DNA from: Frigoriflavimonas asaccharolytica
Lineage (GTDB): Bacteria > Bacteroidota > Bacteroidia > Flavobacteriales > Weeksellaceae
DNA length: 64,000 bases
Reading direction: 5' to 3'
NCBI RefSeq assembly: GCF_013294015.1
Contig: NZ_JABSNO010000009.1
Coordinates: 1 to 64,000 of the forward strand
The position numbers were made by a program, and so were the translations under genes. Below, one piece after another: positions 1 through 64,000 of this stretch. Under the pieces are notes generated by a model. It was not told the DNA's origin, made no database searches, and saw only the letters and a list, made by a program, of their open reading frames with translations. Every line of letters starts with the position of its first letter. The stretch's first letter is position 1.

Positions 1-38
1 TTAGCAATTTGCTCCGGACTAAATCTGCTTCTTTTCAT
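1..38 (-). mobile_element. IS3-family transposase orfA, first codons only
   Basis: The reverse strand from 38 to the window edge reads ATG and then the codons for MKRSRFSPEQIA. This is the usual N-terminus of IS3-family OrfA proteins, a helix-turn-helix domain of the transposase_8 type. Only 12 complete codons are visible, so the element extends beyond the window and neither of its ends can be fixed. OrfA and OrfB of such elements are normally expressed as a frameshift fusion transposase. The start codon lies only 30 nt from the stop codon of the HD/GHKL gene, so the terminal inverted repeat of the element may reach into the end of that gene. Confidence 0.72.
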
Positions 39-68
39 AATATTTTTTACAATTTAAAGTTAGTATTT

Positions 69-2186
69 TTATACTTCTAAATTGTACTGTTTTTGGGGGA
101 GCCTACAATATGAGTTATCTAGTACATTTTTAATTTTTCTATCAACGGTTTCTGCTAAATTATTTTGAAAACCAATAAAATAGTTATGCCCTCCATCACA
201 ATGAAATCTTGATTGTAATCCTCCTACTGTGTAATTTGTGAAATTTAATAATTGTTGAGATCCAAAATAGAAATAGCCCAAGCCTATAAGTTTATCATTG
301 CTATAAAATTTTTTCATTTTTGGTGCAATTTCTTTTATTACTTTTAATGTTTTATTTAAATCTATATTAGGATTAAAATGGCAATAAGTAGAATTTATTA
401 GCCATTTCTCTACATCAAAAGTTTTTGAAATATCAGGGTGAATTAAAATATTGTTTAAATAAATATTACAATCAAGACCTATAGAAATTGCTGAAATATA
501 ATTACTTAATGGAATATTATAACCTATTTTTTTTATTTCATTTGATTTAACATTTATAACATTATCACTATTAAGAATATTATCTTTTAATTTAATTATA
601 ATTTCAGTTGAGATTGTACTTGATAATTCGGTTTTGTTAATTTTTACTAAAGGTCGAAGAATATTCTTTTCAGAAAAAGTTAATTCTGTAGTGTCTTTAA
701 CTCCTTTATTCCATTGTCTTGTAATTAATTTTATTTCATCTGCAATCATAAACACAGAATAGAATCCAATTCCAAACTTTCCAATTGATTCAAAGTTATT
801 ATTTAATAAACCAGGAAATTCACTTTTAATCAAATCATTAGACCAGAAACTATTTCCAAAATCTAATAATACATCAAACAAAACTCTTTCAGACATACCA
901 ACACCGTTATCTTTAATAATAAGTAAGTCGTTTTCTGCTTCTTTTTTTATTTCAATTTGAATTTTACCATCGATGAAATCTTTATCTAAAAACTCTCTTG
1001 CTTTTATTGCATCTCTTGCATTTTGTATTAACTCTCTTAAAACAATTCCGATTTTTTCATCATTGGTTACACTTCCATATAATTTTTCACCACCAAAATT
1101 TTTTATCATTTTTTCAACATTACTTATATGTATAGATACGTTTTTAGGTGTCCATCCGTTAGGTTTTATGAATTTAGAAATTTTCTCTGGATCCTCAATA
1201 TCTTTTACGCCTGTTGCAAATAATGCAGTAAAATTATTATTATTTAAAACTTTATTTGAATTTATAATTTCCTTGTTTAATACTGTTAATGTATCATACA
1301 TTAACCACCATGCATCTTGATCACTTTCATAGAAATCCGTTGTAGAATTGTATACAATTTTGTTATTTTCTATAATATGATAATCAGGATGTGAAATTCT
1401 ATTTTGAAATTTCCAGTGTTCTCCTGAAATTCCAGTAGGCTTTAATAACGTGTAATCGAAATTTGGGGCTCTATCATTTGTAATATGTGCCGCATCAGCA
1501 CATCTTACAAGTATTGCAATTTGCAGCGTATTAATTGACCACCCTTGTGGTAAAAATGCTGGTGCATTTCTTTTTTCTGCGAATTTATACTCTACATCTT
1601 CAATATTTAAGTGATGACTTGCTGCGATTTCTCCACATAATTTTCCAATAGAGTTTCTTAAATCATAATCGTCTATTAAATAGATTTGTTGCTTATCTAA
1701 CGTTTCCCAATATTTTGTTGCCAAAACTTCTGCTTGTGAAGCATGCAGTTTTCTGATTGTCAAAAAGTCAGCAATTTTATCAATTTCTTTTTTACCTTTA
1801 TTAGGATAGTCTGCTTGCATTTTTGCAATTGTATCCTGCCAAAAAACATTTGTTCTAATAAAATCAAGTCCATTTTCGTAAGCAAATAATGTCAATCCAG
1901 CATCATGCAATAATATTGATATACCTAAAATATAAACTTCTAAAGGATTTAAATGAAATTTACCATTTAGTAATAAATCAGCCATTTCCCATAGTTTATC
2001 TAAATGTGTTATATCGTGTAGAGTTAAACCTGGAAAATCTGCAGATACTTTGCTTACAAGTTTTTTAATTTTTTCTCGGCTTTCTATAAAAGACAATTTT
2101 AATTTATCTTTGTCTAAATCATTTGTTTGATCTAAATTAAAAGCGGATTGCCAAATTTTTGTGTCTTCTATTGTAGGATTAAGCAT
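69..2186 (-). CDS. HD domain plus HSP90-like (GHKL) ATPase protein, accessory
   Basis: A 705-residue protein with two recognisable halves. Residues about 35-245 look like an HD-type phosphohydrolase: H57-D58, H61, H94-D95, H191-H192 and a D231/H234 element. Residues about 365-520 form a GHKL ATP-binding fold of the HtpG kind, with the N-box E385-N389-D392, DNGVGM at 426-431 and the GKFGIGF lid at 469-475. The C-terminal 180 residues are not recognised. The HtpG middle and dimerisation domains are not evident, so this is not the housekeeping chaperone. A nucleotide- or phosphate-sensing stress or anti-phage role is an inference from the architecture, the stand-alone position and the IS beside it. 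The last residues could be IS-derived. Confidence 0.8.
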   Translation of the reverse strand: MLNPTIEDTKIWQSAFNLDQTNDLDKDKLKLSFIESREKIKKLVSKVSADFPGLTLHDITHLDKLWEMADLLLNGKFHLNPLEVYILGISILLHDAGLTLFAYENGLDFIRTNVFWQDTIAKMQADYPNKGKKEIDKIADFLTIRKLHASQAEVLATKYWETLDKQQIYLIDDYDLRNSIGKLCGEIAASHHLNIEDVEYKFAEKRNAPAFLPQGWSINTLQIAILVRCADAAHITNDRAPNFDYTLLKPTGISGEHWKFQNRISHPDYHIIENNKIVYNSTTDFYESDQDAWWLMYDTLTVLNKEIINSNKVLNNNNFTALFATGVKDIEDPEKISKFIKPNGWTPKNVSIHISNVEKMIKNFGGEKLYGSVTNDEKIGIVLRELIQNARDAIKAREFLDKDFIDGKIQIEIKKEAENDLLIIKDNGVGMSERVLFDVLLDFGNSFWSNDLIKSEFPGLLNNNFESIGKFGIGFYSVFMIADEIKLITRQWNKGVKDTTELTFSEKNILRPLVKINKTELSSTISTEIIIKLKDNILNSDNVINVKSNEIKKIGYNIPLSNYISAISIGLDCNIYLNNILIHPDISKTFDVEKWLINSTYCHFNPNIDLNKTLKVIKEIAPKMKKFYSNDKLIGLGYFYFGSQQLLNFTNYTVGGLQSRFHCDGGHNYFIGFQNNLAETVDRKIKNVLDNSYCRLPQKQYNLEV

Positions 2187-2244
2187 ATTTATTTACATTT
2201 TTTTTGGATATCAATCATTTTTATTAACAACTAAATATAAGAAA

Positions 2245-2272
2245 AAAACGCAACCCTTTCAAGTTGCGTTTT
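2245..2272 (-). terminator. Intrinsic terminator of the nuo operon
   Basis: Ten-base-pair perfect stem (AAAACGCAAC with GTTGCGTTTT) and an 8-nt loop, followed on the minus strand by a run of T. It lies 26 nt after the nuoN stop codon and before the HD/GHKL start, so it separates the two transcription units. Confidence 0.85.
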
Positions 2273-2298
2273 GTAATTTATTTAATGTTGTGAAGTTT

Positions 2299-3678
2299 TT
2301 ATTTAGAAAACTGCATGCTAAATGCATCTGGATAAACGCCCAAACCTATTATTAAGATCAAAATAAATACAGCAACGATTTTGTAGGTAATCGATGCTTT
2401 TTCAGAAGTTTTGAAGGTGCTTTCTTTAAAGAAAAACATTGCAATGATCAATCTTAAATAATATGCAATAGATATTGCTGAACCTAAAACTGCTACTAAT
2501 ACCAAAAATGCAGCACCATTCATAGCCTGAGAAAATAATGCAAACTTTGCCATAAAACCTGCCGTTAATGGAATTCCTGCCATAGATAGCATAGATATTG
2601 CTGCGGTAACTGCAAGCAAAGGTTCTGCTTTTGCCAAACCTTTAAATGCTCCATAACTGGTTTCTTTTTTCAACTTTTCTACCCAAATTAAACTGATGAA
2701 TACACCAACTGTTGCGATAGAATAAGCAAATAAATAGAATGCTAAATTGTAGGTAGAAAGATTATTCAAACCAAAAAACGCTAGAGAAATATATCCTGCA
2801 TGGGAAACGGAAGAGTAGGCAAGCATTCGTTTTGCGTTGCTTTGAGCCAGTCCCATTGTATTTGCGAGGAATAAGGTAATGATAACCAATACACCTAAAA
2901 TATTAATCCATTCTGCGGAAACTCCTATAAATACTAGGGTCATTATTTTGTAGAAAGCGTAAAATCCAGAGATTTTTACTACCGTCATCATGAAAACTGA
3001 AATCAATGAAGGCGAACCTTGGTAAACATCTGGACTCCACATATGAAATGGTGCCAATGCAACTTTAAAGGCCATTGCAGCAATCATTAATACCATTCCT
3101 AAAATAAACATACCGTCTTTGGCATTATCTATACCAAATTTTTGTATCGTTGAAATATCAAAACTACTGCTGCTTCCGTAGATTAATGCGATACCAAAAA
3201 GTAAAAATCCTGTTGCAAATGCTCCCATCAAAAAATATTTGATAGATGCCTCGTTAGATCTTAAATCTGTTTTGTTTGCACCTGCCAAAACATATAGTGG
3301 AATGGATAAAATTTCAATTCCAAGAAATAAGGTTACTAAATTTTGATAACTAAATAAAACTATTCCGCCACAAAGAGAGAACATCATTAACGCATACAAT
3401 TCTGATTGATGACTTCTGTGATTGTTGAAGGCAAAACCTCCCAAGAAGAAAATCAAAATTGTGATGAAAATAGTAATTTTTGTAAACATTTTAGCAGTGT
3501 CGTCAAACATAAACATCGCATCATATTTTGTAAAAAATGCTAGTTCTGGTTGGTAACTTACAAAAAGAGCAGCCAACAAACCTGCAATACCAATATATCT
3601 TGAAAATTTTCCTTTTTCAAAAACTCCAGCAAACAGTGCGATAACTGCAGTAAGGAAGATAATTATTAAAACACCCAT
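2299..3678 (-). CDS. nuoN: NADH-quinone oxidoreductase subunit N
   Basis: Antiporter-like membrane subunit of complex I (459 residues), hydrophobic throughout with about 13-14 predicted helices. The proton-translocating antiporter domain is visible in the middle, with the segment FKVALAPFHMWSPDVYQGSP and a conserved lysine on either side of it. It is the most distal gene of the operon and is followed by a strong terminator. Length is normal for bacterial NuoN. The start is the ATG 103 nt after nuoM; this is the largest gap within the H-N half of the operon and contains a 10-bp hairpin. Confidence 0.95.
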   Translation of the reverse strand: MGVLIIIFLTAVIALFAGVFEKGKFSRYIGIAGLLAALFVSYQPELAFFTKYDAMFMFDDTAKMFTKITIFITILIFFLGGFAFNNHRSHQSELYALMMFSLCGGIVLFSYQNLVTLFLGIEILSIPLYVLAGANKTDLRSNEASIKYFLMGAFATGFLLFGIALIYGSSSSFDISTIQKFGIDNAKDGMFILGMVLMIAAMAFKVALAPFHMWSPDVYQGSPSLISVFMMTVVKISGFYAFYKIMTLVFIGVSAEWINILGVLVIITLFLANTMGLAQSNAKRMLAYSSVSHAGYISLAFFGLNNLSTYNLAFYLFAYSIATVGVFISLIWVEKLKKETSYGAFKGLAKAEPLLAVTAAISMLSMAGIPLTAGFMAKFALFSQAMNGAAFLVLVAVLGSAISIAYYLRLIIAMFFFKESTFKTSEKASITYKIVAVFILILIIGLGVYPDAFSMQFSK

Positions 3679-3746
3679 ATTCTTATTTGAGATTTATTTG
3701 CAAATTAATAGTGATAAGATTGCAAATGTTTCACTTTATTTTTTAG

Positions 3747-3770
3747 AGAAAATTTAGCTATAAATTTTCT
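3747..3770 (-). other. Hairpin in the nuoM-nuoN junction
   Basis: Perfect 10-bp inverted repeat (AGAAAATTTA / TAAATTTTCT) with a 4-nt loop, 12 nt after the nuoM stop. No T-run follows on the minus strand, so it is a poor terminator. An mRNA-processing or 3'-end-protecting element is possible. Confidence 0.4.
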
Positions 3771-3781
3771 ATTTAATTTAT

Positions 3782-5275
3782 TTATTTCAACATCGATTGA
3801 TAGATAAACGTCAATGGACTGTGTACCATATCTAAAATCGGTTGTGGGAAAATACCCAGCATTAATACAAAAACAGCCAAACTCGCCAATACAGAAAATT
3901 CTACATTAGACAAATCCCCAATGTTTGCAAGCAATTCTTTGTCTCCCGTATTGAACATTGTTTTTCCATACATTCTTAGTAGATAAGCTGCACAAAGTAT
4001 AATCGTAATTCCAGAAAAAACTGCTGCCCAAACATTAAAATCAAAAATTGCTTTTAGCAAAATAAATTCACCAATGAAACCATTCGTTAATGGAACAGCC
4101 ATAGAACCGAATAGTAATATCATAAACAATATTGCAAATTTTGGTGCTACACTTGCTAAACCACCCATTTGACGAATGTCCCGGCTTTTAAATTTTTTGT
4201 ACAATATATCTGCACAATAAAATAAACCAACAACATTGATCCCGTGTGCAAAAGTCTGTACCAAAGCTCCTTCTGCTCCTTCTATGGTAAATGTACCTTT
4301 CATTACCAACATTGCAGAAGCGAAAATACCTGCTACCATTAAACCAACGTGGGAAAATGAAGAATAGGTTAATATTCTTTTAATATCTGTTTGTATAAGA
4401 GCTATTAATGCTCCGTGTAAAATTCCAATTACGCATAATGCAATAACGATGTAACCAGAAATTCCAGCAATTGCATCTGGTGCAATTGGCAATAGCCATC
4501 TTAGAATTCCATAAATAGCCATTTTCAGCATGATACCAGATAAAAGCATCGTTCCTTGTGTTGGCGAATACGTATAAGTATCTGGTTGCCAAGTATGAAA
4601 TGGAAAAACGGGTAATTTAACTGCGAAAGCAAAAAATATTGCCCAGAAAACTATCGTTTGTTGTGTTATATCTAAATCTGCATTGTATAAATCTATTAAA
4701 GCAAATGAAGCAGAGTGATTGTAAACGTAAATTAATCCAATCAACATAAACAGAGAACCTACAAAAGTATAGACGAAAAATTTTGTGGTAAATTCTAGTC
4801 TCTTATTTTCTTGGCCCCAAATTCCCGCAATCAACCAGATTGGGATTAACGTAATCTCCCAGAATCCGTAGAATAATAAACCATCTAAAGAAGTGAAAAC
4901 GCCAATTAATCCAAATTGCATTAATATAATTAAGCCATAAAATGATTTAGAATAATTTATCTTTTCATTGAAAGAGGAAAGTATGATTAAAGGCATCAAA
5001 ATATTCGTCAATAGCAACAAAAGCATACCCATACCATCTATACCAAAATGGATGGAGCTTTTAAAAAATTGCGACCAAGGTTGATTGATTTCGTATTGCA
5101 AAACACTATCTACAGTTGGTTGAAAATCAAAATCTACCAACATATAAAATGTGAGCAACATTTGCAGCAAAGCAATGCCAAAAGCAGCCTGCTTACTATT
5201 ATTGCCTTTCCATGCAAAGATGATTCCTGAACCTACAAGAGGCAATAGCAACAATGCTAGTAAATAATAAGACAT
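3782..5275 (-). CDS. nuoM: NADH-quinone oxidoreductase subunit M
   Basis: A 497-residue antiporter-like proton-pumping subunit of the complex I membrane arm. It shows the family signature around GFWEITLIPIWLIAGIWG, with the glutamate of the TM5 E/K network, and VKLPVFPFHTWQPDTYTYSP in the broken-helix region. About 14 hydrophobic segments are visible. It starts 3 nt after the nuoL stop, so the two are probably translationally coupled. Length and motifs are normal. Confidence 0.96.
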   Translation of the reverse strand: MSYYLLALLLLPLVGSGIIFAWKGNNSKQAAFGIALLQMLLTFYMLVDFDFQPTVDSVLQYEINQPWSQFFKSSIHFGIDGMGMLLLLLTNILMPLIILSSFNEKINYSKSFYGLIILMQFGLIGVFTSLDGLLFYGFWEITLIPIWLIAGIWGQENKRLEFTTKFFVYTFVGSLFMLIGLIYVYNHSASFALIDLYNADLDITQQTIVFWAIFFAFAVKLPVFPFHTWQPDTYTYSPTQGTMLLSGIMLKMAIYGILRWLLPIAPDAIAGISGYIVIALCVIGILHGALIALIQTDIKRILTYSSFSHVGLMVAGIFASAMLVMKGTFTIEGAEGALVQTFAHGINVVGLFYCADILYKKFKSRDIRQMGGLASVAPKFAILFMILLFGSMAVPLTNGFIGEFILLKAIFDFNVWAAVFSGITIILCAAYLLRMYGKTMFNTGDKELLANIGDLSNVEFSVLASLAVFVLMLGIFPQPILDMVHSPLTFIYQSMLK

Positions 5276-5278
5276 TTA

Positions 5279-7174
5279 TTATTGTAATATAAAGTTAACA
5301 ATTAAAATAATTCCGATAGCCAAAGACATTATCAAAACATAATTTTCTACATTTCCGTTTTGTATTTTTTTCATAGATTTTCCGCTATCTTCTGCGCCTT
5401 CTCCAATAAAATCTACTGCTTTGTCCAATACATTATCGTCAAACATTTTTCCACCATGGCCAAATCCTTCGGTTGTTTTTACGATTAAAGCGTGATACAA
5501 CTCATCGATATATAATTTTTTTGCAGAAAGTTTTTCCCAGCCAATCAATTTTTTTTCGGATGTAGCCAATTTACCTTTTGAAACATATAGATTTCTTACA
5601 TAAAACCAAATGCCGAAAAACATCAATATTGTAATTCCTAAAAGTATCATTTCTGTATTGAAAGGCACTTCTGGTAATGTTGTATCAAAAACGTAAAGTG
5701 GTTCTAGCCAATGATGAAGATTTGATAATTCTCCATGAGCTACGAAATGAGGAAGATTTATAAAACCACCAACTACCGCAAGTATTGCAAGTATCATCAA
5801 TGGCAAAGTCATGCTTAACGGACTTTCATGTAAATGTTTCTTCTGATCTTCTGTTCCTCGGAAACTTCCATGAAACGTTAGATAATATAAACGGAACATG
5901 TAAGTTGCCGTCATTGCTGCAATGATAAATAATATCACCCAAAATATTGGATTTTTTGCCCAAGCGGAAATAAGAATTTCATCTTTAGAAATCATCCCAG
6001 AAAATAAGGGCATTCCAGAAATTGCAAATGTTCCTATTAAAAATGTGATGTGTGTTATTTTAATTTTAGATTTCAACCCACCCATTTTCATCATATTCTG
6101 TTCGCCACTCATTGAGTGTATTACGGAACCTGAACCTAAAAATAATAAGGCTTTGAAAAATGCATGCGTCATCAAATGAAACATTGCTGCGGTATAAGCT
6201 CCTAAACCTACAGCCACAAACATAAATCCTAATTGTGAGATTGTAGAATAGGCAAGAACCTTCTTAATATCGTTTTGCCTTAATGCGTAAAATGCAGCTA
6301 ATGCAGCAGTTAATAAACCGATGTACATAATGCCATTCATTACTGTTGGCGCATTTGAGAATAAGAAATTTGATCTTACGATTAAATAAATTCCAGCGGT
6401 AACCATTGTTGCAGCATGGATTAATGCTGAAACTGGAGTAGGACCAGCCATTGCATCTGGAAGCCAAGTATACAATGGAACTTGTGCAGATTTCCCTGCG
6501 GCACCAATGAATAATGATGAAGTGATGAAAATGATAATGGTGCTATCTAGCTCAAAAACAGAAGAATTTTGTTTAACCGTTACATATTCCAAAGAATTGG
6601 TATAATATGCAATCATGAAAATACCAACCAACAATCCTAGATCGCCAATTCTATTCATAATGAAAGCTTTTCTTGCAGCTTTTCCGTATTCTTTGTTGCT
6701 GTACCAAAACCCAATAAGTAAATAAGAACAAACTCCAACTCCTTCCCAACCAATGAAAAGTATTAAATAATTACTTCCCATTACTAAAAGCAACATGGAA
6801 AATATAAATAGATTTAAATACGTAAAAAATTTGTAGAAACCTTTGTCGTGGCTCATGTAGCCAATAGAATAGAGGTGAATAAGCGATCCAATTCCGGTTA
6901 TGATCATCATCATCATCAATGATAACTGATCAATCTGAAAACTGAAGTTTATTTGCATTCCATCAATCGTAAACCATTCAAAAGCTTTTGCGATTACGGG
7001 TCCAGAATTACTATCAAAATTTACGAATAAATATGCTGTGATACAAAATGATGCAAATACCATCAAGGTAGCCAAACTTCCAACAAATATTTTCGGCAAA
7101 TTCTTACCAAATAATCCATTGAAAAGGAAACCTACGAGTGGTAGAAGTATAATTGTATATATTAGATTCTCCAT
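5279..7174 (-). CDS. nuoL: NADH-quinone oxidoreductase subunit L
   Basis: The largest antiporter-like subunit (631 residues). It carries the N-terminal NADH-Ubiquinone_oxred_N segment, then the pump core with GWEGVGVCSYLLIGFW and SAQVPLYTWLPDAMAGPTPV, which holds the conserved lysine and histidine neighbourhood. A C-terminal extension ends in a hydrophobic helix, as expected for the long lateral helix HL with its anchor. The start is 3 nt downstream of nuoK. The length is typical of flavobacterial NuoL. Confidence 0.96.
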   Translation of the reverse strand: MENLIYTIILLPLVGFLFNGLFGKNLPKIFVGSLATLMVFASFCITAYLFVNFDSNSGPVIAKAFEWFTIDGMQINFSFQIDQLSLMMMMIITGIGSLIHLYSIGYMSHDKGFYKFFTYLNLFIFSMLLLVMGSNYLILFIGWEGVGVCSYLLIGFWYSNKEYGKAARKAFIMNRIGDLGLLVGIFMIAYYTNSLEYVTVKQNSSVFELDSTIIIFITSSLFIGAAGKSAQVPLYTWLPDAMAGPTPVSALIHAATMVTAGIYLIVRSNFLFSNAPTVMNGIMYIGLLTAALAAFYALRQNDIKKVLAYSTISQLGFMFVAVGLGAYTAAMFHLMTHAFFKALLFLGSGSVIHSMSGEQNMMKMGGLKSKIKITHITFLIGTFAISGMPLFSGMISKDEILISAWAKNPIFWVILFIIAAMTATYMFRLYYLTFHGSFRGTEDQKKHLHESPLSMTLPLMILAILAVVGGFINLPHFVAHGELSNLHHWLEPLYVFDTTLPEVPFNTEMILLGITILMFFGIWFYVRNLYVSKGKLATSEKKLIGWEKLSAKKLYIDELYHALIVKTTEGFGHGGKMFDDNVLDKAVDFIGEGAEDSGKSMKKIQNGNVENYVLIMSLAIGIILIVNFILQ

Positions 7175-7177
7175 TAT

Positions 7178-7504
7178 TTATCCTCTTAATTTATTAAATA
7201 TACTCACATCTACGGATTTTGTATTTCTGTACATCATTGCAATTATAGCCAATCCAACAGCAACTTCTGCAGCGGCAACCACCATGATGAAAAAAACTAA
7301 AATTTGTCCGTTACCATCTCCTTTATAGCTAGAAAATGCAGCTAATAAAAGGTTGACAGAATTCAACATCAATTCTACACATCCTAAAATGATAATAGCA
7401 TTTTTTCTCAACAAAACACCCATTACTCCTAAACAGAATAGAAATGCTGATAATATGACAAAATAATTAAGCGGTACGCTTTGTATAAATGTATTTACTT
7501 CCAT
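7178..7504 (-). CDS. nuoK: NADH-quinone oxidoreductase subunit K
   Basis: Small membrane subunit (108 residues) with three transmembrane helices. The conserved glutamates used for proton transfer are visible in GCVELMLNSVNLLLAAF and in VAAAEVAVGLAI. The motif and length match NuoK/ND4L. It lies 3 nt from both neighbours (nuoJ upstream, nuoL downstream), the tight spacing expected of co-translated membrane subunits. Confidence 0.97.
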   Translation of the reverse strand: MEVNTFIQSVPLNYFVILSAFLFCLGVMGVLLRKNAIIILGCVELMLNSVNLLLAAFSSYKGDGNGQILVFFIMVVAAAEVAVGLAIIAMMYRNTKSVDVSIFNKLRG

Positions 7505-7507
7505 GAT

Positions 7508-8005
7508 TTACAAATCTTTTTTACCAATAAGTACTGCTCCTACGATTCCTGCTAATATTAATATAGATGCCAATTCGAAAGGCAAAACATATTCATTAAA
7601 TAAAAGGTAGCCTAAATTTTTTGTTAAACCTACATTTGGATTCGCATCGGCAACGGTGATTAAATTTTCATTAAAACCTCTGAATGCACCCAAGATCCCA
7701 ACAAGTAAAATTCCTGCAACGAAAATTCCTGCGAATTTTAAATAATTTTTTTTAATGCTTTCATCTCCTTTATTCAAATTCAGCATCATTAAGATGTATA
7801 AGAACAAAACCATGATTGCTCCTGCATAAACGATGATTTGTACAACTCCTAAAAATTGCGCATTCAACAAAATGTATAAGCCAGCGATAGAGAACATGGT
7901 AACTATCAATGATAATATCGAATATAAAGGATTTTTTGCAAAAACAAAATAAATTGCGCTGGAAACAGCTAAAAATGCAACAAAGAAAAATATAATTAAC
8001 TCCAT
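7508..8005 (-). CDS. nuoJ: NADH-quinone oxidoreductase subunit J
   Basis: A 165-residue subunit with five hydrophobic helices, matching NuoJ/ND6. The pi-bulge helix region appears as VVQIIVYAGAIMVLFLYILM, the most conserved part of the family. The start codon directly abuts the nuoI stop. The length is normal. Confidence 0.96.
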   Translation of the reverse strand: MELIIFFFVAFLAVSSAIYFVFAKNPLYSILSLIVTMFSIAGLYILLNAQFLGVVQIIVYAGAIMVLFLYILMMLNLNKGDESIKKNYLKFAGIFVAGILLVGILGAFRGFNENLITVADANPNVGLTKNLGYLLFNEYVLPFELASILILAGIVGAVLIGKKDL

Positions 8006-8554
8006 TTATTTCACAGATTTTTTTTGTCTTTCAGATTGTCTTACAGAAATATCAATCCTTTCATTTATTTTTTCTACCAATCTATCTTTTCCATAAATGA
8101 AAGATCCTCTGTTGGTTTCTACATCTACCAAACGATCCGTCATATATATTGCAGATTTTGGACAAGCTTCTTCACACATTCCACAGAAGATGCAACGCAA
8201 CATATTTATTTCGTAAACTTCTGCGTATTTTTCTTCTCGGTAGAGATGTTTTTGCTCTTTTGTTCTTTCCCCAGAAATCATGGTGATGGCTTCTGCTGGA
8301 CAAGCTACAGCGCACAATCCACAAGATGTACATCTTTCTCTGCCTTCTTCATCACGTTTTAATACGTGAAGACCTCTCCAAACTTGCGCTCGAGGTTTTT
8401 CTACTTCTGGATAAGAATAAACCTTACCTTTTGCACCCTTAATTGCGTGCTTCAAAGTAATTGCCATTCCTTTGAAAATCTCTGGAAGGTAGATTTTTTC
8501 CGAAAAAGTCATCTCTTTATTTGAGACTATTTTAGATCGATCTGTTAATTTCAT
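8006..8554 (-). CDS. nuoI: NADH-quinone oxidoreductase subunit I
   Basis: Peripheral-arm subunit (182 residues) that carries clusters N6a and N6b. Two ferredoxin-type 4Fe-4S motifs are present, CTSCGLCAVACP and CIFCGMCEEACP, followed by a charged C-terminus. An N-terminal amphipathic stretch precedes the first cluster. There are 54 nt between the nuoH stop and this start, and none between this stop and nuoJ. Confidence 0.97.
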   Translation of the reverse strand: MKLTDRSKIVSNKEMTFSEKIYLPEIFKGMAITLKHAIKGAKGKVYSYPEVEKPRAQVWRGLHVLKRDEEGRERCTSCGLCAVACPAEAITMISGERTKEQKHLYREEKYAEVYEINMLRCIFCGMCEEACPKSAIYMTDRLVDVETNRGSFIYGKDRLVEKINERIDISVRQSERQKKSVK

Positions 8555-8608
8555 TTCTTTATATAATTAGATGCTGCAATTCTAAAATGCTTTATCTTTT
8601 AATTAAAT

Positions 8609-9670
8609 TTAATTTGCAAATGCCAAAATAACGGCACCTGTTATCAATACATTTATTAATGCTAATGGGATTAATTTTTTCCATCCCAAATGCATCAATT
8701 GGTCATATCTAAATCTTGGTATTGTCCATCTTATCCACATGAATATCAAAATTCCGATGATTGTTTTTATCATGAAAGAGGCAACACTCAAAATACCTAC
8801 AGTATTTTCTGACCAATGTTCCGATGCCCATTCCATACCTGGGAAACTGTAGCCACCTAAAAATAAAGTTACAATCAATGCATTAGAGATAAACATATTC
8901 ACATATTCGCCAAAAAGATACAATCCTAATTTCATGGAAGAATATTCTGTGGAATATCCTGTTACCAATTCAGATTCACATTCTGGCAAATCAAAAGGAT
9001 GTCTATTGGTTTCTGCCAAAGCTGCTACATAAAATATGATGAATGCGAGTGGTTGATAGAAAATATTCCAGTTCATACCATCAACGTGGAAGAGACCCCA
9101 TAATTTTCCAGTACTCTGAGATTCTGTAATCACTTTTAAATCTAAACTTCCTGCCATCATAATGATTGCAATTAGAGATAAACCCATCGCCAATTCGTAA
9201 GAAATCATCTGTGAAGAAGCACGAATCGCACCGATTAAAGAATATTTATTATTAGAAGCCCAACCTCCAATCATCATTCCATAAACTCCGATGGATACCA
9301 TACCTACTAAAAATAAAACTCCTACATCTATATTTGCAACTTGCAAATCAAAAGAAGTTCCACCAATATTAACGGTTTTTCCCCAAGGAATAACAGCGCC
9401 TGTTAATAATGAAACAAACATGGTAATAGATGGTCCCAAAATAAATAGAAAACGATCTGCACCTGTTGGTGTAAAATCTTCTTTAAAGAAAAATTTTCCT
9501 CCATCCGCCAATGGCTGGAAAAGTCCGAAAGGTCCGGCTCTGTTTGGTCCAATTCTATCTTGTAAAATTGCGGCAACTTTTCTTTCTCCCCAAGTAGAAT
9601 ATGCTGCTATCGTTAATGATAGTAGGAAAAGTGCGAGTACCAGTATTATTTTAAAAACTATTAAACTCAT
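8609..9670 (-). CDS. nuoH: NADH-quinone oxidoreductase subunit H
   Basis: A 353-residue membrane subunit that joins the peripheral and membrane arms and forms part of the quinone chamber. It has eight or so hydrophobic helices. The quinone-site loops are recognisable in AYSTWGERKVAAILQDRIGP near residue 25 and AETNRHPFDLPECESELVTG near residue 220, rich in conserved acidic residues. The start overlaps the nuoG stop by 4 nt. Confidence 0.97.
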   Translation of the reverse strand: MSLIVFKIILVLALFLLSLTIAAYSTWGERKVAAILQDRIGPNRAGPFGLFQPLADGGKFFFKEDFTPTGADRFLFILGPSITMFVSLLTGAVIPWGKTVNIGGTSFDLQVANIDVGVLFLVGMVSIGVYGMMIGGWASNNKYSLIGAIRASSQMISYELAMGLSLIAIIMMAGSLDLKVITESQSTGKLWGLFHVDGMNWNIFYQPLAFIIFYVAALAETNRHPFDLPECESELVTGYSTEYSSMKLGLYLFGEYVNMFISNALIVTLFLGGYSFPGMEWASEHWSENTVGILSVASFMIKTIIGILIFMWIRWTIPRFRYDQLMHLGWKKLIPLALINVLITGAVILAFAN

Positions 9671-10671
9671 AATCCAATTTCGTCTTTTTCGCTGATTTCT
9701 TTTGCATCAGGATTATTTAATAATCTTTGTTCGTCTTGCGGCTTTTGATAATGATTCAAAGAAATTACAGAATGTCTATCAATATGTCTTGGTCCTTCAA
9801 AGTTCCACAATTTTGTATCTTTTCTGTCAAATCTACAAGTGTTGCAGATCCAATCTTGTACTTCATCGTACTGGTCTTTTCTGGCGGTTACTCGTATTAT
9901 TTCTTCTCCTTTCATCCAAACAACTGCTTTTCCAGAGCATTTGGTACATTCGCAAGTGGCGTTCATTGGTTTTGTGAACCAAACTCTGCTTGCAAATCTT
10001 GCAGTTTTATCGGTAAGAGCTCCAACTGGACAAACATCAATTACGTTTCCGATGAAATCATTATCTAGTGCTTTATTCAAACCTGTAGATATTTCTGCAT
10101 GTTCGCCACGAAATAAAATTCCGTGTTCTCTTTTTTCTGTAAGTTGATTGGCTGCTAAAACACATCTTGCACACAAAATGCAACGATTCATGTTTAGTTT
10201 TATATAAGGACCAATATCTTCTGGTTCGAAGGTTCTTCTTTCAAACTCCGTTCTGGTTTGCTCGTAACCATGCTCATATCCAAGATCTTGCAAATGGCAT
10301 TCTCCTGCTTGGTCGCAAATTGGGCAATCCAAAGGATGGTTGATCAATAGAAATTCTGTAACTGCTTTTCTACCTTCTTGTGCTTTTTCTGAAGAAAGAT
10401 TTTTCACTTCCATTCCGTCCATTACTCCAGTTCTGCAACTCGCAACTAGTTTCGGCATTGGTCTAGGATCTTTCTCCGATCCTTTGGAAACTTCTACCAG
10501 GCAAGTTCTGCATCTACCTCCACTTGTTTCAAGTGGTTTATAATAGCACATTGCAGGCGGAACAGATTTACCACCAATCAATCTGGAAGCTTCTAATATC
10601 GTAATTCCAGGCTCAACTTCTGCAGTTTGCCCATCTATTGTAAATGTAAATGTTTTTTTCTCTTCGCTCAT
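9667..10671 (-). CDS. nuoG: NADH-quinone oxidoreductase subunit G, short form (Fe-S domains only)
   Basis: Peripheral-arm iron-sulfur subunit of 334 residues. In order it has an N-terminal 2Fe-2S ferredoxin domain with GGRCRTCLVEV, the His-Cys3 cluster in HPLDCPICDQAGECHLQDLG, a 4Fe-4S pair (NRCILCARC and DVCPVGALT), and a further Cys set (CECTKC ... CNTC) of the Nuo G/molybdopterin Fe4S4 type. The molybdopterin-like domain that makes E. coli NuoG about 900 residues is absent. I recall the same short form in other flavobacteria, so this is probably not a truncation here. A 171-nt gap separates it from the OMP gene; it holds a hairpin at 10723-10750. Confidence 0.93.
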   Translation of the reverse strand: MSEEKKTFTFTIDGQTAEVEPGITILEASRLIGGKSVPPAMCYYKPLETSGGRCRTCLVEVSKGSEKDPRPMPKLVASCRTGVMDGMEVKNLSSEKAQEGRKAVTEFLLINHPLDCPICDQAGECHLQDLGYEHGYEQTRTEFERRTFEPEDIGPYIKLNMNRCILCARCVLAANQLTEKREHGILFRGEHAEISTGLNKALDNDFIGNVIDVCPVGALTDKTARFASRVWFTKPMNATCECTKCSGKAVVWMKGEEIIRVTARKDQYDEVQDWICNTCRFDRKDTKLWNFEGPRHIDRHSVISLNHYQKPQDEQRLLNNPDAKEISEKDEIGL

Positions 10672-10842
10672 ATTCTTGCGATTATCATTGAGTTGGCTTT
10701 TGCCATTTTATTAAAAGATTTTAGCATTATTTGTTATAATAAATCATGCTTAAAAATTTGCTTCAAAAGTATTAAAAAAAAGCCCATTTTAAGAACTTTT
10801 TAACAAATAAATTAGGTTAACAATTTATCTTATTATTTTTGA

Positions 10843-11703
10843 TTAATTATTTCTTCGTGTATCAAAAGTATATCCTAGTCCAAAATTAATTTGTGCAAAT
10901 ACAAAATCTTGACTTGCTTTATCTGGTTTATCGTTTAATGTTGTTTTTATATCTGGCATGTTGATGTAACCTAATTTCCCTTCTAGTCTTACCATCACAT
11001 GATTCCACAGGACGAGATTTAAATTTGTTCTGGCATCCAATCCGAAACCTGCAACGTGATATCTGTCGCTTCTTTCATTATTGAATAATTTCACATTACT
11101 TTTAGGGAAAAGTACACCTGCACCACCTCCATAAGCCCACATCAAATCAACATTCTTGCTATTGTAAAAACTTTTATATTTTTCTAATCCAAGATTTACA
11201 TAATTCAGTCCATCCGTATGTTCGAAGGTTAAAAATTCTCCGTCTGATAAATTTACTTCGCCATTTTGAACATATGCTGCATATTTCGGATCGGAAATAC
11301 TTCCTTCAAAGTTTGCATTTTGGTTTTGATCGATAACATACTTCATATGATCTTGTGCAATAACCAATGCTAAATTATCTTTGATAAAATAGCCAACTTT
11401 TGCATTAAATTGGGGTATCGTCAAACTCAAAGGATCAAAATAATCAATGCCAAAAGTAGTAGGACGATCATTTGCGACAACTTTGTTTAAAGTAAAATCA
11501 TAACCATTACCTTGGAAATGAATATTAGAATTGCTGAAAGCCGCTCTGTTATATCCCCAAAAAATGAACATATGCCCTTTGCTCACAAATTTTTTTGCAA
11601 AATCTCCGTCATGAACATTTCTTAAAGAATCTATTTTTTGCGCAGTTGCAAAACTAAATCCTAAAAATAAACCTATTAAAACTATTGCTTTCTTCATTTT
11701 CAT
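10843..11703 (-). CDS. Outer-membrane beta-barrel protein inserted in the nuo operon
   Basis: A 286-residue protein with an N-terminal signal peptide (about residues 1-21, ending ATAQ). It has many alternating hydrophobic/aromatic strands and a C-terminal strand ending in an aromatic-rich FGLGYTF, typical of an outer-membrane beta-barrel. It resembles flavobacterial outer-membrane beta-barrel proteins of no known function. It lies on the same strand between nuoF (44 nt before it) and nuoG (171 nt after it), so it is probably co-transcribed with complex I, although no biochemical link is known. The wide gap to nuoG may hold a secondary promoter or processing site. Confidence 0.75.
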   Translation of the reverse strand: MKMKKAIVLIGLFLGFSFATAQKIDSLRNVHDGDFAKKFVSKGHMFIFWGYNRAAFSNSNIHFQGNGYDFTLNKVVANDRPTTFGIDYFDPLSLTIPQFNAKVGYFIKDNLALVIAQDHMKYVIDQNQNANFEGSISDPKYAAYVQNGEVNLSDGEFLTFEHTDGLNYVNLGLEKYKSFYNSKNVDLMWAYGGGAGVLFPKSNVKLFNNERSDRYHVAGFGLDARTNLNLVLWNHVMVRLEGKLGYINMPDIKTTLNDKPDKASQDFVFAQINFGLGYTFDTRRNN

Positions 11704-11747
11704 AATAGGATTTCATCCTATTCTTTATTATATCGTCACTTCGTGAC

Positions 11748-13103
11748 TTAATTTGTTGCTGCTACAGGAATTGGATCTGCATAATTTGCCAATCCATAGT
11801 TCTGCGTTAAACACAATTCTGGGTTTTTTACATACCATTCAAATTCATCTCGGAAATGGCGAATGGCTGCTGCAACTGGCCAAGCTGCCGCATCTCCAAG
11901 TGGACAGATAGTATTTCCTTCTATTTTTCTTTGGATGTCCCAAAGCAAATCTATATCTGCCATTGTGCCTTTCCCATTAGCAATATTTTTCAAAATTCTC
12001 CACATCCAACCTGTACCTTCTCGGCAAGGTGTGCATTGTCCACAACTTTCGTGCATGTAGAAATGTGCTAGACTTAAAGTATGTTTTACCACAGATTGAT
12101 CTTCGTCTAAGACGATGAAACCTCCAGATCCCATCATAGTTCCCGTCGCAAAACCACCATCTGCTAGAGACTCGTAGTTCATCATTCTGGGTTGTCCGTC
12201 TATAGTTTTTAGTAATAAATTTGCCGGCAAAATTGGAACTGAACTTCCACCTGGAATACAAGCTTTAAGTTTCTTACCATTTGGAATACCGCCACAATAT
12301 TCATCAGAATAAATAAATTCTTCTACAGAAATAGTCATGTCTATTTCATAAACTCCTGGTTTATTGATGTTACCACAAGCTGATATTAATTTTGTTCCAG
12401 TAGATTTACCAACTCCAATTTTTGCATATTCTGCTCCAGAATTCATTATGATTGGTACAATTGCAGCAATTGTTTCTACATTATTTACAACGGTTGGTCT
12501 TTCCCAAGCTCCCTTTACTGCGGGAAATGGTGGTTTCAATCTTGGATTCCCACGTTTTCCTTCCAAAGATTCTAATAGTGCGGTTTCTTCGCCGCAAATA
12601 TATGCTCCTGCACCTCGCTGTACGTAAATTTCGTGATCGAATCCAGTTCCGAGAATATTTTTCCCAAGAAATCCTGCTTTTTTTGCTTCTTCTATCGCTT
12701 CTTCCAAAATTTCTGTAATCCAAGCATATTCTCCACGAATATAAATGTAGGAAACATTTGCTCCCAAACAGAAGGAAGAAATTATCATTCCTTCAATCAA
12801 TAAATGTGGAATAAATTCCATCAGGTATCGATCTTTAAAAGTTCCGGGTTCAGATTCGTCTGCATTTACGACCAAATGTCTTGGTACTCCTTCTGGTTTT
12901 GCGATGAAACTCCATTTCAATCCGGTAGGAAATCCTGCACCACCTCTTCCACGAAGTCCAGAAGTTTTCACTTCTTCCAAAATTTCTTCAATTGGCATTT
13001 TAAAAGCTTTTTCTGCTGCTTCATAACCACCTTGTTTTCGGTAAGTTTCGAAATAGCGAATACCTTCTATATGTGCGTCTTTAAGTAAAAGTTTTTTACT
13101 CAT
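11748..13103 (-). CDS. nuoF: NADH-quinone oxidoreductase subunit F
   Basis: NADH- and FMN-binding catalytic subunit (451 residues). The NADH-binding glycine-rich segment LRGRGGAGFPTGLKW is near residue 50. The FMN region has GAGAYICGEETALLESLEG near residue 165. The N3 4Fe-4S ligands are in SCGQCTPCREGT, with the fourth cysteine in NTICPLGDAAAW. It follows nuoE by 11 nt. Length and all ligands are normal. Confidence 0.97.
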   Translation of the reverse strand: MSKKLLLKDAHIEGIRYFETYRKQGGYEAAEKAFKMPIEEILEEVKTSGLRGRGGAGFPTGLKWSFIAKPEGVPRHLVVNADESEPGTFKDRYLMEFIPHLLIEGMIISSFCLGANVSYIYIRGEYAWITEILEEAIEEAKKAGFLGKNILGTGFDHEIYVQRGAGAYICGEETALLESLEGKRGNPRLKPPFPAVKGAWERPTVVNNVETIAAIVPIIMNSGAEYAKIGVGKSTGTKLISACGNINKPGVYEIDMTISVEEFIYSDEYCGGIPNGKKLKACIPGGSSVPILPANLLLKTIDGQPRMMNYESLADGGFATGTMMGSGGFIVLDEDQSVVKHTLSLAHFYMHESCGQCTPCREGTGWMWRILKNIANGKGTMADIDLLWDIQRKIEGNTICPLGDAAAWPVAAAIRHFRDEFEWYVKNPELCLTQNYGLANYADPIPVAATN

Positions 13104-13114
13104 TTATAATTTTA

Positions 13115-13621
13115 TTAATTTAAAGCAACTTTACCTTCTCTACAAAGTTGAAGGATTTCGTCTACTTTTTCTATCGTTAAATGTTCTTTGTAAAATTTCC
13201 CCAATTGCATCATTGGTGCATAACCGCAAGCTCCAAGACATTCGGCAGTTTTTAATGTAAACATACCATCTGCGGTAGTTTCTCCATTTTTTATGTTCAA
13301 TGTATTCTTGATATGAGTGATTATTTGATCACTACCATTGAGCATACATGGTCCAGTTTGGCAAACTTCTAATACGTATTTTCCAACTGGCTTCATATTA
13401 AACATTGTGTAGAAAGTTGCAACTTCATACACTTCAATTGGTTTTATTTCTAAAAGTTCTGCTACATAATCCATCACTGGAATATCTAGCCAATTTCCAA
13501 ATTCTTCTTGTGCCAAATGTAAAACAGGAAGTAAAGCAGATTTTTGTTTGCCTTCTGGATATCTGGTCTTCATTAGCTGCACTTTCTGCAAAACTTCTGG
13601 TCTAAAAGCTATTTCGTTCAT
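13115..13621 (-). CDS. nuoE: NADH-quinone oxidoreductase subunit E
   Basis: The 24-kDa-type subunit, with a thioredoxin-like fold carrying the 2Fe-2S cluster N1a. The ligands are visible as CQTGPC and CLGACG, separated by about 36 residues. I take the start at 13621 (MNEIAFRPE, 168 residues). The reading frame is open 16 codons further, to 13669, but that extension is built from a heptamer tandem repeat (TACAATG) and lacks family similarity. It is followed by nuoF after 11 nt. Confidence 0.95.
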   Translation of the reverse strand: MNEIAFRPEVLQKVQLMKTRYPEGKQKSALLPVLHLAQEEFGNWLDIPVMDYVAELLEIKPIEVYEVATFYTMFNMKPVGKYVLEVCQTGPCMLNGSDQIITHIKNTLNIKNGETTADGMFTLKTAECLGACGYAPMMQLGKFYKEHLTIEKVDEILQLCREGKVALN

Positions 13622-13640
13622 TCTATTTTGTTGTAAAACG

Positions 13641-13664
13641 TACAATGTACAATGTACAGCGTAC
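13641..13664. repeat. Heptamer tandem repeat between nuoE and nuoD
   Basis: Two perfect TACAATG units and one variant TACAGCG, followed by TAC. The repeat fills the nuoD-nuoE junction just upstream of the nuoE start. Related 7-nt repeats lie at 14946-14973, 39370-39397 and upstream of rtcB. Confidence 0.7.
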
Positions 13665-13712
13665 TTCATTTTTTATCTTTAATACATTTTACTTTGTACT
13701 TAATACAAAAAG

Positions 13713-14936
13713 CTATGCATCCAGTTCGCCGGCAATTATATTCATACTACACATTGTAACAATGGCATCTGAAATAAAAGATCCTTTGATCATTTCTGGA
13801 TATGCTTGATAATATACAAAGCAAGGTCTACGGAAATGCAATCTATATGGTGATCTAGCACCATCACTTTCAAGGTAAAATCCTAATTCGCCGTTTCCAC
13901 CTTCTACAGAGTGATAAACTTCGCCTTTTGGAATTTCAGTTTCTCCCATTACAATTTTAAAATGATAGATCAATGCTTCCATTTTATTATAAACATCTGC
14001 TTTTTCTGGCAAATAAAATTCTGGAACGTCTGCATGAAAAGCTCCTTCCGGAAGATTTTCATACGCCTGCTTGATTATTTTCATACTTTCCCAAACTTCC
14101 TGCTGTCTTACCATAAAGCGATCATAAGTATCACCTGATGTTCCAACTGGTATATCAAAATCGAAATCTTCATATGAGGAATATGGAGAGGCAACTCGCA
14201 CATCATAATCTACTCCGGCTGCACGTAAATTTGGACCTGTGAAACCATAGCTTAATGCTCTTTCTGCAGAAATACCGCCAACATTTATGGTTCTATCCAT
14301 GAAGATTCTATTTCTTTCATTCAGATCACAAAATTCTTGAAACCTACCTGGAAAATCTTTTATAAAGGCTTGTATCAGTTCATGAAATTTTTCGTCGATG
14401 TCTCTTTCAAAACCACCAATTCTACCCATGTTTGTTGTTAATCTACCACCGCAAACTCTTTCGTACATTTCATAGATACGTTCTCTATCTTGGAAGATGT
14501 AAGTAAGACCAGTAATAGCACCTGCATCCATTGCTGTAACACCATTACAAATAATATGATCTGCGATACGAGCTAATTCCATAAAAATAACGCGAAGGTA
14601 ATCTACTCTTTTTGGTACTTTTATATTAAGTAGTTTTTCCATTGTCATGTGCCAACCAAAATTATTAATTGGTGCAGAGCAATAGTTTAATCGATCTGTG
14701 AGTGTAGTAATTTGAGTGTAATTTCTACGTTCGGAAATTTTTTCGAAAGCACGATGAATGTAACCTACGGTTTGTTCGGCATGTAAAATTCTTTCCCCAT
14801 CCATCGTCAAAACATTCTGGAAAATACCATGTGTTGCAGGATGTGTTGGTCCGAGATTTAGTGTATAGATCTGGCTATCATCATGATCTGAAACATCATA
14901 CTCATTAATGATATCTGATAATGCGTTGTCTTTCAT
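13713..14936 (-). CDS. nuoD: NADH-quinone oxidoreductase subunit D
   Basis: The 49-kDa-type quinone-site subunit, evolved from the large subunit of NiFe hydrogenases. The signature [13 protein letters not shown] lies near residue 25 and GRIGGFERD near residue 170. The C-terminus ends IIAGELDA, as in flavobacterial homologues. I place the start at 14936 (MKDNALSD, 407 residues). An open extension to 14987 runs through a TTGATAA heptamer repeat and is not conserved-looking. NuoC and NuoD are separate proteins here, not fused as in E. coli. Confidence 0.95.
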
Positions 14937-14945
14937 ATTTTTAAA

Positions 14946-14973
14946 ATTGATAATTGATAATTGATAATTGAAG
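14946..14973. repeat. Heptamer tandem repeat in the nuoC-nuoD junction
   Basis: Three perfect units of ATTGATA plus a partial unit, situated 10 nt upstream of the nuoD start codon. Copy-number change here would alter the nuoC-nuoD spacing, but not the proteins if nuoD starts at 14936. Confidence 0.8.
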
Positions 14974-15008
14974 AAATTGACCATCAATTATCTTAAATCA
15001 TTCATGTT

Positions 15009-15503
15009 TTACCTTCCAAACATTGCGTCGTCTTTGTCTTCTCTTGTTCCATCTTCTAAGGCATATTCTTTCAACATTGGGTGATAGCCGATGTCTTCCA
15101 TATTAAGAATTACTCTTAAATCTGGATGCCCTTTAAATAAAATACCGTAAAAATCGTAGGTTTCTCTTTCCATCCAATTTGCACCAGCATAAATATCTGT
15201 AAGGCTATCAAATTCTGCATTTAATTTAGGAGAATATGCTTTTAATCTTAATCTGTAGTTGGTTCGCATATCATGTAAATGATAAACGACTGCTAATTCT
15301 TTTTCGGGAAATTCTGGATAGTGAACACCGCAGATGTCTGTAAGGAAATCTATCTGTAAGGTAGAATCTTTCAAATGGTGGATCACTTTCTTTATCTCTT
15401 CCTTCTTTATTTCTAAAGTCAACATTCCAAAAGAGTCTTTGCTGGAAATTATTGCTCCAGGAAATTCTCTATTGATGGCTTCAAGTAAAAATTCGTTGGT
15501 CAT
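15009..15503 (-). CDS. nuoC: NADH-quinone oxidoreductase subunit C
   Basis: The 30-kDa-type subunit (164 residues) at the base of the peripheral arm. The family signature lies at the C-terminal side: ANWMERETYDFYGILFKGHP followed by LRVILNMEDIGYHPMLK. The N-terminal alpha/beta domain includes LTDICGVHYPEF. The size is that of an unfused NuoC. Gaps are 46 nt to nuoB and 72 nt to the chosen nuoD start. Confidence 0.95.
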   Translation of the reverse strand: MTNEFLLEAINREFPGAIISSKDSFGMLTLEIKKEEIKKVIHHLKDSTLQIDFLTDICGVHYPEFPEKELAVVYHLHDMRTNYRLRLKAYSPKLNAEFDSLTDIYAGANWMERETYDFYGILFKGHPDLRVILNMEDIGYHPMLKEYALEDGTREDKDDAMFGR

Positions 15504-15549
15504 AATTGATAATATACCTTTAGAAATTTCTAAAATTTATTTATTTAAA

Positions 15550-16107
15550 TTAATTAATTCCGTAAGATAATAGCATTTCTGCATATTCTGGGGAATCTCT
15601 TCTTCTCAAACTTTCACTTTCGCACAGAGCTTGAACTTGCATCACACCTTCTATAATCTGCTCTGGTCTTGGTGGACAACCTGGTACGTAAACATCTACA
15701 GGTATGATTCTGTCTATACCCTGAAGTACAGAATAACTATCAAAAATTCCACCACTGCTTGCACAAGCTCCAACAGCAACTACCCATTTTGGTTCTGCCA
15801 TTTGTGTGTATACTTGTTGTAAAACAGGACCTAATTTTTTAGAAATCGTGCCGCAAACCATCAACATATCTGCTTGGCGAGGTGAAAATGAATTTCTTTC
15901 CATTCCAAATCTAGAAGCGTCATACGTTGGATTTAGTGTAGCCATAAATTCTATTCCACAACAAGATGTTGCAAACGGAAGTGGCCAAAGCGAAAATTTT
16001 CTCGCCATACCAACTACATCACTTAGTTTTGTTGCAAAAAATCCTTCTCCTTCAAATCCCTCTGGTGCGGGAGCATCGGTTATTATTGTTGGTTTTATGT
16101 CAGACAT
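15550..16107 (-). CDS. nuoB: NADH-quinone oxidoreductase subunit B
   Basis: Subunit of 185 residues that binds cluster N2, the last electron donor to quinone. The tandem cysteines are in ATSCCGIEF near residue 50. The other ligands lie in GACASSGG and in VPGCPPRPEQI. The central segment MERNSFSPRQADMLMVCGTI is typical of the family. It lies 87 nt downstream of nuoA. Confidence 0.97.
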   Translation of the reverse strand: MSDIKPTIITDAPAPEGFEGEGFFATKLSDVVGMARKFSLWPLPFATSCCGIEFMATLNPTYDASRFGMERNSFSPRQADMLMVCGTISKKLGPVLQQVYTQMAEPKWVVAVGACASSGGIFDSYSVLQGIDRIIPVDVYVPGCPPRPEQIIEGVMQVQALCESESLRRRDSPEYAEMLLSYGIN

Positions 16108-16194
16108 TTTTTTTAATTTAAAGTTAGAAGTGTATTTTCAAAATATTTAAAATTGAAAAATCACTTTTTAAAAACTCATTACAAGTAGAATTTA

Positions 16195-16566
16195 CTATTT
16201 ATCCCAATCTAAAGCTCCTCTTTTCCAGACATAAATAAATGCCATGAAAAATACAGCAACAAACATTACAACTGCTAAGAAACCTTCCATTCCAAATTCT
16301 CTAAAATTAATAGCATAAGGATAGAAAAAGACAATTTCTATATCAAAAAGCACAAATAAAACTGCGGTAAGAAAATACTTGATAGAAAATGGTGTTCTTG
16401 CATTTCCTTCAACTTCTACACCACACTCAAAACTAGAATTTTTTTGTAATGTTGTGTCTTTTTGTTGTGGTCCAAGATATTTTGCTCCTATTAAAGAAAT
16501 AGCAACAAAACCTATTCCTACAGAGGCTTGAAGCAATATTGGAATGTAACTTTCTGGTAAACTCAT
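16195..16566 (-). CDS. nuoA: NADH-quinone oxidoreductase subunit A
   Basis: First gene of the operon, a 123-residue membrane subunit with three helices. The family signature is clear: FECGVEVEGNARTPFSIKYF followed by LTAVLFVLFDIEIVFFYPYA. The start ATG is 23 nt from a Bacteroidota-type -7 box (TAACTTTG at 16589-16596, minus strand), which fits a short 5' leader for the whole operon. Confidence 0.96.
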   Translation of the reverse strand: MSLPESYIPILLQASVGIGFVAISLIGAKYLGPQQKDTTLQKNSSFECGVEVEGNARTPFSIKYFLTAVLFVLFDIEIVFFYPYAINFREFGMEGFLAVVMFVAVFFMAFIYVWKRGALDWDK

Positions 16567-16588
16567 TAAATATGTTATTTAAGTTCTA

Positions 16589-16620
16589 CAAAGTTAATGA
16601 ATAAAGTGTGAATTGCGAAA
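16589..16620 (-). promoter_or_regulatory. Probable nuo operon promoter
   Basis: On the minus strand TAACTTTG (16589-16596) matches the Bacteroidota -7 consensus TAnnTTTG. The -33 position has a weak TTTC about 20 nt upstream. The predicted transcript would start about 15 nt before the nuoA ATG. Confidence 0.6.
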
Positions 16621-16682
16621 TTTAGAAGTGAAAAAAATAGTATTATTTCTTTATAAATATATTTTAATAGAAAAAAATCTTA

Positions 16683-16871
16683 TTATTTACCAGAAGGTTT
16701 TTTTATTTTTTGTAAAACTAACCAAGCAATGTATCCGATGTATAAAAATAAAAAGCTTGCAAATACAATATTGATGATGGTATTCAACTTCTCATCATCT
16801 ACCTGAAAAAACTGATTGTAAACGATAAATGCTACAATCATTGATAAATAAAAGGCGAGTTGTTTCTTCAA
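16683..16871 (-). CDS. Small two-helix membrane protein, unknown
   Basis: A 62-residue protein with two hydrophobic segments (about residues 6-22 and 32-54) and a basic C-terminus (KIKKPSGK). I do not recognise the family. It is on the same strand as nuoA, 116 nt upstream of it, but a nuo promoter lies in between, so it may be its own unit. Codon use looks like that of its neighbours, which favours a real gene over a chance frame. Confidence 0.55.
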   Translation of the reverse strand: MKKQLAFYLSMIVAFIVYNQFFQVDDEKLNTIINIVFASFLFLYIGYIAWLVLQKIKKPSGK

Positions 16872-17001
16872 AATAATTATAATTTAATGTGAAAATTTAT
16901 CTTCAAATTTATTGAATATAAATTTCTGCAAAGTTACCAAATTTTTAAAAGTCTAAGTAATCTCAATATATATTTAATAATTATCTACTATTAAAGACAA
17001 A

Positions 17002-17030
17002 AAATACCTCACAGTAATTGCAAGGTATTT
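17002..17030 (-). terminator. Intrinsic terminator after the DUF2383 gene
   Basis: Eight-base-pair stem AAATACCT / AGGTATTT with a 13-nt loop, followed on the minus strand by six T. It ends the unit 24 nt after the DUF2383 stop. Confidence 0.75.
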
Positions 17031-17053
17031 CTTTTTGTGAACATTTCCCTAGA

Positions 17054-17497
17054 TTAGGAAGCAAATCCCTCCATAACTTTTAATGAAGTCAATGCTTTTT
17101 CTGCAGAATCTTTTTGGTTGCGCAAAACATCTTTTACGTCTTGAGGTAATATATTGTCAGTCATCATTTCTCCGTATTCCTGAACGAAGGCCTCTTCTCC
17201 ACGTATGCATTCATCGTAGATTGCTTTGTCTCCACTTGTGAATGCATCTCTAATTGCAATCCAAGTTCTATGCAAATCTCCCGTAATGCTTGTACCTTTA
17301 ATTACTTCTCCGCCATATTTTGCAATGAGAGTTTTGATTTCATGTCCAAAATCGTATCGGTTTTTTGCTTGAGCCTCGAAATAAGCTTTCAAAGAAGTAT
17401 GTTCAATTTTTTCGCCTGCTTCTTGGTAACCTTTTTCTGCGTCGTAATTTTTCGTTATTAAATCATTTAATAGATCTACTACTTTTTCGTTTTCCAT
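17054..17497 (-). CDS. DUF2383 / PA2169-type four-helix-bundle protein
   Basis: A 147-residue all-helical protein similar to the PA2169 family (DUF2383), a ferritin-like four-helix bundle. Characteristic segments are LITKNYDAEKGYQEAGE at the start, then AQAKNRYDFGHEIKTLI and CIRGEEAFVQEYGEMM, with regularly spaced E and Y residues. Homologues are usually stress-induced, and their biochemical role is unknown. A TAGTTTTG box at 17521-17528 (minus strand), 24 nt upstream of the start, is a likely -7 element. A terminator follows, so the gene is monocistronic. Confidence 0.9.
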   Translation of the reverse strand: MENEKVVDLLNDLITKNYDAEKGYQEAGEKIEHTSLKAYFEAQAKNRYDFGHEIKTLIAKYGGEVIKGTSITGDLHRTWIAIRDAFTSGDKAIYDECIRGEEAFVQEYGEMMTDNILPQDVKDVLRNQKDSAEKALTSLKVMEGFAS

Positions 17498-17520
17498 TTT
17501 GTTTTATTTAATTGTTTAGC

Positions 17521-17528
17521 CAAAACTA
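17521..17528 (-). promoter_or_regulatory. -7 box of the DUF2383 gene
   Basis: TAGTTTTG on the minus strand fits TAnnTTTG, with a TTTG 15 nt upstream (slightly short spacing) at the end of a T-run. Confidence 0.5.
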
Positions 17529-17675
17529 TTGCATTAAAACATTCAAAAAAAGTAAAACTTATAATTTGATAAATTTTTCCAAAAATCTTACTAAATATTA
17601 ATTTATAGTATTAAATTTATATAAAATGAAGTTGTAATTTATTGAAAATTACTATTATAATTAAAAATAAATTAG

Positions 17676-17972
17676 CTAATATGTTTCTTTTTTATTTACG
17701 ATAAGATAAATAATTGGTGTGATCGAGAAAAATAGAAACATAAACAAAATCCAAAAAATTCCATTCTGCTGTTTGGTTCTAAAAATATCTACGAATACTA
17801 AAATCCAAACAAAAGTGGAGATTACTAAACCAATGTAAAGAACAGAATTACCTTTGGCAAAACCAAAAGCAAAATGTGTAATTTTTAAAAATGCACCAGC
17901 GATCAAAAATAATATTCCAGCAATGGAAATTATAAGCAAATATCTATTTTGAAGTTCGAGTAGTTTTTTCAT
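17676..17972 (-). CDS. Small membrane protein, GldL-like N-terminal type
   Basis: A 98-residue protein with three hydrophobic helices. The start (YLLIISIAGILFLIAGAFLK followed by ITHF) recalls the short membrane domain of GldL-related proteins in flavobacteria. The long periplasmic part of GldL is absent, so it is not the gliding motor subunit. The function is unknown. It starts 14 nt after the acetyltransferase stop and is probably in the same transcript. Confidence 0.6.
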   Translation of the reverse strand: MKKLLELQNRYLLIISIAGILFLIAGAFLKITHFAFGFAKGNSVLYIGLVISTFVWILVFVDIFRTKQQNGIFWILFMFLFFSITPIIYLIVNKKETY

Positions 17973-17986
17973 TGAATGGTTATTTT

Positions 17987-19111
17987 TTAAACCTCCAAAA
18001 CAAAAGTCTGTCTCTTCTTATGTTGCACCGGATTATAATCTTGCCACAAAAGTTGTACGCTTTTATTGTCTTCTAATTCCGGATTGGTTTCCGCGAACTT
18101 GATGCCCATTTTGTGAAACCTATGAAAAATTTCTTTCATGATGATTGCCGTTACTCCACGCCTTTGAAATTCTGGTTTTATACCTATTAAATAAAAATTG
18201 GCTCTATCATTCTTTTTTTCCGCTTGTAGAAAATGCCACCAACCAAAAGGAAAAAGTTTTCCTTTAGATTTTTGCAAAGCTTTGGAATACGAAGGCATCG
18301 TAATGGCAAAAGCTACCAACTCATCATGTTCATCGGCAATACAAATTACATAATCTTTCGAAATAAAAGGGAAATATTTTTCTTTATATATTTTTATTTG
18401 CTCTGGCGAAATTGGTGTGTAAGTAGAAAGCGTGCGGTAGGTTTCGTCTAAAAGCTTAAACATGGCATCTACATGAGGTACAATTTCTTTTTTAGATTTA
18501 AAGTCTAGCACTTTTAGCTTGTATTTTTCCGAAATTAATTTGCTAAATTTTATTATTTTTTCAGGCAAAACTTCGGGAAAACGCATGGAAAATTCTACCC
18601 AAATTTTACCATCCTTCATTCCTAATTTTTTCAAATGCTCGGGATAATAGGAAAAGTTGTACAAACCAATCATGGTCGCCAATTCTTCAAAACCTTCTGT
18701 GAGCATTCCAGATTTATCTAAATTTGTGAAACCCATTGGTCCTTCAATTAAATTCACTTTATTTTCTTTGGCAAATTGAATGGCTTGATCTATTAATAAT
18801 CTAGAGACTTCTTCATCATCAATGAAATCCAACCAACCAAAACGTACCTTTTTTTCGGCAAGTACTTCTGTTTCTTTATGATTGATCATGACAGCAATTC
18901 TGCCCACGATTTTATTATCTTTAAATGCTAAATACAATTTCGCTTCTGCATGTTTGTAGATAGGGTTTTTCTCTCGATCCCATATTTCCTTTTCATCTTT
19001 AAATAATGATGGTACATAGTTTGGATTTTCTTTATATAAATCCATCGGGAATTTTATGAATTTTAATATATCTGTGGGAGATTTAATTTCGGTAATAGAA
19101 ATGGCGGACAT
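17987..19111 (-). CDS. GNAT-type N-acetyltransferase
   Basis: A 374-residue protein of a family common in Bacteroidota. A N-terminal half contains AVMINHKETEVL and the FIDDEEVSRLLIDQAIQFAK region. A C-terminal GNAT domain has the acetyl-CoA loop in IGIKPEFQRRGVTAIIMKEI (the Q-R-R-G-V loop), near residue 315, and ETNPELEDN after it. The substrate is unknown. It is followed at 14 nt by the GldL-like small membrane gene. Confidence 0.8.
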   Translation of the reverse strand: MSAISITEIKSPTDILKFIKFPMDLYKENPNYVPSLFKDEKEIWDREKNPIYKHAEAKLYLAFKDNKIVGRIAVMINHKETEVLAEKKVRFGWLDFIDDEEVSRLLIDQAIQFAKENKVNLIEGPMGFTNLDKSGMLTEGFEELATMIGLYNFSYYPEHLKKLGMKDGKIWVEFSMRFPEVLPEKIIKFSKLISEKYKLKVLDFKSKKEIVPHVDAMFKLLDETYRTLSTYTPISPEQIKIYKEKYFPFISKDYVICIADEHDELVAFAITMPSYSKALQKSKGKLFPFGWWHFLQAEKKNDRANFYLIGIKPEFQRRGVTAIIMKEIFHRFHKMGIKFAETNPELEDNKSVQLLWQDYNPVQHKKRQTFVLEV

Positions 19112-19175
19112 TGCAAAATATTTGCTTCAAATGTAATCATTATTAAAGAAATTTTGAAAAGAAATCTATCAATTC

Positions 19176-19194
19176 TTTGGCACACTTTTTCCAT
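19176..19194 (+). promoter_or_regulatory. Candidate sigma-54 (-24/-12) promoter
   Basis: TTTGGCACACTTTTTCCAT has a perfect -24 half (TTGGCAC), and 10 nt separate its GG (19179-19180) from the CC at -12 (consensus GC). The predicted start of transcription is near 19203, 19 nt before the ATG of the metallopeptidase. No alternative TAnnTTTG box is evident for this gene. Confidence 0.45.
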
Positions 19195-19221
19195 GATAGC
19201 CATTAATTAAAATTAAAAATT

Positions 19222-19929
19222 ATGTTTGGTTATTATATTATTATAGGAGTTTCCATGCTTATAAGCTGGTTGGTCTCTTCTAAATTAAAGTCAAAATTTG
19301 CATTTTATTCTAAAGTTCATCTGCAAAATGGAATGTCTGGGAAAGAAATTGCAGAAAAAATGTTGCGAGATAACAACATTAATGATGTACAAGTAATTTC
19401 TGTGCCAGGACAATTGACAGATCATTATAATCCAGCAAACAAAACGGTAAACCTTTCTGAGGGCGTTTATATGCAAAGAAATGCAGCAGCTGCAGCAGTT
19501 GCAGCGCACGAATGTGGACATGCTGTGCAACATGCAGTTGGATATTCTATGTTGCAATTGCGTTCAAAATTGGTTCCGGTGGTGAATATAAGTTCACGTT
19601 TAATGCAATTTGTTTTGATAGGTGGAATAATGTTGATGGCAGCTACAAGAACTATTGATAATCCAAATGGAAACACGATGGTTTTGGCAATTGGTGTCGC
19701 CATGTTTGCATTTACAACCTTATTTGCGTTTGTAACTTTGCCAGTAGAATATGATGCGAGCAATAGAGCTCTGGCTTGGCTAGAAAAATCTGGAACATTA
19801 GGTAGAACGGAATATGCAGGTGCAAAAGATGCTTTGAAATGGGCAGCTAGAACCTATGTAGTTGCGGCGCTTGGTTCGCTTGCACAACTTATTTATTTCG
19901 CTTCCATGTTGAGCGGAAATCGAAATTAA
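19222..19929 (+). CDS. YugP-type zinc metallopeptidase, membrane
   Basis: A 235-residue member of the neutral zinc metallopeptidase family COG2738 (B. subtilis YugP). It has an N-terminal membrane helix, then the zinc site HECGH at residues 96-100 in AAHECGHAVQHAVGY. Two further hydrophobic segments are followed by the conserved ALAWLEKSG region near residue 185. The physiological substrate is not known. The gene ends head-on against yigZ, with stop codons overlapping by 4 nt. Confidence 0.9.
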   Translation: MFGYYIIIGVSMLISWLVSSKLKSKFAFYSKVHLQNGMSGKEIAEKMLRDNNINDVQVISVPGQLTDHYNPANKTVNLSEGVYMQRNAAAAAVAAHECGHAVQHAVGYSMLQLRSKLVPVVNISSRLMQFVLIGGIMLMAATRTIDNPNGNTMVLAIGVAMFAFTTLFAFVTLPVEYDASNRALAWLEKSGTLGRTEYAGAKDALKWAARTYVVAALGSLAQLIYFASMLSGNRN

Positions 19930-20528
19930 GAAATCTCAAATACAATATATTGCATCTCTGATAGTTTTTCAGAGATGCTTTTTAATTTTTCGGTAGCTAT
20001 GCTTGCAGAAATTGTGCAGCTTTTTTCGGTATTAAATTCTAAAATCTTCGCATCAAATTTATTTAACAATGTAAAAATCAAATGCTGTTCGGAATATGGA
20101 AATTCTATCATCAACCTACTTTCTAAAATTTTGATCGATATTTTTGCTTCCTCTAAAACCAATTTTGACGTTTCTTTATAGGCTTTTATCAAACCTGCGA
20201 CGCCCAGTTTTGTACCACCATAATATCTAACGACCACCACCAAAATATCTGAAACTTCATGAGCCAACAATTGATTGTAAATTGGCAAACCAGCACTACC
20301 AGAAGGTTCTCCATCATCATTTGCTCTATATTCTTCTCCAGAAATTCCAAAACGATAAGCGTAGCAGTGATGTGTAGCTTTTGGGTGCGATGTTTTTATT
20401 TTTTCTAATGCTATTTTAAATTCTTCTTCGTTGCAAACCGGAACTCCAAAACCCACAAATTTGCTGCCTTTGTCTTTATAAACAACTTCTGTAACGGGTT
20501 TTTTGATGGTTTGATAGGAAAAAGACAT
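19926..20528 (-). CDS. YigZ / IMPACT-family protein
   Basis: A 200-residue protein of the UPF0029 (IMPACT) family. The signature HHCYAYRFGISGEEYRANDD followed by GEPSGSAGLPIYNQL is present near residue 55, as is VVVVRYYGGTKLGVAGLIKAY. A C-terminal DUF1949-like domain follows. The E. coli and Thermus structures suggest nucleic acid or EF-G-like binding, and the function remains uncertain. Confidence 0.92.
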   Translation of the reverse strand: MSFSYQTIKKPVTEVVYKDKGSKFVGFGVPVCNEEEFKIALEKIKTSHPKATHHCYAYRFGISGEEYRANDDGEPSGSAGLPIYNQLLAHEVSDILVVVVRYYGGTKLGVAGLIKAYKETSKLVLEEAKISIKILESRLMIEFPYSEQHLIFTLLNKFDAKILEFNTEKSCTISASIATEKLKSISEKLSEMQYIVFEIS

Positions 20529-20801
20529 TGGATTTTAAAAATTAAGTTTTTTAGAGTCTGTTTAAATTATATAAAATTAAAATTTAAACCACAAGAGGAA
20601 CAAAAGAATGAGCGTAATTTATTCTTGTTAAAGTGAAAATAAGGGATATTACACATATATTAACTTTAAAACATGTTTAATTTTCTTACACTTTTATTTC
20701 ACTTCACTTGTTTGTAAATATTTTGATGGATTCAGTGAAACCTAACGAAGTGGTTCGACGAAGTCAATCTTCGATTTTTGGTTTTATTATTTAAATGGGT
20801 A

Positions 20802-21827
20802 TTAATAATTTTTGTAAAATTCAATATCACAATCTAGAAATTTTTTGGAATATTGAAGCTTGCCCTCAAAAGTTGGTGCTTTCGTTCCGTTTTCTACTAA
20901 AAGTTCATTGTTTTTTATGATAATGGTTTCGTCCCAAAGATTTTCATTGATAAATTTTTGCAAAGTATAACTTCCTCCCTCAATTATTACAGACTGTATT
21001 TGCTCTTCATATAATTTTTGCAATAAATTTTGCAATAAATTTTCTTTCTCAATTTTAATGAATTTTAGATTTCCAATTTCTTCATTCTTAATTTGATTAA
21101 AAACTAGAGTAGGAGCTTCATTGTTAAATATCTCAGAATCTTTTGAAACTTTTAGATCAAAATCTAATAGAATTCTGGTGGGATTTCTACCTTCAATTTC
21201 CCTCGTGGTCAAACTTGGATTGTCTACAATTGCAGTGTTTGTTCCTACTAAAATTGCATGTTCTTCGCTTCTTAATTGATGCACAAATTGCTTTGTGAGT
21301 GAATTTCCGATGGCGGTTGGTAGAAAATCTTTATCTAAAAATCCGTCTGCAGATTGCGCCCATTTTAAGATGATATAAGGTCTTTTCTTCTCGTGAAAAC
21401 AGAAAAATCTTTTATTGAGATCTCGACATTCTTTTTCTAAAATTCCAGATTGAACTTCTATTCCAGCATTTTTCAATATTTCTATGCCTTTTCCGTCCAC
21501 TTTTCCGTGCGAATCTCTACAACCAATCACCACTTTTTTGAAACCAATTTCTTTCAATTTCAAAGCGCACGGCGGCGTTTTCCCGAAGTGTGCACAGGGT
21601 TCTAAAGAAACGTAGATGGTACTTTCTGGTAAAAGCGATAAAACTTCTACAGAATTGATGGCATTTATTTCTGCATGAGGTTCACCAGCTTTTTTGTGAT
21701 ATCCCTCGCCAATTATTTTGCCATCATGTATGATTACTGCACCCACCAAAGGATTTGGATAGGTGTTTCCTAAAGCTTTTTTGGCCAATTGAATGCAACG
21801 ACCAATATATATATCTTCTTCTTTCAT
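20802..21827 (-). CDS. ribD: Riboflavin biosynthesis deaminase/reductase
   Basis: Bifunctional enzyme (341 residues) of steps two and three of riboflavin synthesis. The N-terminal deaminase has the zinc site HAE in GEPHAEINAI and SLEPCAHFGKTPPCA. The C-terminal reductase starts near residue 150 (PYIILKWAQSADGFL), with a NADPH-binding glycine region, IIEGGSYTLQKFI, near residue 297. Only ribD is here, with no other rib gene adjacent. A strong hairpin directly precedes the ATG (21836-21859). Confidence 0.94.
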   Translation of the reverse strand: MKEEDIYIGRCIQLAKKALGNTYPNPLVGAVIIHDGKIIGEGYHKKAGEPHAEINAINSVEVLSLLPESTIYVSLEPCAHFGKTPPCALKLKEIGFKKVVIGCRDSHGKVDGKGIEILKNAGIEVQSGILEKECRDLNKRFFCFHEKKRPYIILKWAQSADGFLDKDFLPTAIGNSLTKQFVHQLRSEEHAILVGTNTAIVDNPSLTTREIEGRNPTRILLDFDLKVSKDSEIFNNEAPTLVFNQIKNEEIGNLKFIKIEKENLLQNLLQKLYEEQIQSVIIEGGSYTLQKFINENLWDETIIIKNNELLVENGTKAPTFEGKLQYSKKFLDCDIEFYKNY

Positions 21828-21835
21828 TTATAAAA

Positions 21836-21859
21836 AACACTTAACGAAAGTTAAGTGTT
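21836..21859 (-). terminator. Hairpin directly upstream of ribD
   Basis: Perfect 10-bp stem AACACTTAAC / GTTAAGTGTT with a 4-nt loop, followed on the minus strand by TTTTTTA and then the ribD start codon 8 nt beyond the stem. It has the form of an intrinsic terminator of the DUF349 unit. Because of its position it might also limit entry into ribD. Confidence 0.65.
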
Positions 21860-21996
21860 GAGATTTTTAAATTATTTAAAAATAGATTTCGAGAAGCTCA
21901 ACTTGACAAATAGTGATAAAATAAATACAACTAAACTGTCAGATAAAGCTTATCGAAATTTTCAGTTTCTATTTCATTTTCATTTTCAAATTTTTG

Positions 21997-24042
21997 TTAT
22001 CCTGCAATTATCTCATGCAAACTCTTTTTCAAAGCTTCCAAATTGGCTTTTTTATCGTCAATGTTTTTATAAGTTGCTGATAATAAAGGATTTTCTCTAG
22101 ATGGATTGCTGAAGAAACCAAGGTTGTTTTCTAGTTTTGCAATTTCGGCTTCCATATCAGATATTTGGCTTTTTATTCTGCGGGCTTTATCTGTGATCTG
22201 ATGTTCTGAAAGTCCTTCTTCTTTTAATGCATACTCCTGAATATTGTTCAGTTTTAGTTTGTCACGCAGTGTTTTATTAAAATCTGTGTGAAGCTGCAGT
22301 TTGTCTTTTGGTATTTTTCCAACAGCATTCCAAGCTGTTTTTATTTCTTCAATTTTCCCTACACTTCCTTCCTCATTGGTAACTTGTTTCAGTTGTTCCA
22401 AAAGGTCTTTTTTGGTGGCGAAATTTGCCTTCCAATCTTCGCCTTCCGCTTTGCTTTTATCTCTGAAATTCTCGAAAAAAACGTTGCAAGCATCACGAAA
22501 TTCATTCCAGATTTTGTCTGCCATACTTCTTGGTACATGTCCAATTTTTTTCCAATCTTCTTGCAAGTTTTTGTACATAGAAACCATGGTATCCCAATCT
22601 TCTGAGGTATTATTGTCTTTTGCAGTTTGAATTAATTTAAGCTTATCATCCAGATTTTTTTGTTGAGAATTTTTTTGATCTTTATAATAATGGTTTTTAT
22701 TATTATTAAAAATCTTTAACGCATCTTTGAAATCCTGCCAATTTTGATTGGATAATTTTCTACTAACGCTACCTGTTTTCAAAAAATCTGCACGCAATGT
22801 TTCAATTTTTTTCAGGCTATTTTGCCAATAACTATGGTTAGGCTCTTTTTCTGGGGCAGTCAGTTTTTTTATTTCTTCAATGATGGCATTTTTCTTTGCA
22901 AGATTTTCAGCATGTTCTGTATCCATCATTTCTGATAGTTCTGCACGTCTATCATGTATTTTATCAGAAATATCTTTAAATTCTTGCCAAGTTTTTTCGC
23001 GGAATTCTTCTGCAACTGGAACTGCTTCTTCTTTCCAAAGTTTGTGTAAATACTGCAGTTCGTTTAGTGCTTTTTGTACAGATTCTTCTGTTAGCAATTC
23101 TTTTGCACGCAATATAATATGTTCTCTTTTTTCGAGATTGTGTGCGTACTCTTGCTCTAGGTATTCTTTTTTAAGATCTAATATTTCGTAAAATTGAGTA
23201 AGATGATGAAAATAATTATTATTAATTATTTTGAAATCTGCTTTTGGCACTTGTCCTGCAGATGTCCACTGCTCTTTTATAATTCTTATTTCTTTAAATA
23301 AATTTGTGCCAGCATCTGCATTGCTATTTAAATTTTTCAATTTTTCAATAATCTGCTGTCTGATTTCCAGGTTTTTAGTTTGCTGTTGATCTTGATTTTG
23401 GTGAAATTCTTCCTGCACTTTTTTAAAGCCTTGCATCAACTCTCCAAATCTATCATTGTTTTCATTTTCAAATTTGAAATCTTCTGCAGAATTTTCGCCT
23501 TCTGCCCATTTTTCCTTCTCCGTTTTTTCTATTGCGTGCAAATGTGCGTAGCCAAGAGCTTTATATTTATTAAATTCTTTAGAATCTCTACTCCAGCTTT
23601 CTGCGGTTGCTGTTTTTTGCAAAGCAGCTAATCCTTCAATAATATCAGGGAGTGTCAAGAATTTTTCTATTTCTTGTTTTCCAGTGGCTTCATTAGAAGA
23701 TTTCTCTGCAGTAGAATTTTCTCCAATGGTTTCTTTTTCTATTGCTTTCTCTTCAGAATTTTCTTCGTTAGTAGATAAATCATTCGTGTTTACTTCTTCT
23801 GATTGTCCTAATTCAGTTTTTGTATGTTCTTTTGCTTTATCTTCTTCAGAATTCTCATTTGATGCATCTTGCACTTCCTCTGCATTTTCTATATGTTCTT
23901 CTACCAATGCATCGGCAAGTTCGTTTACAGGTTCCGCTTCAGTATTTTCAATTGTACTGGGTTGGTTTGTATCGGAAAGATTTTTTTGTAGATTTTCGTT
24001 TTGATCTTGAGATAGATCTTTTTCAGAATTTTCTGTAGTCAT
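21997..24042 (-). CDS. DUF349 repeat protein
   Basis: A 681-residue protein. The first 120 residues are highly acidic and low in complexity (Glu, Asn, Thr, Ser). They are followed by five or more DUF349 repeats of about 75 residues, each with a W.....K..G..P.......W..F pattern, for example in IGHVPRSMADKIWNEFRDAC. A coiled coil closes the protein. DUF349 proteins are widespread in Bacteroidota and Actinobacteria and their role is unknown. No signal peptide is seen, so it should be cytoplasmic. The neighbouring aroE lies upstream on the same strand. Confidence 0.88.
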   Translation of the reverse strand: MTTENSEKDLSQDQNENLQKNLSDTNQPSTIENTEAEPVNELADALVEEHIENAEEVQDASNENSEEDKAKEHTKTELGQSEEVNTNDLSTNEENSEEKAIEKETIGENSTAEKSSNEATGKQEIEKFLTLPDIIEGLAALQKTATAESWSRDSKEFNKYKALGYAHLHAIEKTEKEKWAEGENSAEDFKFENENNDRFGELMQGFKKVQEEFHQNQDQQQTKNLEIRQQIIEKLKNLNSNADAGTNLFKEIRIIKEQWTSAGQVPKADFKIINNNYFHHLTQFYEILDLKKEYLEQEYAHNLEKREHIILRAKELLTEESVQKALNELQYLHKLWKEEAVPVAEEFREKTWQEFKDISDKIHDRRAELSEMMDTEHAENLAKKNAIIEEIKKLTAPEKEPNHSYWQNSLKKIETLRADFLKTGSVSRKLSNQNWQDFKDALKIFNNNKNHYYKDQKNSQQKNLDDKLKLIQTAKDNNTSEDWDTMVSMYKNLQEDWKKIGHVPRSMADKIWNEFRDACNVFFENFRDKSKAEGEDWKANFATKKDLLEQLKQVTNEEGSVGKIEEIKTAWNAVGKIPKDKLQLHTDFNKTLRDKLKLNNIQEYALKEEGLSEHQITDKARRIKSQISDMEAEIAKLENNLGFFSNPSRENPLLSATYKNIDDKKANLEALKKSLHEIIAG

Positions 24043-24129
24043 AATGCAGCTTTTATTTACGGTAAAATATTTTCAAATGATATCTGTTTTTTCTTTTCTG
24101 AAAATATCAATAAATATATATAAAATTTT

Positions 24130-24852
24130 TCAACTATTCCATATTTGCCATGCTTTTTCTGCTTGTTGCTCTAGCATGTATTGTCCATTCAGTGTTTTTG
24201 CTCCAAAATTGGCAGATTTTCGTAAAAATTCTGTTATTTCTGGGTTGTAAATGAGATCTATTACTAAATGATTTTCTGTCAAAAATTGAAACGGAAACGG
24301 AATGTGCTCTTTTATATCTGGAAAAGTACCAACGGGTGTACTATTAATTATTATTTGATGGTTTGAAATCAAATTTTCATCTAAATCTTCAAAAGTAATA
24401 TCGCCTTTTCTAGAAATTATTTGAAAGGGAATGTTGTGTTTATTTAGCACAAATTGAATGGCTTTTGCGGCTCCACCATTTCCTAGTATCAGTGCTTGCT
24501 CGTGCTTAGCGTTCTTTTTTAATAGTAATGTTTTTTCAAAACCAAAAGCATCTGTGTTGTAGCCGATTTTTTTTTCGTTCTGAATTAAAATAGTATTCAC
24601 CGCACCAATTTGTAATGCTTCTTCACTCAATTCATCTAAAAACGGGATGATTGCTTCTTTATAAGGTTGCGTAACGTTTAAACCTACAATATTTTCAATT
24701 TTAAATAATTCTTCTACATCATTTATTGATGGAATATCAAACAAATCATAGTTGAAATCTGCATTCAAATTTTTGAATTTTGTTTCAAAATAAATTTTTG
24801 AGAAAGAATAGGAAATGTTTTTGCCTATTAAACCCAATTTTTTTGTTTTCAT
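24130..24852 (-). CDS. aroE: Shikimate dehydrogenase
   Basis: NADP-dependent reduction of 3-dehydroshikimate in the chorismate pathway (240 residues). Substrate-binding motifs are SYSFSKIYF near residue 15 and LNVTQPYKE near residue 60 (the catalytic lysine is that of YKE). The dinucleotide loop is GNGGAAKAIQ near residue 125. DLIYNPEITEFL and the C-terminal NGQYMLEQQAEKAWQIW are also typical. It is slightly shorter than E. coli AroE (272), as in other flavobacteria. Confidence 0.93.
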   Translation of the reverse strand: MKTKKLGLIGKNISYSFSKIYFETKFKNLNADFNYDLFDIPSINDVEELFKIENIVGLNVTQPYKEAIIPFLDELSEEALQIGAVNTILIQNEKKIGYNTDAFGFEKTLLLKKNAKHEQALILGNGGAAKAIQFVLNKHNIPFQIISRKGDITFEDLDENLISNHQIIINSTPVGTFPDIKEHIPFPFQFLTENHLVIDLIYNPEITEFLRKSANFGAKTLNGQYMLEQQAEKAWQIWNS

Positions 24853-24945
24853 CTTTTGCTTTTAATATTTATTGCTAATACACGACTTTTAAATAAAGTA
24901 AAAACCGTGAAAATGATATATTCTTTGCAAATTTAATTCAATAAA

Positions 24946-24970
24946 AAAGACCGACAAAAAATCGGTCTTT
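24946..24970 (-). terminator. Intrinsic terminator of the endonuclease gene
   Basis: Nine-base-pair stem AAAGACCGA / TCGGTCTTT with a 7-nt loop, followed by a T-run on the minus strand, 20 nt past the endonuclease stop. Confidence 0.85.
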
Positions 24971-24990
24971 ATATATAAGGAATCAATAAA

Positions 24991-26766
24991 TTATTTCACT
25001 ATGAATTTTGTACTAAATTCTGAAGTTTTTAAAATATATAAACCAGTAGGAATTTTATTTAAAATTATGCTAGTGCTTTTTTCAAATGGTGCGGAAATTT
25101 TTTGAATTAATTTCCCGTTGGTATCGTAGATTTCTGCGAATTTTATTTTATTTAAATTTTCTCCTTTCACATTCAATTTTCCATCAATTACAGGATTTGG
25201 ATAGATTTGGAATTGATTTCCTGCTTCTATTTCAGAAGTTGATAAAGAATAGCATTCCCAAGTAATATCATCAAAAGCAACACGATTACCAGTTACAGAA
25301 TTATCTGTAAGTGAAAGCGTAAAACTTCCAGTAACATTTATATTATCAATTGAAAATGTACCTGTTGAAGTGCTGTATGGTACAGTTCCTACGGATGTTC
25401 CATTTATTCTAACCGTAAAAGTTCCTGCAACGCTTCCATATATTAACTTTGTAGAGATTGTGATTTTTTTAATTCCACCTCCGATAGAACTTGAAGAAAG
25501 TGTTCCATTTCTTATGGTTATTGCTCTTCCATTTAATGGTTGGTCTGTTCTTGCATCTGTAGCTGTCCAATTTATGAAATTGTTTGTCCAAGTTCTCGTA
25601 TCATAATTACTTGCACTTGTAGGGATATTTTCAAAATCTTCTGCACCACAGCTTGTTCCTGCTGGAGCTCCAGCCAATGTAGTTTCAGTCGCCGTATTAC
25701 TTTGAGCAGATGTATTGCCTGCCAAATCTCGCGCTTTTAAATAAAAATTATATGTTGTACTTGGTGATAGATTACTAATGGTTGCAGTAGTTCCTGATAC
25801 TGTTGTAGTGCCAATACCATTTACATATACATCATACCCTGAAACACCTACATTATCTGTAGAAGGAGTCCAAGCGAGATCTATAGTATTAGAAGTTGGG
25901 TTTGAAGCTGCCAAATTTGTAGGTACTGTTGGCGGAGTAGTATCTACAACTACTGATCCCCAAATGTCTGTAACATATTGATTGTTGTCTATGAAGGGAT
26001 TTCTATTCCCTTGATATGTGTAAGATGCGTTATTTCTGGCAATCTCTTCTGCAGAAACGGGATCCTGCGCATTCCAAATTAGCATTTGTTGCAATTCCCA
26101 AGCTTGAAGTCCAGGAAAAGAACTTCCTCCCAACAAATTTCCTGTAGAAAAACCAGAAAGTTGAGTTTCGTATCTAGTAACAAAATATAAAACCATTCTG
26201 GCAATATCTCCTTTAAAAGCACTATTAGGTTCAAAAACAGTTCCTCCATATCCTAAAGATGTAGAATTTCCTACCTTAGATCCATTCAAAGAGGTGAAAG
26301 TTGCTGTACCTACATTTCCGAAAGGGTAATTGCTTCTTGCACCATTTACTTTCCCATCGGTTGGTCTAATAAAGTGGATGTCTGATACCATCGGCGCTAC
26401 AGAATTAAACAAACTTTGCGGTACAACGTGCTCTCTATTGTAGCAAGTACCTTCCGCACCTACATTTCCACATTGCCCTGTTCCAAAATTGTAATTATAA
26501 GGATCTGGACCATTTGGATTTTCGGAGTAAATATCTAATACTGTGTTATCATTTTCATAGAAATTGTCTTTGTCTGTAGTTTGGTATGCTGTCCAAAGAC
26601 CGCCATATCCATTATCCACAGTTCCCGTAGAGATTATTTGGAAGAGTTTTGTTTTCAATGCTGCACCAGAAAGTCCGGTTGTACCATTGTAGTATCCTGC
26701 AGGAATTTGCGCAAAAGAAAATTGGCATAAAAATGCAAGAATAAAAGAGCTAAATATTTTTTTCAT
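24991..26766 (-). CDS. Secreted endonuclease I with FN3 and type IX sorting domain
   Basis: A 591-residue exported nuclease. A signal peptide (1-19, ending CQFSFAQ) is followed by an endonuclease I domain with the catalytic histidine in YNREHVVPQSLFNS near residue 113 and HFIRPTDGKVNGARSNYPFG. A fibronectin type III domain covers roughly residues 278-365, then comes a beta-rich domain. The C-terminal 80 residues are a type A sorting signal of the type IX secretion system (FQIYPNPVIDGKLNV ... GLYILKTSEFSTKFIVK). It probably degrades extracellular DNA for nutrition or biofilm dispersal. Its monocistronic status is supported by the terminator. Confidence 0.92.
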   Translation of the reverse strand: MKKIFSSFILAFLCQFSFAQIPAGYYNGTTGLSGAALKTKLFQIISTGTVDNGYGGLWTAYQTTDKDNFYENDNTVLDIYSENPNGPDPYNYNFGTGQCGNVGAEGTCYNREHVVPQSLFNSVAPMVSDIHFIRPTDGKVNGARSNYPFGNVGTATFTSLNGSKVGNSTSLGYGGTVFEPNSAFKGDIARMVLYFVTRYETQLSGFSTGNLLGGSSFPGLQAWELQQMLIWNAQDPVSAEEIARNNASYTYQGNRNPFIDNNQYVTDIWGSVVVDTTPPTVPTNLAASNPTSNTIDLAWTPSTDNVGVSGYDVYVNGIGTTTVSGTTATISNLSPSTTYNFYLKARDLAGNTSAQSNTATETTLAGAPAGTSCGAEDFENIPTSASNYDTRTWTNNFINWTATDARTDQPLNGRAITIRNGTLSSSSIGGGIKKITISTKLIYGSVAGTFTVRINGTSVGTVPYSTSTGTFSIDNINVTGSFTLSLTDNSVTGNRVAFDDITWECYSLSTSEIEAGNQFQIYPNPVIDGKLNVKGENLNKIKFAEIYDTNGKLIQKISAPFEKSTSIILNKIPTGLYILKTSEFSTKFIVK

Positions 26767-26813
26767 TAGATTTAAATTTAAGAGCGCGAATTTACAAAAA
26801 TTCTCATATAATC

Positions 26814-28019
26814 TTAATTATTAATAAGATATTGTTTGTTGATTTTCGAAAAAAACCAAGAAATTAAAACTCCGAAAAAAGCTACCGTTGATGCTACAAT
26901 TAGATAGTTTTTCAATAGCAATCTCACAGGGAAAGGTAGCGTTTCATTAGCTTTGAAAATTCCAGTTTGCAATTGTACAATGCACACCAAAGTTCCTATG
27001 ATCAAACCAGCACTTACTCCTATGAAAACAATTAATAATCCCGTATAAAAATATGTTTTTCGCAAATGTTTTAATTGGAAACCAAGTGAAATTAAAGATT
27101 TTGATTGTTCTTTTTTGTCTAATTGCAAAATGATAATTGCACCAGCCAAATTGAAGGTAGTGATAAAAATAACGAGCACAAATATTAAATAAATAAATAA
27201 TTTTTCGATATTAATCATTTTCCAAAAAGCAGCATTCTCTTCGCTTTTGGTTTTAATTTCATAAGCCGAGCCCAATTTTTGAGATAAATTATTTTTAATG
27301 TCATCTGCAAGTTCCGGGTCTTTTAGTTTGATTACTATTTGATATGCGGAACCTTTTGGAAGGTTTAAAAGTTCTTGTGTAAGCTCGATAGGTGATATTA
27401 TGTAGCTGTTTAATTGATCGTTTCCTGGAAAAACACCACTTACATAAAATTCCTTTTTATTAAAAATATCTTCTTCCTTATTAATGAGTCCTTTCCCAGG
27501 TTTGGGCATGTATAAAGTTGCAAAACCCGCATCAGAACCTGGTGGAAGTGAAAGCCTAATATCTAGTTGATTTTCCATCAAAACCTCGTTGCTATACACA
27601 AAAGAGGGATATTTGCCATAGAGGATGGTTTTATCAATTGGGTTTACGGTCGTATAAGCAGAATCTACACCACGCAAAAAGGCTACATCACCCTTTCCTT
27701 GGTAATCTATGTACACCTTCTCCTCAATTAATTTAGAAAAATGGGAAATAGCTTTTTCTTCTTGTAGAATTTTTTCCAATTTTGGGATATCTACTAGAGA
27801 TTTTTGCTTGGTACTTTTTATTGTAATATCTGCATGAAGGTTAGAAATAAGGTCTTTATTTAAATCCTCTAAACCAGAAAAAACAGAAATAATAATGAAC
27901 ATTGCAGCTACAGCAACCGTCATTGCAAGCACGGCCAACCACGTAATAAACGTGACAGCAGTACTGCCTTTTTTTGCAAGAAGGTATCTTTTCGCTATAT
28001 AAAATGCTACGCTTGCCAC
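26814..28019 (-). CDS. FtsX-like permease, LolC/LolE type
   Basis: A 401-residue ABC-transporter permease with one N-terminal transmembrane helix, a large MacB-type periplasmic domain (about residues 50-255) and three C-terminal helices (FtsX domain, near LAGAIIILQLDKKEQSKSLI). The arrangement is that of lipoprotein-releasing LolC/LolE. No ATPase gene is adjacent. It follows rbfA by 6 nt, the usual order in flavobacteria. The substrate is inferred from architecture. Confidence 0.88.
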   Translation of the reverse strand: MASVAFYIAKRYLLAKKGSTAVTFITWLAVLAMTVAVAAMFIIISVFSGLEDLNKDLISNLHADITIKSTKQKSLVDIPKLEKILQEEKAISHFSKLIEEKVYIDYQGKGDVAFLRGVDSAYTTVNPIDKTILYGKYPSFVYSNEVLMENQLDIRLSLPPGSDAGFATLYMPKPGKGLINKEEDIFNKKEFYVSGVFPGNDQLNSYIISPIELTQELLNLPKGSAYQIVIKLKDPELADDIKNNLSQKLGSAYEIKTKSEENAAFWKMINIEKLFIYLIFVLVIFITTFNLAGAIIILQLDKKEQSKSLISLGFQLKHLRKTYFYTGLLIVFIGVSAGLIIGTLVCIVQLQTGIFKANETLPFPVRLLLKNYLIVASTVAFFGVLISWFFSKINKQYLINN

Positions 28020-28025
28020 AAAAAT

Positions 28026-28388
28026 CTACAATAAAGGATTTTCTCCATCTCCACGCAATTCCTTTTCTATTCTTTCTACATCATCCAAAGTGGTATCTAG
28101 AAAAAAGCTCAGTTGCGGTACAATTCTCAATTGTGCGCCCACTTTTTTGCCTAAGAAAAATCTGTACTGCTGCTTGTTTGCTTCAATTTCTTTCATTATC
28201 GCATTGCGGTGTTCACTTGGGAATATGCTTAAATATATTTTTGCAACACCAAGATCTGCAGAAATTTTCACGTCAGATACGGTAATCAAAAAGCTTTGTG
28301 CACTCTCGGAAGCTTGCTTTCTAAAAAACTCTGCAAAATCTTCTTGTATTATTTGCGCTACTTTTCTCTGTCTATTGCTTTCATTCAT
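28026..28388 (-). CDS. rbfA: Ribosome-binding factor A
   Basis: A 120-residue KH-type 30S maturation factor that acts near the 5' end of 16S rRNA. The start NRQRKVAQIIQEDFAEFFRK and the segment VSDVKISADLGVAKIYLSIF are typical. The C-terminal half contains GAQLRIVPQLSFFLDTTLDD, the family's most conserved stretch. It is paired with the downstream permease gene. Confidence 0.94.
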   Translation of the reverse strand: MNESNRQRKVAQIIQEDFAEFFRKQASESAQSFLITVSDVKISADLGVAKIYLSIFPSEHRNAIMKEIEANKQQYRFFLGKKVGAQLRIVPQLSFFLDTTLDDVERIEKELRGDGENPLL

Positions 28389-28684
28389 GCTGCAAATTTA
28401 CTAAATTTGTAGATAAGATTTTGGACGTGCCCACAATATTTTTGCAGCACATCTCACAATGCTCGTTGTGCGACAAAAATAAAGTAGTCAGTCTACGGTT
28501 TCCACTTTTTTTTGAAAATTTCTAAAGAAAAATCTTAGTAAAAAAAGTTTCACCTACAACCAAACGCAAAGGATTTTAAAAGTAGAAATCACGAAATAAA
28601 TAATAATCAATAGAGAAAATATTCATCCAAGATTTGTTTTTTAAAGATAATTTAAACATTTTTCAATAAAATATAAATTTAAAA
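28389..28684. other. Intergenic stretch between rbfA and mce
   Basis: With the promoter box it is a 339-nt divergent region without a supportable gene. It contains a short CACAA...TTGTG hairpin near 28456 and a segment starting TTGGACGTGCCCAC (28432) that faintly resembles decayed intergenic repeats common in flavobacteria. The right part is AT-rich leader for mce. Confidence 0.4.
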
Positions 28685-28692
28685 TAAATTTG
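28685..28692 (+). promoter_or_regulatory. -7 box of mce
   Basis: TAAATTTG fits TAnnTTTG and lies 35 nt before the mce ATG. No clear TTG at -33. Confidence 0.45.
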
Positions 28693-28727
28693 AATTAGAT
28701 CAAACCATCTTAAACAAAATTAAAAAT

Positions 28728-29126
28728 ATGAAAATAGAACATATCGGAATTGCAGTAAAATCTTTGGGTTTATCAGACGAATTGTTTTCAAAACTTTTAG
28801 GAACGGAAAATTATAAACAAGAATCTGTAGAACGAGAAGGCGTTACAACAAGTTTCTATCAACTTGGCGAAAGTAAAATAGAATTAGTAGAAGCGAGTAG
28901 GGAAGAAAGCCCGATTGCGAAATTTATTGATAAGAAAGGAGAGGGGATTCATCATATCGCTTTTGGTGTAGAAAATATTTTGGAAGAAATTGCAAGATTA
29001 AAGAATGCTGGATTTCAATTTATATCCGAAGAACCAAAGGATGGTGCGGACAATAAAATTGTAGTTTTTTTGCATCCAAAATCAACAAATGGAGTATTGA
29101 TTGAACTTTGCCAAGAAAAAAAGTAA
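28728..29126 (+). CDS. mce: Methylmalonyl-CoA epimerase
   Basis: A 132-residue vicinal-oxygen-chelate enzyme that interconverts (R)- and (S)-methylmalonyl-CoA in propionate/succinate metabolism. Two beta-alpha-beta-beta-beta modules are visible, with metal ligands expected at H5 (KIEHIGIAV), in the SKIELVE strand, at the histidines of GIHHIAFGV and at the glutamate of GVLIELCQ. The methylmalonyl-CoA mutase genes are not in the window. Confidence 0.93.
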   Translation: MKIEHIGIAVKSLGLSDELFSKLLGTENYKQESVEREGVTTSFYQLGESKIELVEASREESPIAKFIDKKGEGIHHIAFGVENILEEIARLKNAGFQFISEEPKDGADNKIVVFLHPKSTNGVLIELCQEKK

Positions 29127-29132
29127 AAAAAA

Positions 29133-29163
29133 TTTTGAGGATTATAAAATTTCCTTACATTTG
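29133..29163 (+). promoter_or_regulatory. Promoter of the tRNA gene
   Basis: TTTTG (29133-29137), 18 nt, then TACATTTG (29156-29163): a full match to the Bacteroidota primary sigma consensus. Transcription would start about 30 nt before the tRNA. Confidence 0.75.
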
Positions 29164-29202
29164 CACCTCAATAAAACGGAAAGCTAGTCTTTCTTAGTTT
29201 TA

Positions 29203-29276
29203 GGTCCTATAGCTCATTCGGTTAGAGCAACTGACTCATAATCAGTAGGTGCTTGGTTCGATTCCAAGTGGGACCA
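29203..29276 (+). tRNA. tRNA with anticodon CAT (elongator Met, or Ile2)
   Basis: A 74-nt cloverleaf. The acceptor stem is GGTCCTA with TGGGACC, the D arm GCTC/GAGC, and the anticodon stem ACTGA/TCAGT around the loop CTCATAA (anticodon CAT). The T arm is CTTGG/CCAAG with TTCGATT, and the discriminator is A. No CCA is encoded. It lacks the initiator features, so it reads either AUG (elongator Met) or AUA after lysidine modification. I favour Met but cannot decide without comparison. A promoter and terminator flank it closely. Confidence 0.93.
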
Positions 29277-29280
29277 CGGA

Positions 29281-29309
29281 AACACTCTTTTTTAAGAGTG
29301 TTTTTTTTT
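29281..29309 (+). terminator. Terminator of the tRNA gene
   Basis: Stem AACACTCTT / AAGAGTGTT with a 4-nt T loop and a long T-run, 5 nt after the tRNA. Confidence 0.9.
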
Positions 29310-29412
29310 GTTTAAATCATCAAAATATTTTATTTAAAAATTTCAACAATTAATTTTTTTGTGATCATTTCTAAATAAATCTTATTTTTAATTCCGAAAA
29401 ATTTTTTAAATT

Positions 29413-29667
29413 ATGGACGCAAATACATTAGGAATAATCGCTGGAATTCTGACTTCCGTTGCTATGTTGCCACAACTCATAAAAGTTTTGAAAGAAAAAA
29501 ATGTGGAAGATATTTCTTGGTTGATGTCCGCAATTCTCATCACAGGACTTTCTCTTTGGGTTTGGTTTGGAATTTTGAAAGAAGAATGGTCTATTATTTT
29601 ATCAAATGGTTTTGCGGTTTTGGTGAATTTGGTTTTGCTGGTTTGTCTATTTAAATTTAAAAAATAA
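29413..29667 (+). CDS. SemiSWEET-type sugar transporter (PQ-loop)
   Basis: An 84-residue protein with three transmembrane helices. The PQ-loop signature is in SVAMLPQLIKVLKEKN and the paired pattern in the second helix is ISWLMSAILITGLSLWVWFG, with the conserved tryptophans. Such half-transporters dimerise to pass sugars. The substrate cannot be told. It stands alone after the tRNA. Confidence 0.88.
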   Translation: MDANTLGIIAGILTSVAMLPQLIKVLKEKNVEDISWLMSAILITGLSLWVWFGILKEEWSIILSNGFAVLVNLVLLVCLFKFKK

Positions 29668-29810
29668 TAGAATTTTTTCCATTATAAATTCAAAAGTTCA
29701 TTTTTATCAAAAAATATGAAAAAAATTTTAAAGCAATAACCTCAATTCTGTAAAACTTACTATTTCTAAAATTTTAAGGTTGTAAAAATTTTCAGTTTAT
29801 AGTTCAAGGT

Positions 29811-30674
29811 TTAAATAGGAATCTTTCCATATCCATTTTCTAAATCTTCTACCAATAATGGTGTTGCAATGCCACTTAATAATGTTCTTAATTTTTGTGC
29901 GATCTCTTTTTCTTTTTCCTTTTGCACTATAAAATGTTCTAATCCTTTCACGTTATCGCAATGGTATAAATAATATGGCATCACACCAAGATAATAGAGT
30001 TTTTTAAACATTTTTTCTAATACAACTTCATCATCATTGATGTCTTTTAAAAATACTGTTTGAGAAAGTAAGGTTACATTTAATTCTTTTAATATTTTTA
30101 TCGCAGCAATTGACTCTGGAACTATTTCCGCGGGATGTTCTATGTGAACTAGAATATAAAATGGCTTTGTGAGTTGTATGGTTTTTATCAGATTAAATAA
30201 TTCAAGAAAAACTGGACTTTCAAAAGATTTTGGGGATTGAAACGGCATTCTTGTTCCAATGCGAATTACTTTTATACTTTCAATTTCTTTTATTTTTAGT
30301 AATATTTCGTAGGTGAGTTTTGGTGTGTACAAAGGATCGCCACCAGATAATATAACGTCGTCAATTTCCGGATGATTTATTAAATATTCTACAATATTAT
30401 CAATCTCATCTGATTTTAGCGTACCTTCTGGATTTCCAATTTGCCGGATTCGGGTGCAAAATCTACAATGTGCAGCGCATTGATAACTCACTTTTACAAG
30501 CGCCCTGTTTTTGTATTTATGGATGAGGCCTTTCACAACTTCATGTTTATCTTCCATCAAAGGATCATTGTAATTATTTTCAATGTCTTCGGGTTGTTCT
30601 GCTATTAAATATTGTTTCGAAATGCTTGTATTTTCTAATAAATTTCTTAAAAAAGGGGTCGTTTTTTCTCTCAT
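29811..30674 (-). CDS. KamA/EpmB-like radical SAM protein (lysine aminomutase family)
   Basis: A 287-residue radical SAM protein close to EpmB and lysine 2,3-aminomutase. The cluster ligands are C66, C70 and C73 in CAAHCRFCTR. The family segments EIDDVILSGGDPLYTPKL and GVMPYYLYHCDNVKGLEHF are present. The PLP lysine is probably K284 in GYGKIPI, three residues before the end. Compared with E. coli EpmB (342 residues) the N-terminus is about 50 residues shorter. It starts 2 nt after the GNAT gene and is third in a unit with a desaturase. No epmA or efp is nearby, so it may make a free beta-amino acid and not modify EF-P. Confidence 0.85.
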   Translation of the reverse strand: MREKTTPFLRNLLENTSISKQYLIAEQPEDIENNYNDPLMEDKHEVVKGLIHKYKNRALVKVSYQCAAHCRFCTRIRQIGNPEGTLKSDEIDNIVEYLINHPEIDDVILSGGDPLYTPKLTYEILLKIKEIESIKVIRIGTRMPFQSPKSFESPVFLELFNLIKTIQLTKPFYILVHIEHPAEIVPESIAAIKILKELNVTLLSQTVFLKDINDDEVVLEKMFKKLYYLGVMPYYLYHCDNVKGLEHFIVQKEKEKEIAQKLRTLLSGIATPLLVEDLENGYGKIPI

Positions 30675-30676
30675 TC

Positions 30677-31279
30677 TTAAGAATTTAAAAATTTAAAAAA
30701 TATAGATTTCTGCACTTTTTCTTCAAAATCCACTTTATCAATTTTATAAATATCAGATATTATATTTCCTATTTGCTCATAATATTCATTTATATTCCCA
30801 ATTTTGCTTCCACCCGATTTTAAAATATAAGGAACAGCGGCCAAATTTAAAATTGGTGAATGTACTGTGGTTGTGAAAAGCGCATCATGGGTTTCAAAGG
30901 CTTTTTGTGCAAGAGCATAGCACAAACGCATTGCTAAACGGCTGTAACCATTCAAAAATGCCAATTGTTCAAAATAGCAGGTAGGAATAAAATCATATTT
31001 TTCTATATTGATCGTCCAATTTGCCATTTCTTTCCGTTGCCAAAGATCAGTATTTTTCACGGTATCATTTTTCAGCATAATACCAAAACCTACAATTTTT
31101 CCATCATCAATTCCTACCAAAACATTTTCTTCCCTGATGTATTTTTGATAGGTTTCAATATCTGTTCCCAATAAAAAACCACCTGAAGTAGTTTCCCCTT
31201 GTACATTTTTAAAATGAAGTTGGTCTTTAATTTCGATAAAATATTGAGCATCTGATTCTACGGCTTGCCTAATTTTCAT
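30677..31279 (-). CDS. GNAT-like acyltransferase in the KamA unit
   Basis: A 200-residue protein. The N-terminus (MKIRQAVESDAQYFIEI) and the strand VLVGIDDGKIVGFGIMLK are typical of GNAT domains. The acyl-CoA loop appears as LNGYSRLAMRLCYALAQKAF, a diverged form of the R/Q-x-x-G pattern. Overlap of 11 nt with the desaturase and 2-nt spacing to the KamA gene mean the three are translated together. It might acylate the radical SAM product, in the way AblB acetylates beta-lysine. That is an inference. Confidence 0.7.
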   Translation of the reverse strand: MKIRQAVESDAQYFIEIKDQLHFKNVQGETTSGGFLLGTDIETYQKYIREENVLVGIDDGKIVGFGIMLKNDTVKNTDLWQRKEMANWTINIEKYDFIPTCYFEQLAFLNGYSRLAMRLCYALAQKAFETHDALFTTTVHSPILNLAAVPYILKSGGSKIGNINEYYEQIGNIISDIYKIDKVDFEEKVQKSIFFKFLNS

Positions 31280-32201
31280 AATAAATATGGGGTCCTTTTA
31301 GTTGATTAATAATTGCACGGAAAAAACTCCAGGTTGTTTGGTTTTTTTCTAAATAATATTGCGGCAATATTTTTCTTTTTTTCGGCAATTCGTGCCACGG
31401 AATATTTGGATATTGATGATGGGTTGCATGATCATTAAAATTCATCAAGATCCAGGATAAAAATGGTACAGATTTCACAGATCTCACATTGTATCTTACC
31501 TCATTTCCTATCGTGGTATCATAGTGAAATATGTAGACCAACAAAGACAATATCCACGCAAATGAAAGCAATGGATAGCCAAATGAGAGCAAATAAACTT
31601 CCTTACCTAATAGCAAATATGCTGAAAAATGGAAGGCAACACTTAAAGAAAAAAGCGCAATAGACTTGAGCTGATCTTTAAATGTCCAGCCTTTAAAAGC
31701 AGGGGAAATTTTCAAGGCTAATTTTGGCGGCATAAATAAAAATAGAAATACGGAAACTAATGAGTGTAAAAAGAATCCACCAAAAAACACATTCAAATAC
31801 CAAATGATGTAATAATAGATCGTTTTCAATTTTTTAAATTTTCCTTTTACGATGAATGTATCAAGCGCGGAAGTATGCTCATCTTTTCTATTGAAACCAT
31901 GATGAAAATAATGTATTTTCCTGTAAATAGTGATCGGAACAAAAAGAGGAATTAGCATCAAGGTTCCTACAATATCATTCAACTTTAGATTATTGCTAAA
32001 TAATTTTTTGTGCGCACTTTCATGCCCTACAATATAAATTCTGTAATACCAAAACCCTTGAAATATAAGCAATGGCAAGTACAAAGCATACATTAAAAAT
32101 GGATTTTGAATATACTGAATGATGCTGCAAGCAAGAAAACTATTTGCAATAAATATAAAAACAGTTTCGAGAATAAGTTTGCTATTTTTATGGATGTTCA
32201 T
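31269..32201 (-). CDS. Membrane fatty acid desaturase
   Basis: A 310-residue integral membrane di-iron enzyme of the fatty acid desaturase type. The three histidine boxes are visible: GHESAHKKLF (HxxxH) near residue 75, HYFHHGFNRKDEH (HxxHH) near 113 and NDHATHHQYPN (HxxHH) near 275. Four or more hydrophobic segments flank them. Acyl substrate and position are unknown. It is the first gene of a three-gene unit with a GNAT and a lysine-aminomutase-like protein, an unusual partnership that suggests an amino-acid-containing lipid. Confidence 0.87.
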   Translation of the reverse strand: MNIHKNSKLILETVFIFIANSFLACSIIQYIQNPFLMYALYLPLLIFQGFWYYRIYIVGHESAHKKLFSNNLKLNDIVGTLMLIPLFVPITIYRKIHYFHHGFNRKDEHTSALDTFIVKGKFKKLKTIYYYIIWYLNVFFGGFFLHSLVSVFLFLFMPPKLALKISPAFKGWTFKDQLKSIALFSLSVAFHFSAYLLLGKEVYLLSFGYPLLSFAWILSLLVYIFHYDTTIGNEVRYNVRSVKSVPFLSWILMNFNDHATHHQYPNIPWHELPKKRKILPQYYLEKNQTTWSFFRAIINQLKGPHIYYEN

Positions 32202-32287
32202 TATAAATATAGAATATCAAAGCTTGAAAGTACTAAATTATTTTCGGTTATATTTTTATTTAATAAATGATTATTGAAAAATTTCAC

Positions 32288-34411
32288 CTACAAAACCATA
32301 CTCAACTGCACTCGTTTTCGATCTTCATCTACTTCCAAAACTTTCACTTGCACATGTTGATTTAGTTTTACTACTTCATTCACGTCCGAAACGAAACCTT
32401 CTTTTAGTTGGGAAATGTGCACCAGTCCGCTTTCTTTTATTCCCACATCTACAAAACAACCGAAAGCCGTAATGTTGTTCACAATTCCGGGAAGAATCAT
32501 GCCGATTTTTAAATTTTTGATGGATTTTACAGTCGGATCAAATTCAAAAACTTTAGCTGCTTTTCTGGGATCTAAACCAGGTTTTTCCAATTCTTTCAAA
32601 ATGTCTTTTATTCCTAAAATTCCAATAGTTGAGGTGATGTATTTTTCTGGATTTATTTTTTGAATGTGCTCCCGATTACCGATGAGGTTTTCAGTCTTTA
32701 AACCTAAATCTTTCGCCATTTTTTCTACTATTTTATACGCTTCTGGATGTACAGCAGAATTATCCAACGGATTTTTTGCATTGGTTATTCTAATAAATGC
32801 TGCAGCTTGCTGAAATGCTTTTTCGCCCAATCTTGGTACTTTTTTTAGTTGTTTTCTATCTTCAAAAGCTCCGTTTTCTGTTCTATAATTTACTATGTTT
32901 TCAGCCATTTTTTCGCCAATGCCAGAAACGTAACTTAAGAGAGATTTACTTGCTGTATTTAGATTAATGCCTACAGAATTTACGCATTTCATAACCGTAG
33001 AATCCAGTTCATTTTTTAATAATGTTTGATCTACATCATGCTGATATTGACCAACTCCGATAGATTTTGCTTCAATTTTCACCAATTCTGCCAGTGGATC
33101 TTGCAATCTTCTGCCAATGGAAATTGCACCACGAACCGTAACATCATACGTCGGAAACTCGTCTCTCGCTATTTTGCTGGCAGAATATATAGAAGCTCCA
33201 GCTTCCGAAACTACAAAAACCAAAGGCGGTTTATCAAAAGCTATTTTTTTTATAAAGAATTCCGTTTCTCTACTCGCAGTTCCGTTTCCTATAGAAATTG
33301 CTTCAATCTGATTTGCGTTGACCATAGAACGAATTTTTTTCATCGCCATTCCGCTTTCATTTTGTGGTGCATGCGGAAAGATGGTTTCGTTGTAGATTAA
33401 GTCGCCTTTTTCATCCAAACAAACTACCTTGCATCCACTTCTAAAACCAGGATCTATTGCTAAAATTCTCTTTTCGCCTAAAGGTGAATCCAACAGAAGT
33501 TGGCGTAGATTTTCAGAAAATATATCAATGGCTTTGATGTCGGCTTTTGCTTTTGCTTCTTGCAAGATTTCGTTGGAAATTGCAGGTTCTAGAAGTCTTT
33601 TGTAACTATCTTTTATGGCTAATTCTATCTGATCTGTGCATTCATTATTAGAATTGATGATGGCATCTGCAATTATATCTAACGCTTCTATTTTATCAAC
33701 TTCAATTTTAGTTTTCACAAATCCTTCGGTTTCTGCGCGCAAGATTGCCAGTAAACGATGGGATGGAATTTTATTTAAATTTTCTTCCCATTCAAAATAT
33801 TGTTGATACTTTTTGGCGGCTTCGTCTTCTAATTTAGATTTAATAATTTTAGAAGAAATAAGTGCTTTTCTTTGAAACAATCGGCGCAGATTTTTCCGAA
33901 CGTACATATTTTCATTGATCCATTCGGCGATGATATCTCTCGCACCTTGCAAAGCATCTTCAATAGATGTTACATTTTCATTCAAATATCTGGAAGCAAT
34001 ATCTTCTAAATTTCTAGAATTTTGCTCTTTTATGATTTTTGCCAATGGTTCTAAACCCTTTTCTTTAGCGGTATCTGCTTTTGTTTTTCGCTTTTTTTTG
34101 TAAGGTAAATACAAATCTTCTAATTCTAGCAGATCAAAGCTTTGTTCTATTTTATTTTTCAAATCTGGTGTCAAAGCATCTTGCTCTTCGATAGATTTTA
34201 AAATACTTTCTTTTCTTTTGATGATTTCTTCAAATTGCTTATTTAATTTAAAAATATTTTCAATTTGTACTTCATCAAGATTTCCGGTTGCATCTTTTCT
34301 ATATCTTGAAATAAAAGGAATGGTGCAATCTTCTGCCAAAAGTTTTAAAGTGGCATTGATGTTTTGTTCAGATAGTTGAAGCGTATTTTTTATATATAAA
34401 GTAGAAGTCAT
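32288..34411 (-). CDS. tex: RNA-binding transcriptional accessory protein Tex
   Basis: A 707-residue protein with the standard Tex order: N-terminal helical domain, YqgF RNase H-like domain (ILAIDPGFRSGCKVVCLD near residue 320), helix-hairpin-helix motifs (VGINLNTASKSLLSYVSGIG near 480), and a C-terminal S1 domain (LPGIVNNITAFGCFVDVGIK near 645, ending RVQLSMVL). Tex binds RNA and RNA polymerase complexes. The length is slightly shorter than E. coli YhgF (773). Confidence 0.95.
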   Translation of the reverse strand: MTSTLYIKNTLQLSEQNINATLKLLAEDCTIPFISRYRKDATGNLDEVQIENIFKLNKQFEEIIKRKESILKSIEEQDALTPDLKNKIEQSFDLLELEDLYLPYKKKRKTKADTAKEKGLEPLAKIIKEQNSRNLEDIASRYLNENVTSIEDALQGARDIIAEWINENMYVRKNLRRLFQRKALISSKIIKSKLEDEAAKKYQQYFEWEENLNKIPSHRLLAILRAETEGFVKTKIEVDKIEALDIIADAIINSNNECTDQIELAIKDSYKRLLEPAISNEILQEAKAKADIKAIDIFSENLRQLLLDSPLGEKRILAIDPGFRSGCKVVCLDEKGDLIYNETIFPHAPQNESGMAMKKIRSMVNANQIEAISIGNGTASRETEFFIKKIAFDKPPLVFVVSEAGASIYSASKIARDEFPTYDVTVRGAISIGRRLQDPLAELVKIEAKSIGVGQYQHDVDQTLLKNELDSTVMKCVNSVGINLNTASKSLLSYVSGIGEKMAENIVNYRTENGAFEDRKQLKKVPRLGEKAFQQAAAFIRITNAKNPLDNSAVHPEAYKIVEKMAKDLGLKTENLIGNREHIQKINPEKYITSTIGILGIKDILKELEKPGLDPRKAAKVFEFDPTVKSIKNLKIGMILPGIVNNITAFGCFVDVGIKESGLVHISQLKEGFVSDVNEVVKLNQHVQVKVLEVDEDRKRVQLSMVL

Positions 34412-34676
34412 GATGCGTTTTTAGTTTGGCTAAAATAAGAACTTTAAAGGATGATAGAAAATTTAGTTATTAATTATAGAAATAAATAGATTTTTAAAAT
34501 GCAAAAAAATAATTCATTACCATTAAATTTTGTAAATATTTGCTTTATACAATTTTACCTATATGAAAATCAGTAAATTATAATTTACGAGTTCTTTACA
34601 TTTCTTTTTCAAATATAAATTTTTTGTTCTAGGTAGATTTACAATATCAAATAATCACCAATAAAAATATTCTATT

Positions 34677-35618
34677 ATGAAAAAAATTGTTTTAACATTA
34701 ATAACTGTATTTAGTTTAATTGCTTGCCAAAAAAGTGAGGTAGATGCTGCGAAAAACGCCGTAGAAAATTCTGAAATAGCTGAAAATTTATCTACGATGA
34801 GCGCAGATTCTGTTTCTAGCTCTCTAGATAATCTTCCAAAACTGACGAAAGAGCAAACAGATGCTGCTTTGGCAACCATAAAAGGAACTGCTGAAGGAAA
34901 AATTGCAGAATTGAAAGAAGAAAAAGAACTGCTAACAGAAAAAGTAGCTAAAGAATTAGATTCTGCGACAAGAAAAACCATTGTTTCTGAAATTAAAATA
35001 GCACAACAGAAAATAGATTCTGTGAAAAATTCTATTGCAACAAAAGTGAATACAAAAAGCACTGCTCCAAAAATTATTCGGGAAACGAAGGTTGTTTACA
35101 GAGAAACACCAAGAGCAGAAAAGCAAGAAGCAGCTCCAAGAATTGTGAAAAATGGACAATTGGAAATTCTGGTAGAAGATGTTTCTTTGGCGAAAGATGC
35201 AACGAAAGAACAGATTGAAAAATATGATGGAATCATTAAAAATGAAAAAAATTCTAGCTATAATGATGAAGAATATACCTATTTGAAAGTAGCTGTTCCA
35301 TTAGAAAAATCTGAATATTTGATCCAAGATTTAGAAAATTATGTAGGAAAAATTGTCTCCAGAAATGTAGAAATTACCGGACAAGATTATGCCAAAAATT
35401 CTATTTGCAATCTAGAAATTACTTTGGCGAACAATACAGAAAATGCTAGTGTTGCTACAACACCAACAAGTTTTGGTGGAAGAACTTTGGGTGCTGTAGG
35501 AAGTGGTTGGAATGTGATACAAGAGATTTTCTTATTTATTTTACCTTTTTGGCCAGTATTTTTAATTGGTGGAATTGTTTATTATTTCGTGAAAAAAAAG
35601 AAAGCGGAAAAAGTTTAA
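34677..35618 (+). CDS. DUF4349 lipoprotein
   Basis: A 313-residue exported lipoprotein with lipobox SLIAC at C17. Residues 60-120 are a charged coiled coil. The DUF4349 domain occupies about 155-260, with KNGQLEILVEDVSLAKDA and YLKVAVPLEKSEYLIQDLE. A C-terminal transmembrane helix (near 287-307, IFLFILPFWPVFLIGGIVYY) ends in lysines, so it is tethered at both ends. The function of DUF4349 is unknown. A terminator follows at 35688-35714. Confidence 0.88.
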   Translation: MKKIVLTLITVFSLIACQKSEVDAAKNAVENSEIAENLSTMSADSVSSSLDNLPKLTKEQTDAALATIKGTAEGKIAELKEEKELLTEKVAKELDSATRKTIVSEIKIAQQKIDSVKNSIATKVNTKSTAPKIIRETKVVYRETPRAEKQEAAPRIVKNGQLEILVEDVSLAKDATKEQIEKYDGIIKNEKNSSYNDEEYTYLKVAVPLEKSEYLIQDLENYVGKIVSRNVEITGQDYAKNSICNLEITLANNTENASVATTPTSFGGRTLGAVGSGWNVIQEIFLFILPFWPVFLIGGIVYYFVKKKKAEKV

Positions 35619-35687
35619 TTTAAATGAATTCCATTTCGATAAATACAAGAAAGGGATTTAAATAAATTTTGAAAAATTAAATATAAA

Positions 35688-35714
35688 AAGGGAATCTTTT
35701 TTGAGGTTTCCTTT
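35688..35714 (+). terminator. Terminator of the DUF4349 gene
   Basis: AAAGGGAATC pairs with GGTTTCCTTT (with two G-T pairs), followed by eight or more T. Confidence 0.75.
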
Positions 35715-35828
35715 TTTTTTGCTAAAAATAAAAGCAGTATTCGATTTTTGTAGTAGCTATTTACGTTAAATTTTTCTTAAATAAGAGTTAAATTACTAAT
35801 ATTTAACTGCTTGATAATTAAATAATTG

Positions 35829-35836
35829 TATTTTTG
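35829..35836 (+). promoter_or_regulatory. -7 box for the L,D-transpeptidase-like gene
   Basis: TATTTTTG fits TAnnTTTG, with TTG 15 nt upstream. Transcription would begin near 35843. This argues against a start at 35834 and for the ATG at 35864. Confidence 0.55.
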
Positions 35837-35863
35837 CAATCTGATTTATTAAACAATTTTTTT

Positions 35864-36619
35864 ATGCAAAAAGTATTTTTATTATTAATTTCCGTTCTAT
35901 TTTTATCTACATCTTTCTACAAGCGAGATACGCGAAAATTTATTACAGAAAAAAATAATTTAATGATACTACCAATTGCAAAAAAAGAAGCGCCTGCAAA
36001 AAAAGCGTCTAGTTTGGCAGAAGAAGTTTATCTTTCTATTAATTTTGAAAATATAAATCGGCTAAATGCGGATGTTTTTTATAAAGCATTTCTTGGTTTT
36101 GAAAACTTGAAAAAAGCGGGTGAATTAGATGGAAATTCTCATCTGCTAACGATTTGTGATTTTTCTTTATCGTCAAATGTAAAAAGATTGTGGGTAATAG
36201 ATGTGCACGAAGGGAAAGTGGTTTTTAATTCTTTGGTGGCTCACGGAAAAAATACAGGCGAAGAATTTGCAGAAAAATTTTCTAATACTGAAAGTTCTTT
36301 GCAAAGCAGTCTTGGTTTTTACATTACAGAAAGCACTTACGACGGATCCAACGGATATTCTCTAAAACTTCTTGGGATGGATGATGGTTATAATGATAAA
36401 GCGCTAGAACGCGCAATTGTAATGCATGGCGCAGATTATGTGAGTGAAAATTTCATAAAAAATGAAAAAAGATTGGGCAGAAGTTGGGGTTGTCCGGCAG
36501 TTCCAAAAGAATTGGCAGAGCCAATAATAAATACCATTAAAGGAAAAAATTGCCTTTTTATTTATGCTCCAGATCAAAATTATTTGGCAAATTCAAAATG
36601 GTTGAAGACTACAATTTAA
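35864..36619 (+). CDS. Murein L,D-transpeptidase-like protein (YkuD_2 type)
   Basis: A 251-residue exported protein (signal peptide about 1-18, MQKVFLLLISVLFLSTS). The catalytic region has the paired motif IVMHGADYVS near residue 188 and GRSWGCPAVP near 207, with the presumed nucleophile cysteine, as in the L,D-transpeptidase catalytic-domain family PF13645. It would act on peptidoglycan cross-links in the periplasm. The frame is open 10 codons further upstream, but that would begin inside the promoter. Confidence 0.87.
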   Translation: MQKVFLLLISVLFLSTSFYKRDTRKFITEKNNLMILPIAKKEAPAKKASSLAEEVYLSINFENINRLNADVFYKAFLGFENLKKAGELDGNSHLLTICDFSLSSNVKRLWVIDVHEGKVVFNSLVAHGKNTGEEFAEKFSNTESSLQSSLGFYITESTYDGSNGYSLKLLGMDDGYNDKALERAIVMHGADYVSENFIKNEKRLGRSWGCPAVPKELAEPIINTIKGKNCLFIYAPDQNYLANSKWLKTTI

Positions 36620-36846
36620 TTGTAATTCCTTTCCAACGGACTGAATTTTTTACAATTAATTTTAGTACATGACAAAAATTTTCAACCATAAAAGGAACAA
36701 AAGCAAACTGCTAAAAAAGTAGTGGAAAAGTTAAAATAAGTTTGAAAATATTTGACTTTTAAATTTTTTAATCTTTTTCAGTCTAAAAAACATCTGCTTT
36801 TGCGGTAAATTTTTCACATTTTATTTTATGTCGTGTACTGAATAAT

Positions 36847-37836
36847 TTACTCTAAATTTTTCAAAGTATAATACAAACCGTCTATTACTTTGCACATCCT
36901 CGGAATATCCAAAGTTTCTACGGTATCACTTGCTTTGTGGTAGTTTTTATTTCTAAAAAATGAAGTATCTGTGAGCATCAAAGCGCTGTAATCAAATTTC
37001 CAATAGTTGAGGTGATCAGAATAATCTATGCCTTGCAGAAATTGAGGTGCCGTGAAAGTTTGCGTTTTTATTTGACCAGATTTTTTGTAGGTTTTATTAA
37101 ATGCGTTGGCAAATTTTCCAGCATTAAATTTTTTCACAACCGTGATGAAATTACCTTTGTCGCCATAAAAAATTGAAAGCAAACCGAGTGGATAATCTTG
37201 AGAATTGGGTTCATCAGAAAAATAACCAATCATTTCGACAGAAACCATCCCAAAAACATCAATATTTTTATCTTTCAAAGATTTTGCATGAATGTAACTT
37301 CCCATGTTTTCTGTCCGAAAATAGGGTGGTTCTTCCAAAGTATAAGCCACCAAATCTATTCTAAAATTCAGTTTTTCGCCTTTTAACATTCTTGCTAATT
37401 CCAAAAGCGCAGTAGTTCCAGAAGCATTATCATCTGCTCCAGCTTGCTCTCCGCAAACATCGTAATGCGCACCAACTATAATTCTGCTTTTATGTTCGGT
37501 ACCAAAAGAGGCAATTACATTTTTATAATTTTTGCCATCAACTTCAAAATTTTGAAAGGAAACGTCATCAGCATATTTTTCAAAATCTTTTTTGAGGTAA
37601 TTTGCTGTAGAATCTAGTTGTGATAAATGATCAGCGTTTCTAAAATTTGGTATTTCGGTAAGTGCATTCAAATGTTTTTTCACCAAAGTTGAATCCGTTT
37701 TTTTATCTAAGATTTTTGCAGGATACTTAGGTTCATAAAATTGGAAAGAGAGAAATGCAAACAGGATCAGTGCAGAAAAAAAGAAAAATTTTTTCCAAGA
37801 AAATGATTTATTGTTATTTGTAGAATTCTTTTTCAT
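36847..37836 (-). CDS. M28-family zinc peptidase, membrane-anchored
   Basis: A 329-residue aminopeptidase-like protein with one N-terminal transmembrane helix (about 14-32). Zinc-binding residues are seen in GAHYDVCGEQAGADDNASG (H and D) and in YTLEEPPYF, the catalytic EE pair. A further D/E appears in VSVEMIGYF, and the last histidine in NYHKASDTVETLD. The start at 37836 gives a normal signal anchor. The open frame to 37893 runs into the terminator of the TPR gene and is not used in my view. Confidence 0.88.
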   Translation of the reverse strand: MKKNSTNNNKSFSWKKFFFFSALILFAFLSFQFYEPKYPAKILDKKTDSTLVKKHLNALTEIPNFRNADHLSQLDSTANYLKKDFEKYADDVSFQNFEVDGKNYKNVIASFGTEHKSRIIVGAHYDVCGEQAGADDNASGTTALLELARMLKGEKLNFRIDLVAYTLEEPPYFRTENMGSYIHAKSLKDKNIDVFGMVSVEMIGYFSDEPNSQDYPLGLLSIFYGDKGNFITVVKKFNAGKFANAFNKTYKKSGQIKTQTFTAPQFLQGIDYSDHLNYWKFDYSALMLTDTSFFRNKNYHKASDTVETLDIPRMCKVIDGLYYTLKNLE

Positions 37837-37880
37837 TGTTTTTAAAAATAGATATAAAGGTACATTCTTTAAATCAAAAA

Positions 37881-37904
37881 AAGGAAACCTCAATCGGTTT
37901 CCTT
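37881..37904 (-). terminator. Terminator that overlaps the end of the TPR gene
   Basis: Nine-base-pair stem AAGGAAACC / GGTTTCCTT with a 6-nt loop and seven T after it on the minus strand. The stop codon of the TPR gene lies in the loop and the last three sense codons form one arm. Confidence 0.85.
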
Positions 37905-38405
37905 CGTCTTCTTTTTAGATTTTTTCTTTATAATTTTAGATTTAACAAATTTTTTTCGCTCTTTGATGTGTTCCAAACTACAAGAATTGAAGCAATATTT
38001 TTTCGCTTTTTCTAAAAAATGTATCGCGTTGATGAAATTCCCTCTCTTTTCTGAAAGATAAGAGCGCAAAATCCAAATTACAGATTGGTCTATTCCTTTT
38101 ATTTTTGAGGAATAATTAATTAATTTTTCTGCCTCTTCAAAATCTTCATTATTGATCAAACAATTGATGTAAAACTCTGGCGTGTTGATATTTGCGACAT
38201 CATGCATCATTGCTTCGGCGAAATATTTTTTCGCGGTTTCATAATCTTTCAATATTTCAGAATGGATTCTCGCCATCAAACACAAAGCATCTGCATCTTC
38301 CGGATCGTAGGAAAGTGCGTAGTTTAAGGCTTCCAAGCATTCTGGTAAATTGTACGGAAAGCAATCTAAAGCTTCAAAGTAATATTTATTTTTAGTTAAG
38401 TTCAT
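37890..38405 (-). CDS. TPR-repeat protein
   Basis: A 171-residue protein with about three TPR-like helical hairpins: residues 18-50 (CLEALNYALSYDPEDADALC), 52-85 (DYETAKKYFAEAMMHDVANI) and 90-145. A very basic lysine tail (KKKSKKKTKETD) follows and might contact nucleic acid. It overlaps the end of prfH by 14 nt, which indicates co-translation. A partner role for PrfH/RtcB is a guess from the layout. Confidence 0.75.
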   Translation of the reverse strand: MNLTKNKYYFEALDCFPYNLPECLEALNYALSYDPEDADALCLMARIHSEILKDYETAKKYFAEAMMHDVANINTPEFYINCLINNEDFEEAEKLINYSSKIKGIDQSVIWILRSYLSEKRGNFINAIHFLEKAKKYCFNSCSLEHIKERKKFVKSKIIKKKSKKKTKETD

Positions 38406-39090
38406 TTTGTTCTTTTTTTAGTTCATTTTTCAGTCTGCCTCTTTTTGTTTTAAAGGTTTTATCGGCAGTACTTTTTTTGAAATCATTGCCAGAGAAAGTT
38501 CTCACAGGATTTCCACGCTCTATTTCTATTTGATTTTTCCACGTTTCTTGCATTTGATTTTCTATTTTTTTTAAATCTAATTCCAAAACTTTTTCTTTTA
38601 ATCTTGCGATAGAAATTTTCTTATTTTCCAATTGCGAACGCGTGTCTTGCACAAAAACCGAAATTTTGGTAGGCAAATGTGTAGCACGAACTGCGGTGCT
38701 TACTTTATTCACGTTTTGTCCGCCACTTCCTTGGCTTCTGGTGGTTTGAAATTGAATATCCTTTTCGTTAAATTCTATTTTCATTACATTTTCCAGTTCA
38801 AAAACCCCGATAAACCAATTGCTTCTTTTGTGCAATTTTCGGAAGGTGCTTTTGCCAATCCAGCAGATGCTTCCAATCCATGTTTTCAGAAATTGTTCTG
38901 CATTTTTGCCTTTCAAAAGTAAGCTTGCGGATTTTAAAGTTAAATTTTCATCGCCCGTTTCTCTGTGGATGATTTCGTATTCTATTTTGTTTTCTGTAGC
39001 TTCTTCTAGGAAAACCTTCAGCACTTTTGCCACTACAAATTGGCATTCCAAAGGTCCTCTTCCAGAAGAAATCTGTATTATTTTGTCCAT
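38392..39090 (-). CDS. prfH: Peptide chain release factor H-like protein
   Basis: A 232-residue class I release factor homologue without the usual stop-codon recognition domain. A short N-terminal domain (SSGRGPLECQF) precedes the GGQ domain with GSGGQNVNKV (GGQ at 123-125), then VFVQDTRSQLENKKISIARL, and a basic tail. This is the PrfH family, often encoded beside RtcB. Enteric RtcB2-PrfH pairs are reported to rescue ribosomes with a cut 16S decoding centre: PrfH frees the nascent chain and RtcB re-ligates the rRNA. Here rtcB lies 309 nt upstream on the same strand. Confidence 0.9.
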   Translation of the reverse strand: MDKIIQISSGRGPLECQFVVAKVLKVFLEEATENKIEYEIIHRETGDENLTLKSASLLLKGKNAEQFLKTWIGSICWIGKSTFRKLHKRSNWFIGVFELENVMKIEFNEKDIQFQTTRSQGSGGQNVNKVSTAVRATHLPTKISVFVQDTRSQLENKKISIARLKEKVLELDLKKIENQMQETWKNQIEIERGNPVRTFSGNDFKKSTADKTFKTKRGRLKNELKKEQNELN

Positions 39091-39369
39091 TTTTTATTAT
39101 TAATTATTTTTTGGGCAGACATTTGACTTTGTCGAATATCTATCATTTTATTTTTTTGGCAGACATGAACTTCGTTCGTAAACTTCAATTAAAGCCTTCG
39201 CTTCAATTTCGTTTATGCCTTCCGTTCTCTCCCGATGAAAAATCGGGATCCACTCATCTCGTCAGAAATGACGAGAGCAAATAGTCGCTTTTTTTCAATA
39301 TTATTTTTCATTTACTAAAATTTAAATTTTAAGAAGATTTCCTTCGATAAATTGTCGATTTTCATTATT
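39091..39369. repeat. Hairpin-rich spacer between rtcB and prfH
   Basis: No gene is supported here. Two similar segments beginning GGCAGACAT occur at 39115 and 39160. Two perfect short hairpins follow near 39228-39273: CCCGAT/ATCGGG and CTCGTCA/TGACGAG, separated by GATCCACTCAT. The layout resembles a degenerate flavobacterial dispersed repeat. Confidence 0.5.
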
Positions 39370-39397
39370 TATCATCTATCATCTATCATCTATCATC
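39370..39397. repeat. Heptamer tandem repeat at the 3' end of rtcB
   Basis: Four perfect TATCATC units ending 2 nt before the rtcB stop codon (39400-39402), then a degenerate half unit. Confidence 0.9.
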
Positions 39398-39399
39398 CA

Positions 39400-40794
39400 T
39401 CATTTCCCTTTCATCCTCACAATTCTCGGTTGAAAAGTTCCCAGAATATCTACCGATTCGCTTTGGGCATTCATCACTTCGTTGATGTTTTTATAAGCCA
39501 TTGGTGCTTCTTCCGTACTTCCACCAAGCAAGGTGATTTTTTTTAATTTCAACTCCTTTTTGATGTCGTTTTGCGTAAATAAATTTTTGCAAGCTCCTCT
39601 AGAATGTTGTCTTCCAGCACCATGAGAAGCAGAATGTAGAGAATCTGGATTTCCTTTTCCACGTACGATAAAACCTTTTGCCGTCATTGAGCCAGGAATA
39701 ATGCCCAGTTCGTTTTCGTTTGCTGGTGTTGCTCCTTTTCGATGAACGATCACTTCTTTTCCGTTGTGAATTTCTTTCCACGCAAAATTGTGGTGATTTT
39801 CTATTCTAGCTTTCACTCTTCCGCCAACTGCTTTCAGCAATCTGCGGTGAATATCGTCATGACAAGCCGATGCATAATCTCCGGCAAGCGTCATTGCGGT
39901 CCAATATTCCAAACCAAGATGCGAGTCTAGAGAAAGCCAGGCAAAATTTTGCGCTTCCTTTGGTAATGGACATTGCTCTGCTGCAACTCTTGAATAATAT
40001 TGCGCAATTTCTGCTCCAAAACCACGAGATCCGCTGTGCGAAAGTATACCCAAATATTTGCCTTTTGGTAAATCAATTTGTGCTTCTTCTTCCGTGATTT
40101 CTACTTCTCCAAATTCCACAAAATGATTTCCGCCACCAGAAGTTCCCATTTGTTTGTGGGCTTTTCCTTTCATTCTTTTTAGAATGGGGATTAAATCAAA
40201 GGTGTCTCTCTCGAAAATTTCATTGTCGATGTGAGTTTTATGCACTTCGTTCATTCCAAATTTGGTGTGTTCTGCCAAGGCTTTTTCGTATTTGTCTTTT
40301 GCGCCATCTAGGTAAGAAATTGGCGTATCCAAAATGCTTAAACTCATTCTGCAACCGATGTCCATTCCAACTGCATACGGAATTACCACATTTTCTACCG
40401 CCAAAACGCCGCCAATCGGCAATCCGTAACCGAGATGTGCATCTGGCATTAATGCGCCTTGCACAGAAATTGGTAATTTCAAACCGGTGTACAGTTGGTT
40501 TTTGGTTTCGTCTGAAATATTGTTTCCGAATATTTGAAACGGAACTCTATTTTGTAACAGCATTCTTTTTTCTGTTTTATTTGAGGTTAAAAGTGCTTCT
40601 GCAATCTGACCAAAAGTGAGGTCGTCTGCAAAATTTTGAGGTTCGTGTAGTATGTTTTTTAATAGTGTTTTCACGTGATGTATATTTTTTGTCGCGAAGT
40701 TTCTCTTCATAACTTCTAATGCGATATTGATGCTTTGATTGTTTGGAAATCCCAGTTTTAAAAGGTCTTTTCCTTTGAGTTTTAAAGTTCCCAT
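39400..40794 (-). CDS. rtcB: RtcB-type RNA ligase
   Basis: A 464-residue GTP/Mn-dependent RNA ligase that joins 2',3'-cyclic phosphate (3'-phosphate) and 5'-OH ends. Metal and catalytic residues are seen in PDAHLGYGLPIGG (D118, H120), GMDIGCRMS (C148), SGGGNHFVEFG, and the guanylated histidine, about H391, in SASHGAGRQHS. Length and N-terminal region fit the PrfH-linked RtcB2 subgroup. Upstream there is a degenerate heptamer array up to the start codon, then a 300-nt spacer and a separate small transcription unit. Confidence 0.94.
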   Translation of the reverse strand: MGTLKLKGKDLLKLGFPNNQSINIALEVMKRNFATKNIHHVKTLLKNILHEPQNFADDLTFGQIAEALLTSNKTEKRMLLQNRVPFQIFGNNISDETKNQLYTGLKLPISVQGALMPDAHLGYGLPIGGVLAVENVVIPYAVGMDIGCRMSLSILDTPISYLDGAKDKYEKALAEHTKFGMNEVHKTHIDNEIFERDTFDLIPILKRMKGKAHKQMGTSGGGNHFVEFGEVEITEEEAQIDLPKGKYLGILSHSGSRGFGAEIAQYYSRVAAEQCPLPKEAQNFAWLSLDSHLGLEYWTAMTLAGDYASACHDDIHRRLLKAVGGRVKARIENHHNFAWKEIHNGKEVIVHRKGATPANENELGIIPGSMTAKGFIVRGKGNPDSLHSASHGAGRQHSRGACKNLFTQNDIKKELKLKKITLLGGSTEEAPMAYKNINEVMNAQSESVDILGTFQPRIVRMKGK

Positions 40795-40798
40795 TTAG

Positions 40799-40850
40799 AG
40801 ATATTTGAAATAAGATATAAGATATTTGATATAAGATGATTGATAAATGA
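40799..40850. repeat. Degenerate heptamer array upstream of rtcB
   Basis: About seven 7-nt units of the type AGATATT/TGATATA/AGATGAT directly before the rtcB ATG. The 12-mer ATAAGATATTTG and its relatives show the periodicity. Purity is lower than for the array at 39370. Confidence 0.6.
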
Positions 40851-41106
40851 TTTTCAATTCGTGTGTTGAATTTATTGTTCAAAAAAATCTATTCTTTTTA
40901 GTTGTTGAATTGGTTGATAGTTTTGTAGGCGGAAATACTTTTCTAGCCCCGATAGAAGTGGAAATCCTTTTTTTGCATTTGAAAAAAAGATTGCAACGGA
41001 TAGCGGGAATTAGCTCCAAATCAAATATTTTTTGTAAAATTTTGAAATGGAAACGGTTTTCCTTTAAAAAGAAATCGGGAAATTTTGTGGTGTGAAATTT
41101 ATCCAA
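40851..41106. other. Spacer between small unit and rtcB
   Basis: Two open frames of 75-82 codons overlap on opposite strands. The minus one begins with TTG, both have atypical compositions and neither shows recognisable similarity. I see no promoter box for rtcB that is clearly better than the one of the small unit at 41279-41308. Confidence 0.4.
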
Positions 41107-41110
41107 AGAA

Positions 41111-41138
41111 AAACCCGAAATCTTGCGACTTCGGGTTT
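41111..41138 (-). terminator. Terminator or attenuator of the small unit
   Basis: Nine-base-pair stem AAACCCGAA / TTCGGGTTT followed on the minus strand by TTTTTCTTT. It lies 21 nt past the stop of the 25-codon ORF. Confidence 0.8.
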
Positions 41139-41159
41139 GTATATTTCAAAATTGTTGTA

Positions 41160-41237
41160 TTAAGAATGTACCATACCACGAAGCTGCACCACCAAAAGTG
41201 GCAATCCTACTGCTGAATGCTGTGTAAATTTGAACAT
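41160..41237 (-). CDS. Candidate 25-residue leader peptide
   Basis: ATG to TAA on the minus strand, inside the small unit. It encodes a 25-residue peptide that begins MFKFTQHSAVGLPLL and ends RGMVHS, rich in Val and Leu, with a possible stalling part in the middle. It lies 35 nt after the predicted transcription start. There is no Shine-Dalgarno sequence, which is normal in this phylum. The ORF overlaps the pairing element, so ribosome movement would change the fold. Whether it is translated is not known. Confidence 0.45.
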   Translation of the reverse strand: MFKFTQHSAVGLPLLVVQLRGMVHS

Positions 41238-41278
41238 GGCTTCGTTGTTTTTTAATTGTTAGACTTAATTTTCAGGTG

Positions 41279-41308
41279 CAAATATAGGATTATTTTTGAA
41301 ACTGCAAA
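41279..41308 (-). promoter_or_regulatory. Promoter of the small unit
   Basis: On the minus strand TTTG (41305-41308), 18 nt, TATATTTG (41279-41286): a full consensus match, with the same spacing as the tRNA promoter in this window. Confidence 0.8.
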
Positions 41309-41375
41309 CTTTTGTAGAATTTTTTATCAATTTGTTGTAATTTACGTCATGAATTTGCTGATAATTCAAACAAAA

Positions 41376-41400
41376 AAAGCCGCAATTAGATTGCAGCTTT
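41376..41400 (-). terminator. Terminator of the FKBP gene
   Basis: AAAGCCGCAAT pairs with ATTGCAGCTTT (one mismatch) around a 3-nt loop, with seven T after it on the minus strand, 22 nt past the gene's stop. Confidence 0.8.
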
Positions 41401-41421
41401 TCTGTTTTTAAAAATTAAATT

Positions 41422-41916
41422 TTATTGTTGTTGCGAGCTGTTTCCTATTGGTGCAGTGCTCAATTCTTCTTCTGTAGCTGGTCTTGTGAAGTCTAATTCT
41501 ATATCAAAATTTAAGGTTTGACCTGCCATTGGATGATTTAAATCTACATTCACGGTTTCTGCGGTTACTTCCATTACCATTGCATTTATTTGGTTTCCTT
41601 CTGGATCTTGCAAAGGTAAAATTGCGCCAATTGGTGGAAGACCGGATTGCTCAAACATTGCGATTGGAAGTTGTGTTTTGGCTTCTTCATTGCGAATACC
41701 ATAACCTTCTTCTGGCTTTATGGTAAAAGATTTTTTGTCACCGGCTATCATACCTTCTAATTCTTTTTCAAATTTTGGCAACATCATTCCTACACCATAC
41801 AAAAATGTAAATGGTAGATCTGCTTCTGTTTTTTCTATGAATGTTTGTTGGCCATTTTCTTCAATCGCATTTAGGGTGTAATGTACGGATACGATGTGAT
41901 TTTTCTCTACTGTCAT
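41422..41916 (-). CDS. SlyD-like FKBP peptidyl-prolyl isomerase
   Basis: A 164-residue FKBP-type isomerase of the SlyD class, cytoplasmic (no signal peptide). The FKBP halves FLYGVGMMLPKFEKELEGM and NHPMAGQTLNFDIELDF flank an inserted flap domain (about residues 70-120), which gives chaperone activity in this class. The His-rich metal-binding tail of E. coli SlyD is absent; the tail is instead short and ends SSQQQ. A TACCTTTG box lies at 41971-41978 (minus strand). Confidence 0.9.
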   Translation of the reverse strand: MTVEKNHIVSVHYTLNAIEENGQQTFIEKTEADLPFTFLYGVGMMLPKFEKELEGMIAGDKKSFTIKPEEGYGIRNEEAKTQLPIAMFEQSGLPPIGAILPLQDPEGNQINAMVMEVTAETVNVDLNHPMAGQTLNFDIELDFTRPATEEELSTAPIGNSSQQQ

Positions 41917-41970
41917 CTCTTAAAATTGTTTGGGATTTTGTTTTTCCCGGATGTTATTATTTACTAAATA

Positions 41971-41978
41971 CAAAGGTA
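41971..41978 (-). promoter_or_regulatory. -7 box of the FKBP gene
   Basis: TACCTTTG on the minus strand fits TAnnTTTG. It is 55 nt before the start codon. No clear -33 motif. Confidence 0.5.
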
Positions 41979-42065
41979 AGAATTTTCTTTCAGATTGATT
42001 TTTGATGCGAAATTTACTTAAAATAATTTGAGTTTTTGATTGCTAAAAAATATACTTTTAAAAAT

Positions 42066-44183
42066 TTAAATTGCCTGTAATTCAACCAGATTTTGATTAT
42101 TTAAGATTAAAACTCCTTCCGAAATGTTTTCTGGATGATTGTTGAAACCCTTTAATTTGCTGGTTTTTTTCTTCATTACTAAATCCTGAATTTGCTTTTC
42201 CGTCAGTTTTTTACCAAAGATTTCAAAGGGAATTTTGAAACCGCAATCTTTAAAATTGGAACAACCGATGGCGGTTTTGCCTTTCATTAATTTTTGAGTC
42301 TTGCATTTTGGGCAATCCAAATCTTCCCAAGTGGTTTTTGTCGGTTTTTTCGCAACTGCTTTTGTTGTGCTTTTTACCGCTGTATCTTCTTGAATTACAA
42401 TTGCTTTGGCTTTCTCATGAATTACTTTTTTGGTAAGATTGGTGACCATTTCTATCAGCTCATTTTTAAATTGGGTGGCATCATATTCTCCACTTTCAAT
42501 TTTGCGCAGTTTATATTCCCATTCTCCCGTGAGTTCTGGGCTTTTCAGCAAATCATCATCTATGGTATCTATCAATTGAATTCCGGTGGATGTGGCCAGT
42601 ATATTTTTCTTTTTTCGCTCTATATATTTTCTGCGAAATAGTGTTTCTATAATATTGGCTCGGGTAGAAGGTCGGCCAATTCCGCTATTTTTCATTGCCT
42701 CTCGAAGTTCCTCATCATCTATTTGCCTTCCCGCAGTTTCCATCGCTCGCAGCAATGTAGCTTCGGTATATGGTTTTGGCGGACTGGTTTTTCCTTGATG
42801 AATGAGTGGTTTGTGAGCGCCTTTTTCGCCTATTTTAAATTCTGGAATGCTTTGCTCTTCATCTTTCTCTTTTTTGTCTGTATCTTCTTTTTTATCTTTT
42901 ATGTAAACTTCTCTCCATCCTAATTCTAAAATTTGCCGACCAGAAGTTTTGAATGGAATGCTACCAACTTGTCCTTCTACCAAAGTGTTTGAGATTTTGC
43001 ATTCTGGATAGAAAACAGCGATAAAACGTTTTGCAACCAAATCATATATAAGCTTTTCTTCTTTGCTTAATTGGGTAGTTGGCGGAATTTCTGTGGGAAT
43101 AATTGCATGGTGATCCGTAACTTTAGAATCATCAAAAACTGTTTTAGAATTGGGTATCGGTTGCAACAAAAGTGGTGCTATTAATTCTTTGTAAAAATGC
43201 ATGCTTTGCAAAATTCCTGGAATTTGTGGGTGCAAACTTTCTGATAAATAGGTAGTATCTACACGAGGATAAGTGGTGTGTTTTTTCTCGTACAAACTTT
43301 GGATATACTTTAAAGTATTTTCTGCAGAATAGCCATATTTTCTATTGGCTTCTACTTGCAAAGCGGTAAGATCAAACAATCTGGGGTTTTTTTCTTTGCC
43401 TTCTTTTATTTCAAAAGAAACAATTTCGAACTCATTTTGTTTTAAATATTCTAATCCTTTTTCAGCTTTTTCTTTTGTTTTTAATCGATCTATTGCCGCA
43501 TTGAAAACGACATCTCGATAGCGAGTTTTCAGTTCCCAATATTCTTCTGTGTTGAAAGCATCTATCTCTTTTTGTCGCAAGACAATCATTGCTAAAGTGG
43601 GCGTTTGAACTCGTCCTACAGAAAGTACAATTTTGTTTCCGCCAAATTTTTTGGTGAATAATCTTGTTGCATTGATGCCCAAAAGCCAATCTCCAATTGC
43701 TCTTGCATTGCCGGCTAAATATAGGTTTTGATAATTTTCTGAAGGTTTCAAATTAGAAAATCCAGCTTTGATGGCAGCTTCTGTGAGCGAAGAAATCCAC
43801 AATCTTTTTATGGGTTTTTTGCACTTTGCTTTTTGCAAAACCCAACGTTGGATGAGTTCACCTTCTTGTCCTGCATCACCACAATTGATGACTTCATCGC
43901 ATTCTAAAACTAATTTTTCTATGGTTTCAAATTGTCTTTTTACGCCAGGATTGTCTATTAATTTTATTCCAAAAGGATTGGGAATAATGGGAAGCGAAAA
44001 TAAATTCCAAGATTTGAGGTGCGCAGAATAATCATGAGGCTCTTTGAGCGTGCAAAAATGCCCAAAAGTATAGGTTACACAATATCCATTGCCTTCATAA
44101 TAGCCTTGTTTGGCAACATTTGCGCCCAAGACTTTTGCAATATCTCTGGCTACACTGGGTTTTTCTGCGATACATAATTTCAT
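42066..44183 (-). CDS. topB: DNA topoisomerase III
   Basis: A 705-residue type IA topoisomerase that decatenates DNA through a 5'-phosphotyrosine intermediate. The TOPRIM domain starts MKLCIAEKPSVARDIAKVLG, with DAGQEGELIQRWV near residue 100. The catalytic tyrosine is in TTYPRVDTTYLSES near residue 310 (the Tyr of TYPRVDT). A C-terminal single-stranded DNA zinc ribbon has CPKC ... CSNFKDCGF. The length is normal for flavobacterial TopB. Confidence 0.94.
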   Translation of the reverse strand: MKLCIAEKPSVARDIAKVLGANVAKQGYYEGNGYCVTYTFGHFCTLKEPHDYSAHLKSWNLFSLPIIPNPFGIKLIDNPGVKRQFETIEKLVLECDEVINCGDAGQEGELIQRWVLQKAKCKKPIKRLWISSLTEAAIKAGFSNLKPSENYQNLYLAGNARAIGDWLLGINATRLFTKKFGGNKIVLSVGRVQTPTLAMIVLRQKEIDAFNTEEYWELKTRYRDVVFNAAIDRLKTKEKAEKGLEYLKQNEFEIVSFEIKEGKEKNPRLFDLTALQVEANRKYGYSAENTLKYIQSLYEKKHTTYPRVDTTYLSESLHPQIPGILQSMHFYKELIAPLLLQPIPNSKTVFDDSKVTDHHAIIPTEIPPTTQLSKEEKLIYDLVAKRFIAVFYPECKISNTLVEGQVGSIPFKTSGRQILELGWREVYIKDKKEDTDKKEKDEEQSIPEFKIGEKGAHKPLIHQGKTSPPKPYTEATLLRAMETAGRQIDDEELREAMKNSGIGRPSTRANIIETLFRRKYIERKKKNILATSTGIQLIDTIDDDLLKSPELTGEWEYKLRKIESGEYDATQFKNELIEMVTNLTKKVIHEKAKAIVIQEDTAVKSTTKAVAKKPTKTTWEDLDCPKCKTQKLMKGKTAIGCSNFKDCGFKIPFEIFGKKLTEKQIQDLVMKKKTSKLKGFNNHPENISEGVLILNNQNLVELQAI

Positions 44184-44461
44184 TCAACATTAATTGTGGT
44201 GCAAATTTCAACTAAAAAATTTAGGACAGAAACATTTTTAACACATAAATTTTATTAAAATACTTCTTATTTAGATTTATATAAGAAAATAATAGTTTGA
44301 AAAATCTTTGATTTTTTTGGTAAACGTTTTTTTAAAAATTCTTTAGAAAAGGATAAAGAGATTGTTTTCCGCTTTGATAAATTTAGCGTAAAATAAATTT
44401 CATCCATTATTCTTCACTAGACATTATAATAATGCTTTTGTGCTTTTTGTGTTAAAGTATT
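44184..44461. other. AT-rich intergenic stretch
   Basis: I see no gene, RNA or clear terminator between topB and the M23 gene. It is probably the 5' region of topB and the 3' region of the peptidase. Confidence 0.5.
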
Positions 44462-45455
44462 CTAAAAATTCAAAAACAATTTAGGATTTACGGGTACATT
44501 GTTTTTTATGAACTTCGTAATGCAAATGTGGACCAGTAGATCTTCCGGTATTTCCAGATTTTGCAATAAGTTGATTGCTAAACACTTGGTCATTGGCTTT
44601 CACCAACAATTCGGATAAATGACCATATAAAGTTGCCAAACCATTTCCGTGTGAAATGATGACGCAATTTCCATAACCACCTTTCACACCAGAGAAAATA
44701 ACGGTTCCTGCAGCTGCAGCATTCACAGGAGATCCATACGCTACGGCAATATCCAAACCTTTGTGAAATTGAATTTGATCTGCTTCACTCGGTGCATTGT
44801 TTTCTTCTCGTACCGCCGGTTTTTGTGGAGGTGTTTTTACTGCATTTGCTACAGACGCCTTTATTTTTGGATAGATGGTAATTTCATCAATCACATTTCC
44901 AAGACTGTCTCTTATTTTTAAAATTTGCGGCGCAGTATTGATGTTTGTTTCATTATCCACGGATGGAATTGGAGAAGGAACTGTTTCCGTTTTTTTAGCA
45001 ATAATTTTTGATGGAATAGGATTTTTCCTTTTGCCAAATTGAGAAGAAATATAGCCTTTTGCAGGAATTCCTATGGGAACACCCATCAATTTATTTTGAA
45101 GATCTACAAGATATTGGCTGTATCTATTGCTTGATTGTGCGAGATAGATGGTATTATTTAAACTATCTTTTGCAAGTGTTTCCACGTTTTCATTACCAAT
45201 GTTTTTGGATTTCAAATAGCCATTGAGTGAGTTCACTAGACGATCTACATTTTCCAGATCATTTTTCAATTGAGGGTAATCTATACTATCTTTTTCTTTA
45301 TTGATGGCGACAAGATTTACCACGTATTTTTTATCTTGTTTTTCTTTATAAAACTTTGCAATTATTAATGCTTGCGCAAATATGATTGAAGATAATACTA
45401 TTAAAATTATGAAGCTATTTCTCTTCTTATTTTTTAATTTTTTTAGTCTTTTCAT
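44462..45455 (-). pseudogene. M23-family peptidase with apparent 3' frameshift
   Basis: LytM-type murein endopeptidase of about 324 residues with one N-terminal transmembrane helix (residues 17-34). The catalytic region has HKGLDIAVAYGSP and GNTGRSTGPHLHYEVH. After the last VHK the reading frame ends QCTRKS and stops at 44481. Removing one base from the six-A run (44502-44507 on the plus strand as T) restores NNVPVNPKLFLNF to a stop at 44462, the typical M23 ending. The core catalytic residues precede the shift, so the enzyme may still work. It may also be a sequencing error. Confidence 0.8.
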
Positions 45456-45491
45456 GAACTATGAGGATGAATTTATAATTTAACAAGACGC

Positions 45492-45499
45492 CAAAAATA
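45492..45499 (-). promoter_or_regulatory. -7 box of the M23 gene
   Basis: TATTTTTG on the minus strand, 36 nt before the start codon, facing away from the gpsA promoter in the same intergenic region. Confidence 0.45.
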
Positions 45500-45568
45500 T
45501 AAAAATATTGTGCTATAAATAATTATTTTTAAAATTAAAAAATCATATGAACCACATTACAAATTAGG

Positions 45569-45599
45569 TTGCATTCATAATTGCTTTTATCTATATTTG
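45569..45599 (+). promoter_or_regulatory. Promoter of gpsA-mqo
   Basis: TTG (45569-45571), 20 nt, then TATATTTG (45592-45599), matching the Bacteroidota consensus. It is 19 nt before the gpsA start. Confidence 0.75.
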
Positions 45600-45618
45600 T
45601 ATTTATTCAAAAGAAATT

Positions 45619-46650
45619 ATGTCTGAAAATAATTTGAAAAAAAAACACATTTCTGAACTTACAAATCCTCAAGTTGGGGTTGTAGGTAGCGGAAGTTTTG
45701 CTACAGCAATTGTAAAAATGCTGGTAGAAAATTCTAAATTGGTGCATTGGTGCGTGAGAAATGAATTTGTGAAAGGTGCTATTGAACTGCGCGGACACAA
45801 TCCTACTTATCTTACTTCTGTAAGTTTTAAAAAAGACAATCTTGCAATAACAACCGATATCAATGAGTTGGTTTCTCAATGCGATGTCATTATTTTAGCC
45901 ACACCATCTATCTATTTATCAGATACGATAGAAAAGATGACTTGCGATTATTCTAATAAGATTTTCGTTTCTGCCATCAAAGGTATCGTGCCGAAGCACA
46001 ATGATGTAGTCGCACATTATTTACGAGATGTGTTTAAAATTGGCTTCAAATGTCAAGCTGTAATTGCAGGTCCTTGTCACGCAGAAGAAGTCGCAATGGA
46101 GCGATTGTCGTATCTTACCATCGCCAGTGCGGAGGAAGTTGTGGGCGAAGTTTTGAAGAAATTATTCGTTTCAGATTTTATAAAAGTACATACCAGTAAA
46201 GATATTTTGGGAAATGAATATAGCGCGATTTTAAAAAATATCTATGCCATTGGTGCCGGAATGGCAAGCGGTTTGGGATATGGAGACAATTTTGCCGCAG
46301 TTTTGGTTTCAAATGCTATTCGCGAGATGGAGATATTTTTGGAAGCAATTTATGAAGAACCAAGAGATGTGAATGAAAGTGCATATTTGGGAGATTTATT
46401 GGTTACAGCTTATTCTTTATTTTCTAGAAATAGAAGTTTAGGAAATTTAATTGGGAAGGGATATACCGTAAAATCTGCAATACAATCTATGAATATGGTT
46501 GCAGAAGGATATTATGCAGCAGATTCTGTATACAAAACGAGCAAAGAAAAAGGATTAGATCTACCAATTATCAAAACGGTTTATCAAATTTTGTATGAAG
46601 AAAAAAATGCGGAAAAATCTTTTAAAAAATTGACACAAAAGTTAAATTAA
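45619..46650 (+). CDS. gpsA: NAD(P)H-dependent glycerol-3-phosphate dehydrogenase
   Basis: A 343-residue enzyme that reduces dihydroxyacetone phosphate for phospholipid synthesis. The nucleotide-binding loop is VVGSGSFATAIVKML near residue 25, a variant of GxGxxG. The family segments SAIKGIVP, VIAGPCHAEEVA and LKNIYAIGAGMASGLGYGDN are present, the last with the catalytic lysine. The ATG of mqo follows the stop by 2 nt. The clear promoter upstream should serve both genes. Confidence 0.94.
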   Translation: MSENNLKKKHISELTNPQVGVVGSGSFATAIVKMLVENSKLVHWCVRNEFVKGAIELRGHNPTYLTSVSFKKDNLAITTDINELVSQCDVIILATPSIYLSDTIEKMTCDYSNKIFVSAIKGIVPKHNDVVAHYLRDVFKIGFKCQAVIAGPCHAEEVAMERLSYLTIASAEEVVGEVLKKLFVSDFIKVHTSKDILGNEYSAILKNIYAIGAGMASGLGYGDNFAAVLVSNAIREMEIFLEAIYEEPRDVNESAYLGDLLVTAYSLFSRNRSLGNLIGKGYTVKSAIQSMNMVAEGYYAADSVYKTSKEKGLDLPIIKTVYQILYEEKNAEKSFKKLTQKLN

Positions 46651-46652
46651 AA

Positions 46653-48155
46653 ATGAACGAACTAACCAACAGAATTCCTCTCGATCATTACGATGTTGTT
46701 TTAATCGGAGGTGGAATTATGAGTACCACATTAGGTACTTTACTTCACGAATTTGAACCTCATCTTAAAATTGCCATTTTTGAAAGATTGGGAAGGTTTG
46801 CCAAAGAAAGTTCTGCGCCATGGAATAATGCTGGAACAGGACATTCAGCTTTTTGTGAACTCAACTATACGCCAGAAAAGGAAGATGGAACAATTGATAT
46901 CTCTAAAGCAGAGAAGATTGCAGAACAATTTGAGGTTTCCAAACAGTTTTGGTCTTATTTGATTTCCAAAAATCACATAGCAGAACCCAAAACTTTTATT
47001 AATTCTTGCCCACACATGAGTTTGGTTTTTGGGGAAAATGATGTTGAATTTTTGAGGAAAAGACATCAAAAAATGACAGATTCTCCGCTCTTCAAAGACA
47101 TGAAATTTTCTACTGATTTTGAGCAATTGAAGGATTGGATTCCTCTAATAATGTCTAAAAGAAAAGAAAACGAAATTCTAGCGGCCACGAAAATTGACTT
47201 AGGAACCGATGTGAATTTCGGAAGTTTAACGAGAAAAATGGGGCGCTTTTTAGCAGAAGATTCTTTGGTAGATGTTTTTCTTTATCATGAAGTGAAAGAT
47301 TTGGACCTAGAAAAAGACGGCACTTGGAAGATGAAAGTTAAAAATAGAATGTCTGCAGAAAGCCAGCACGTTTCTGCAAACTTTGTATTTGTAGGAGCAG
47401 GAGGTTATGCTTTGCCATTATTGGATAGTTCAGACATAGAAGAAAGTGAAGGATATGGCGGTTTCCCGGTTTCTGGGCAATGGTTGGTTTCGCATAATGA
47501 AGATTTAATTGCTCAACACCAAGCCAAAGTTTATACACAAGCAGCTTTGGATGCTCCACCAATGAGCGTTCCGCATCTGGATTTAAGAATAATTGATGGC
47601 AAAAAATCCCTACTTTTCGGTCCTTTTGCAGGTTTTTCTACAAAATTTTTGAAAAAAGGCAGTTATTTAGATTTACCAGATAGCGTTAATTTCTCAAATA
47701 TACGTTCACTTTTTGGAGCTTGGTGGCACAATTTACCATTAACGAAATACCTGATACAGCAAGTTACGATGTCTAAAGCTCAAAGAATTTCCGCTTTGCA
47801 GCAATTTGTAAAAGATGCAGACGAAAAAGATTGGGAACTTTTGGAAGCCGGACAAAGAGTGCAAATTATCAAAAAAGATGAAAAAGACGGTGGAAAATTG
47901 GAATTTGGGACAGAAGTAGTCATCAATAAAAATAAAACTATTGCCGCTATTTTGGGCGCTTCACCTGGAGCATCAACGGCAGCTTCTGCCATGATACATG
48001 TTTTAGAAGAATGTTTTCCGGATAAAATTCAAAATGAATGGCGAGAAAAATTATTAGAAATAATCCCAAGTTATGGCCAAAAACTTTCTGAAAATGCCGA
48101 ATTAACAGAGCAAATCCGGAATTATTCTAAAGAAAAATTAGAATTAAATTATTAA
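46653..48155 (+). CDS. mqo: Malate:quinone oxidoreductase
   Basis: A 500-residue FAD enzyme at the inner face of the membrane that oxidises malate to oxaloacetate and passes electrons to quinone. The FAD loop is VVLIGGGIMSTTLGTLL near residue 15. FAKESSAPWNNAGTGHSAFC and the C-terminal ILGASPGASTAASAMIHVL region near residue 430 are family signatures. Length is normal. It is translationally coupled to gpsA and ends convergent with a GLPGLI gene after 2 nt. Confidence 0.95.
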   Translation: MNELTNRIPLDHYDVVLIGGGIMSTTLGTLLHEFEPHLKIAIFERLGRFAKESSAPWNNAGTGHSAFCELNYTPEKEDGTIDISKAEKIAEQFEVSKQFWSYLISKNHIAEPKTFINSCPHMSLVFGENDVEFLRKRHQKMTDSPLFKDMKFSTDFEQLKDWIPLIMSKRKENEILAATKIDLGTDVNFGSLTRKMGRFLAEDSLVDVFLYHEVKDLDLEKDGTWKMKVKNRMSAESQHVSANFVFVGAGGYALPLLDSSDIEESEGYGGFPVSGQWLVSHNEDLIAQHQAKVYTQAALDAPPMSVPHLDLRIIDGKKSLLFGPFAGFSTKFLKKGSYLDLPDSVNFSNIRSLFGAWWHNLPLTKYLIQQVTMSKAQRISALQQFVKDADEKDWELLEAGQRVQIIKKDEKDGGKLEFGTEVVINKNKTIAAILGASPGASTAASAMIHVLEECFPDKIQNEWREKLLEIIPSYGQKLSENAELTEQIRNYSKEKLELNY

Positions 48156-48157
48156 GC

Positions 48158-49024
48158 TTATTTATAAAGGTTCAATTCAATAAAATTGTTGGTAGATATT
48201 ATGCTCTCTCTACCTTCCTTTTCTATTTGTCGCGCCATTTCATCACCGTTGTACGTTTTACCATCGAACGTAACAGATACAGATAACTTTGTATTAGAAT
48301 TTAAAGTTTGTCTAAAATCTTTCGCAGGATCTTTTTTATAATCTGCCCATAGATTTCTAAATTTTTCTTCGCTTACCAATATTTCTGTGGGAGATTTGCC
48401 AAAATTAATTTTTTGATTTAATATTTCGTCGCTTTTTTTAATAGCAATTATATTGAATTGATGATCGCCTTTCGCATCTTCTAATTTTAAAATTAAACCT
48501 GGCAAACCAAAAAATCTATACGGCCCATCTTGTATTGGAAGCGCAGTTGCAAACCAAGCAATCCAATTTCTACCTTCCCATTTTGTGGTCGCTTTTTGCA
48601 CTTTGTAGCCCAAAATTTCATCTTTTTCTGGGGTTATTTTCCAAACCAGTTTATCTTTACTTTCTAGTAGTAAATCTGTAGAACCTATTTCTGTGCGCAA
48701 AATCGTCGAAAAATTTGGGTATTTCTTAGTTACAGAAAATTTAACTTTAGCGTTTTTCAGTCCTGTGAAATCAAAATTGGTTTGAGATTTCATATTTGCC
48801 TGTTTGAAAGTAGCCGTCATCGTAGAATCGTAAACATACTTTACATAGCTATAAAATTTAGAACCTTCTTTAGAAGTTTCAAGCATCATTACTTCATTTT
48901 CCACTTGATCTCGGTTCAGAGAATCCATTTTAAATTTGTAATCATATATAAATTGATTGTTTTGTGCGCTAGCAAAATTTAAAATAAATAAAAATGCGAT
49001 TGTAAATAATGGTTTCAAATTCAT
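48158..49024 (-). CDS. GLPGLI-family secreted protein
   Basis: A 288-residue exported protein with a signal peptide (1-20, ending ASAQ). The GLPGLI signature is present near residue 178 in GPYRFFGLPGLILKLEDAKG. Members are a Bacteroidota-specific family of unknown function (Pfam GLPGLI, formerly in TIGR01200), usually periplasmic or surface-exposed. It converges on mqo with 2 nt between stops. Confidence 0.9.
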   Translation of the reverse strand: MNLKPLFTIAFLFILNFASAQNNQFIYDYKFKMDSLNRDQVENEVMMLETSKEGSKFYSYVKYVYDSTMTATFKQANMKSQTNFDFTGLKNAKVKFSVTKKYPNFSTILRTEIGSTDLLLESKDKLVWKITPEKDEILGYKVQKATTKWEGRNWIAWFATALPIQDGPYRFFGLPGLILKLEDAKGDHQFNIIAIKKSDEILNQKINFGKSPTEILVSEEKFRNLWADYKKDPAKDFRQTLNSNTKLSVSVTFDGKTYNGDEMARQIEKEGRESIISTNNFIELNLYK

Positions 49025-49136
49025 AATTGGAAAATATTCTAGTAAAAATACTTTTTTTTAAAAGAATAGAATTACTTTTTTTTACTAAATTTTTAAACAA
49101 CTTTCTATTTATAACCCAAAAATTATTTCAAAATTG

Positions 49137-49144
49137 TATTTTTG
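49137..49144 (+). promoter_or_regulatory. -7 box of the polyprenyl synthase gene
   Basis: TATTTTTG, 18 nt before the start codon. The -33 half is unclear. Confidence 0.5.
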
Positions 49145-49162
49145 TGAAAATTAAGATTTTTT

Positions 49163-50134
49163 ATGGAATTTTTAGATCGTTATCAAGAAATTATTACCGC
49201 AGCAATAGAAAAATACAAGTTTAAGGAAAAACCTGTAGAACTTTATGAACCAATGAATTACATTATCGGTCATCGTGGAAAAAGGTTGCGTCCGATAATG
49301 GTTCTCATGGCATGTGATCTTTTTGGCGGAGATTTGCAAAAAGCTATAAAACCATCTTTAGCCATAGAATTTTTTCACAATTTCACGCTAATTCATGATG
49401 ATATTATGGATGAAGCTCCGCTTCGTAGAAATGTACCAACAATTCATACCGTTTATGGTTTGAATACAGGAATTCTTTCTGGAGATGCATTATTACTAAA
49501 AGCCTACAAATATTTTGAAGATTTAGAACCAGAATTATTTAAAGCTTGCATTAGAATCTTTACGCATACAGGATTATTACTTTGTGAAGGCCAACAATAC
49601 GACATCAATTTTGAAGTAAAAGAAGACGTGACGTACAATGATTATATTCGTATGATTACCTACAAAACAGGGATGTTGAGCGCTTGCTCTTTTGAAATAG
49701 GAGCATTAATCGCTGGTGCAAATTATGCAAATGCAAAAGCAATCTTTAATTTTGGAAAACATATCGGGATTGCATTCCAAATAATGGACGATTATCTAGA
49801 TGTTTTTGGTGAACAAGAAAGCTTTGGTAAAAAACATGCCGGAGATATCTACGAAAACAAAAAAACCGTACTTTATCTTCTCGCAAAAGAACATGCAACA
49901 GAAGAAGAAGAGAAAGAATTGGACTTTTGGTATTCCAAAAAAACAGACAACATTGATAAAGTTTATGGCGTAGAAAAAATATTCCGCAGAACAAAAGTAG
50001 ACGAAAAAACATTGCGTTTGGTACAAAAGCACAACGAAATCGCTCAGGAATATTTGCAAAAAATGGATGCTCCAGAAGAAAAAAAGAAACCTTTCATAGA
50101 ATTGGCGAATTATCTTTTAAGAAGAGATAGTTAA
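49163..50134 (+). CDS. Trans-polyprenyl diphosphate synthase
   Basis: A 323-residue long-chain prenyl transferase, likely making the side chain of menaquinone, the quinone that complex I and Mqo of this window would reduce. The first Asp-rich motif is in TLIHDDIMDEAPLRR near residue 80, the second in FQIMDDYLDVFGE near residue 210. GHRGKRLRPIMVLMA matches the substrate-binding region near residue 35. The chain length cannot be told from sequence alone. Confidence 0.9.
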   Translation: MEFLDRYQEIITAAIEKYKFKEKPVELYEPMNYIIGHRGKRLRPIMVLMACDLFGGDLQKAIKPSLAIEFFHNFTLIHDDIMDEAPLRRNVPTIHTVYGLNTGILSGDALLLKAYKYFEDLEPELFKACIRIFTHTGLLLCEGQQYDINFEVKEDVTYNDYIRMITYKTGMLSACSFEIGALIAGANYANAKAIFNFGKHIGIAFQIMDDYLDVFGEQESFGKKHAGDIYENKKTVLYLLAKEHATEEEEKELDFWYSKKTDNIDKVYGVEKIFRRTKVDEKTLRLVQKHNEIAQEYLQKMDAPEEKKKPFIELANYLLRRDS

Positions 50135-50240
50135 AATAATGAGTTAATTTGAGAATTAGCCAATTTGAAAATTAAATTATCAAAGCATTCTCAAATTTTT
50201 ACCTTCTCAAATTTTCAAATTTTCACAATTCAAATTAAAA

Positions 50241-51197
50241 ATGAAATTCCGCACAGAAGTAGATATCCCCGTTTCGGATTTTAAAATAGAGACAAACCAC
50301 GCCATATTTTCCATAGGATCTTGCTTTTCTACAGAAATTTCTAATCTTTTGGCAGATGGGCAATTGCAGGTTTTCAACAATCCTTTTGGAACCTTGTTTA
50401 ATCCTTTCAGCATCAATAATGCCATAAAAAAAATGCATTCTGGGGAAAAATATACCGAAGAAGATTTGGTACTGTACAAAGATGAGGTGCATTCTTTGGA
50501 TCATCATTCTTCTTTCACGGCGCAGTTTCCGCATTTGGCATTAGAAAAAATAAATTCAGAAATTGAAAAAGGAAAGCAGTTTCTGCAACAAGCAAATTGG
50601 GTAATTATCACTTTGGGAACTTCATTTATTTATGAATTTTTGCCCAAAAATGTTCTGGTAGCGAACTGTCACAAAATTCCTGCAAAATTTTTTAAGAAAA
50701 GATTGCTCACTCATGTAGAAATTTGCGAATCAATTTCAGAATCAATTTCATTATTAAAAGACATTTGCAAAGATAATGTTCAGATTTTGTACAGCATTTC
50801 GCCAGTTCGACATACGAAAGATGGGATAATAGAAAATACCTGGAGCAAATCTAACTTGATTACAGCATTGCATCAAACCATTTATGCCGAAAAAAATGTG
50901 CATTATCTACCAATTTACGAAATAATGATGGACGATTTGCGAGATTATCGTTTTTACAAAGAAGACATGATACACCCGAATTCTCAAGCGATACATTATA
51001 TTTGGGAAAAGTTTGGGGATGCCTATTTTTCTTCTCAAACAAAAGAATTTATTGCAGAGAGCTTGAAAATAAAACAAAGTTTGCAACATAAACCTTCGGA
51101 TAGCAAAAGCATCAAATATCTAGAATTTCAGCGAAATTTAGAAATAAAAATGAAAGAACATCAAGCGAAAGTGAAGCACAAGATTTTTAATCTTTAA
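50241..51197 (+). CDS. GSCFA-domain protein
   Basis: A 318-residue cytosolic-looking protein with the name-giving motif IFSIGSCFSTEIS near residue 25 and the partner motif YEIMMDDLRDYRFYKEDMIH followed by PN near residue 235, where the D and H of a GDSL/SGNH-like hydrolase lie. This GSCFA family is typical of Bacteroidota. Substrates are unknown. It follows the prenyl synthase by 106 nt of AT-rich low-complexity sequence. Confidence 0.88.
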   Translation: MKFRTEVDIPVSDFKIETNHAIFSIGSCFSTEISNLLADGQLQVFNNPFGTLFNPFSINNAIKKMHSGEKYTEEDLVLYKDEVHSLDHHSSFTAQFPHLALEKINSEIEKGKQFLQQANWVIITLGTSFIYEFLPKNVLVANCHKIPAKFFKKRLLTHVEICESISESISLLKDICKDNVQILYSISPVRHTKDGIIENTWSKSNLITALHQTIYAEKNVHYLPIYEIMMDDLRDYRFYKEDMIHPNSQAIHYIWEKFGDAYFSSQTKEFIAESLKIKQSLQHKPSDSKSIKYLEFQRNLEIKMKEHQAKVKHKIFNL

Positions 51198-51259
51198 GAT
51201 TCTGCCTCACTTTGACAAAGCTTTCAGCGTAAAAATTGTGCTTTGACAAAGTTTAGCAC

Positions 51260-51411
51260 TAATTGTGAAGTGAGTCATTGCGAGGAACAGCCTGTCCCGT
51301 TTTATGGTCGGCAAAGCAATCCTTTTTTGGGCAGCTTAATCCGCCTTCCGTTCCCAATCTTTTTGTTCCGCTTCGCTACACAAAAAGGATTTCCACTCAA
51401 GTCGGGCTGCT
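51260..51411 (+). repeat. Dispersed flavobacterial repeat, copy 1
   Basis: Composite repeat. It begins with AGTGAGTCATTGCGAGGAAC, a type found widely in intergenic DNA, followed by the unit from GGCAGCTTAATCCGCC (51330) to GATTTCCACTCAAGTCGGGC and TGC (51411). The ends GGCAGC/GGGCTGC and AATCC/GGATT are inverted. A second, partly divergent copy is at 59726-59857. The ORF that crosses it is not a gene. Confidence 0.75.
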
Positions 51412-51496
51412 AAATATTGCGTTAGACTTCCGAAAATATAATAACTTTTTCATCAAGTATTTTACATCAATCATCTTTTATCAATAATCAATTATA

Positions 51497-52264
51497 ATGA
51501 TAGACACGCACACCCATTTATATTCTACAGAATTTAACGAAGACAGAAATTCTATCATTCAGAAAGCAATTGAAGATGGTGTTTTCCATTTTTATTTGCC
51601 AGCTATAGATTCGGAAACGCATGAATCTATGTTGAGTTTAGAATCTGAATTTCCTAAAAATATTACAGCAATGATGGGACTTCATCCTTGTTCTGTGAAG
51701 CCAGAATCTTGGGAAAAGGAATTGGAAATTGTTAAAAATTATCTAGATAAAAGAGAATTTTGTGCAATTGGCGAAATCGGTATCGATTTATATTGGGATC
51801 AATCTACACTAGATATTCAAGTAAAAGCTTTTGAAATTCAGATAGATTGGGCAATTGAAAGAGATATTCCTATCGTAATCCATACCAGAAGCAGTTTTGA
51901 TGAAGTTTTTGAAGTTTTAGAAAGAAAAAAACATCCAAAATTAAGAGGAATTTTCCACTGTTTTTCTGGTAATTTAGAACAAGCGAAACACGCGATAGAT
52001 TTGCAATTTTTATTAGGAATAGGAGGAGTTGTCACCTTCAAAAATGGAAAAATAGATCAGTTTTTAAAGGAGATTCCATTAGATAATGTCGTATTAGAAA
52101 CAGATTCGCCTTATTTGGCACCCGTTCCGCATCGTGGAAAAAGAAATGAAAGTTCTTACGTGAATTTGGTCGCAGAAAAACTGGTAGATATTTACGGTGT
52201 TGAATTTTCCGAGATTGATAGAATTACAACGGAAAATGCGGAGAGGATATTTGGAAGAAATTAA
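51497..52264 (+). CDS. TatD-family metal-dependent hydrolase
   Basis: A 255-residue TIM-barrel DNase/hydrolase. Metal ligands are seen at the start (IDTHTHLYS), in CAIGEIGIDLYWD near residue 95, VIHTRSSFDE near residue 130, FHCFSG near residue 153 and LETDSPYLAPVPHRGKRNES near residue 200. Homologues have 3'-5' exonuclease or D-tyrosyl-tRNA-deacylase-like activity. The stop overlaps the end of the opposite gene by 4 nt. Confidence 0.92.
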   Translation: MIDTHTHLYSTEFNEDRNSIIQKAIEDGVFHFYLPAIDSETHESMLSLESEFPKNITAMMGLHPCSVKPESWEKELEIVKNYLDKREFCAIGEIGIDLYWDQSTLDIQVKAFEIQIDWAIERDIPIVIHTRSSFDEVFEVLERKKHPKLRGIFHCFSGNLEQAKHAIDLQFLLGIGGVVTFKNGKIDQFLKEIPLDNVVLETDSPYLAPVPHRGKRNESSYVNLVAEKLVDIYGVEFSEIDRITTENAERIFGRN

Positions 52265-52626
52265 TTTGTAAAAATTTTCTTTTTTATTAAAAGCGATATC
52301 ATAGTTGAGAAAGAAATAAAATATAACAACAGTGGAATTTTGAAACCATTGTAATTGAAAAGATGATTAGGAACCTGGTATAACCTACTTAAAATTGGTG
52401 ATAGCATTAATATGAATGATATTAAAGCAATTGGTACATAATTTTTTAATTTAGTAAAATTTAGGATAATACCAACCAGAGCAAATATCGCAAATAACTG
52501 ATCGATATTCCCGAAATCAAAAATTGTAAAAAGCAGCCAAAAGAAAAATGGCAGAGCAATCATTGATCCATTTAATATAATTAATGAATAAGAAATTAGC
52601 CCAAAATATCGAAGAAAATTAATCAT
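52261..52626 (-). CDS. Small membrane protein, unknown
   Basis: A 121-residue protein with four hydrophobic segments (about 8-34, 41-60, 63-83 and 97-114). The family is not recognised. It overlaps the upstream 70-residue gene by 8 nt and so is probably co-translated with it. Confidence 0.6.
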   Translation of the reverse strand: MINFLRYFGLISYSLIILNGSMIALPFFFWLLFTIFDFGNIDQLFAIFALVGIILNFTKLKNYVPIALISFILMLSPILSRLYQVPNHLFNYNGFKIPLLLYFISFSTMISLLIKKKIFTN

Positions 52627-52831
52627 TTTTTATCAATGGCATTTCCAAATCTTCTGCTTTTATATGCACGATTTTTCCCTCTCGCATAACCACCAACGGT
52701 GAGTTTTTTTCTTTTTTAAATTTAATTAAATTAACATAAACAAGATTCATTGCTTTTACTAGTTTTTTTTCTAACATTGCAAAGTTTTCGCTTTCATTTT
52801 CTGATTTTTTCAATTTCGCTATATTTTCCAT
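52619..52831 (-). CDS. Small charged protein, unknown
   Basis: A 70-residue hydrophilic protein. A helical first half (KKSENESENFAMLEKKLVKA) is followed by a beta-like hairpin (SPLVVMREGKIVHIKAEDLE). It is not recognised. The coupling to the membrane gene behind it hints at a pair, such as a toxin/immunity-like or regulator/membrane unit, but nothing in it proves this. Confidence 0.5.
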   Translation of the reverse strand: MENIAKLKKSENESENFAMLEKKLVKAMNLVYVNLIKFKKEKNSPLVVMREGKIVHIKAEDLEMPLIKND

Positions 52832-52863
52832 TATTAAATAATTTATTTTTATAATATTTTTTT

Positions 52864-53376
52864 TTATTTTTTATCATTAAATTCTAATTCAAACTCAAAT
52901 AAATATAACACCTTTCTATTGGAAATTTTTCCAGATTGCCAGTATTTATTTTTTATTTCATCTAAATTCATAACCCGAAAAATTTCCTTACGTAAATCTT
53001 TATCATCACTATTTACTGAAATATCTGCAATTTTGTCATTTTTCTCTACACTGAATTTTATTCTCGCTTTTGAAGATTTTTTAATTTTAGTTTGATCAAT
53101 ATTTTTATAAACTAATTCTCTGAATTTATTTATTCCGCCAGCAAATGTTGGAGCTTTTTCAAAAGGATCAAAAAAGCAATTCAGTTTATTTTTCTCACAA
53201 CTATCAGCAAGTTTTTTGCTTTCTGTCTTTAATTTTGTCAAATATATCTCATCATCTTTTGTGTAAATAGATTCAATTTTTTTTATTGTCGAAATTGATA
53301 ATCCAAAATTTTGCGATTTACATTGTATTAATATGAAAGTAAAGAGGATCAAGAAAAGTAATTGCTTATTTTTCAT
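52864..53376 (-). CDS. Lipoprotein with TonB C-terminal-like domain
   Basis: A 170-residue exported protein. The N-terminus MKNKQLLFLILFTFILIQC has a lipobox-like LIQC at C19. The C-terminal half resembles TonB C-terminal modules common in Bacteroidota: APTFAGGINKFRELVYKNI, then RIKFSVEKNDKIADISV, and a final strand LYLFEFELEF. It has no separate transmembrane anchor and no partner ExbB/D nearby. The frame is open upstream to 53421, but the signal sequence sets the start at 53376. Confidence 0.72.
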   Translation of the reverse strand: MKNKQLLFLILFTFILIQCKSQNFGLSISTIKKIESIYTKDDEIYLTKLKTESKKLADSCEKNKLNCFFDPFEKAPTFAGGINKFRELVYKNIDQTKIKKSSKARIKFSVEKNDKIADISVNSDDKDLRKEIFRVMNLDEIKNKYWQSGKISNRKVLYLFEFELEFNDKK

Positions 53377-53500
53377 TTTTTTAATCAATTTATAGCAAAT
53401 ATACAAATTAGTGGGCATCACATTATTTTTACCAAATAATAATTTTCATTGCTAAATAATTAGTGTTAAATTTAAGACTTATTAAAATTAAAATAAAATT

Positions 53501-54382
53501 ATGAGTTTATACACACAACCAATGCTTCGTGAAGATGCATTAAAAAATAAAGTAGCCATCGTAACTGGCGGAGGTAGCGGTCTTGGAAAAGCAATGACAA
53601 AATATTTTTTAGAATTAGGCGCAAAAGTAGTCATCACTTCTAGAAATTTAGAAAAGTTGCAAAATACGGCAAAGGAACTGGAGGAGCAAACTGGCGGAAA
53701 AATACTTAGTGTAGCTTGCGATGTAAGAAATTGGGACGAAGTAGAAGCCATGAAAGATGCGGCCATCAAAGAGTTTGGGCAAATAGATATTTTACTAAAT
53801 AATGCCGCCGGAAATTTTATTTCACCAACAGAAAGGTTGACGCATTCTGCGTTTGATTCTATTTTAGACATCGTTTTGAAAGGCACAAAAAACTGCACAC
53901 TTTCTATCGGGAAATATTGGATTGATAATAAAATTCCTGGAACGGTACTTAATATTGTAACTACTTATGCTTGGACAGGTTCTGCTTATGTAGTTCCTTC
54001 TGCTTGCGCAAAAGCTGGGGTTTTGGCGATGACACGCAGTTTGGCGGTAGAATGGGCGAAATATAATATCAGATTCAATGCAATTGCACCTGGTCCATTT
54101 CCTACAAAAGGAGCTTGGGAAAGACTTTTACCAGGAGATTTAGCAGAAAAATTTGACATGAGAAAAAAAGTTCCGTTGAGAAGAGTAGGAGAACATCAAG
54201 AATTGGCAAATCTTGCAGCCTATTTGGTTTCAGATTTTTCTGCTTACGTGAATGGAGAAGTAGTAACTATTGATGGTGGAGAATGGCTTCAAGGAGCAGG
54301 AGAATTTAATATGCTGGAAGCAATTCCGCAAGAAATGTGGGATCAAATGGAAGCGATGATACGTGCGAAAAAGAATTCGTAG
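53501..54382 (+). CDS. SDR oxidoreductase, 2,4-dienoyl-CoA reductase-like
   Basis: A 293-residue short-chain dehydrogenase. The cofactor loop is VTGGGSGLGKAMTKYF near residue 22, and NNAAGNF is near residue 104. The usual YxxxK is replaced by VVPSACAKAGVLAM (lysine retained, Tyr position altered). This is the arrangement of 2,4-dienoyl-CoA reductases of the DECR type, so it is not a decay. It would act on unsaturated fatty acids during beta-oxidation. It is monocistronic, with a terminator at 54408-54438. Confidence 0.87.
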   Translation: MSLYTQPMLREDALKNKVAIVTGGGSGLGKAMTKYFLELGAKVVITSRNLEKLQNTAKELEEQTGGKILSVACDVRNWDEVEAMKDAAIKEFGQIDILLNNAAGNFISPTERLTHSAFDSILDIVLKGTKNCTLSIGKYWIDNKIPGTVLNIVTTYAWTGSAYVVPSACAKAGVLAMTRSLAVEWAKYNIRFNAIAPGPFPTKGAWERLLPGDLAEKFDMRKKVPLRRVGEHQELANLAAYLVSDFSAYVNGEVVTIDGGEWLQGAGEFNMLEAIPQEMWDQMEAMIRAKKNS

Positions 54383-54407
54383 AATTTTATGCCGACTAAT
54401 TATACTT

Positions 54408-54438
54408 ACCCTTTCAGCCTTCCAAAGCATGAAAGGGT
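54408..54438 (+). terminator. Terminator of the SDR gene
   Basis: ACCCTTTCA pairs perfectly with TGAAAGGGT, with a 13-nt loop, then six T. Confidence 0.85.
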
Positions 54439-54542
54439 TTTTTATTGGTTAAAATAATGTTAATATTTAATATAAAAATTTTTTTCACAAATAATATATT
54501 CAATTTTGCGTTTCAATGCAAAATATTTAAAATTTATCAAAA

Positions 54543-54983
54543 ATGAAAACACTATTTTCAATCTTTGCTTTCCTATTTTTTTTAGGATTTACAAATGCAC
54601 AAACTCGTTTTGAATTAGCAAAAAAAACAGCATTGGAAAAGAATGAATTAATTTTGCTCAATTTTTCTGGTTCAGATTGGTGTATTCCCTGTATAAAATT
54701 GCATAAAAATATTATTGAATCTGATGATTTCAAAAAATTGACAAACGATGGTGTAATTGTATATCTCAATGCAGATTTTCCAAGAAATAAAAAAAATCAA
54801 ATTGCTGCAAATCTTAAAAAGGAAAATACTGCTCTTGCAGATCAATACAATGCTAAAGGTTTGTTTCCTCTGACACTTTTATTGAATGCTGATGGAAAAA
54901 TCTTGAAAACTTGGGAAGGTTTACCAACCGAAGATGCGAAATCTTTTACACAAGAAATTTTAGCTTTTTACCATAAAAAGTAA
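54543..54983 (+). CDS. Exported thioredoxin-like protein
   Basis: A 146-residue periplasmic protein with signal peptide (1-18, ending FTNA) and a thioredoxin fold. The active site is WCIPC in NFSGSDWCIPCIKLHKNII near residue 44, with the cis-proline region KGLFPLTLLLNADGK near residue 105. It is the first gene of a four-gene unit: apbE follows at 6 nt. Its presence suggests disulfide handling or reduction for the cysteine-rich DUF4266 product, which is an inference. Confidence 0.88.
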   Translation: MKTLFSIFAFLFFLGFTNAQTRFELAKKTALEKNELILLNFSGSDWCIPCIKLHKNIIESDDFKKLTNDGVIVYLNADFPRNKKNQIAANLKKENTALADQYNAKGLFPLTLLLNADGKILKTWEGLPTEDAKSFTQEILAFYHKK

Positions 54984-54989
54984 ATAAAA

Positions 54990-55916
54990 GTGCAGAAAGT
55001 ATTCCGAAAATCTCAAAAATTAATGGGAAATATTTTTGAAATCACTGTCGTAAATGATGATGAAAATATGGCTTTTGAACATATAGAAACCGCTATTTCG
55101 GAAATTCAAAGAATAGAAATTTTGCTTACTACTTTTAATGAAATTAGCCAAACAAATCTCATCAACAAAAATGCTGGAATTGATTATGTAGAAGTAGATG
55201 CAGCAGTTTTTCAATTGATAGAACGAAGTTTAAAAATCAGCCAAATTACAGATGGTTTTTTCGATATTTCTTATGGCGGAATAGATAAAACGTTTTGGAA
55301 TTTTGATAGAGAAATGCAGCAACTTCCAAATCCAGAATTGATAAAAAATCAACTAAAATTAGTGAATTATAAAAATATACTTTTAAACCATGAAAACAAT
55401 TCAGTTTTATTGAAAGAAAAAGGAATGAGAATTGGTTTCGGAGGTATTGGTAAAGGATATGCAGCAGAAATGGCAAAAAATATTTTACAAAGAAGAGGTG
55501 TTGTTTCTGGTATTGTAAATGCTTCCGGAGATCTTACAACTTGGGGAACTCAAGCAGATGGAAAACCTTGGACTATAGGAATTGCAGATCCAGAAAATGC
55601 AACTTTGCCATTTTCATACCTTAATATTACCGATACTTCTATCGCAACTTCTGGTAATTACGAGAAATTTGTAATCATCGATGGCAAAAAATATTCTCAT
55701 ACCATCAATCCAAAAACTGGAATTCCAATTTCCGGAATCAAAAGTGTTACGATTATTTGTCCAAACGCAGAAATTGCAGATGCAATGGCAACACCTGTCG
55801 GGATTATGGAAACAAAAGACGCACTAAATCTCATAAATCAAATTCATCAAGTAGAATGCATCATCATTGATGACAAAAATAAAATTCATTCATCTAAAAA
55901 TATTAATTTCAAATGA
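54990..55916 (+). CDS. apbE: FAD:protein FMN transferase
   Basis: A 308-residue ApbE that links FMN to Ser/Thr of exported proteins. Motifs are GFGGIGKGYAAEM near residue 152, VNASGDLTTWG near residue 178, the SIATSGNYEKF segment and HTINPKTGIPISG near residue 235. No signal peptide is seen and the start is a GTG at 54990. An alternative ATG at 55023 is the conserved MG of the family, so the GTG is preferred. It overlaps the DUF4266 gene by 4 nt (ATGA). No classical flavinylated partner (NqrC, RnfG, FMN-bind) is in the window. Confidence 0.9.
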   Translation: MQKVFRKSQKLMGNIFEITVVNDDENMAFEHIETAISEIQRIEILLTTFNEISQTNLINKNAGIDYVEVDAAVFQLIERSLKISQITDGFFDISYGGIDKTFWNFDREMQQLPNPELIKNQLKLVNYKNILLNHENNSVLLKEKGMRIGFGGIGKGYAAEMAKNILQRRGVVSGIVNASGDLTTWGTQADGKPWTIGIADPENATLPFSYLNITDTSIATSGNYEKFVIIDGKKYSHTINPKTGIPISGIKSVTIICPNAEIADAMATPVGIMETKDALNLINQIHQVECIIIDDKNKIHSSKNINFK

Positions 55917-56134
55917 AAAAAATTGGGCTGAAATTAGCAATCGGATTTTTCTTTTTTTCTTTAATTCACTCTTGCACGGTTGTGAAAGAATATGAAAAAA
56001 ATAAACTAAATGATGCCGAAATGGCACTTGGAAATAGGACAATAGAAAAAACAGAACTCAACTTTCAATCGTATAGGGAAGGATCTTCTGGTGCAAATGC
56101 AGGAAAAGTTGGTGGTGGTTGCGGTTGTAACTAA
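55913..56134 (+). CDS. DUF4266 lipoprotein with GGGCGCN tail
   Basis: A 73-residue exported lipoprotein (C21 in LIHSC) followed by NDAEMALGNRTIEKTE, the DUF4266 core, and the C-terminal GGGCGCN (residues 67-73). The tail with two cysteines could bind a metal or a cofactor. A SSGANAGK stretch resembles part of an FMN acceptor site but lacks the classical SGAT threonine. It is encoded between apbE (4-nt overlap) and the DUF3570 gene (29 nt). Family function unknown. Confidence 0.85.
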   Translation: MKKIGLKLAIGFFFFSLIHSCTVVKEYEKNKLNDAEMALGNRTIEKTELNFQSYREGSSGANAGKVGGGCGCN

Positions 56135-56163
56135 TAGAGTTCTAAATTTTATATTTTTAAATA

Positions 56164-57354
56164 ATGAAAAAAATATTCATCAGTATCATTGCGCTTTTCG
56201 GCATCTTTAACGCAAAAGCACAAGAGAATACCAATTCTGAACCTTCAAAAAAATTAACTTTAGAAGAGGTAAACCTTGTATCAAGTTATTATAAACAAGA
56301 TGGCAATAATTCTGCAGTTACAGGTGGAATTGGTTCAGAAAAACTAACAGATATTTCCAATTCTATTGATGTAGTTTTAGTGAAAAACGACAGTAAATTA
56401 AGGAAAAATAAATTCACTTTTGATCTTGGTATCGATCATTATACTTCCGCATCTTCAGATCAAATAGATTTAAAAGCAAATTCTTCCGCTTCAAGTGCAG
56501 ACACAAGATTTTATCCTTCTCTTGGATGGAGCAGAGAAAATGAAACCAAAGGAAGTACAATAATGGCAGGAGTTTCTTATTCCGGAGAGTTTGATTATCA
56601 ATCTATTGGAGCAAATATTGGTTTTTCTCAAAAAACGCCAAACAAAATGGGAGAGTTTACTGCAAAATTTCAAACTTTTCAAGATCAAGTTACTTTAATT
56701 GCACCAATCGAATTAAGGACAGGAAACTCAAATGGTGGGGAACATGATAATTACGGAACGAGTGGTAGAAGTACATACGCAGTTTCTTTATCGTATTCGC
56801 AAATTATCAATCATAATTTTCAGGTTGAATTGATGACGGATGCAGTGCAACAAACTGGGTATTTAAGTTTGCCATTTCATCGTGTTTATTTTAATGATAA
56901 TACGGTTCATCAAGAAAATTTACCCAATAAAAGATTTAAACTACCGATAGGCATTCGAGCCAATTATTTTTTGGGCGATCAATTTATTTTTAAAACATAT
57001 TACAGATATTACACCGATAATTGGGGTTTGAAATCTCAAACATTTAATATAGAAGCACCTGTGAAAATTTCGCCATTTGTTTCTGTAAGCCCTTTTTACA
57101 GGTATTATACGCAAACAGGAACCAAATATTTTTCGCCATATCAAGAGCATACCGCATTTGATGATTTTTATACCAGCAACTACGATTTATCTACATTTAA
57201 TAGTAATTTTTATGGAGCAGGAATCCGTTTTAATCCAAAAAACGGCTTGTTTGGAGTATCAAGATTGAATATGCTTGAAATAAGATATGGACATTACACC
57301 AAATCTATCGGCATGAAATCGAATATTATTTCTTTAAATTTAAGGTTTAAGTAA
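56164..57354 (+). CDS. DUF3570 outer-membrane protein
   Basis: A 396-residue exported beta-barrel (signal peptide 1-20, ending NAKAQ). It belongs to DUF3570: SYSQIINHNFQVELMTDAVQ, LPFHRVYFNDNTVHQENLPN and the aromatic strand NYFLGDQFIFKTYYRYYTDN are typical, and the protein ends with ISLNLRFK, a barrel-end strand. It is probably an outer-membrane barrel that works with the DUF4266 lipoprotein and ApbE. It is last in the unit. Confidence 0.88.
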   Translation: MKKIFISIIALFGIFNAKAQENTNSEPSKKLTLEEVNLVSSYYKQDGNNSAVTGGIGSEKLTDISNSIDVVLVKNDSKLRKNKFTFDLGIDHYTSASSDQIDLKANSSASSADTRFYPSLGWSRENETKGSTIMAGVSYSGEFDYQSIGANIGFSQKTPNKMGEFTAKFQTFQDQVTLIAPIELRTGNSNGGEHDNYGTSGRSTYAVSLSYSQIINHNFQVELMTDAVQQTGYLSLPFHRVYFNDNTVHQENLPNKRFKLPIGIRANYFLGDQFIFKTYYRYYTDNWGLKSQTFNIEAPVKISPFVSVSPFYRYYTQTGTKYFSPYQEHTAFDDFYTSNYDLSTFNSNFYGAGIRFNPKNGLFGVSRLNMLEIRYGHYTKSIGMKSNIISLNLRFK

Positions 57355-57448
57355 AATTTGTTTTTAAGTAGGGAAACATATAAAAAATAATTTTAACTTG
57401 TAACAAATATAGTAGTACTTCATACTTATCCCTAAATAAATCTATCCA

Positions 57449-59671
57449 ATGAAATTAAATTTTTCAAAACCATTTTTGGCTATTGCAATCGCTTTTTCTA
57501 GCGTTGCTTTTGCACAAGAAACTGCTTCTAAATATGATTATACAGAAGCGTTTAGTAATAATTTTTACCAAAATAATGCTACAGAAACAAGATCTGCAAG
57601 CGGACAACCTGGTCATAATTATTGGCAAAATAGGGCAGACTACAAATTGGTAGCTAGTCTAAACGATGCTAAAAAGGAAATTACCGCATCAGCAGAAATT
57701 ACTTATAAAAATAACAGTTTTGATGATTTAGGATTTCTTTGGTTGCAAATGGATCAGAACTTATTTAAAAAAGATTCTCGCGGAAACGCCGTAATCCCAA
57801 CTGGTGGAAGTAGAAATGGAGCTAAAGGTCAAGAATTTGATGGTGGTTACACAATTTCCAGCATAGAAATTTTATCCCAAAATGGGAAAGCTACAAAAGT
57901 AAGTCCAAAATATACTGTTGTAGATACCAGAATGCAAGTAGATTTGCCGCAAGATTTAAAATCTAAAGGTGGCGAAATTGTATTAAAAATAAATTATTCT
58001 TTCGTTTCGCCAGATTACGGATCTGATAGAATGGGAGTTGAACCTACTAAAAATGGTAAAATTTTCACCATAGCACAATGGTTTCCAAGAATGTGTGTGT
58101 ATGATGATGTGATGGGTTGGAATACACTTCCTTACCTTGGTGCAGGAGAATTTTATCTAGAATATGGAAATGTAACTGCGGAAATCACCGTTCCTTCCAA
58201 TCAATATGTAGTTGCTTCGGGAGAATTATTAAATCCAAAAGACGTCTACAGTTCTTCAGAAATCAGCAAGTGGGATGCAGCAAAAAATAGCGATAAAACA
58301 GTGATAATCCGTTCTGCAGAAGATGCAAATGCTACAAAATCTGCAAGTGGTACAAAAACTTGGAAATTTAAAATAGAAAATACACGTGATTTTGCATGGG
58401 CTTCTTCCGCAGCTTTTATGTTGGATGCAGCAAGAATTAATTTACCTGATGGTAAGAAATCTTTAGCTATTTCTGCGTATCCAGTTGAAAGTATGGGAGA
58501 TGCAGCATGGGGAAGATCTACAGAATATACGAAGTATTCCATAGAAAATATGTCTAAAAGATGGTATCCGTACACCTATCCTAATGCTACAAACGTTGCA
58601 GGAAATGAAGGTGGAATGGAATATCCAGGTATCGTTTTTTGTAATTTAAATTCTAAAGGTGCAGAGCTTTGGGGAGTTACAGATCATGAATTTGGTCACA
58701 ATTGGTTTCCAATGATTGTGGGCTCCAACGAAAGAAAATATGCTTGGATGGATGAAGGTTTCAATACTTTTATCAATAGTGTTTCTGGCGAAGATTTTAA
58801 TAAAGGAGAATATGCAGACCGTCAAACTTTAGGTCCATCTGCACCAATGTTGATGAGCGATAGATTAGAACCTGTGAGTACAGCTCCAGATAATTTAAAA
58901 GAAGCGAATTTAGGTATTCTAGCATACTACAAACCAGCAGCTGGTCTGCAAATGTTGAGAGAAACAGTGCTTGGAAAAGATAGATTTGATAAAGCCTTCA
59001 AAACATACATCAGCAGATGGGCATTCAAACATCCACAACCAGAAGATTTTTATCGCACGATGGAAAATGTAGCTGGTGAAGAATTATCTTGGTTTTGGAA
59101 TGGATGGTTTATTAAAAACTGGAAGGTAGATCAAGCGGTAGATGCTGTGAAATACGTGAACGGAGATTACAAAAAAGGTGCAGTCATTTCCATTTCGAAT
59201 ATGGAGCAAATGCCAATGCCAGTAGATGTTCAAATAAAATATGCAGATGGAACTATGGACAATAAAACACTGCCTGTAGAAATTTGGAAGAGAAATAAAT
59301 CTTGGAATTTTGAGATCAATTCTACCAAAGAAATTGCATCTGTAATATTAGATCCAAACGGAAACTTACCAGACGTAAATAGAAAAAATAACAAATGGAC
59401 GTCTGATAAATTAGTAAAAATTGATCCGATAAAGATTTCAGATTATACTGGGAAATTTAGCAGCGCAGCATTGCCAATTAAAATTGAAATGAAGGAAGAT
59501 GGTGGAAAATTGATGGCGCAAGCTACTGGACAATCCGCTTTTCCACTAGAATATCTAGGTGCAAACAAATTTAGTTTTGAGCAGGCAGGAATAGAAATTC
59601 AATTCAATGCAGACAAAAAAGGTTTCAGCATTTTGCAAAGTGGTACAGATTTTAAATTTACAAAAGACTAA
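57449..59671 (+). CDS. M1-family aminopeptidase
   Basis: A 740-residue exported zinc metallopeptidase (signal peptide 1-20, ending SVAFAQ). The zinc site is HEFGH (413-417) with the distal ligand E436 in WMDEGFNTF, giving HExxH-x18-E. An N-terminal beta-rich domain precedes it. The exopeptidase GAMEN motif appears as NEGGMEYPG near residue 390. It would degrade peptides in the periplasm or outside. There is no type IX sorting domain. A terminator is at 59693-59720. Confidence 0.9.
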   Translation: MKLNFSKPFLAIAIAFSSVAFAQETASKYDYTEAFSNNFYQNNATETRSASGQPGHNYWQNRADYKLVASLNDAKKEITASAEITYKNNSFDDLGFLWLQMDQNLFKKDSRGNAVIPTGGSRNGAKGQEFDGGYTISSIEILSQNGKATKVSPKYTVVDTRMQVDLPQDLKSKGGEIVLKINYSFVSPDYGSDRMGVEPTKNGKIFTIAQWFPRMCVYDDVMGWNTLPYLGAGEFYLEYGNVTAEITVPSNQYVVASGELLNPKDVYSSSEISKWDAAKNSDKTVIIRSAEDANATKSASGTKTWKFKIENTRDFAWASSAAFMLDAARINLPDGKKSLAISAYPVESMGDAAWGRSTEYTKYSIENMSKRWYPYTYPNATNVAGNEGGMEYPGIVFCNLNSKGAELWGVTDHEFGHNWFPMIVGSNERKYAWMDEGFNTFINSVSGEDFNKGEYADRQTLGPSAPMLMSDRLEPVSTAPDNLKEANLGILAYYKPAAGLQMLRETVLGKDRFDKAFKTYISRWAFKHPQPEDFYRTMENVAGEELSWFWNGWFIKNWKVDQAVDAVKYVNGDYKKGAVISISNMEQMPMPVDVQIKYADGTMDNKTLPVEIWKRNKSWNFEINSTKEIASVILDPNGNLPDVNRKNNKWTSDKLVKIDPIKISDYTGKFSSAALPIKIEMKEDGGKLMAQATGQSAFPLEYLGANKFSFEQAGIEIQFNADKKGFSILQSGTDFKFTKD

Positions 59672-59692
59672 ATTTTAATTTTTAAATATTAC

Positions 59693-59720
59693 AAAACTTC
59701 TTCAGAAATGGAGAAGTTTT
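59693..59720 (+). terminator. Terminator of the M1 peptidase gene
   Basis: AAAACTTCT pairs with AGAAGTTTT, with a 10-nt loop, then a T-run. Confidence 0.85.
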
Positions 59721-59725
59721 TTTAT

Positions 59726-59857
59726 GGCAGCTTAATCCGCCTTTCGGTCCCAAAACGAAGAACGAGTTACAATAATTCAAATAAAAAAATGAAAATAGAA
59801 TCAATCTTTTTATTTAGTGCAAAAAATAAAAAGGATTTCCACTCAAGACGGGCTGCG
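59726..59857 (+). repeat. Dispersed flavobacterial repeat, copy 2 (interrupted)
   Basis: The left part GGCAGCTTAATCCGCC is identical to copy 1 (51330), and GGATTTCCACTCAAG is shared on the right with a single difference nearby (ACGGGCTGC). The middle is about 50 nt longer and different. A 73-codon frame runs through it and is rejected. Confidence 0.7.
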
Positions 59858-59902
59858 AAAGAGACCAAGATAGAAATTGAAACGATTATAAAGAAGTTTA
59901 TC

Positions 59903-60481
59903 TCAATCATTCAAACCTTTGCCAGCTAATATTTTAGGAATATACTTTTCAATTCTATCAACTCTGGTTTTAGATTGTTTCGCAGTAGAAAAATACAATA
60001 GATAAGCGCGCTGTCTTCCAGGTGTTAGTTTTTCAAAAGCCATTTTTAAAGTTTCATCTAGATGGAAATAATCCGTCAATTCTTCTGGAATTTCAAACTC
60101 TTTAGTCTTTTTTAAAACTACCTTCTCGCCAGATTTTTCTACGTTAATGGCTTCTTGGAAGTATTCGCCAAAAGTTTTTTCAAAATTTTTTATTTCTTCT
60201 AAATTTTTAAATCTCATTTGCTTTGCCGATTGCACATTTTCACTTTGCTGAATTAATATCTTTTCAGAATCCTTCATCAAAGCACCTTTAAAAAATAAAA
60301 TAGCACAATATTCTTTAAAATGATGAATTAAAAAAACGTTTTTCCCTTTTAAAGTATAGCAAGGGCAACCCCATTTCAACTCTTCTTCTAAACCAGATTT
60401 TAAGGCGATTTTTCGCAATTCTATTATTTCTGCTTGAAATTTAGAATCCTTTTCGAAGTAGAAATTAGCTTTTGCATTCAT
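59903..60481 (-). CDS. YdeI / DUF1801-family protein
   Basis: A 192-residue protein. The N-terminal DUF1801 domain has LEEELKWGCPCYTLKGKNVF and FKEYCAILFFKGALMKD. The C-terminal part (LTPGRQRAYLLYFSTAKQSK) is the YdeI/OmpD-associated signature, RxxYLxxIxxAKxxxTRxxR. The function is unknown. E. coli YdeI is linked to stress. Confidence 0.88.
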   Translation of the reverse strand: MNAKANFYFEKDSKFQAEIIELRKIALKSGLEEELKWGCPCYTLKGKNVFLIHHFKEYCAILFFKGALMKDSEKILIQQSENVQSAKQMRFKNLEEIKNFEKTFGEYFQEAINVEKSGEKVVLKKTKEFEIPEELTDYFHLDETLKMAFEKLTPGRQRAYLLYFSTAKQSKTRVDRIEKYIPKILAGKGLND

Positions 60482-60560
60482 TGGTTTGAAATTTTAAACT
60501 AAATTAATGAAATATTATAAATTAAATCTGTACAGATCTGCGAGCAAAAAATCAAAAAAA

Positions 60561-60588
60561 ATCCGCCTCGAAAATTCTCGAGACGGAT
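60561..60588 (-). terminator. Terminator of clpB
   Basis: ATCCGCCTCGA pairs with TCGAGACGGAT (one mismatch), followed on the minus strand by seven T. Confidence 0.85.
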
Positions 60589-60629
60589 CACAACAAAAAA
60601 CTTAGTATGAAAAAAAACTATGTTAAATT

Positions 60630-63221
60630 TTACGCAATTGGTCGAAAAACCAAACCACTTTCTACAAAATAATCCAGCGTAATTCTATCGCCATCATTCA
60701 CATTTCCTGCCAGAATTTCTTTGGAAAGTTTATTTAAAACTTCCTGTTGAAGCACTCTTTTTAATGGTCTAGCTCCAAAACTTGGTTCGTAACCTTTCTC
60801 TGTGATGTAAGCAATTGCATCTTCTGTAGCCGTTAAAATGATGCCTCTACTTGCCAACATTTTGTTAAATCCTTTCAATTGAAATTGAACAATTTTACCA
60901 ATTTCTTTTTTAGTTAACGGTTGGAATAAAACCGTTTCATCAATTCTATTCAAAAATTCTGGACGAAGCGTTTGTTTAAGTAATGCAAATACTTCGGTTT
61001 TCGTTTTTTCGACAATTTGAAACTGATTTTCTTCCGTCAAATTTTCAAAATTCTCTTGGATAATATGCGAACCTAAATTGGACGTCATAATGATGATGGA
61101 GTTTTTAAAATTCACCACTCTTCCTTTATTATCCGTCAATCTTCCATCATCCAAAACCTGCAAAAGTGTATTGAAAACATCGGGATGCGCTTTTTCAATT
61201 TCGTCTAAAAGCACCACAGAATAAGGTCTTCTTCGCACGGCTTCCGTCAATTGTCCACCTTCATCATAGCCCACATATCCTGGAGGAGCACCAACCAACC
61301 TGCTTACAGAATGTCGTTCTTGATATTCACTCATATCAATTCTCGTCATATTGTTTTCATCGTCAAATAGATATTCTGCCAATGCTTTTGCTAATTCTGT
61401 TTTTCCAACTCCGGTTGTTCCTAAAAATAAAAAAGAACCAATTGGTTTTTTTTCATCGTTCAAACCTGCTCTGTTTCTACGGATAGCATCTGCAATAGAT
61501 TCTATCGCTTCTTCTTGTCCTACCACTCTTTTGTGAAGTTCGTCTTCCAAATGCAAGAGTTTTTCTCTTTCAGATTGAATGAGTTTGGTTACCGGAATTC
61601 CTGTCCATTTAGAAATAACTTCAGAGATGTCTTCTGCAGTAACCTCTTCTTTTATAAGTTCATTTTGATGATTTTGCATTTCGAGTTCTAATTTATGCAA
61701 ATCATCTTCTTTCTCTTTTATTTTGCCATATTGAATTTCGGCCACTCTAGCATAATTTCCTGCTCTAGATTCACGTTCAGCTTCTAATTTCAAAGCTTCA
61801 ATTTCATTTTTTATAGCGGTTAAATCTTCAGATTTTTGTTTTTCTTTCAACCATTTTGCGTTGATTTCGTTTCGCTGTTCAGAAATTTTAGAAATATCTT
61901 CTTTTAAATGATTAATTCTAATGGTATTTCCCTCGCTAGAAATTGCTGCCAATTCTATTTCCATTTGAATGAGTTTCCGATCCAAAACATCCAATTCTTC
62001 TGGTTTAGAATTAATTTCCATTCTCAATTTTGCAGATGCTTCATCAATTAAATCGATGGCTTTGTCTGGTAAAAATCGATCAGATATATAGCGTTGAGAT
62101 TGCTCTACTGCCGCAATGATTGCTTCATCTTTAATACGAACTTTGTGGTGAGCTTCATATTTATCTTTAATTCCACGTAAAATAGAAATCGCAGATTCTG
62201 TATCTGGTTCTTCTACCATCACTTTTTGGAAACGTCTTTCTAAGGCTTTATCTTTTTCAAAATATTTTTGATATTCATTTAAAGTGGTCGCTCCAATTGC
62301 TCTTAATTCTCCACGAGCCAAAGCTGGTTTCAAAATATTTGCGGCATCCATTGCACCTTCTCCACCTCCTGCTCCAACCAAAGTATGGATTTCATCGATG
62401 AAGAGAATTATTTGTCCATCGGAATTGGTAACTTCATTGATCACGGCTTTTAAGCGTTCTTCAAACTCACCTTTGTATTTTGCACCAGCAATTAAAGCAC
62501 CCATATCCAAAGAATACAAGGTTTTATTTTGCAAATTTTCGGGAATATCGCCGGAAATAATTCGGTGCGCAATACCTTCTGCAATCGCAGTTTTACCAAC
62601 TCCTGGTTCGCCAATTAAAATTGGATTATTTTTCGTTCTTCTGGATAAAATTTGCAAAACTCTGCGAATTTCTTCATCTCTTCCAATTACAGGATCTAGT
62701 TTTCCAGCAGCGGCGAGTTCATTGAAGTTTTTGGCGTATTTATTTAGTGCTTGAAAAGTTTCTTCCGAGCTTGCGGAAGTAGCTTTAGAACCTTTTCGAA
62801 GTTCATTAATGGCCATTTCCAAGCCTTTTTTCGTAATTCCAAAATCTTTCAACATTCTAGAAACTTCTGATTTTGTTTCCAAAAGAGCCAACCACAAATG
62901 TTCGATCGTCACAAATTCGTCGCCCATTTTTTTGGCTATGTTTGGAGCATCAAGTAAGACTTTATTCATGGATTGAGAGAGATAAATGTTTCCACCTTCT
63001 ACTTTCGGTAGTTTCTCTAAATTTTCTCGGTTTCTTTCTCTCACTAAATTTAATTCTGCTTCAGATTTTTTCATTAGAAAGTCAGAAATATTCTCATCTA
63101 TTTGAAAAATTCCTTCCAAAAGATGTTGAGGTTCTATTTGTTGGTTGCCAAATTCCATAGCGATTTGTTGCGCTTTTTGTATGGCTTCTTGTGATTTTGT
63201 GGTGTATTGATTTAAGTTCAT
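60630..63221 (-). CDS. clpB: ATP-dependent disaggregase ClpB
   Basis: An 863-residue Hsp100 chaperone that extracts polypeptides from aggregates with DnaK. The order is two Clp N-repeats (1-145), NBD1 with Walker A GEPGVGKTA near residue 205, a coiled-coil middle domain (about 400-530), and NBD2 with Walker A GTTGVGKTE near residue 605 and the sensor region PSFGARPLKR near 815. The ClpP-binding loop is absent, as expected. No CIRCE element is seen upstream, so control is not evident. Confidence 0.96.
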   Translation of the reverse strand: MNLNQYTTKSQEAIQKAQQIAMEFGNQQIEPQHLLEGIFQIDENISDFLMKKSEAELNLVRERNRENLEKLPKVEGGNIYLSQSMNKVLLDAPNIAKKMGDEFVTIEHLWLALLETKSEVSRMLKDFGITKKGLEMAINELRKGSKATSASSEETFQALNKYAKNFNELAAAGKLDPVIGRDEEIRRVLQILSRRTKNNPILIGEPGVGKTAIAEGIAHRIISGDIPENLQNKTLYSLDMGALIAGAKYKGEFEERLKAVINEVTNSDGQIILFIDEIHTLVGAGGGEGAMDAANILKPALARGELRAIGATTLNEYQKYFEKDKALERRFQKVMVEEPDTESAISILRGIKDKYEAHHKVRIKDEAIIAAVEQSQRYISDRFLPDKAIDLIDEASAKLRMEINSKPEELDVLDRKLIQMEIELAAISSEGNTIRINHLKEDISKISEQRNEINAKWLKEKQKSEDLTAIKNEIEALKLEAERESRAGNYARVAEIQYGKIKEKEDDLHKLELEMQNHQNELIKEEVTAEDISEVISKWTGIPVTKLIQSEREKLLHLEDELHKRVVGQEEAIESIADAIRRNRAGLNDEKKPIGSFLFLGTTGVGKTELAKALAEYLFDDENNMTRIDMSEYQERHSVSRLVGAPPGYVGYDEGGQLTEAVRRRPYSVVLLDEIEKAHPDVFNTLLQVLDDGRLTDNKGRVVNFKNSIIIMTSNLGSHIIQENFENLTEENQFQIVEKTKTEVFALLKQTLRPEFLNRIDETVLFQPLTKKEIGKIVQFQLKGFNKMLASRGIILTATEDAIAYITEKGYEPSFGARPLKRVLQQEVLNKLSKEILAGNVNDGDRITLDYFVESGLVFRPIA

Positions 63222-63394
63222 TGTATTTATTTTTATATTATTATTGCATCAAAAGTCATACAATTTAAAAATTAATAAAAAAATATGACAATATTTCCGA
63301 ATATCATAATTTTGGAATCATTTCTCTGTCATAATTTCTCATTAATGATTGAAATGGAAATAAAATATCACTTTCAACCTTGCTAAAAAATAAT

Positions 63395-63402
63395 TATATT
63401 TG
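63395..63402 (+). promoter_or_regulatory. -7 box of the paaE-like gene
   Basis: TATATTTG, 33 nt before the start codon. The nearest upstream TTG (63380-63382) is only 12 nt away, shorter than usual. Confidence 0.5.
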
Positions 63403-63435
63403 TGAAAATCGTTTTCAACGAAACCAGATTATATT

Positions 63436-64000
63436 ATGCAGCATTTTCATACCTTAAAAACATCCAAAGTTTCCCCAGAAACCAATGATTGTATCCATAT
63501 CGCTTTTGAAATTCCAGAAAATCTTCGTCATGAGTTTGCCTACAAACAAGGACAATATCTTACGCTCAAGTTCAATTTTGGGGAAGAAGAATACAGAAGA
63601 TCTTATTCTATTGTAAATGCACCTTCGGATAAAAATGCAGCTATAGAAATTCTAGTGAAACGTCTGGAAAACGGCGTTGTATCTACTTATTTAAACCAAA
63701 AACTGAAAGTAGGAGATGAGGTAGAAATAATGCCACCAATGGGACATTTTTTTACCAATTATCATCCTTCAAATACCAAAACTTATGTTGGTTTGGCTGC
63801 AGGAAGCGGAATTTCACCCGTTTTATCAAATTTAAAAGAAGCGCTTTTTCAAGAACCAAAAAGTACAGCATATCTTTTATTCAGCAATAGAAGTTTTCAA
63901 GATATTATTTTTAAAAAAGAAATAGATGAATTGGCCCATCAATTTGAAGGAAGATTGAAGATTATTTACCTTGTAAGCAGAGAGAAACACCATGAAGGCG
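63436..64000 (+). CDS. PaaE-type FAD/2Fe-2S reductase, 5' part
   Basis: The first 188 residues of a ferredoxin-NADP reductase-like protein, open at the window edge. The FAD-binding RRSYSIVNAP is near residue 55, and the NAD(P)H-binding Rossmann start LAAGSGISPVLSNL near residue 118. Homologues in Bacteroidota are annotated as phenylacetyl-CoA epoxidase subunit E or flavohaemoglobin-type reductases, with a C-terminal 2Fe-2S domain that is beyond the window. The paa neighbours cannot be checked. Confidence 0.8.
   Translation, partial: MQHFHTLKTSKVSPETNDCIHIAFEIPENLRHEFAYKQGQYLTLKFNFGEEEYRRSYSIVNAPSDKNAAIEILVKRLENGVVSTYLNQKLKVGDEVEIMPPMGHFFTNYHPSNTKTYVGLAAGSGISPVLSNLKEALFQEPKSTAYLLFSNRSFQDIIFKKEIDELAHQFEGRLKIIYLVSREKHHEG

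Follow-up and report, generated by a model that had tools for sequence, protein, structure and literature searches.

On the minus strand of the window (the whole 64,000-nt stretch of DNA analysed), a short region with its own promoter, ORF and terminator precedes genes for an RtcB-family RNA ligase, peptide chain release factor H and a TPR-repeat protein. The features are as follows, each with the evidence for it.

41279-41308, minus strand: Bacteroidota-type promoter of the leader, TTTG-N18-TATATTTG (sequence; TANNTTTG upstream of the ATG in homologs)
41239-41245, minus strand: S1, ACGAAGC, which lies just before the ATG and forms the 5' side of P1, the early hairpin (S1:S2 coevolution)
41160-41237, minus strand: leader ORF of 25 codons, MFKFTQHSAVGLPLLVVQLRGMVHS, with its ATG at 41237 (24-28 codons in 109 of 110 homologs)
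41185-41216 (approximate), minus strand: P2, a hairpin within the ORF with the core TGCCAC..GTGGTG (38 of 38 representatives)
41178-41184, minus strand: S2, GCTTCGT, codons 18-20, partner of S1 (in P1) or of S3 (in the antiterminator)
41170-41184, minus strand: antiterminator, 5' arm, consisting of S2 and the next codons (S2-S3 fold)
41128-41144, minus strand: 3' arm of the antiterminator, an extended S3 that overlaps the 5' arm of the terminator (S2:S3 coevolution, pair counts)
41111-41138, minus strand: intrinsic terminator S3:S4 with a GCAA loop and a T-rich tail beyond (folding z -5.59; coevolution)
40941-41014, plus strand (antisense): Flavo-1 RNA (RF01705, 78 bits), in the gap between leader and rtcB
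39400-40794, minus strand: rtcB-family RNA ligase gene, first cistron after the leader (Pfam PF01139, 267 bits)
38392-39090, minus strand: prfH, peptide chain release factor H (NCBIfam TIGR03072, 214 bits vs. a cut-off of 167)
37890-38405, minus strand: TPR-repeat protein gene, the usual third cistron (Pfam TPR_19; third gene conserved in homologs)

Against TIGR03073, the RtcB family linked to PrfH, the window rtcB product scores 145 bits, short of the curated cut-off of 272, so its role is assigned by position and by the Pfam RtcB match. PrfH releases colicin-E3-damaged ribosomes and RtcB2 reseals the 16S rRNA (PMC9223846).

The TTTG of the promoter occupies 41308-41305 and is followed, after N18, by TATATTTG at 41286-41279; this is the sole exact match to TTTG-N18-TATATTTG in the window. 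An earlier note, made from the sequence of this stretch alone, had likened the layout to that of a tRNA promoter, and the tRNA-Met promoter at 29134-29163 does share it with one mismatch. The 7-bp element that the same note saw bracketing the 25-codon ORF lies at 41245-41239 (ACGAAGC) and 41184-41178 (GCTTCGT), and this layout is kept in 110 homologs. The hairpin and T-run were also correctly placed: the terminator (41138-41111) has 12 bp, a GCAA (GNRA) loop and a folding energy of -17.5 kcal/mol, and none of 200 shuffled sequences was equally stable (z -5.59). The distance of about 306 nt from the T-run to the start of rtcB (40794) likewise agrees. In the window itself the ACGAAGC/GCTTCGT hairpin is unexceptional (z -0.96, window copy only) and becomes convincing through the homologs, the P2 copy alone folds no better than chance (z -0.2) and the S2-S3 segment reaches -12.9 kcal/mol (z -2.69).

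A DNA search of 59 genomes recovered eight full-length relatives besides the window copy, all with 25 codons. Seven of these are followed by the rtcB-prfH-TPR operon and one by just the TPR gene; the upstream genes differ. A covariance model yielded 211 matches across 320 genomes of the family. PrfH is present in 210 of the 320, and once model and PrfH lists had been compared, four chance matches removed and PrfH genomes without a convincing match inspected, the leader was found in 210 of 210 PrfH genomes; in six further genomes the leader occurs although prfH is not intact, and 104 lack both. For most of the 210 genomes this figure records co-occurrence within the genome, adjacency to rtcB having been established by tblastn for 103 of the 110 parsed leader copies (rtcB ≤3.5 kb downstream; upstream genes vary). 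The element described earlier as an orphan is thus tied to the operon behind it. Among the six leader genomes lacking an intact prfH, four keep rtcB, in one the TPR gene is all that remains and the last has none of these genes left; in L035 the TPR gene still stands behind the leader though rtcB and prfH are lost. Five weak model matches, all in prfH-bearing genomes, proved to be located at rtcB. Other weak matches (G007, G290, G306, G255:C95, L192 and L194-L197) lie away from rtcB and were rejected as leaders, judged by genomic context for G255 and G007 and by sequence for the rest.

A second model, applied to 349 genomes of another family of the order (f3), gave 28 matches; about 23 of these are real, and most have rtcB downstream. 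The leader is carried by L220 (Chryseobacterium sp. E1), L206 (a Flavobacteriaceae MAG) and, weakly, L205 (uncultured Bizionia), so the two leader-bearing families are probably Weeksellaceae and Flavobacteriaceae.

The promoter is widely kept, with TANNTTTG found ≤80 nt upstream of the ATG (mostly at 37-48 nt) in 98 of 110 homologs against 3.1 expected. The gap between leader and rtcB varies from 87 to 1344 nt in homologs and is not enriched in the promoter motif: TANNTTTG occurs in three of 71 gaps where 8.1 were expected, and rtcB expression therefore seems to depend on read-through of the terminator. The 306-nt gap in the window is for the same reasons no objection to a leader function, given also that PA5471.1 of Pseudomonas aeruginosa lies ~250 bp upstream of its target PA5471.

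The one exception to the ORF length of 24-28 codons among the 110 copies is L092, with 19. In 90 of the 110 the stop codon lies 21 nt past the start of CTTCG. The ATG and S2 are a whole number of codons apart in all copies but a group of five, and even these retain the ORF end; between stop and S3, every phase occurs. The ORF is presumably translated, because its frame is conserved. The 19-codon ORFs (L092, G063 and G016) end directly before S2, so that a ribosome terminating there would cover S2, just as it would with the usual 21-nt spacing. Codons 2-3 (window 41234-41229), which have no known pairing partner, read TTCAAA or TTCAGA after the ATG and are conserved at the nucleotide level in close relatives, with almost no synonymous change.

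S2 (GCTTCG) is complementary to S1 (CGAAGC) and also to S3, the 5' arm of the terminator. The antiterminator S2:S3 and the terminator S3:S4 are mutually exclusive, since they have strand S3 in common. Both stems pointed out by the earlier note, P1 and the terminator, are real, but it missed the third and decisive helix, the antiterminator formed by 41184-41170 with 41144-41128. In homologs this helix spans 10-14 bp, with a mean energy of -13.4 kcal/mol and a mean z of -2.7 (72 distinct copies). RNAalifold recovers only a six-pair core from the antiterminator alignment because the extension shifts register between lineages; we therefore compared cognate with non-cognate duplexes and counted pairs in a named structure.

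The first test set cognate against shuffled partner duplexes in 38 non-redundant copies, with 2000 permutations and shared ancestry uncorrected. Coevolution was found for P1 (S1:S2, z -7.6), for the antiterminator (z -5.8, or -5.2 when the CTTCG/CGAAG core is left out) and for the terminator (z -6.3), each with 0 of 2000 permutations as extreme, whereas two control segments gave z values of 0.0 and -0.2. All three helices covary, among them both stems in which the earlier note had proposed to look for compensatory changes. In the second test, on 22 distant copies and a named structure with shared ancestry again uncorrected, 93.5% of the antiterminator cells were paired vs. 87.2% after shuffling (0 of 500 shuffles), and 16 cells were altered on both sides vs. 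4.2 (0 of 500). Sliding the partner by one column lowered the pairing to 58% or 48%. P2 was found in 38 of 38 representatives, with unrelated sequences.

These results bear on the suggestion that the element is a free-standing sRNA, its terminated transcript of about 170 nt acting in trans and its site before rtcB being incidental. Such a reading draws on the element's own promoter and strong terminator and on its persistence without rtcB-prfH behind it in three genomes (G152, G655 and G786). It would leave unexplained why every PrfH genome of the family carries the leader and why the competing S1:S2 and S2:S3 helices coevolve, and comparison with Rfam, which the earlier note had also proposed, was fruitless: no sRNA or other family matched the leader at the gathering threshold (best 21.9 bits, E 0.41). 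As a main function this is very unlikely, though the terminated transcript may have a by-product role in trans.

The ORF could alternatively be the functional part, as a gene for a 25-aa peptide or a sequence-specific arrest peptide, with RNA structure secondary. It is retained in 110 copies, Met-Phe and Leu-Arg recur in its product, and dN/dS in codons 4-11 is 0.66, a mild constraint. Those same codons nevertheless vary widely, and the 19-codon ORFs of L092 and G063 have none of the C-terminal residues. In most copies Leu-Arg is followed by a GGN, GCN or GAY codon, matching an S3 of ACC-CGAAG, GCC-CGAAG or AGTC-CGAAG, respectively, and S4 follows; the residue there (Gly, Ala or Asp) tracks the pairing of S3 and S4, i.e., the RNA. 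We regard a peptide function of this kind as highly improbable, and the leader peptide is probably not the sensor. Neither of the free-standing alternatives raised earlier, sRNA or peptide gene, is thus supported as the main function.

The reading that we prefer is a cis-acting attenuator. With high confidence we take the leader to be a translation-responsive attenuator of rtcB-prfH, and very probably, judging from sequence and modelling, it is a translation-monitoring transcription attenuator of the whole rtcB-prfH-TPR operon that is switched on at early stalling. The parts, their conservation, synteny and coevolution were computed and the occlusion logic was modelled; the inducer we infer. 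RNA polymerase would begin at the TTTG-N18-TATATTTG promoter, and P1 would be the first helix to form (mean probability 0.98 in the thermodynamic model with the RNA out only to S2). With no ribosome loaded, S2 would stay locked in P1, the terminator would form and the operon would be off. A ribosome that reaches the end of the ORF would have the same effect, because its footprint would cover S2 both on the approach to the stop codon and on the stop codon itself. A ribosome held in about the first 14 codons would instead keep S1 off S2; S2 would then pair with S3 before S4 has been transcribed, and transcription would continue into rtcB-prfH.

Occlusion was modelled thermodynamically with a crude 30-nt ribosome footprint and the RNA out to S3. 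The predicted antiterminator probability is 0.98 with the ribosome at codons 1-5, the helix stays dominant to about codon 14, and the probability is ~0.05 or less at codons 17-25. Early stalling is, on this modelling, a likely route to the on state. At equilibrium, with no ribosome and with S3 fully transcribed, the model favours the antiterminator (mean 0.81), so that the off state of an untranslated leader depends on P1 forming first. Moreover, the window terminator is more stable than the antiterminator (-17.5 vs. -12.9 kcal/mol), and the switch must therefore work kinetically, as energy alone cannot decide the outcome.

Any cause of early stalling would suffice as a signal. We lean towards ribosome damage or inhibition as the natural one: slow, antibiotic-blocked or decoding-centre-damaged ribosomes would be the inducer, and RtcB and PrfH would be made when needed. 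A ribosome stalled by damage to its decoding centre would be a signal in keeping with the function of the operon. The earlier suggestion of a ribosome-sensing leader for a repair operon is strongly supported by comparison: by synteny, by three covarying helices, by the frame-preserved ORF and by a parallel in P. aeruginosa.

There, armZ (PA5471) is RtcB-like and co-transcribed with prfH (PA5470), and PA5471.1, a 13-codon leader ~250 bp upstream of PA5471, has been proposed to act by transcription attenuation (PMC3516279, PMC12057347, PMC13041342). Its complete translation leads to a 3:4 terminator, while stalling or an amber codon at position 3 turns armZ on; induction is by ribosome-targeting antibiotics, and deletion of the leader region also turns the gene on (PMC3516279, PMC12057347, PMC13041342). 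The better-known role of ArmZ is that of MexZ anti-repressor (PMC3516279, PMC12057347, PMC13041342). Both systems place a leader ORF a few hundred bp before an operon of an RtcB-like gene and prfH, with full translation giving the off state and stalling or an early stop the on state (as predicted for the leader studied here). They differ in phylum and in ORF length (13 codons vs. 24-28 here, 19 in one lineage), and the likeness is one of logic. Deletion of the P. aeruginosa leader turns expression on, whereas an untranslated Flavobacteriales leader is predicted by the model to be off. Given the difference in ORF length, we classify the two as working alike and not as homologs: by analogy, the Flavobacteriales leader would control an operon of the same class in the manner of PA5471.1.

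The toiL uORF of topAI-yjhQ in Escherichia coli, at whose start codon tetracycline stalls ribosomes, is likewise short and responsive to ribosome inhibition of several kinds, but it acts by translational repression and Rho-dependent termination and its target is a toxin-antitoxin pair (PMC12121999). The trp and his leaders share the four-strand logic of mutually exclusive hairpins and a leader ORF, and the classical 1-2-3-4 arrangement might suggest an amino-acid-sensing attenuator here as well. A run of control codons is absent from this leader ORF, however, its early codons vary by lineage, the rtcB-prfH operon is not biosynthetic, and the Rfam trp model scores 19.8 bits against a cut-off of 41; amino-acid sensing is accordingly improbable in the extreme. 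Our literature search found no description of the present leader, and none of the switching of an rtcB2-prfH operon beyond P. aeruginosa, where it was studied for drug efflux. The portions of a Flavobacterium psychrophilum transcriptome paper available to us describe leader-peptide attenuators for amino-acid operons and name no rtcB leader.

Other prfH operons of the Bacteroidota carry ORF-terminator leaders of different sequence that appear to follow the same logic. A second type before rtcB-prfH (L161, L165, L168 and L169; family f27) has an ORF of 15-17 codons and TGGTCGGG, complementary to the terminator arm CCCGATCA. The leader of Fulvivirga (L207) has GACCGGG with CCCGGTC, and in Chitinophaga, Mucilaginibacter and Edaphocola-like genomes (L210, L212, L213 and L164) a short ORF (e.g., MTERIHISPLSPAA) is accompanied by a hairpin spanning the stop codon. 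Each of these types is represented by one to four loci, and only the CGAAG/CTTCG type, in Weeksellaceae-like and Flavobacteriaceae-like genomes, is well tested. Whether ribosome-monitoring attenuators of unrelated sequence (CGAAG/CTTCG, TGGTCGGG/CCCGATCA and GACCGGG/CCCGGTC) came to control rtcB-prfH on several separate occasions in the Bacteroidota we consider evenly balanced. If so, then together with PA5471.1, sensing of ribosome integrity through translation of a leader ORF would be the general route to induction of these repair genes.

A conserved attenuator in another phylum would mean that the rtcB-prfH operon monitors translation itself, and it suggests that the PA5471.1 leader may have first evolved for ribosome repair and not for efflux. 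Ribosome inhibitors and rRNA-cleaving toxins are the predicted inducers of the operon, and the leader would be a ready reporter for ribosome damage.

The interval between leader and rtcB has contents of its own. Flavo-1 RNA lies in this gap in the window and in three relatives (L002, L004 and L005), on the opposite strand and separate from the leader; it is absent from most other relatives checked and so looks like an independent insertion outside the leader. In L118, L124, L198 and similar loci an extra conserved gene of ~254 aa (start e.g., ENSRLRSLRTRKRLIKEAFEKYIRQ) stands between leader and rtcB/prfH. In the Flavobacteriaceae-like L199, L201 and L202, a gene of ~450-470 aa separates leader and rtcB, and in L202 it comes after the leader although rtcB is gone.

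Follow-up and report, generated by a model that had tools for sequence, protein, structure and literature searches.

Where does a flavin transferase without a signal peptide meet its acceptor when the partners encoded beside it are exported? This question is raised by four forward-strand genes at positions 54543-57354 of the window, the 64,000-nucleotide stretch of Frigoriflavimonas asaccharolytica DNA (contig NZ_JABSNO010000009.1) that was analysed here. In order, the genes encode a thioredoxin, ApbE, a DUF4266 protein and a DUF3570 protein, with spacings of 6, -4 and 29 nt, and the Pfam matches of all four lie above the family cut-offs (Table 1). The N-termini of the thioredoxin, DUF4266 and DUF3570 are hydrophobic; that of ApbE is not. 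The first-pass annotation had described these positions, spacings and export signals, with ApbE as the exception, as well as a 73-residue lipoprotein ending in GGGCGCN, and the coordinates, Pfam matches, N-termini and lipobox-like cysteine bear it out. The best explanation of the cluster as a whole, to which we give an even chance, is that DUF3570 is flavinylated in the cytosol, exported and inserted as a barrel, and that electrons pass from the thioredoxin through the CGC tail of DUF4266 to the flavins.

Table 1. The four genes and their features, in window positions
Feature	Position	Strand	Match or remark
Thioredoxin-like protein, exported, 146 aa	54543..54983	+	Pfam PF13098/PF13899 (Thioredoxin_2/Thioredoxin_7), 2.7e-08 and 3.7e-07
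Thioredoxin WCIPC	54678-54692	+	
ApbE, FAD:protein FMN transferase, 308 aa	54990..55916	+	Pfam PF02424, 8.8e-77; GTG start; no signal peptide
ApbE core LMGN, residues 11-14	55020-55031	+	
DUF4266 lipoprotein, 73 aa	55913..56134	+	Pfam PF14086, 2e-18
DUF4266 lipobox-like Cys21	55973-55975	+	
DUF4266 tail GGGCGCN	56111-56131	+	CGC in 133/133 relatives (collected clusters, including the best 80 of 576)
DUF3570 protein, predicted outer-membrane barrel and FMN acceptor, 396 aa	56164..57354	+	Pfam PF12094, 2.2e-27
Putative acceptor motif 1, D91-H-Y-T-S-A-S97	56434..56454	+	Consensus Gly replaced by Ser
Putative acceptor motif 2, S107-S-A-S110	56482..56493	+	Consensus Gly replaced by Ser

A conserved cluster and its metal-related neighbours

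The thioredoxin is nearest to DsbH-type reductases, with an NCBIfam DsbH match (1.8e-17) below the cut-off, and among solved structures it matched PDB 2ju5, 'Thioredoxin Disulfide Isomerase' (3.4e-10). ApbE aligned to solved ApbEs across the conserved SH-x-INPxTG and ADA-x-AT stretches and has the fold and catalytic stretches of the family. The set of four genes had been taken as undescribed, which was wrong: the cluster was reported by Méheust et al. (2021, eLife, PMC8238504), the only work found in the literature searched to name DUF4266 or DUF3570. In that paper, DsbD-linked clusters contain DUF3570 227 times, a thioredoxin-like protein 183 times and DUF4266 221 times, 316 more are counted without DsbD, and the cluster filter required signs of an extracytosolic position (a signal peptide or lipidation) for one or more target genes.

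The window cluster shares with that system the four families, an exported thioredoxin, a lipoprotein with a C-terminal CXC and an ApbE adjoining its DUF3570 substrate. It differs in that the ApbE has no signal peptide, although DUF3570 does carry a hydrophobic N-terminus; in that DUF3570 has TSAS and SSAS instead of two [S/T]GA[S/T] motifs; and in that DsbD, optional in the published clusters, is encoded elsewhere, the DsbD_TM protein of this genome lying on contig C21. The window cluster is thus a Bacteroidota variant of the known ApbE/DUF3570/DUF4266/thioredoxin flavinylation system. As far as we found, several features are new: a clade of signal-less ApbEs with exported partners, serine for glycine in both acceptor motifs, a modelled 16-strand barrel whose two sites share a single conserved loop, presumably on the outer side, the CGC tail as the putative only exported thiol partner of the thioredoxin within the cluster, and frequent VIT1, Rieske, b561 or RND additions in related clusters.

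We found that linkage of these genes in Bacteroidota, mentioned in the first-pass annotation, is real and that the arrangement lies far beyond chance. A search of 395 genomes of the class found 45 with DUF4266, 46 with DUF3570 and 43 with both, where 5 would be expected (Fisher p 2e-51), so that the two form an almost obligate pair. We also collected 134 clusters, made up of 53 DUF4266-anchored loci, the window and the best 80 of 576 confirmed DUF3570-anchored loci, a choice that biases the set towards close relatives. Of these clusters, 133 have DUF4266 in the same-strand run, 130 have DUF3570, 127 ApbE and 120 the thioredoxin, and the gene order is mostly that seen in the window.

Some loci depart from this pattern. 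The DUF4266 gene at L088:6935-7147 has no adjoining ApbE or DUF3570, a DUF3570 of the same genome lying on another contig (G113 C29); that at L089:6939-7145 also stands without them, and no DUF3570 was found in its genome, which is 77% complete. Two DUF3570 genes lie in tandem in each of L166:6001-8430 and L168:6001-8400. In L164, L159 and L080, DUF4266 adjoins DUF3570 and the run showed no ApbE, although the thioredoxin is still present in L164. A further 24 clusters, mainly of Chryseobacterium (L105:3733-4125 and 23 others), encode an exported-looking protein of some 129 aa that has no Pfam match; in most of them its gene directly precedes that of the thioredoxin. Six loci (for example L077:8254-8913) have an exported-looking protein of 219-244 aa between the thioredoxin and an ApbE that carries a signal peptide; its identification as DsbD or CcdA was rejected, as Pfam scans of two members gave no match and the N-terminus resembles that of an exported protein.

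Other genes join the run in many clusters. VIT1 is present in 29 of the 134 (best 80 of 576 included), upstream in Flavobacterium and Pedobacter and downstream in Chryseobacterium, Empedobacter and others; a rough chance estimate of 1e-36, assuming 2 VIT1 per 3500 genes and ten neighbours, is overstated as the clusters are related. Méheust et al. (PMC8238504) noted 25 clusters with VIT1 and put forward iron assimilation. In our 134 clusters, again including the best 80 of 576, the run also contains Rieske proteins (14), Haem_bd (10), b561 (7), RND proteins (14) and membrane-fusion proteins (17), with a P-type ATPase in some; b561 and Rieske proteins would offer other sources of electrons. Since VIT1 and RND proteins are usually metal exporters, detoxification is no less a possibility than uptake. 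The predicted function of the cluster is most likely that of an envelope electron-transfer device for metals.

These neighbours also fit a system that chiefly handles metals, in which CGC would bind Cu, Fe or Mn and a flavinylated barrel would reduce the metal or pass it on with the VIT1 or RND exporters. Vicinal thiols bind soft metals, and VIT1 takes either side of the core according to genus. However, most of the 134 clusters (best 80 of 576 included) have no adjoining metal gene, and none lies next to the window's own cluster, the VIT1 of this genome being on another contig; moreover, the partner that is conserved, a thioredoxin, is accounted for no less well by thiol exchange. We therefore regard metal handling as the chief role as somewhat unlikely.

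An ApbE clade without a signal peptide

The lack of an export signal in ApbE is shared by its relatives. In the collected clusters (best 80 of 576 included), none of the 97 LMGN-type ApbEs has a hydrophobic N-terminal stretch, whereas one is found in 99% of the thioredoxins, 96% of the DUF4266 proteins and 100% of the DUF3570 proteins, as judged by simple hydropathy, not SignalP. In a class-level sample of 50 ApbEs inspected by eye, 24 lacked a signal, 24 had one, one was fused to a thioredoxin and one was unclear. A quick tree placed the signal-less ApbEs, with the fusion among them, in one clade (39 rows, SH-aLRT 92). Sister clades in the same kind of clusters keep signal peptides, and in L038, L054, L061 and L084, which fell into signal-bearing clades, a hydrophobic N-terminal stretch was seen by eye. 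A missed start codon was rejected, since the stop of the thioredoxin gene lies in frame 6 nt upstream and the relatives share the short N-terminus. Across the clusters no more than 13-52 nt separate this stop from the ApbE core, which leaves no room for an ApbE signal outside the thioredoxin gene.

Export could in principle take an unrecognised route. ApbE, exported non-classically or taken along by the thioredoxin, would then be periplasmic after all and would flavinylate DUF3570 before barrel assembly. One locus joins the two genes in a single open frame of 476 aa (L083:5500-6930), whose thioredoxin part has a signal that would place this ApbE in the periplasm; it could be a natural fusion or an assembly error. 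The signal peptides of the sister clades point the same way, as does the fact that most characterised ApbEs are periplasmic lipoproteins (PMC12052999). Against this, the L083 fusion is unique among the 34 family genomes with a match, two of the others carrying in-frame stops between the genes; thioredoxin and ApbE core share a frame in only 20 of 94 cases, so read-through is not conserved; the LMGN ApbEs uniformly lack a hydrophobic N-terminus; and working cytosolic ApbEs are known (PMC12052999). Read-through or fusion as a general export route was rejected on these frame counts and the single true fusion, and we consider a periplasmic ApbE unlikely.

Cytosolic flavinylation has a precedent in ApbEs without a signal that serve a cytosolic fumarate reductase (PMC12052999). 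The case of Klebsiella pneumoniae, with its soluble fumarate reductase (PMC12052999), resembles ours in a signal-less ApbE for which cytosolic action is expected, and differs in that its acceptor stays in the cytosol; the window acceptor would be an outer-membrane barrel that is exported and lacks FMN_bind. No report of a signal-less ApbE adjoining an exported substrate was found, and the searched passages of PMC8238504 make no mention of one. The window ApbE is the only one in its genome by genome-wide search, and the signal-less ApbE is the sole one in 9 of 23 genomes of the group. On the simplest reading, DUF3570 would receive its flavins while still an unfolded precursor that has yet to be exported by Sec, because ApbE has no signal and its partners do, because it is the sole ApbE and because there is no other known substrate family. 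The ApbE would attach FMN to Ser97 and Ser110 of the precursor in the cytosol, and the flavinylated protein would cross the inner membrane by Sec. The size limit of the Sec channel is about 22-24 angstrom. Passage of preproteins with bulky conjugates through it was reportedly the subject of work by Bonardi et al. in 2011 (cited in PMC8082313).

For the Bacteroidota clade, the combination of flavinylation before Sec by an ApbE that lost its signal, a two-flavin barrel sent to the surface and no export of FAD seems to us evenly balanced between right and wrong. How FAD reaches periplasmic ApbEs was called obscure in a 2025 review (PMC12052999). If our reading is true, a sole, signal-less ApbE with an exported substrate would be a case that needs no FAD export, and a covalent flavin would pass the Sec and BAM machineries.

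DUF3570 as predicted flavin acceptor and barrel

Family searches of the genome found no FMN_bind, NQR2/RnfD or DUF2271 protein and a single DUF3570; no other known acceptor family has a member there. It had been stated that no classical FMN acceptor is present, and this is contradicted by Chlorobium luteolum: when its DUF3570 was co-expressed with the cognate ApbE in E. coli, flavin became covalently attached at serines of two [S/T]GA[S/T] motifs (PMC8238504). According to the same paper, the flavinylated protein was found in the insoluble pellet and purified under denaturing conditions, which suggests that flavinylation does not need a folded barrel; the signal peptide of another pair was truncated, and a similar strategy is described for the C. 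luteolum DUF3570 pair.

The acceptor consensus of ApbE is D-x-x-[S/T]-G-A-[S/T] (PMC12052999). Both window motifs deviate from [S/T]GA[S/T], which counts against our main reading, and in another acceptor a Gly-to-Ala change about halves flavinylation (PMC12052999). A motif census revealed that TSAS with SSAS is the commonest form in the class: at site 1 the Gly position is almost without exception Ser, and site 2 has Gly mainly where the ApbE of the cluster has a signal peptide. A96 and S97 are invariant in 27 divergent DUF3570s, D91 as well in 66 closer ones, and Ser97 and Ser110 are invariant in both alignments. We predict from these sequences that the window DUF3570 is a flavin acceptor at Ser97 and Ser110.

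The deviation of both motifs also fits a reading in which they are no longer modified, with ApbE serving a cytosolic protein or acting as an FAD hydrolase and the barrel put to another use; signal-less ApbEs with cytosolic substrates do exist (PMC12052999). However, the invariance of the two serines in the 27- and 66-sequence alignments, the absence from the genome of FMN_bind, NQR2/RnfD and DUF2271 candidates and the continued adjacency of DUF3570 and ApbE all speak against it, and we judge this quite improbable.

The assignment of DUF3570 as an outer-membrane barrel, also made earlier, agrees with modelling. An AlphaFold2 model from 66 sequences predicted a closed barrel of 16 strands, an even number, behind the signal (mean pLDDT 87, pTM 0.81), and its best Foldseek matches were porins, OprD-type channels and FadL; a profile search of solved structures with DUF3570 gave no usable match. 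If both termini of the model are periplasmic, the two sites lie together in the second loop on the outer side, at residues 94-112. Positions conserved at 90% or more make up 28.6% of the loop side and 2.6% of the turn side. The sites are presumably in an outer loop, with the membrane side taken from the strand count; the loop may fold into the lumen, and nowhere in the mature barrel is the model less confident (pLDDT about 56). In the preferred reading, BAM would insert DUF3570 with its two-flavin loop at or near the outer face. In Mtr-type conduits an outer-membrane barrel is paired with a multihaem cytochrome. The likeness is one of working only, in that a barrel, redox cofactors and periplasmic electron carriers would act together, and the difference is that the flavins here would sit on the barrel itself. 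If true, common genera such as Chryseobacterium, Flavobacterium and Pedobacter would possess a compact flavin-based outer-membrane electron conduit.

The thiol branch: thioredoxin and DUF4266

The thioredoxin carries a CxxC. Of 130 DUF3570 proteins, 122 lack any cysteine beyond residue 30, and CGC is invariant in DUF4266 (133 of 133; best 80 of 576 included in both counts), which makes the CGC of DUF4266 the plausible exported thiol partner of the thioredoxin within the cluster. With an invariant CGC beside a DUF3570 essentially without cysteines, a thiol or metal role of the tail, kept reduced by the thioredoxin, is likewise plausible. In PMC8238504 the CXC of DUF4266 was suggested to cycle. 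Searches of solved structures with DUF4266 gave no match.

Under the reading we favour, the exported thioredoxin would be recharged by DsbD, encoded elsewhere, or by another donor. In the periplasm, electrons would move between it and the CGC tail, which would then pass them to the barrel flavins and on to a surface acceptor, most likely a metal such as iron. Electron transfer from DUF4266 to the flavins is what we infer here, as are the timing of flavinylation, the side of the loop, the rest of the electron path and the acceptor. SoxY ends in GGCGG and thioredoxin reductase in GCUG, reactive cysteine tails served by thioredoxin-type proteins. DUF4266 has no sequence relation to either, and what it has in common with them is a flexible, glycine-rich C-terminus, a reactive cysteine and a thioredoxin-type partner.

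It had also been proposed that DUF4266 is itself a small flavin carrier, and its E56-G-S-S-G-A-N62 (window 56078-56098), part of an RE-G-x-S-G-A-N stretch, does resemble the seven-residue ApbE motif; however, the acceptor-equivalent position is Asn in 92% of 133 proteins (best 80 of 576 included) and Ser or Thr in very few, and the preceding Ser is Ala or Gly in other clades, so that a flavin acceptor was rejected on conservation and a carrier, next to a member of the family shown to be an acceptor in PMC8238504, is very improbable. The likeness may be a coincidence within a tail rich in glycine and serine.
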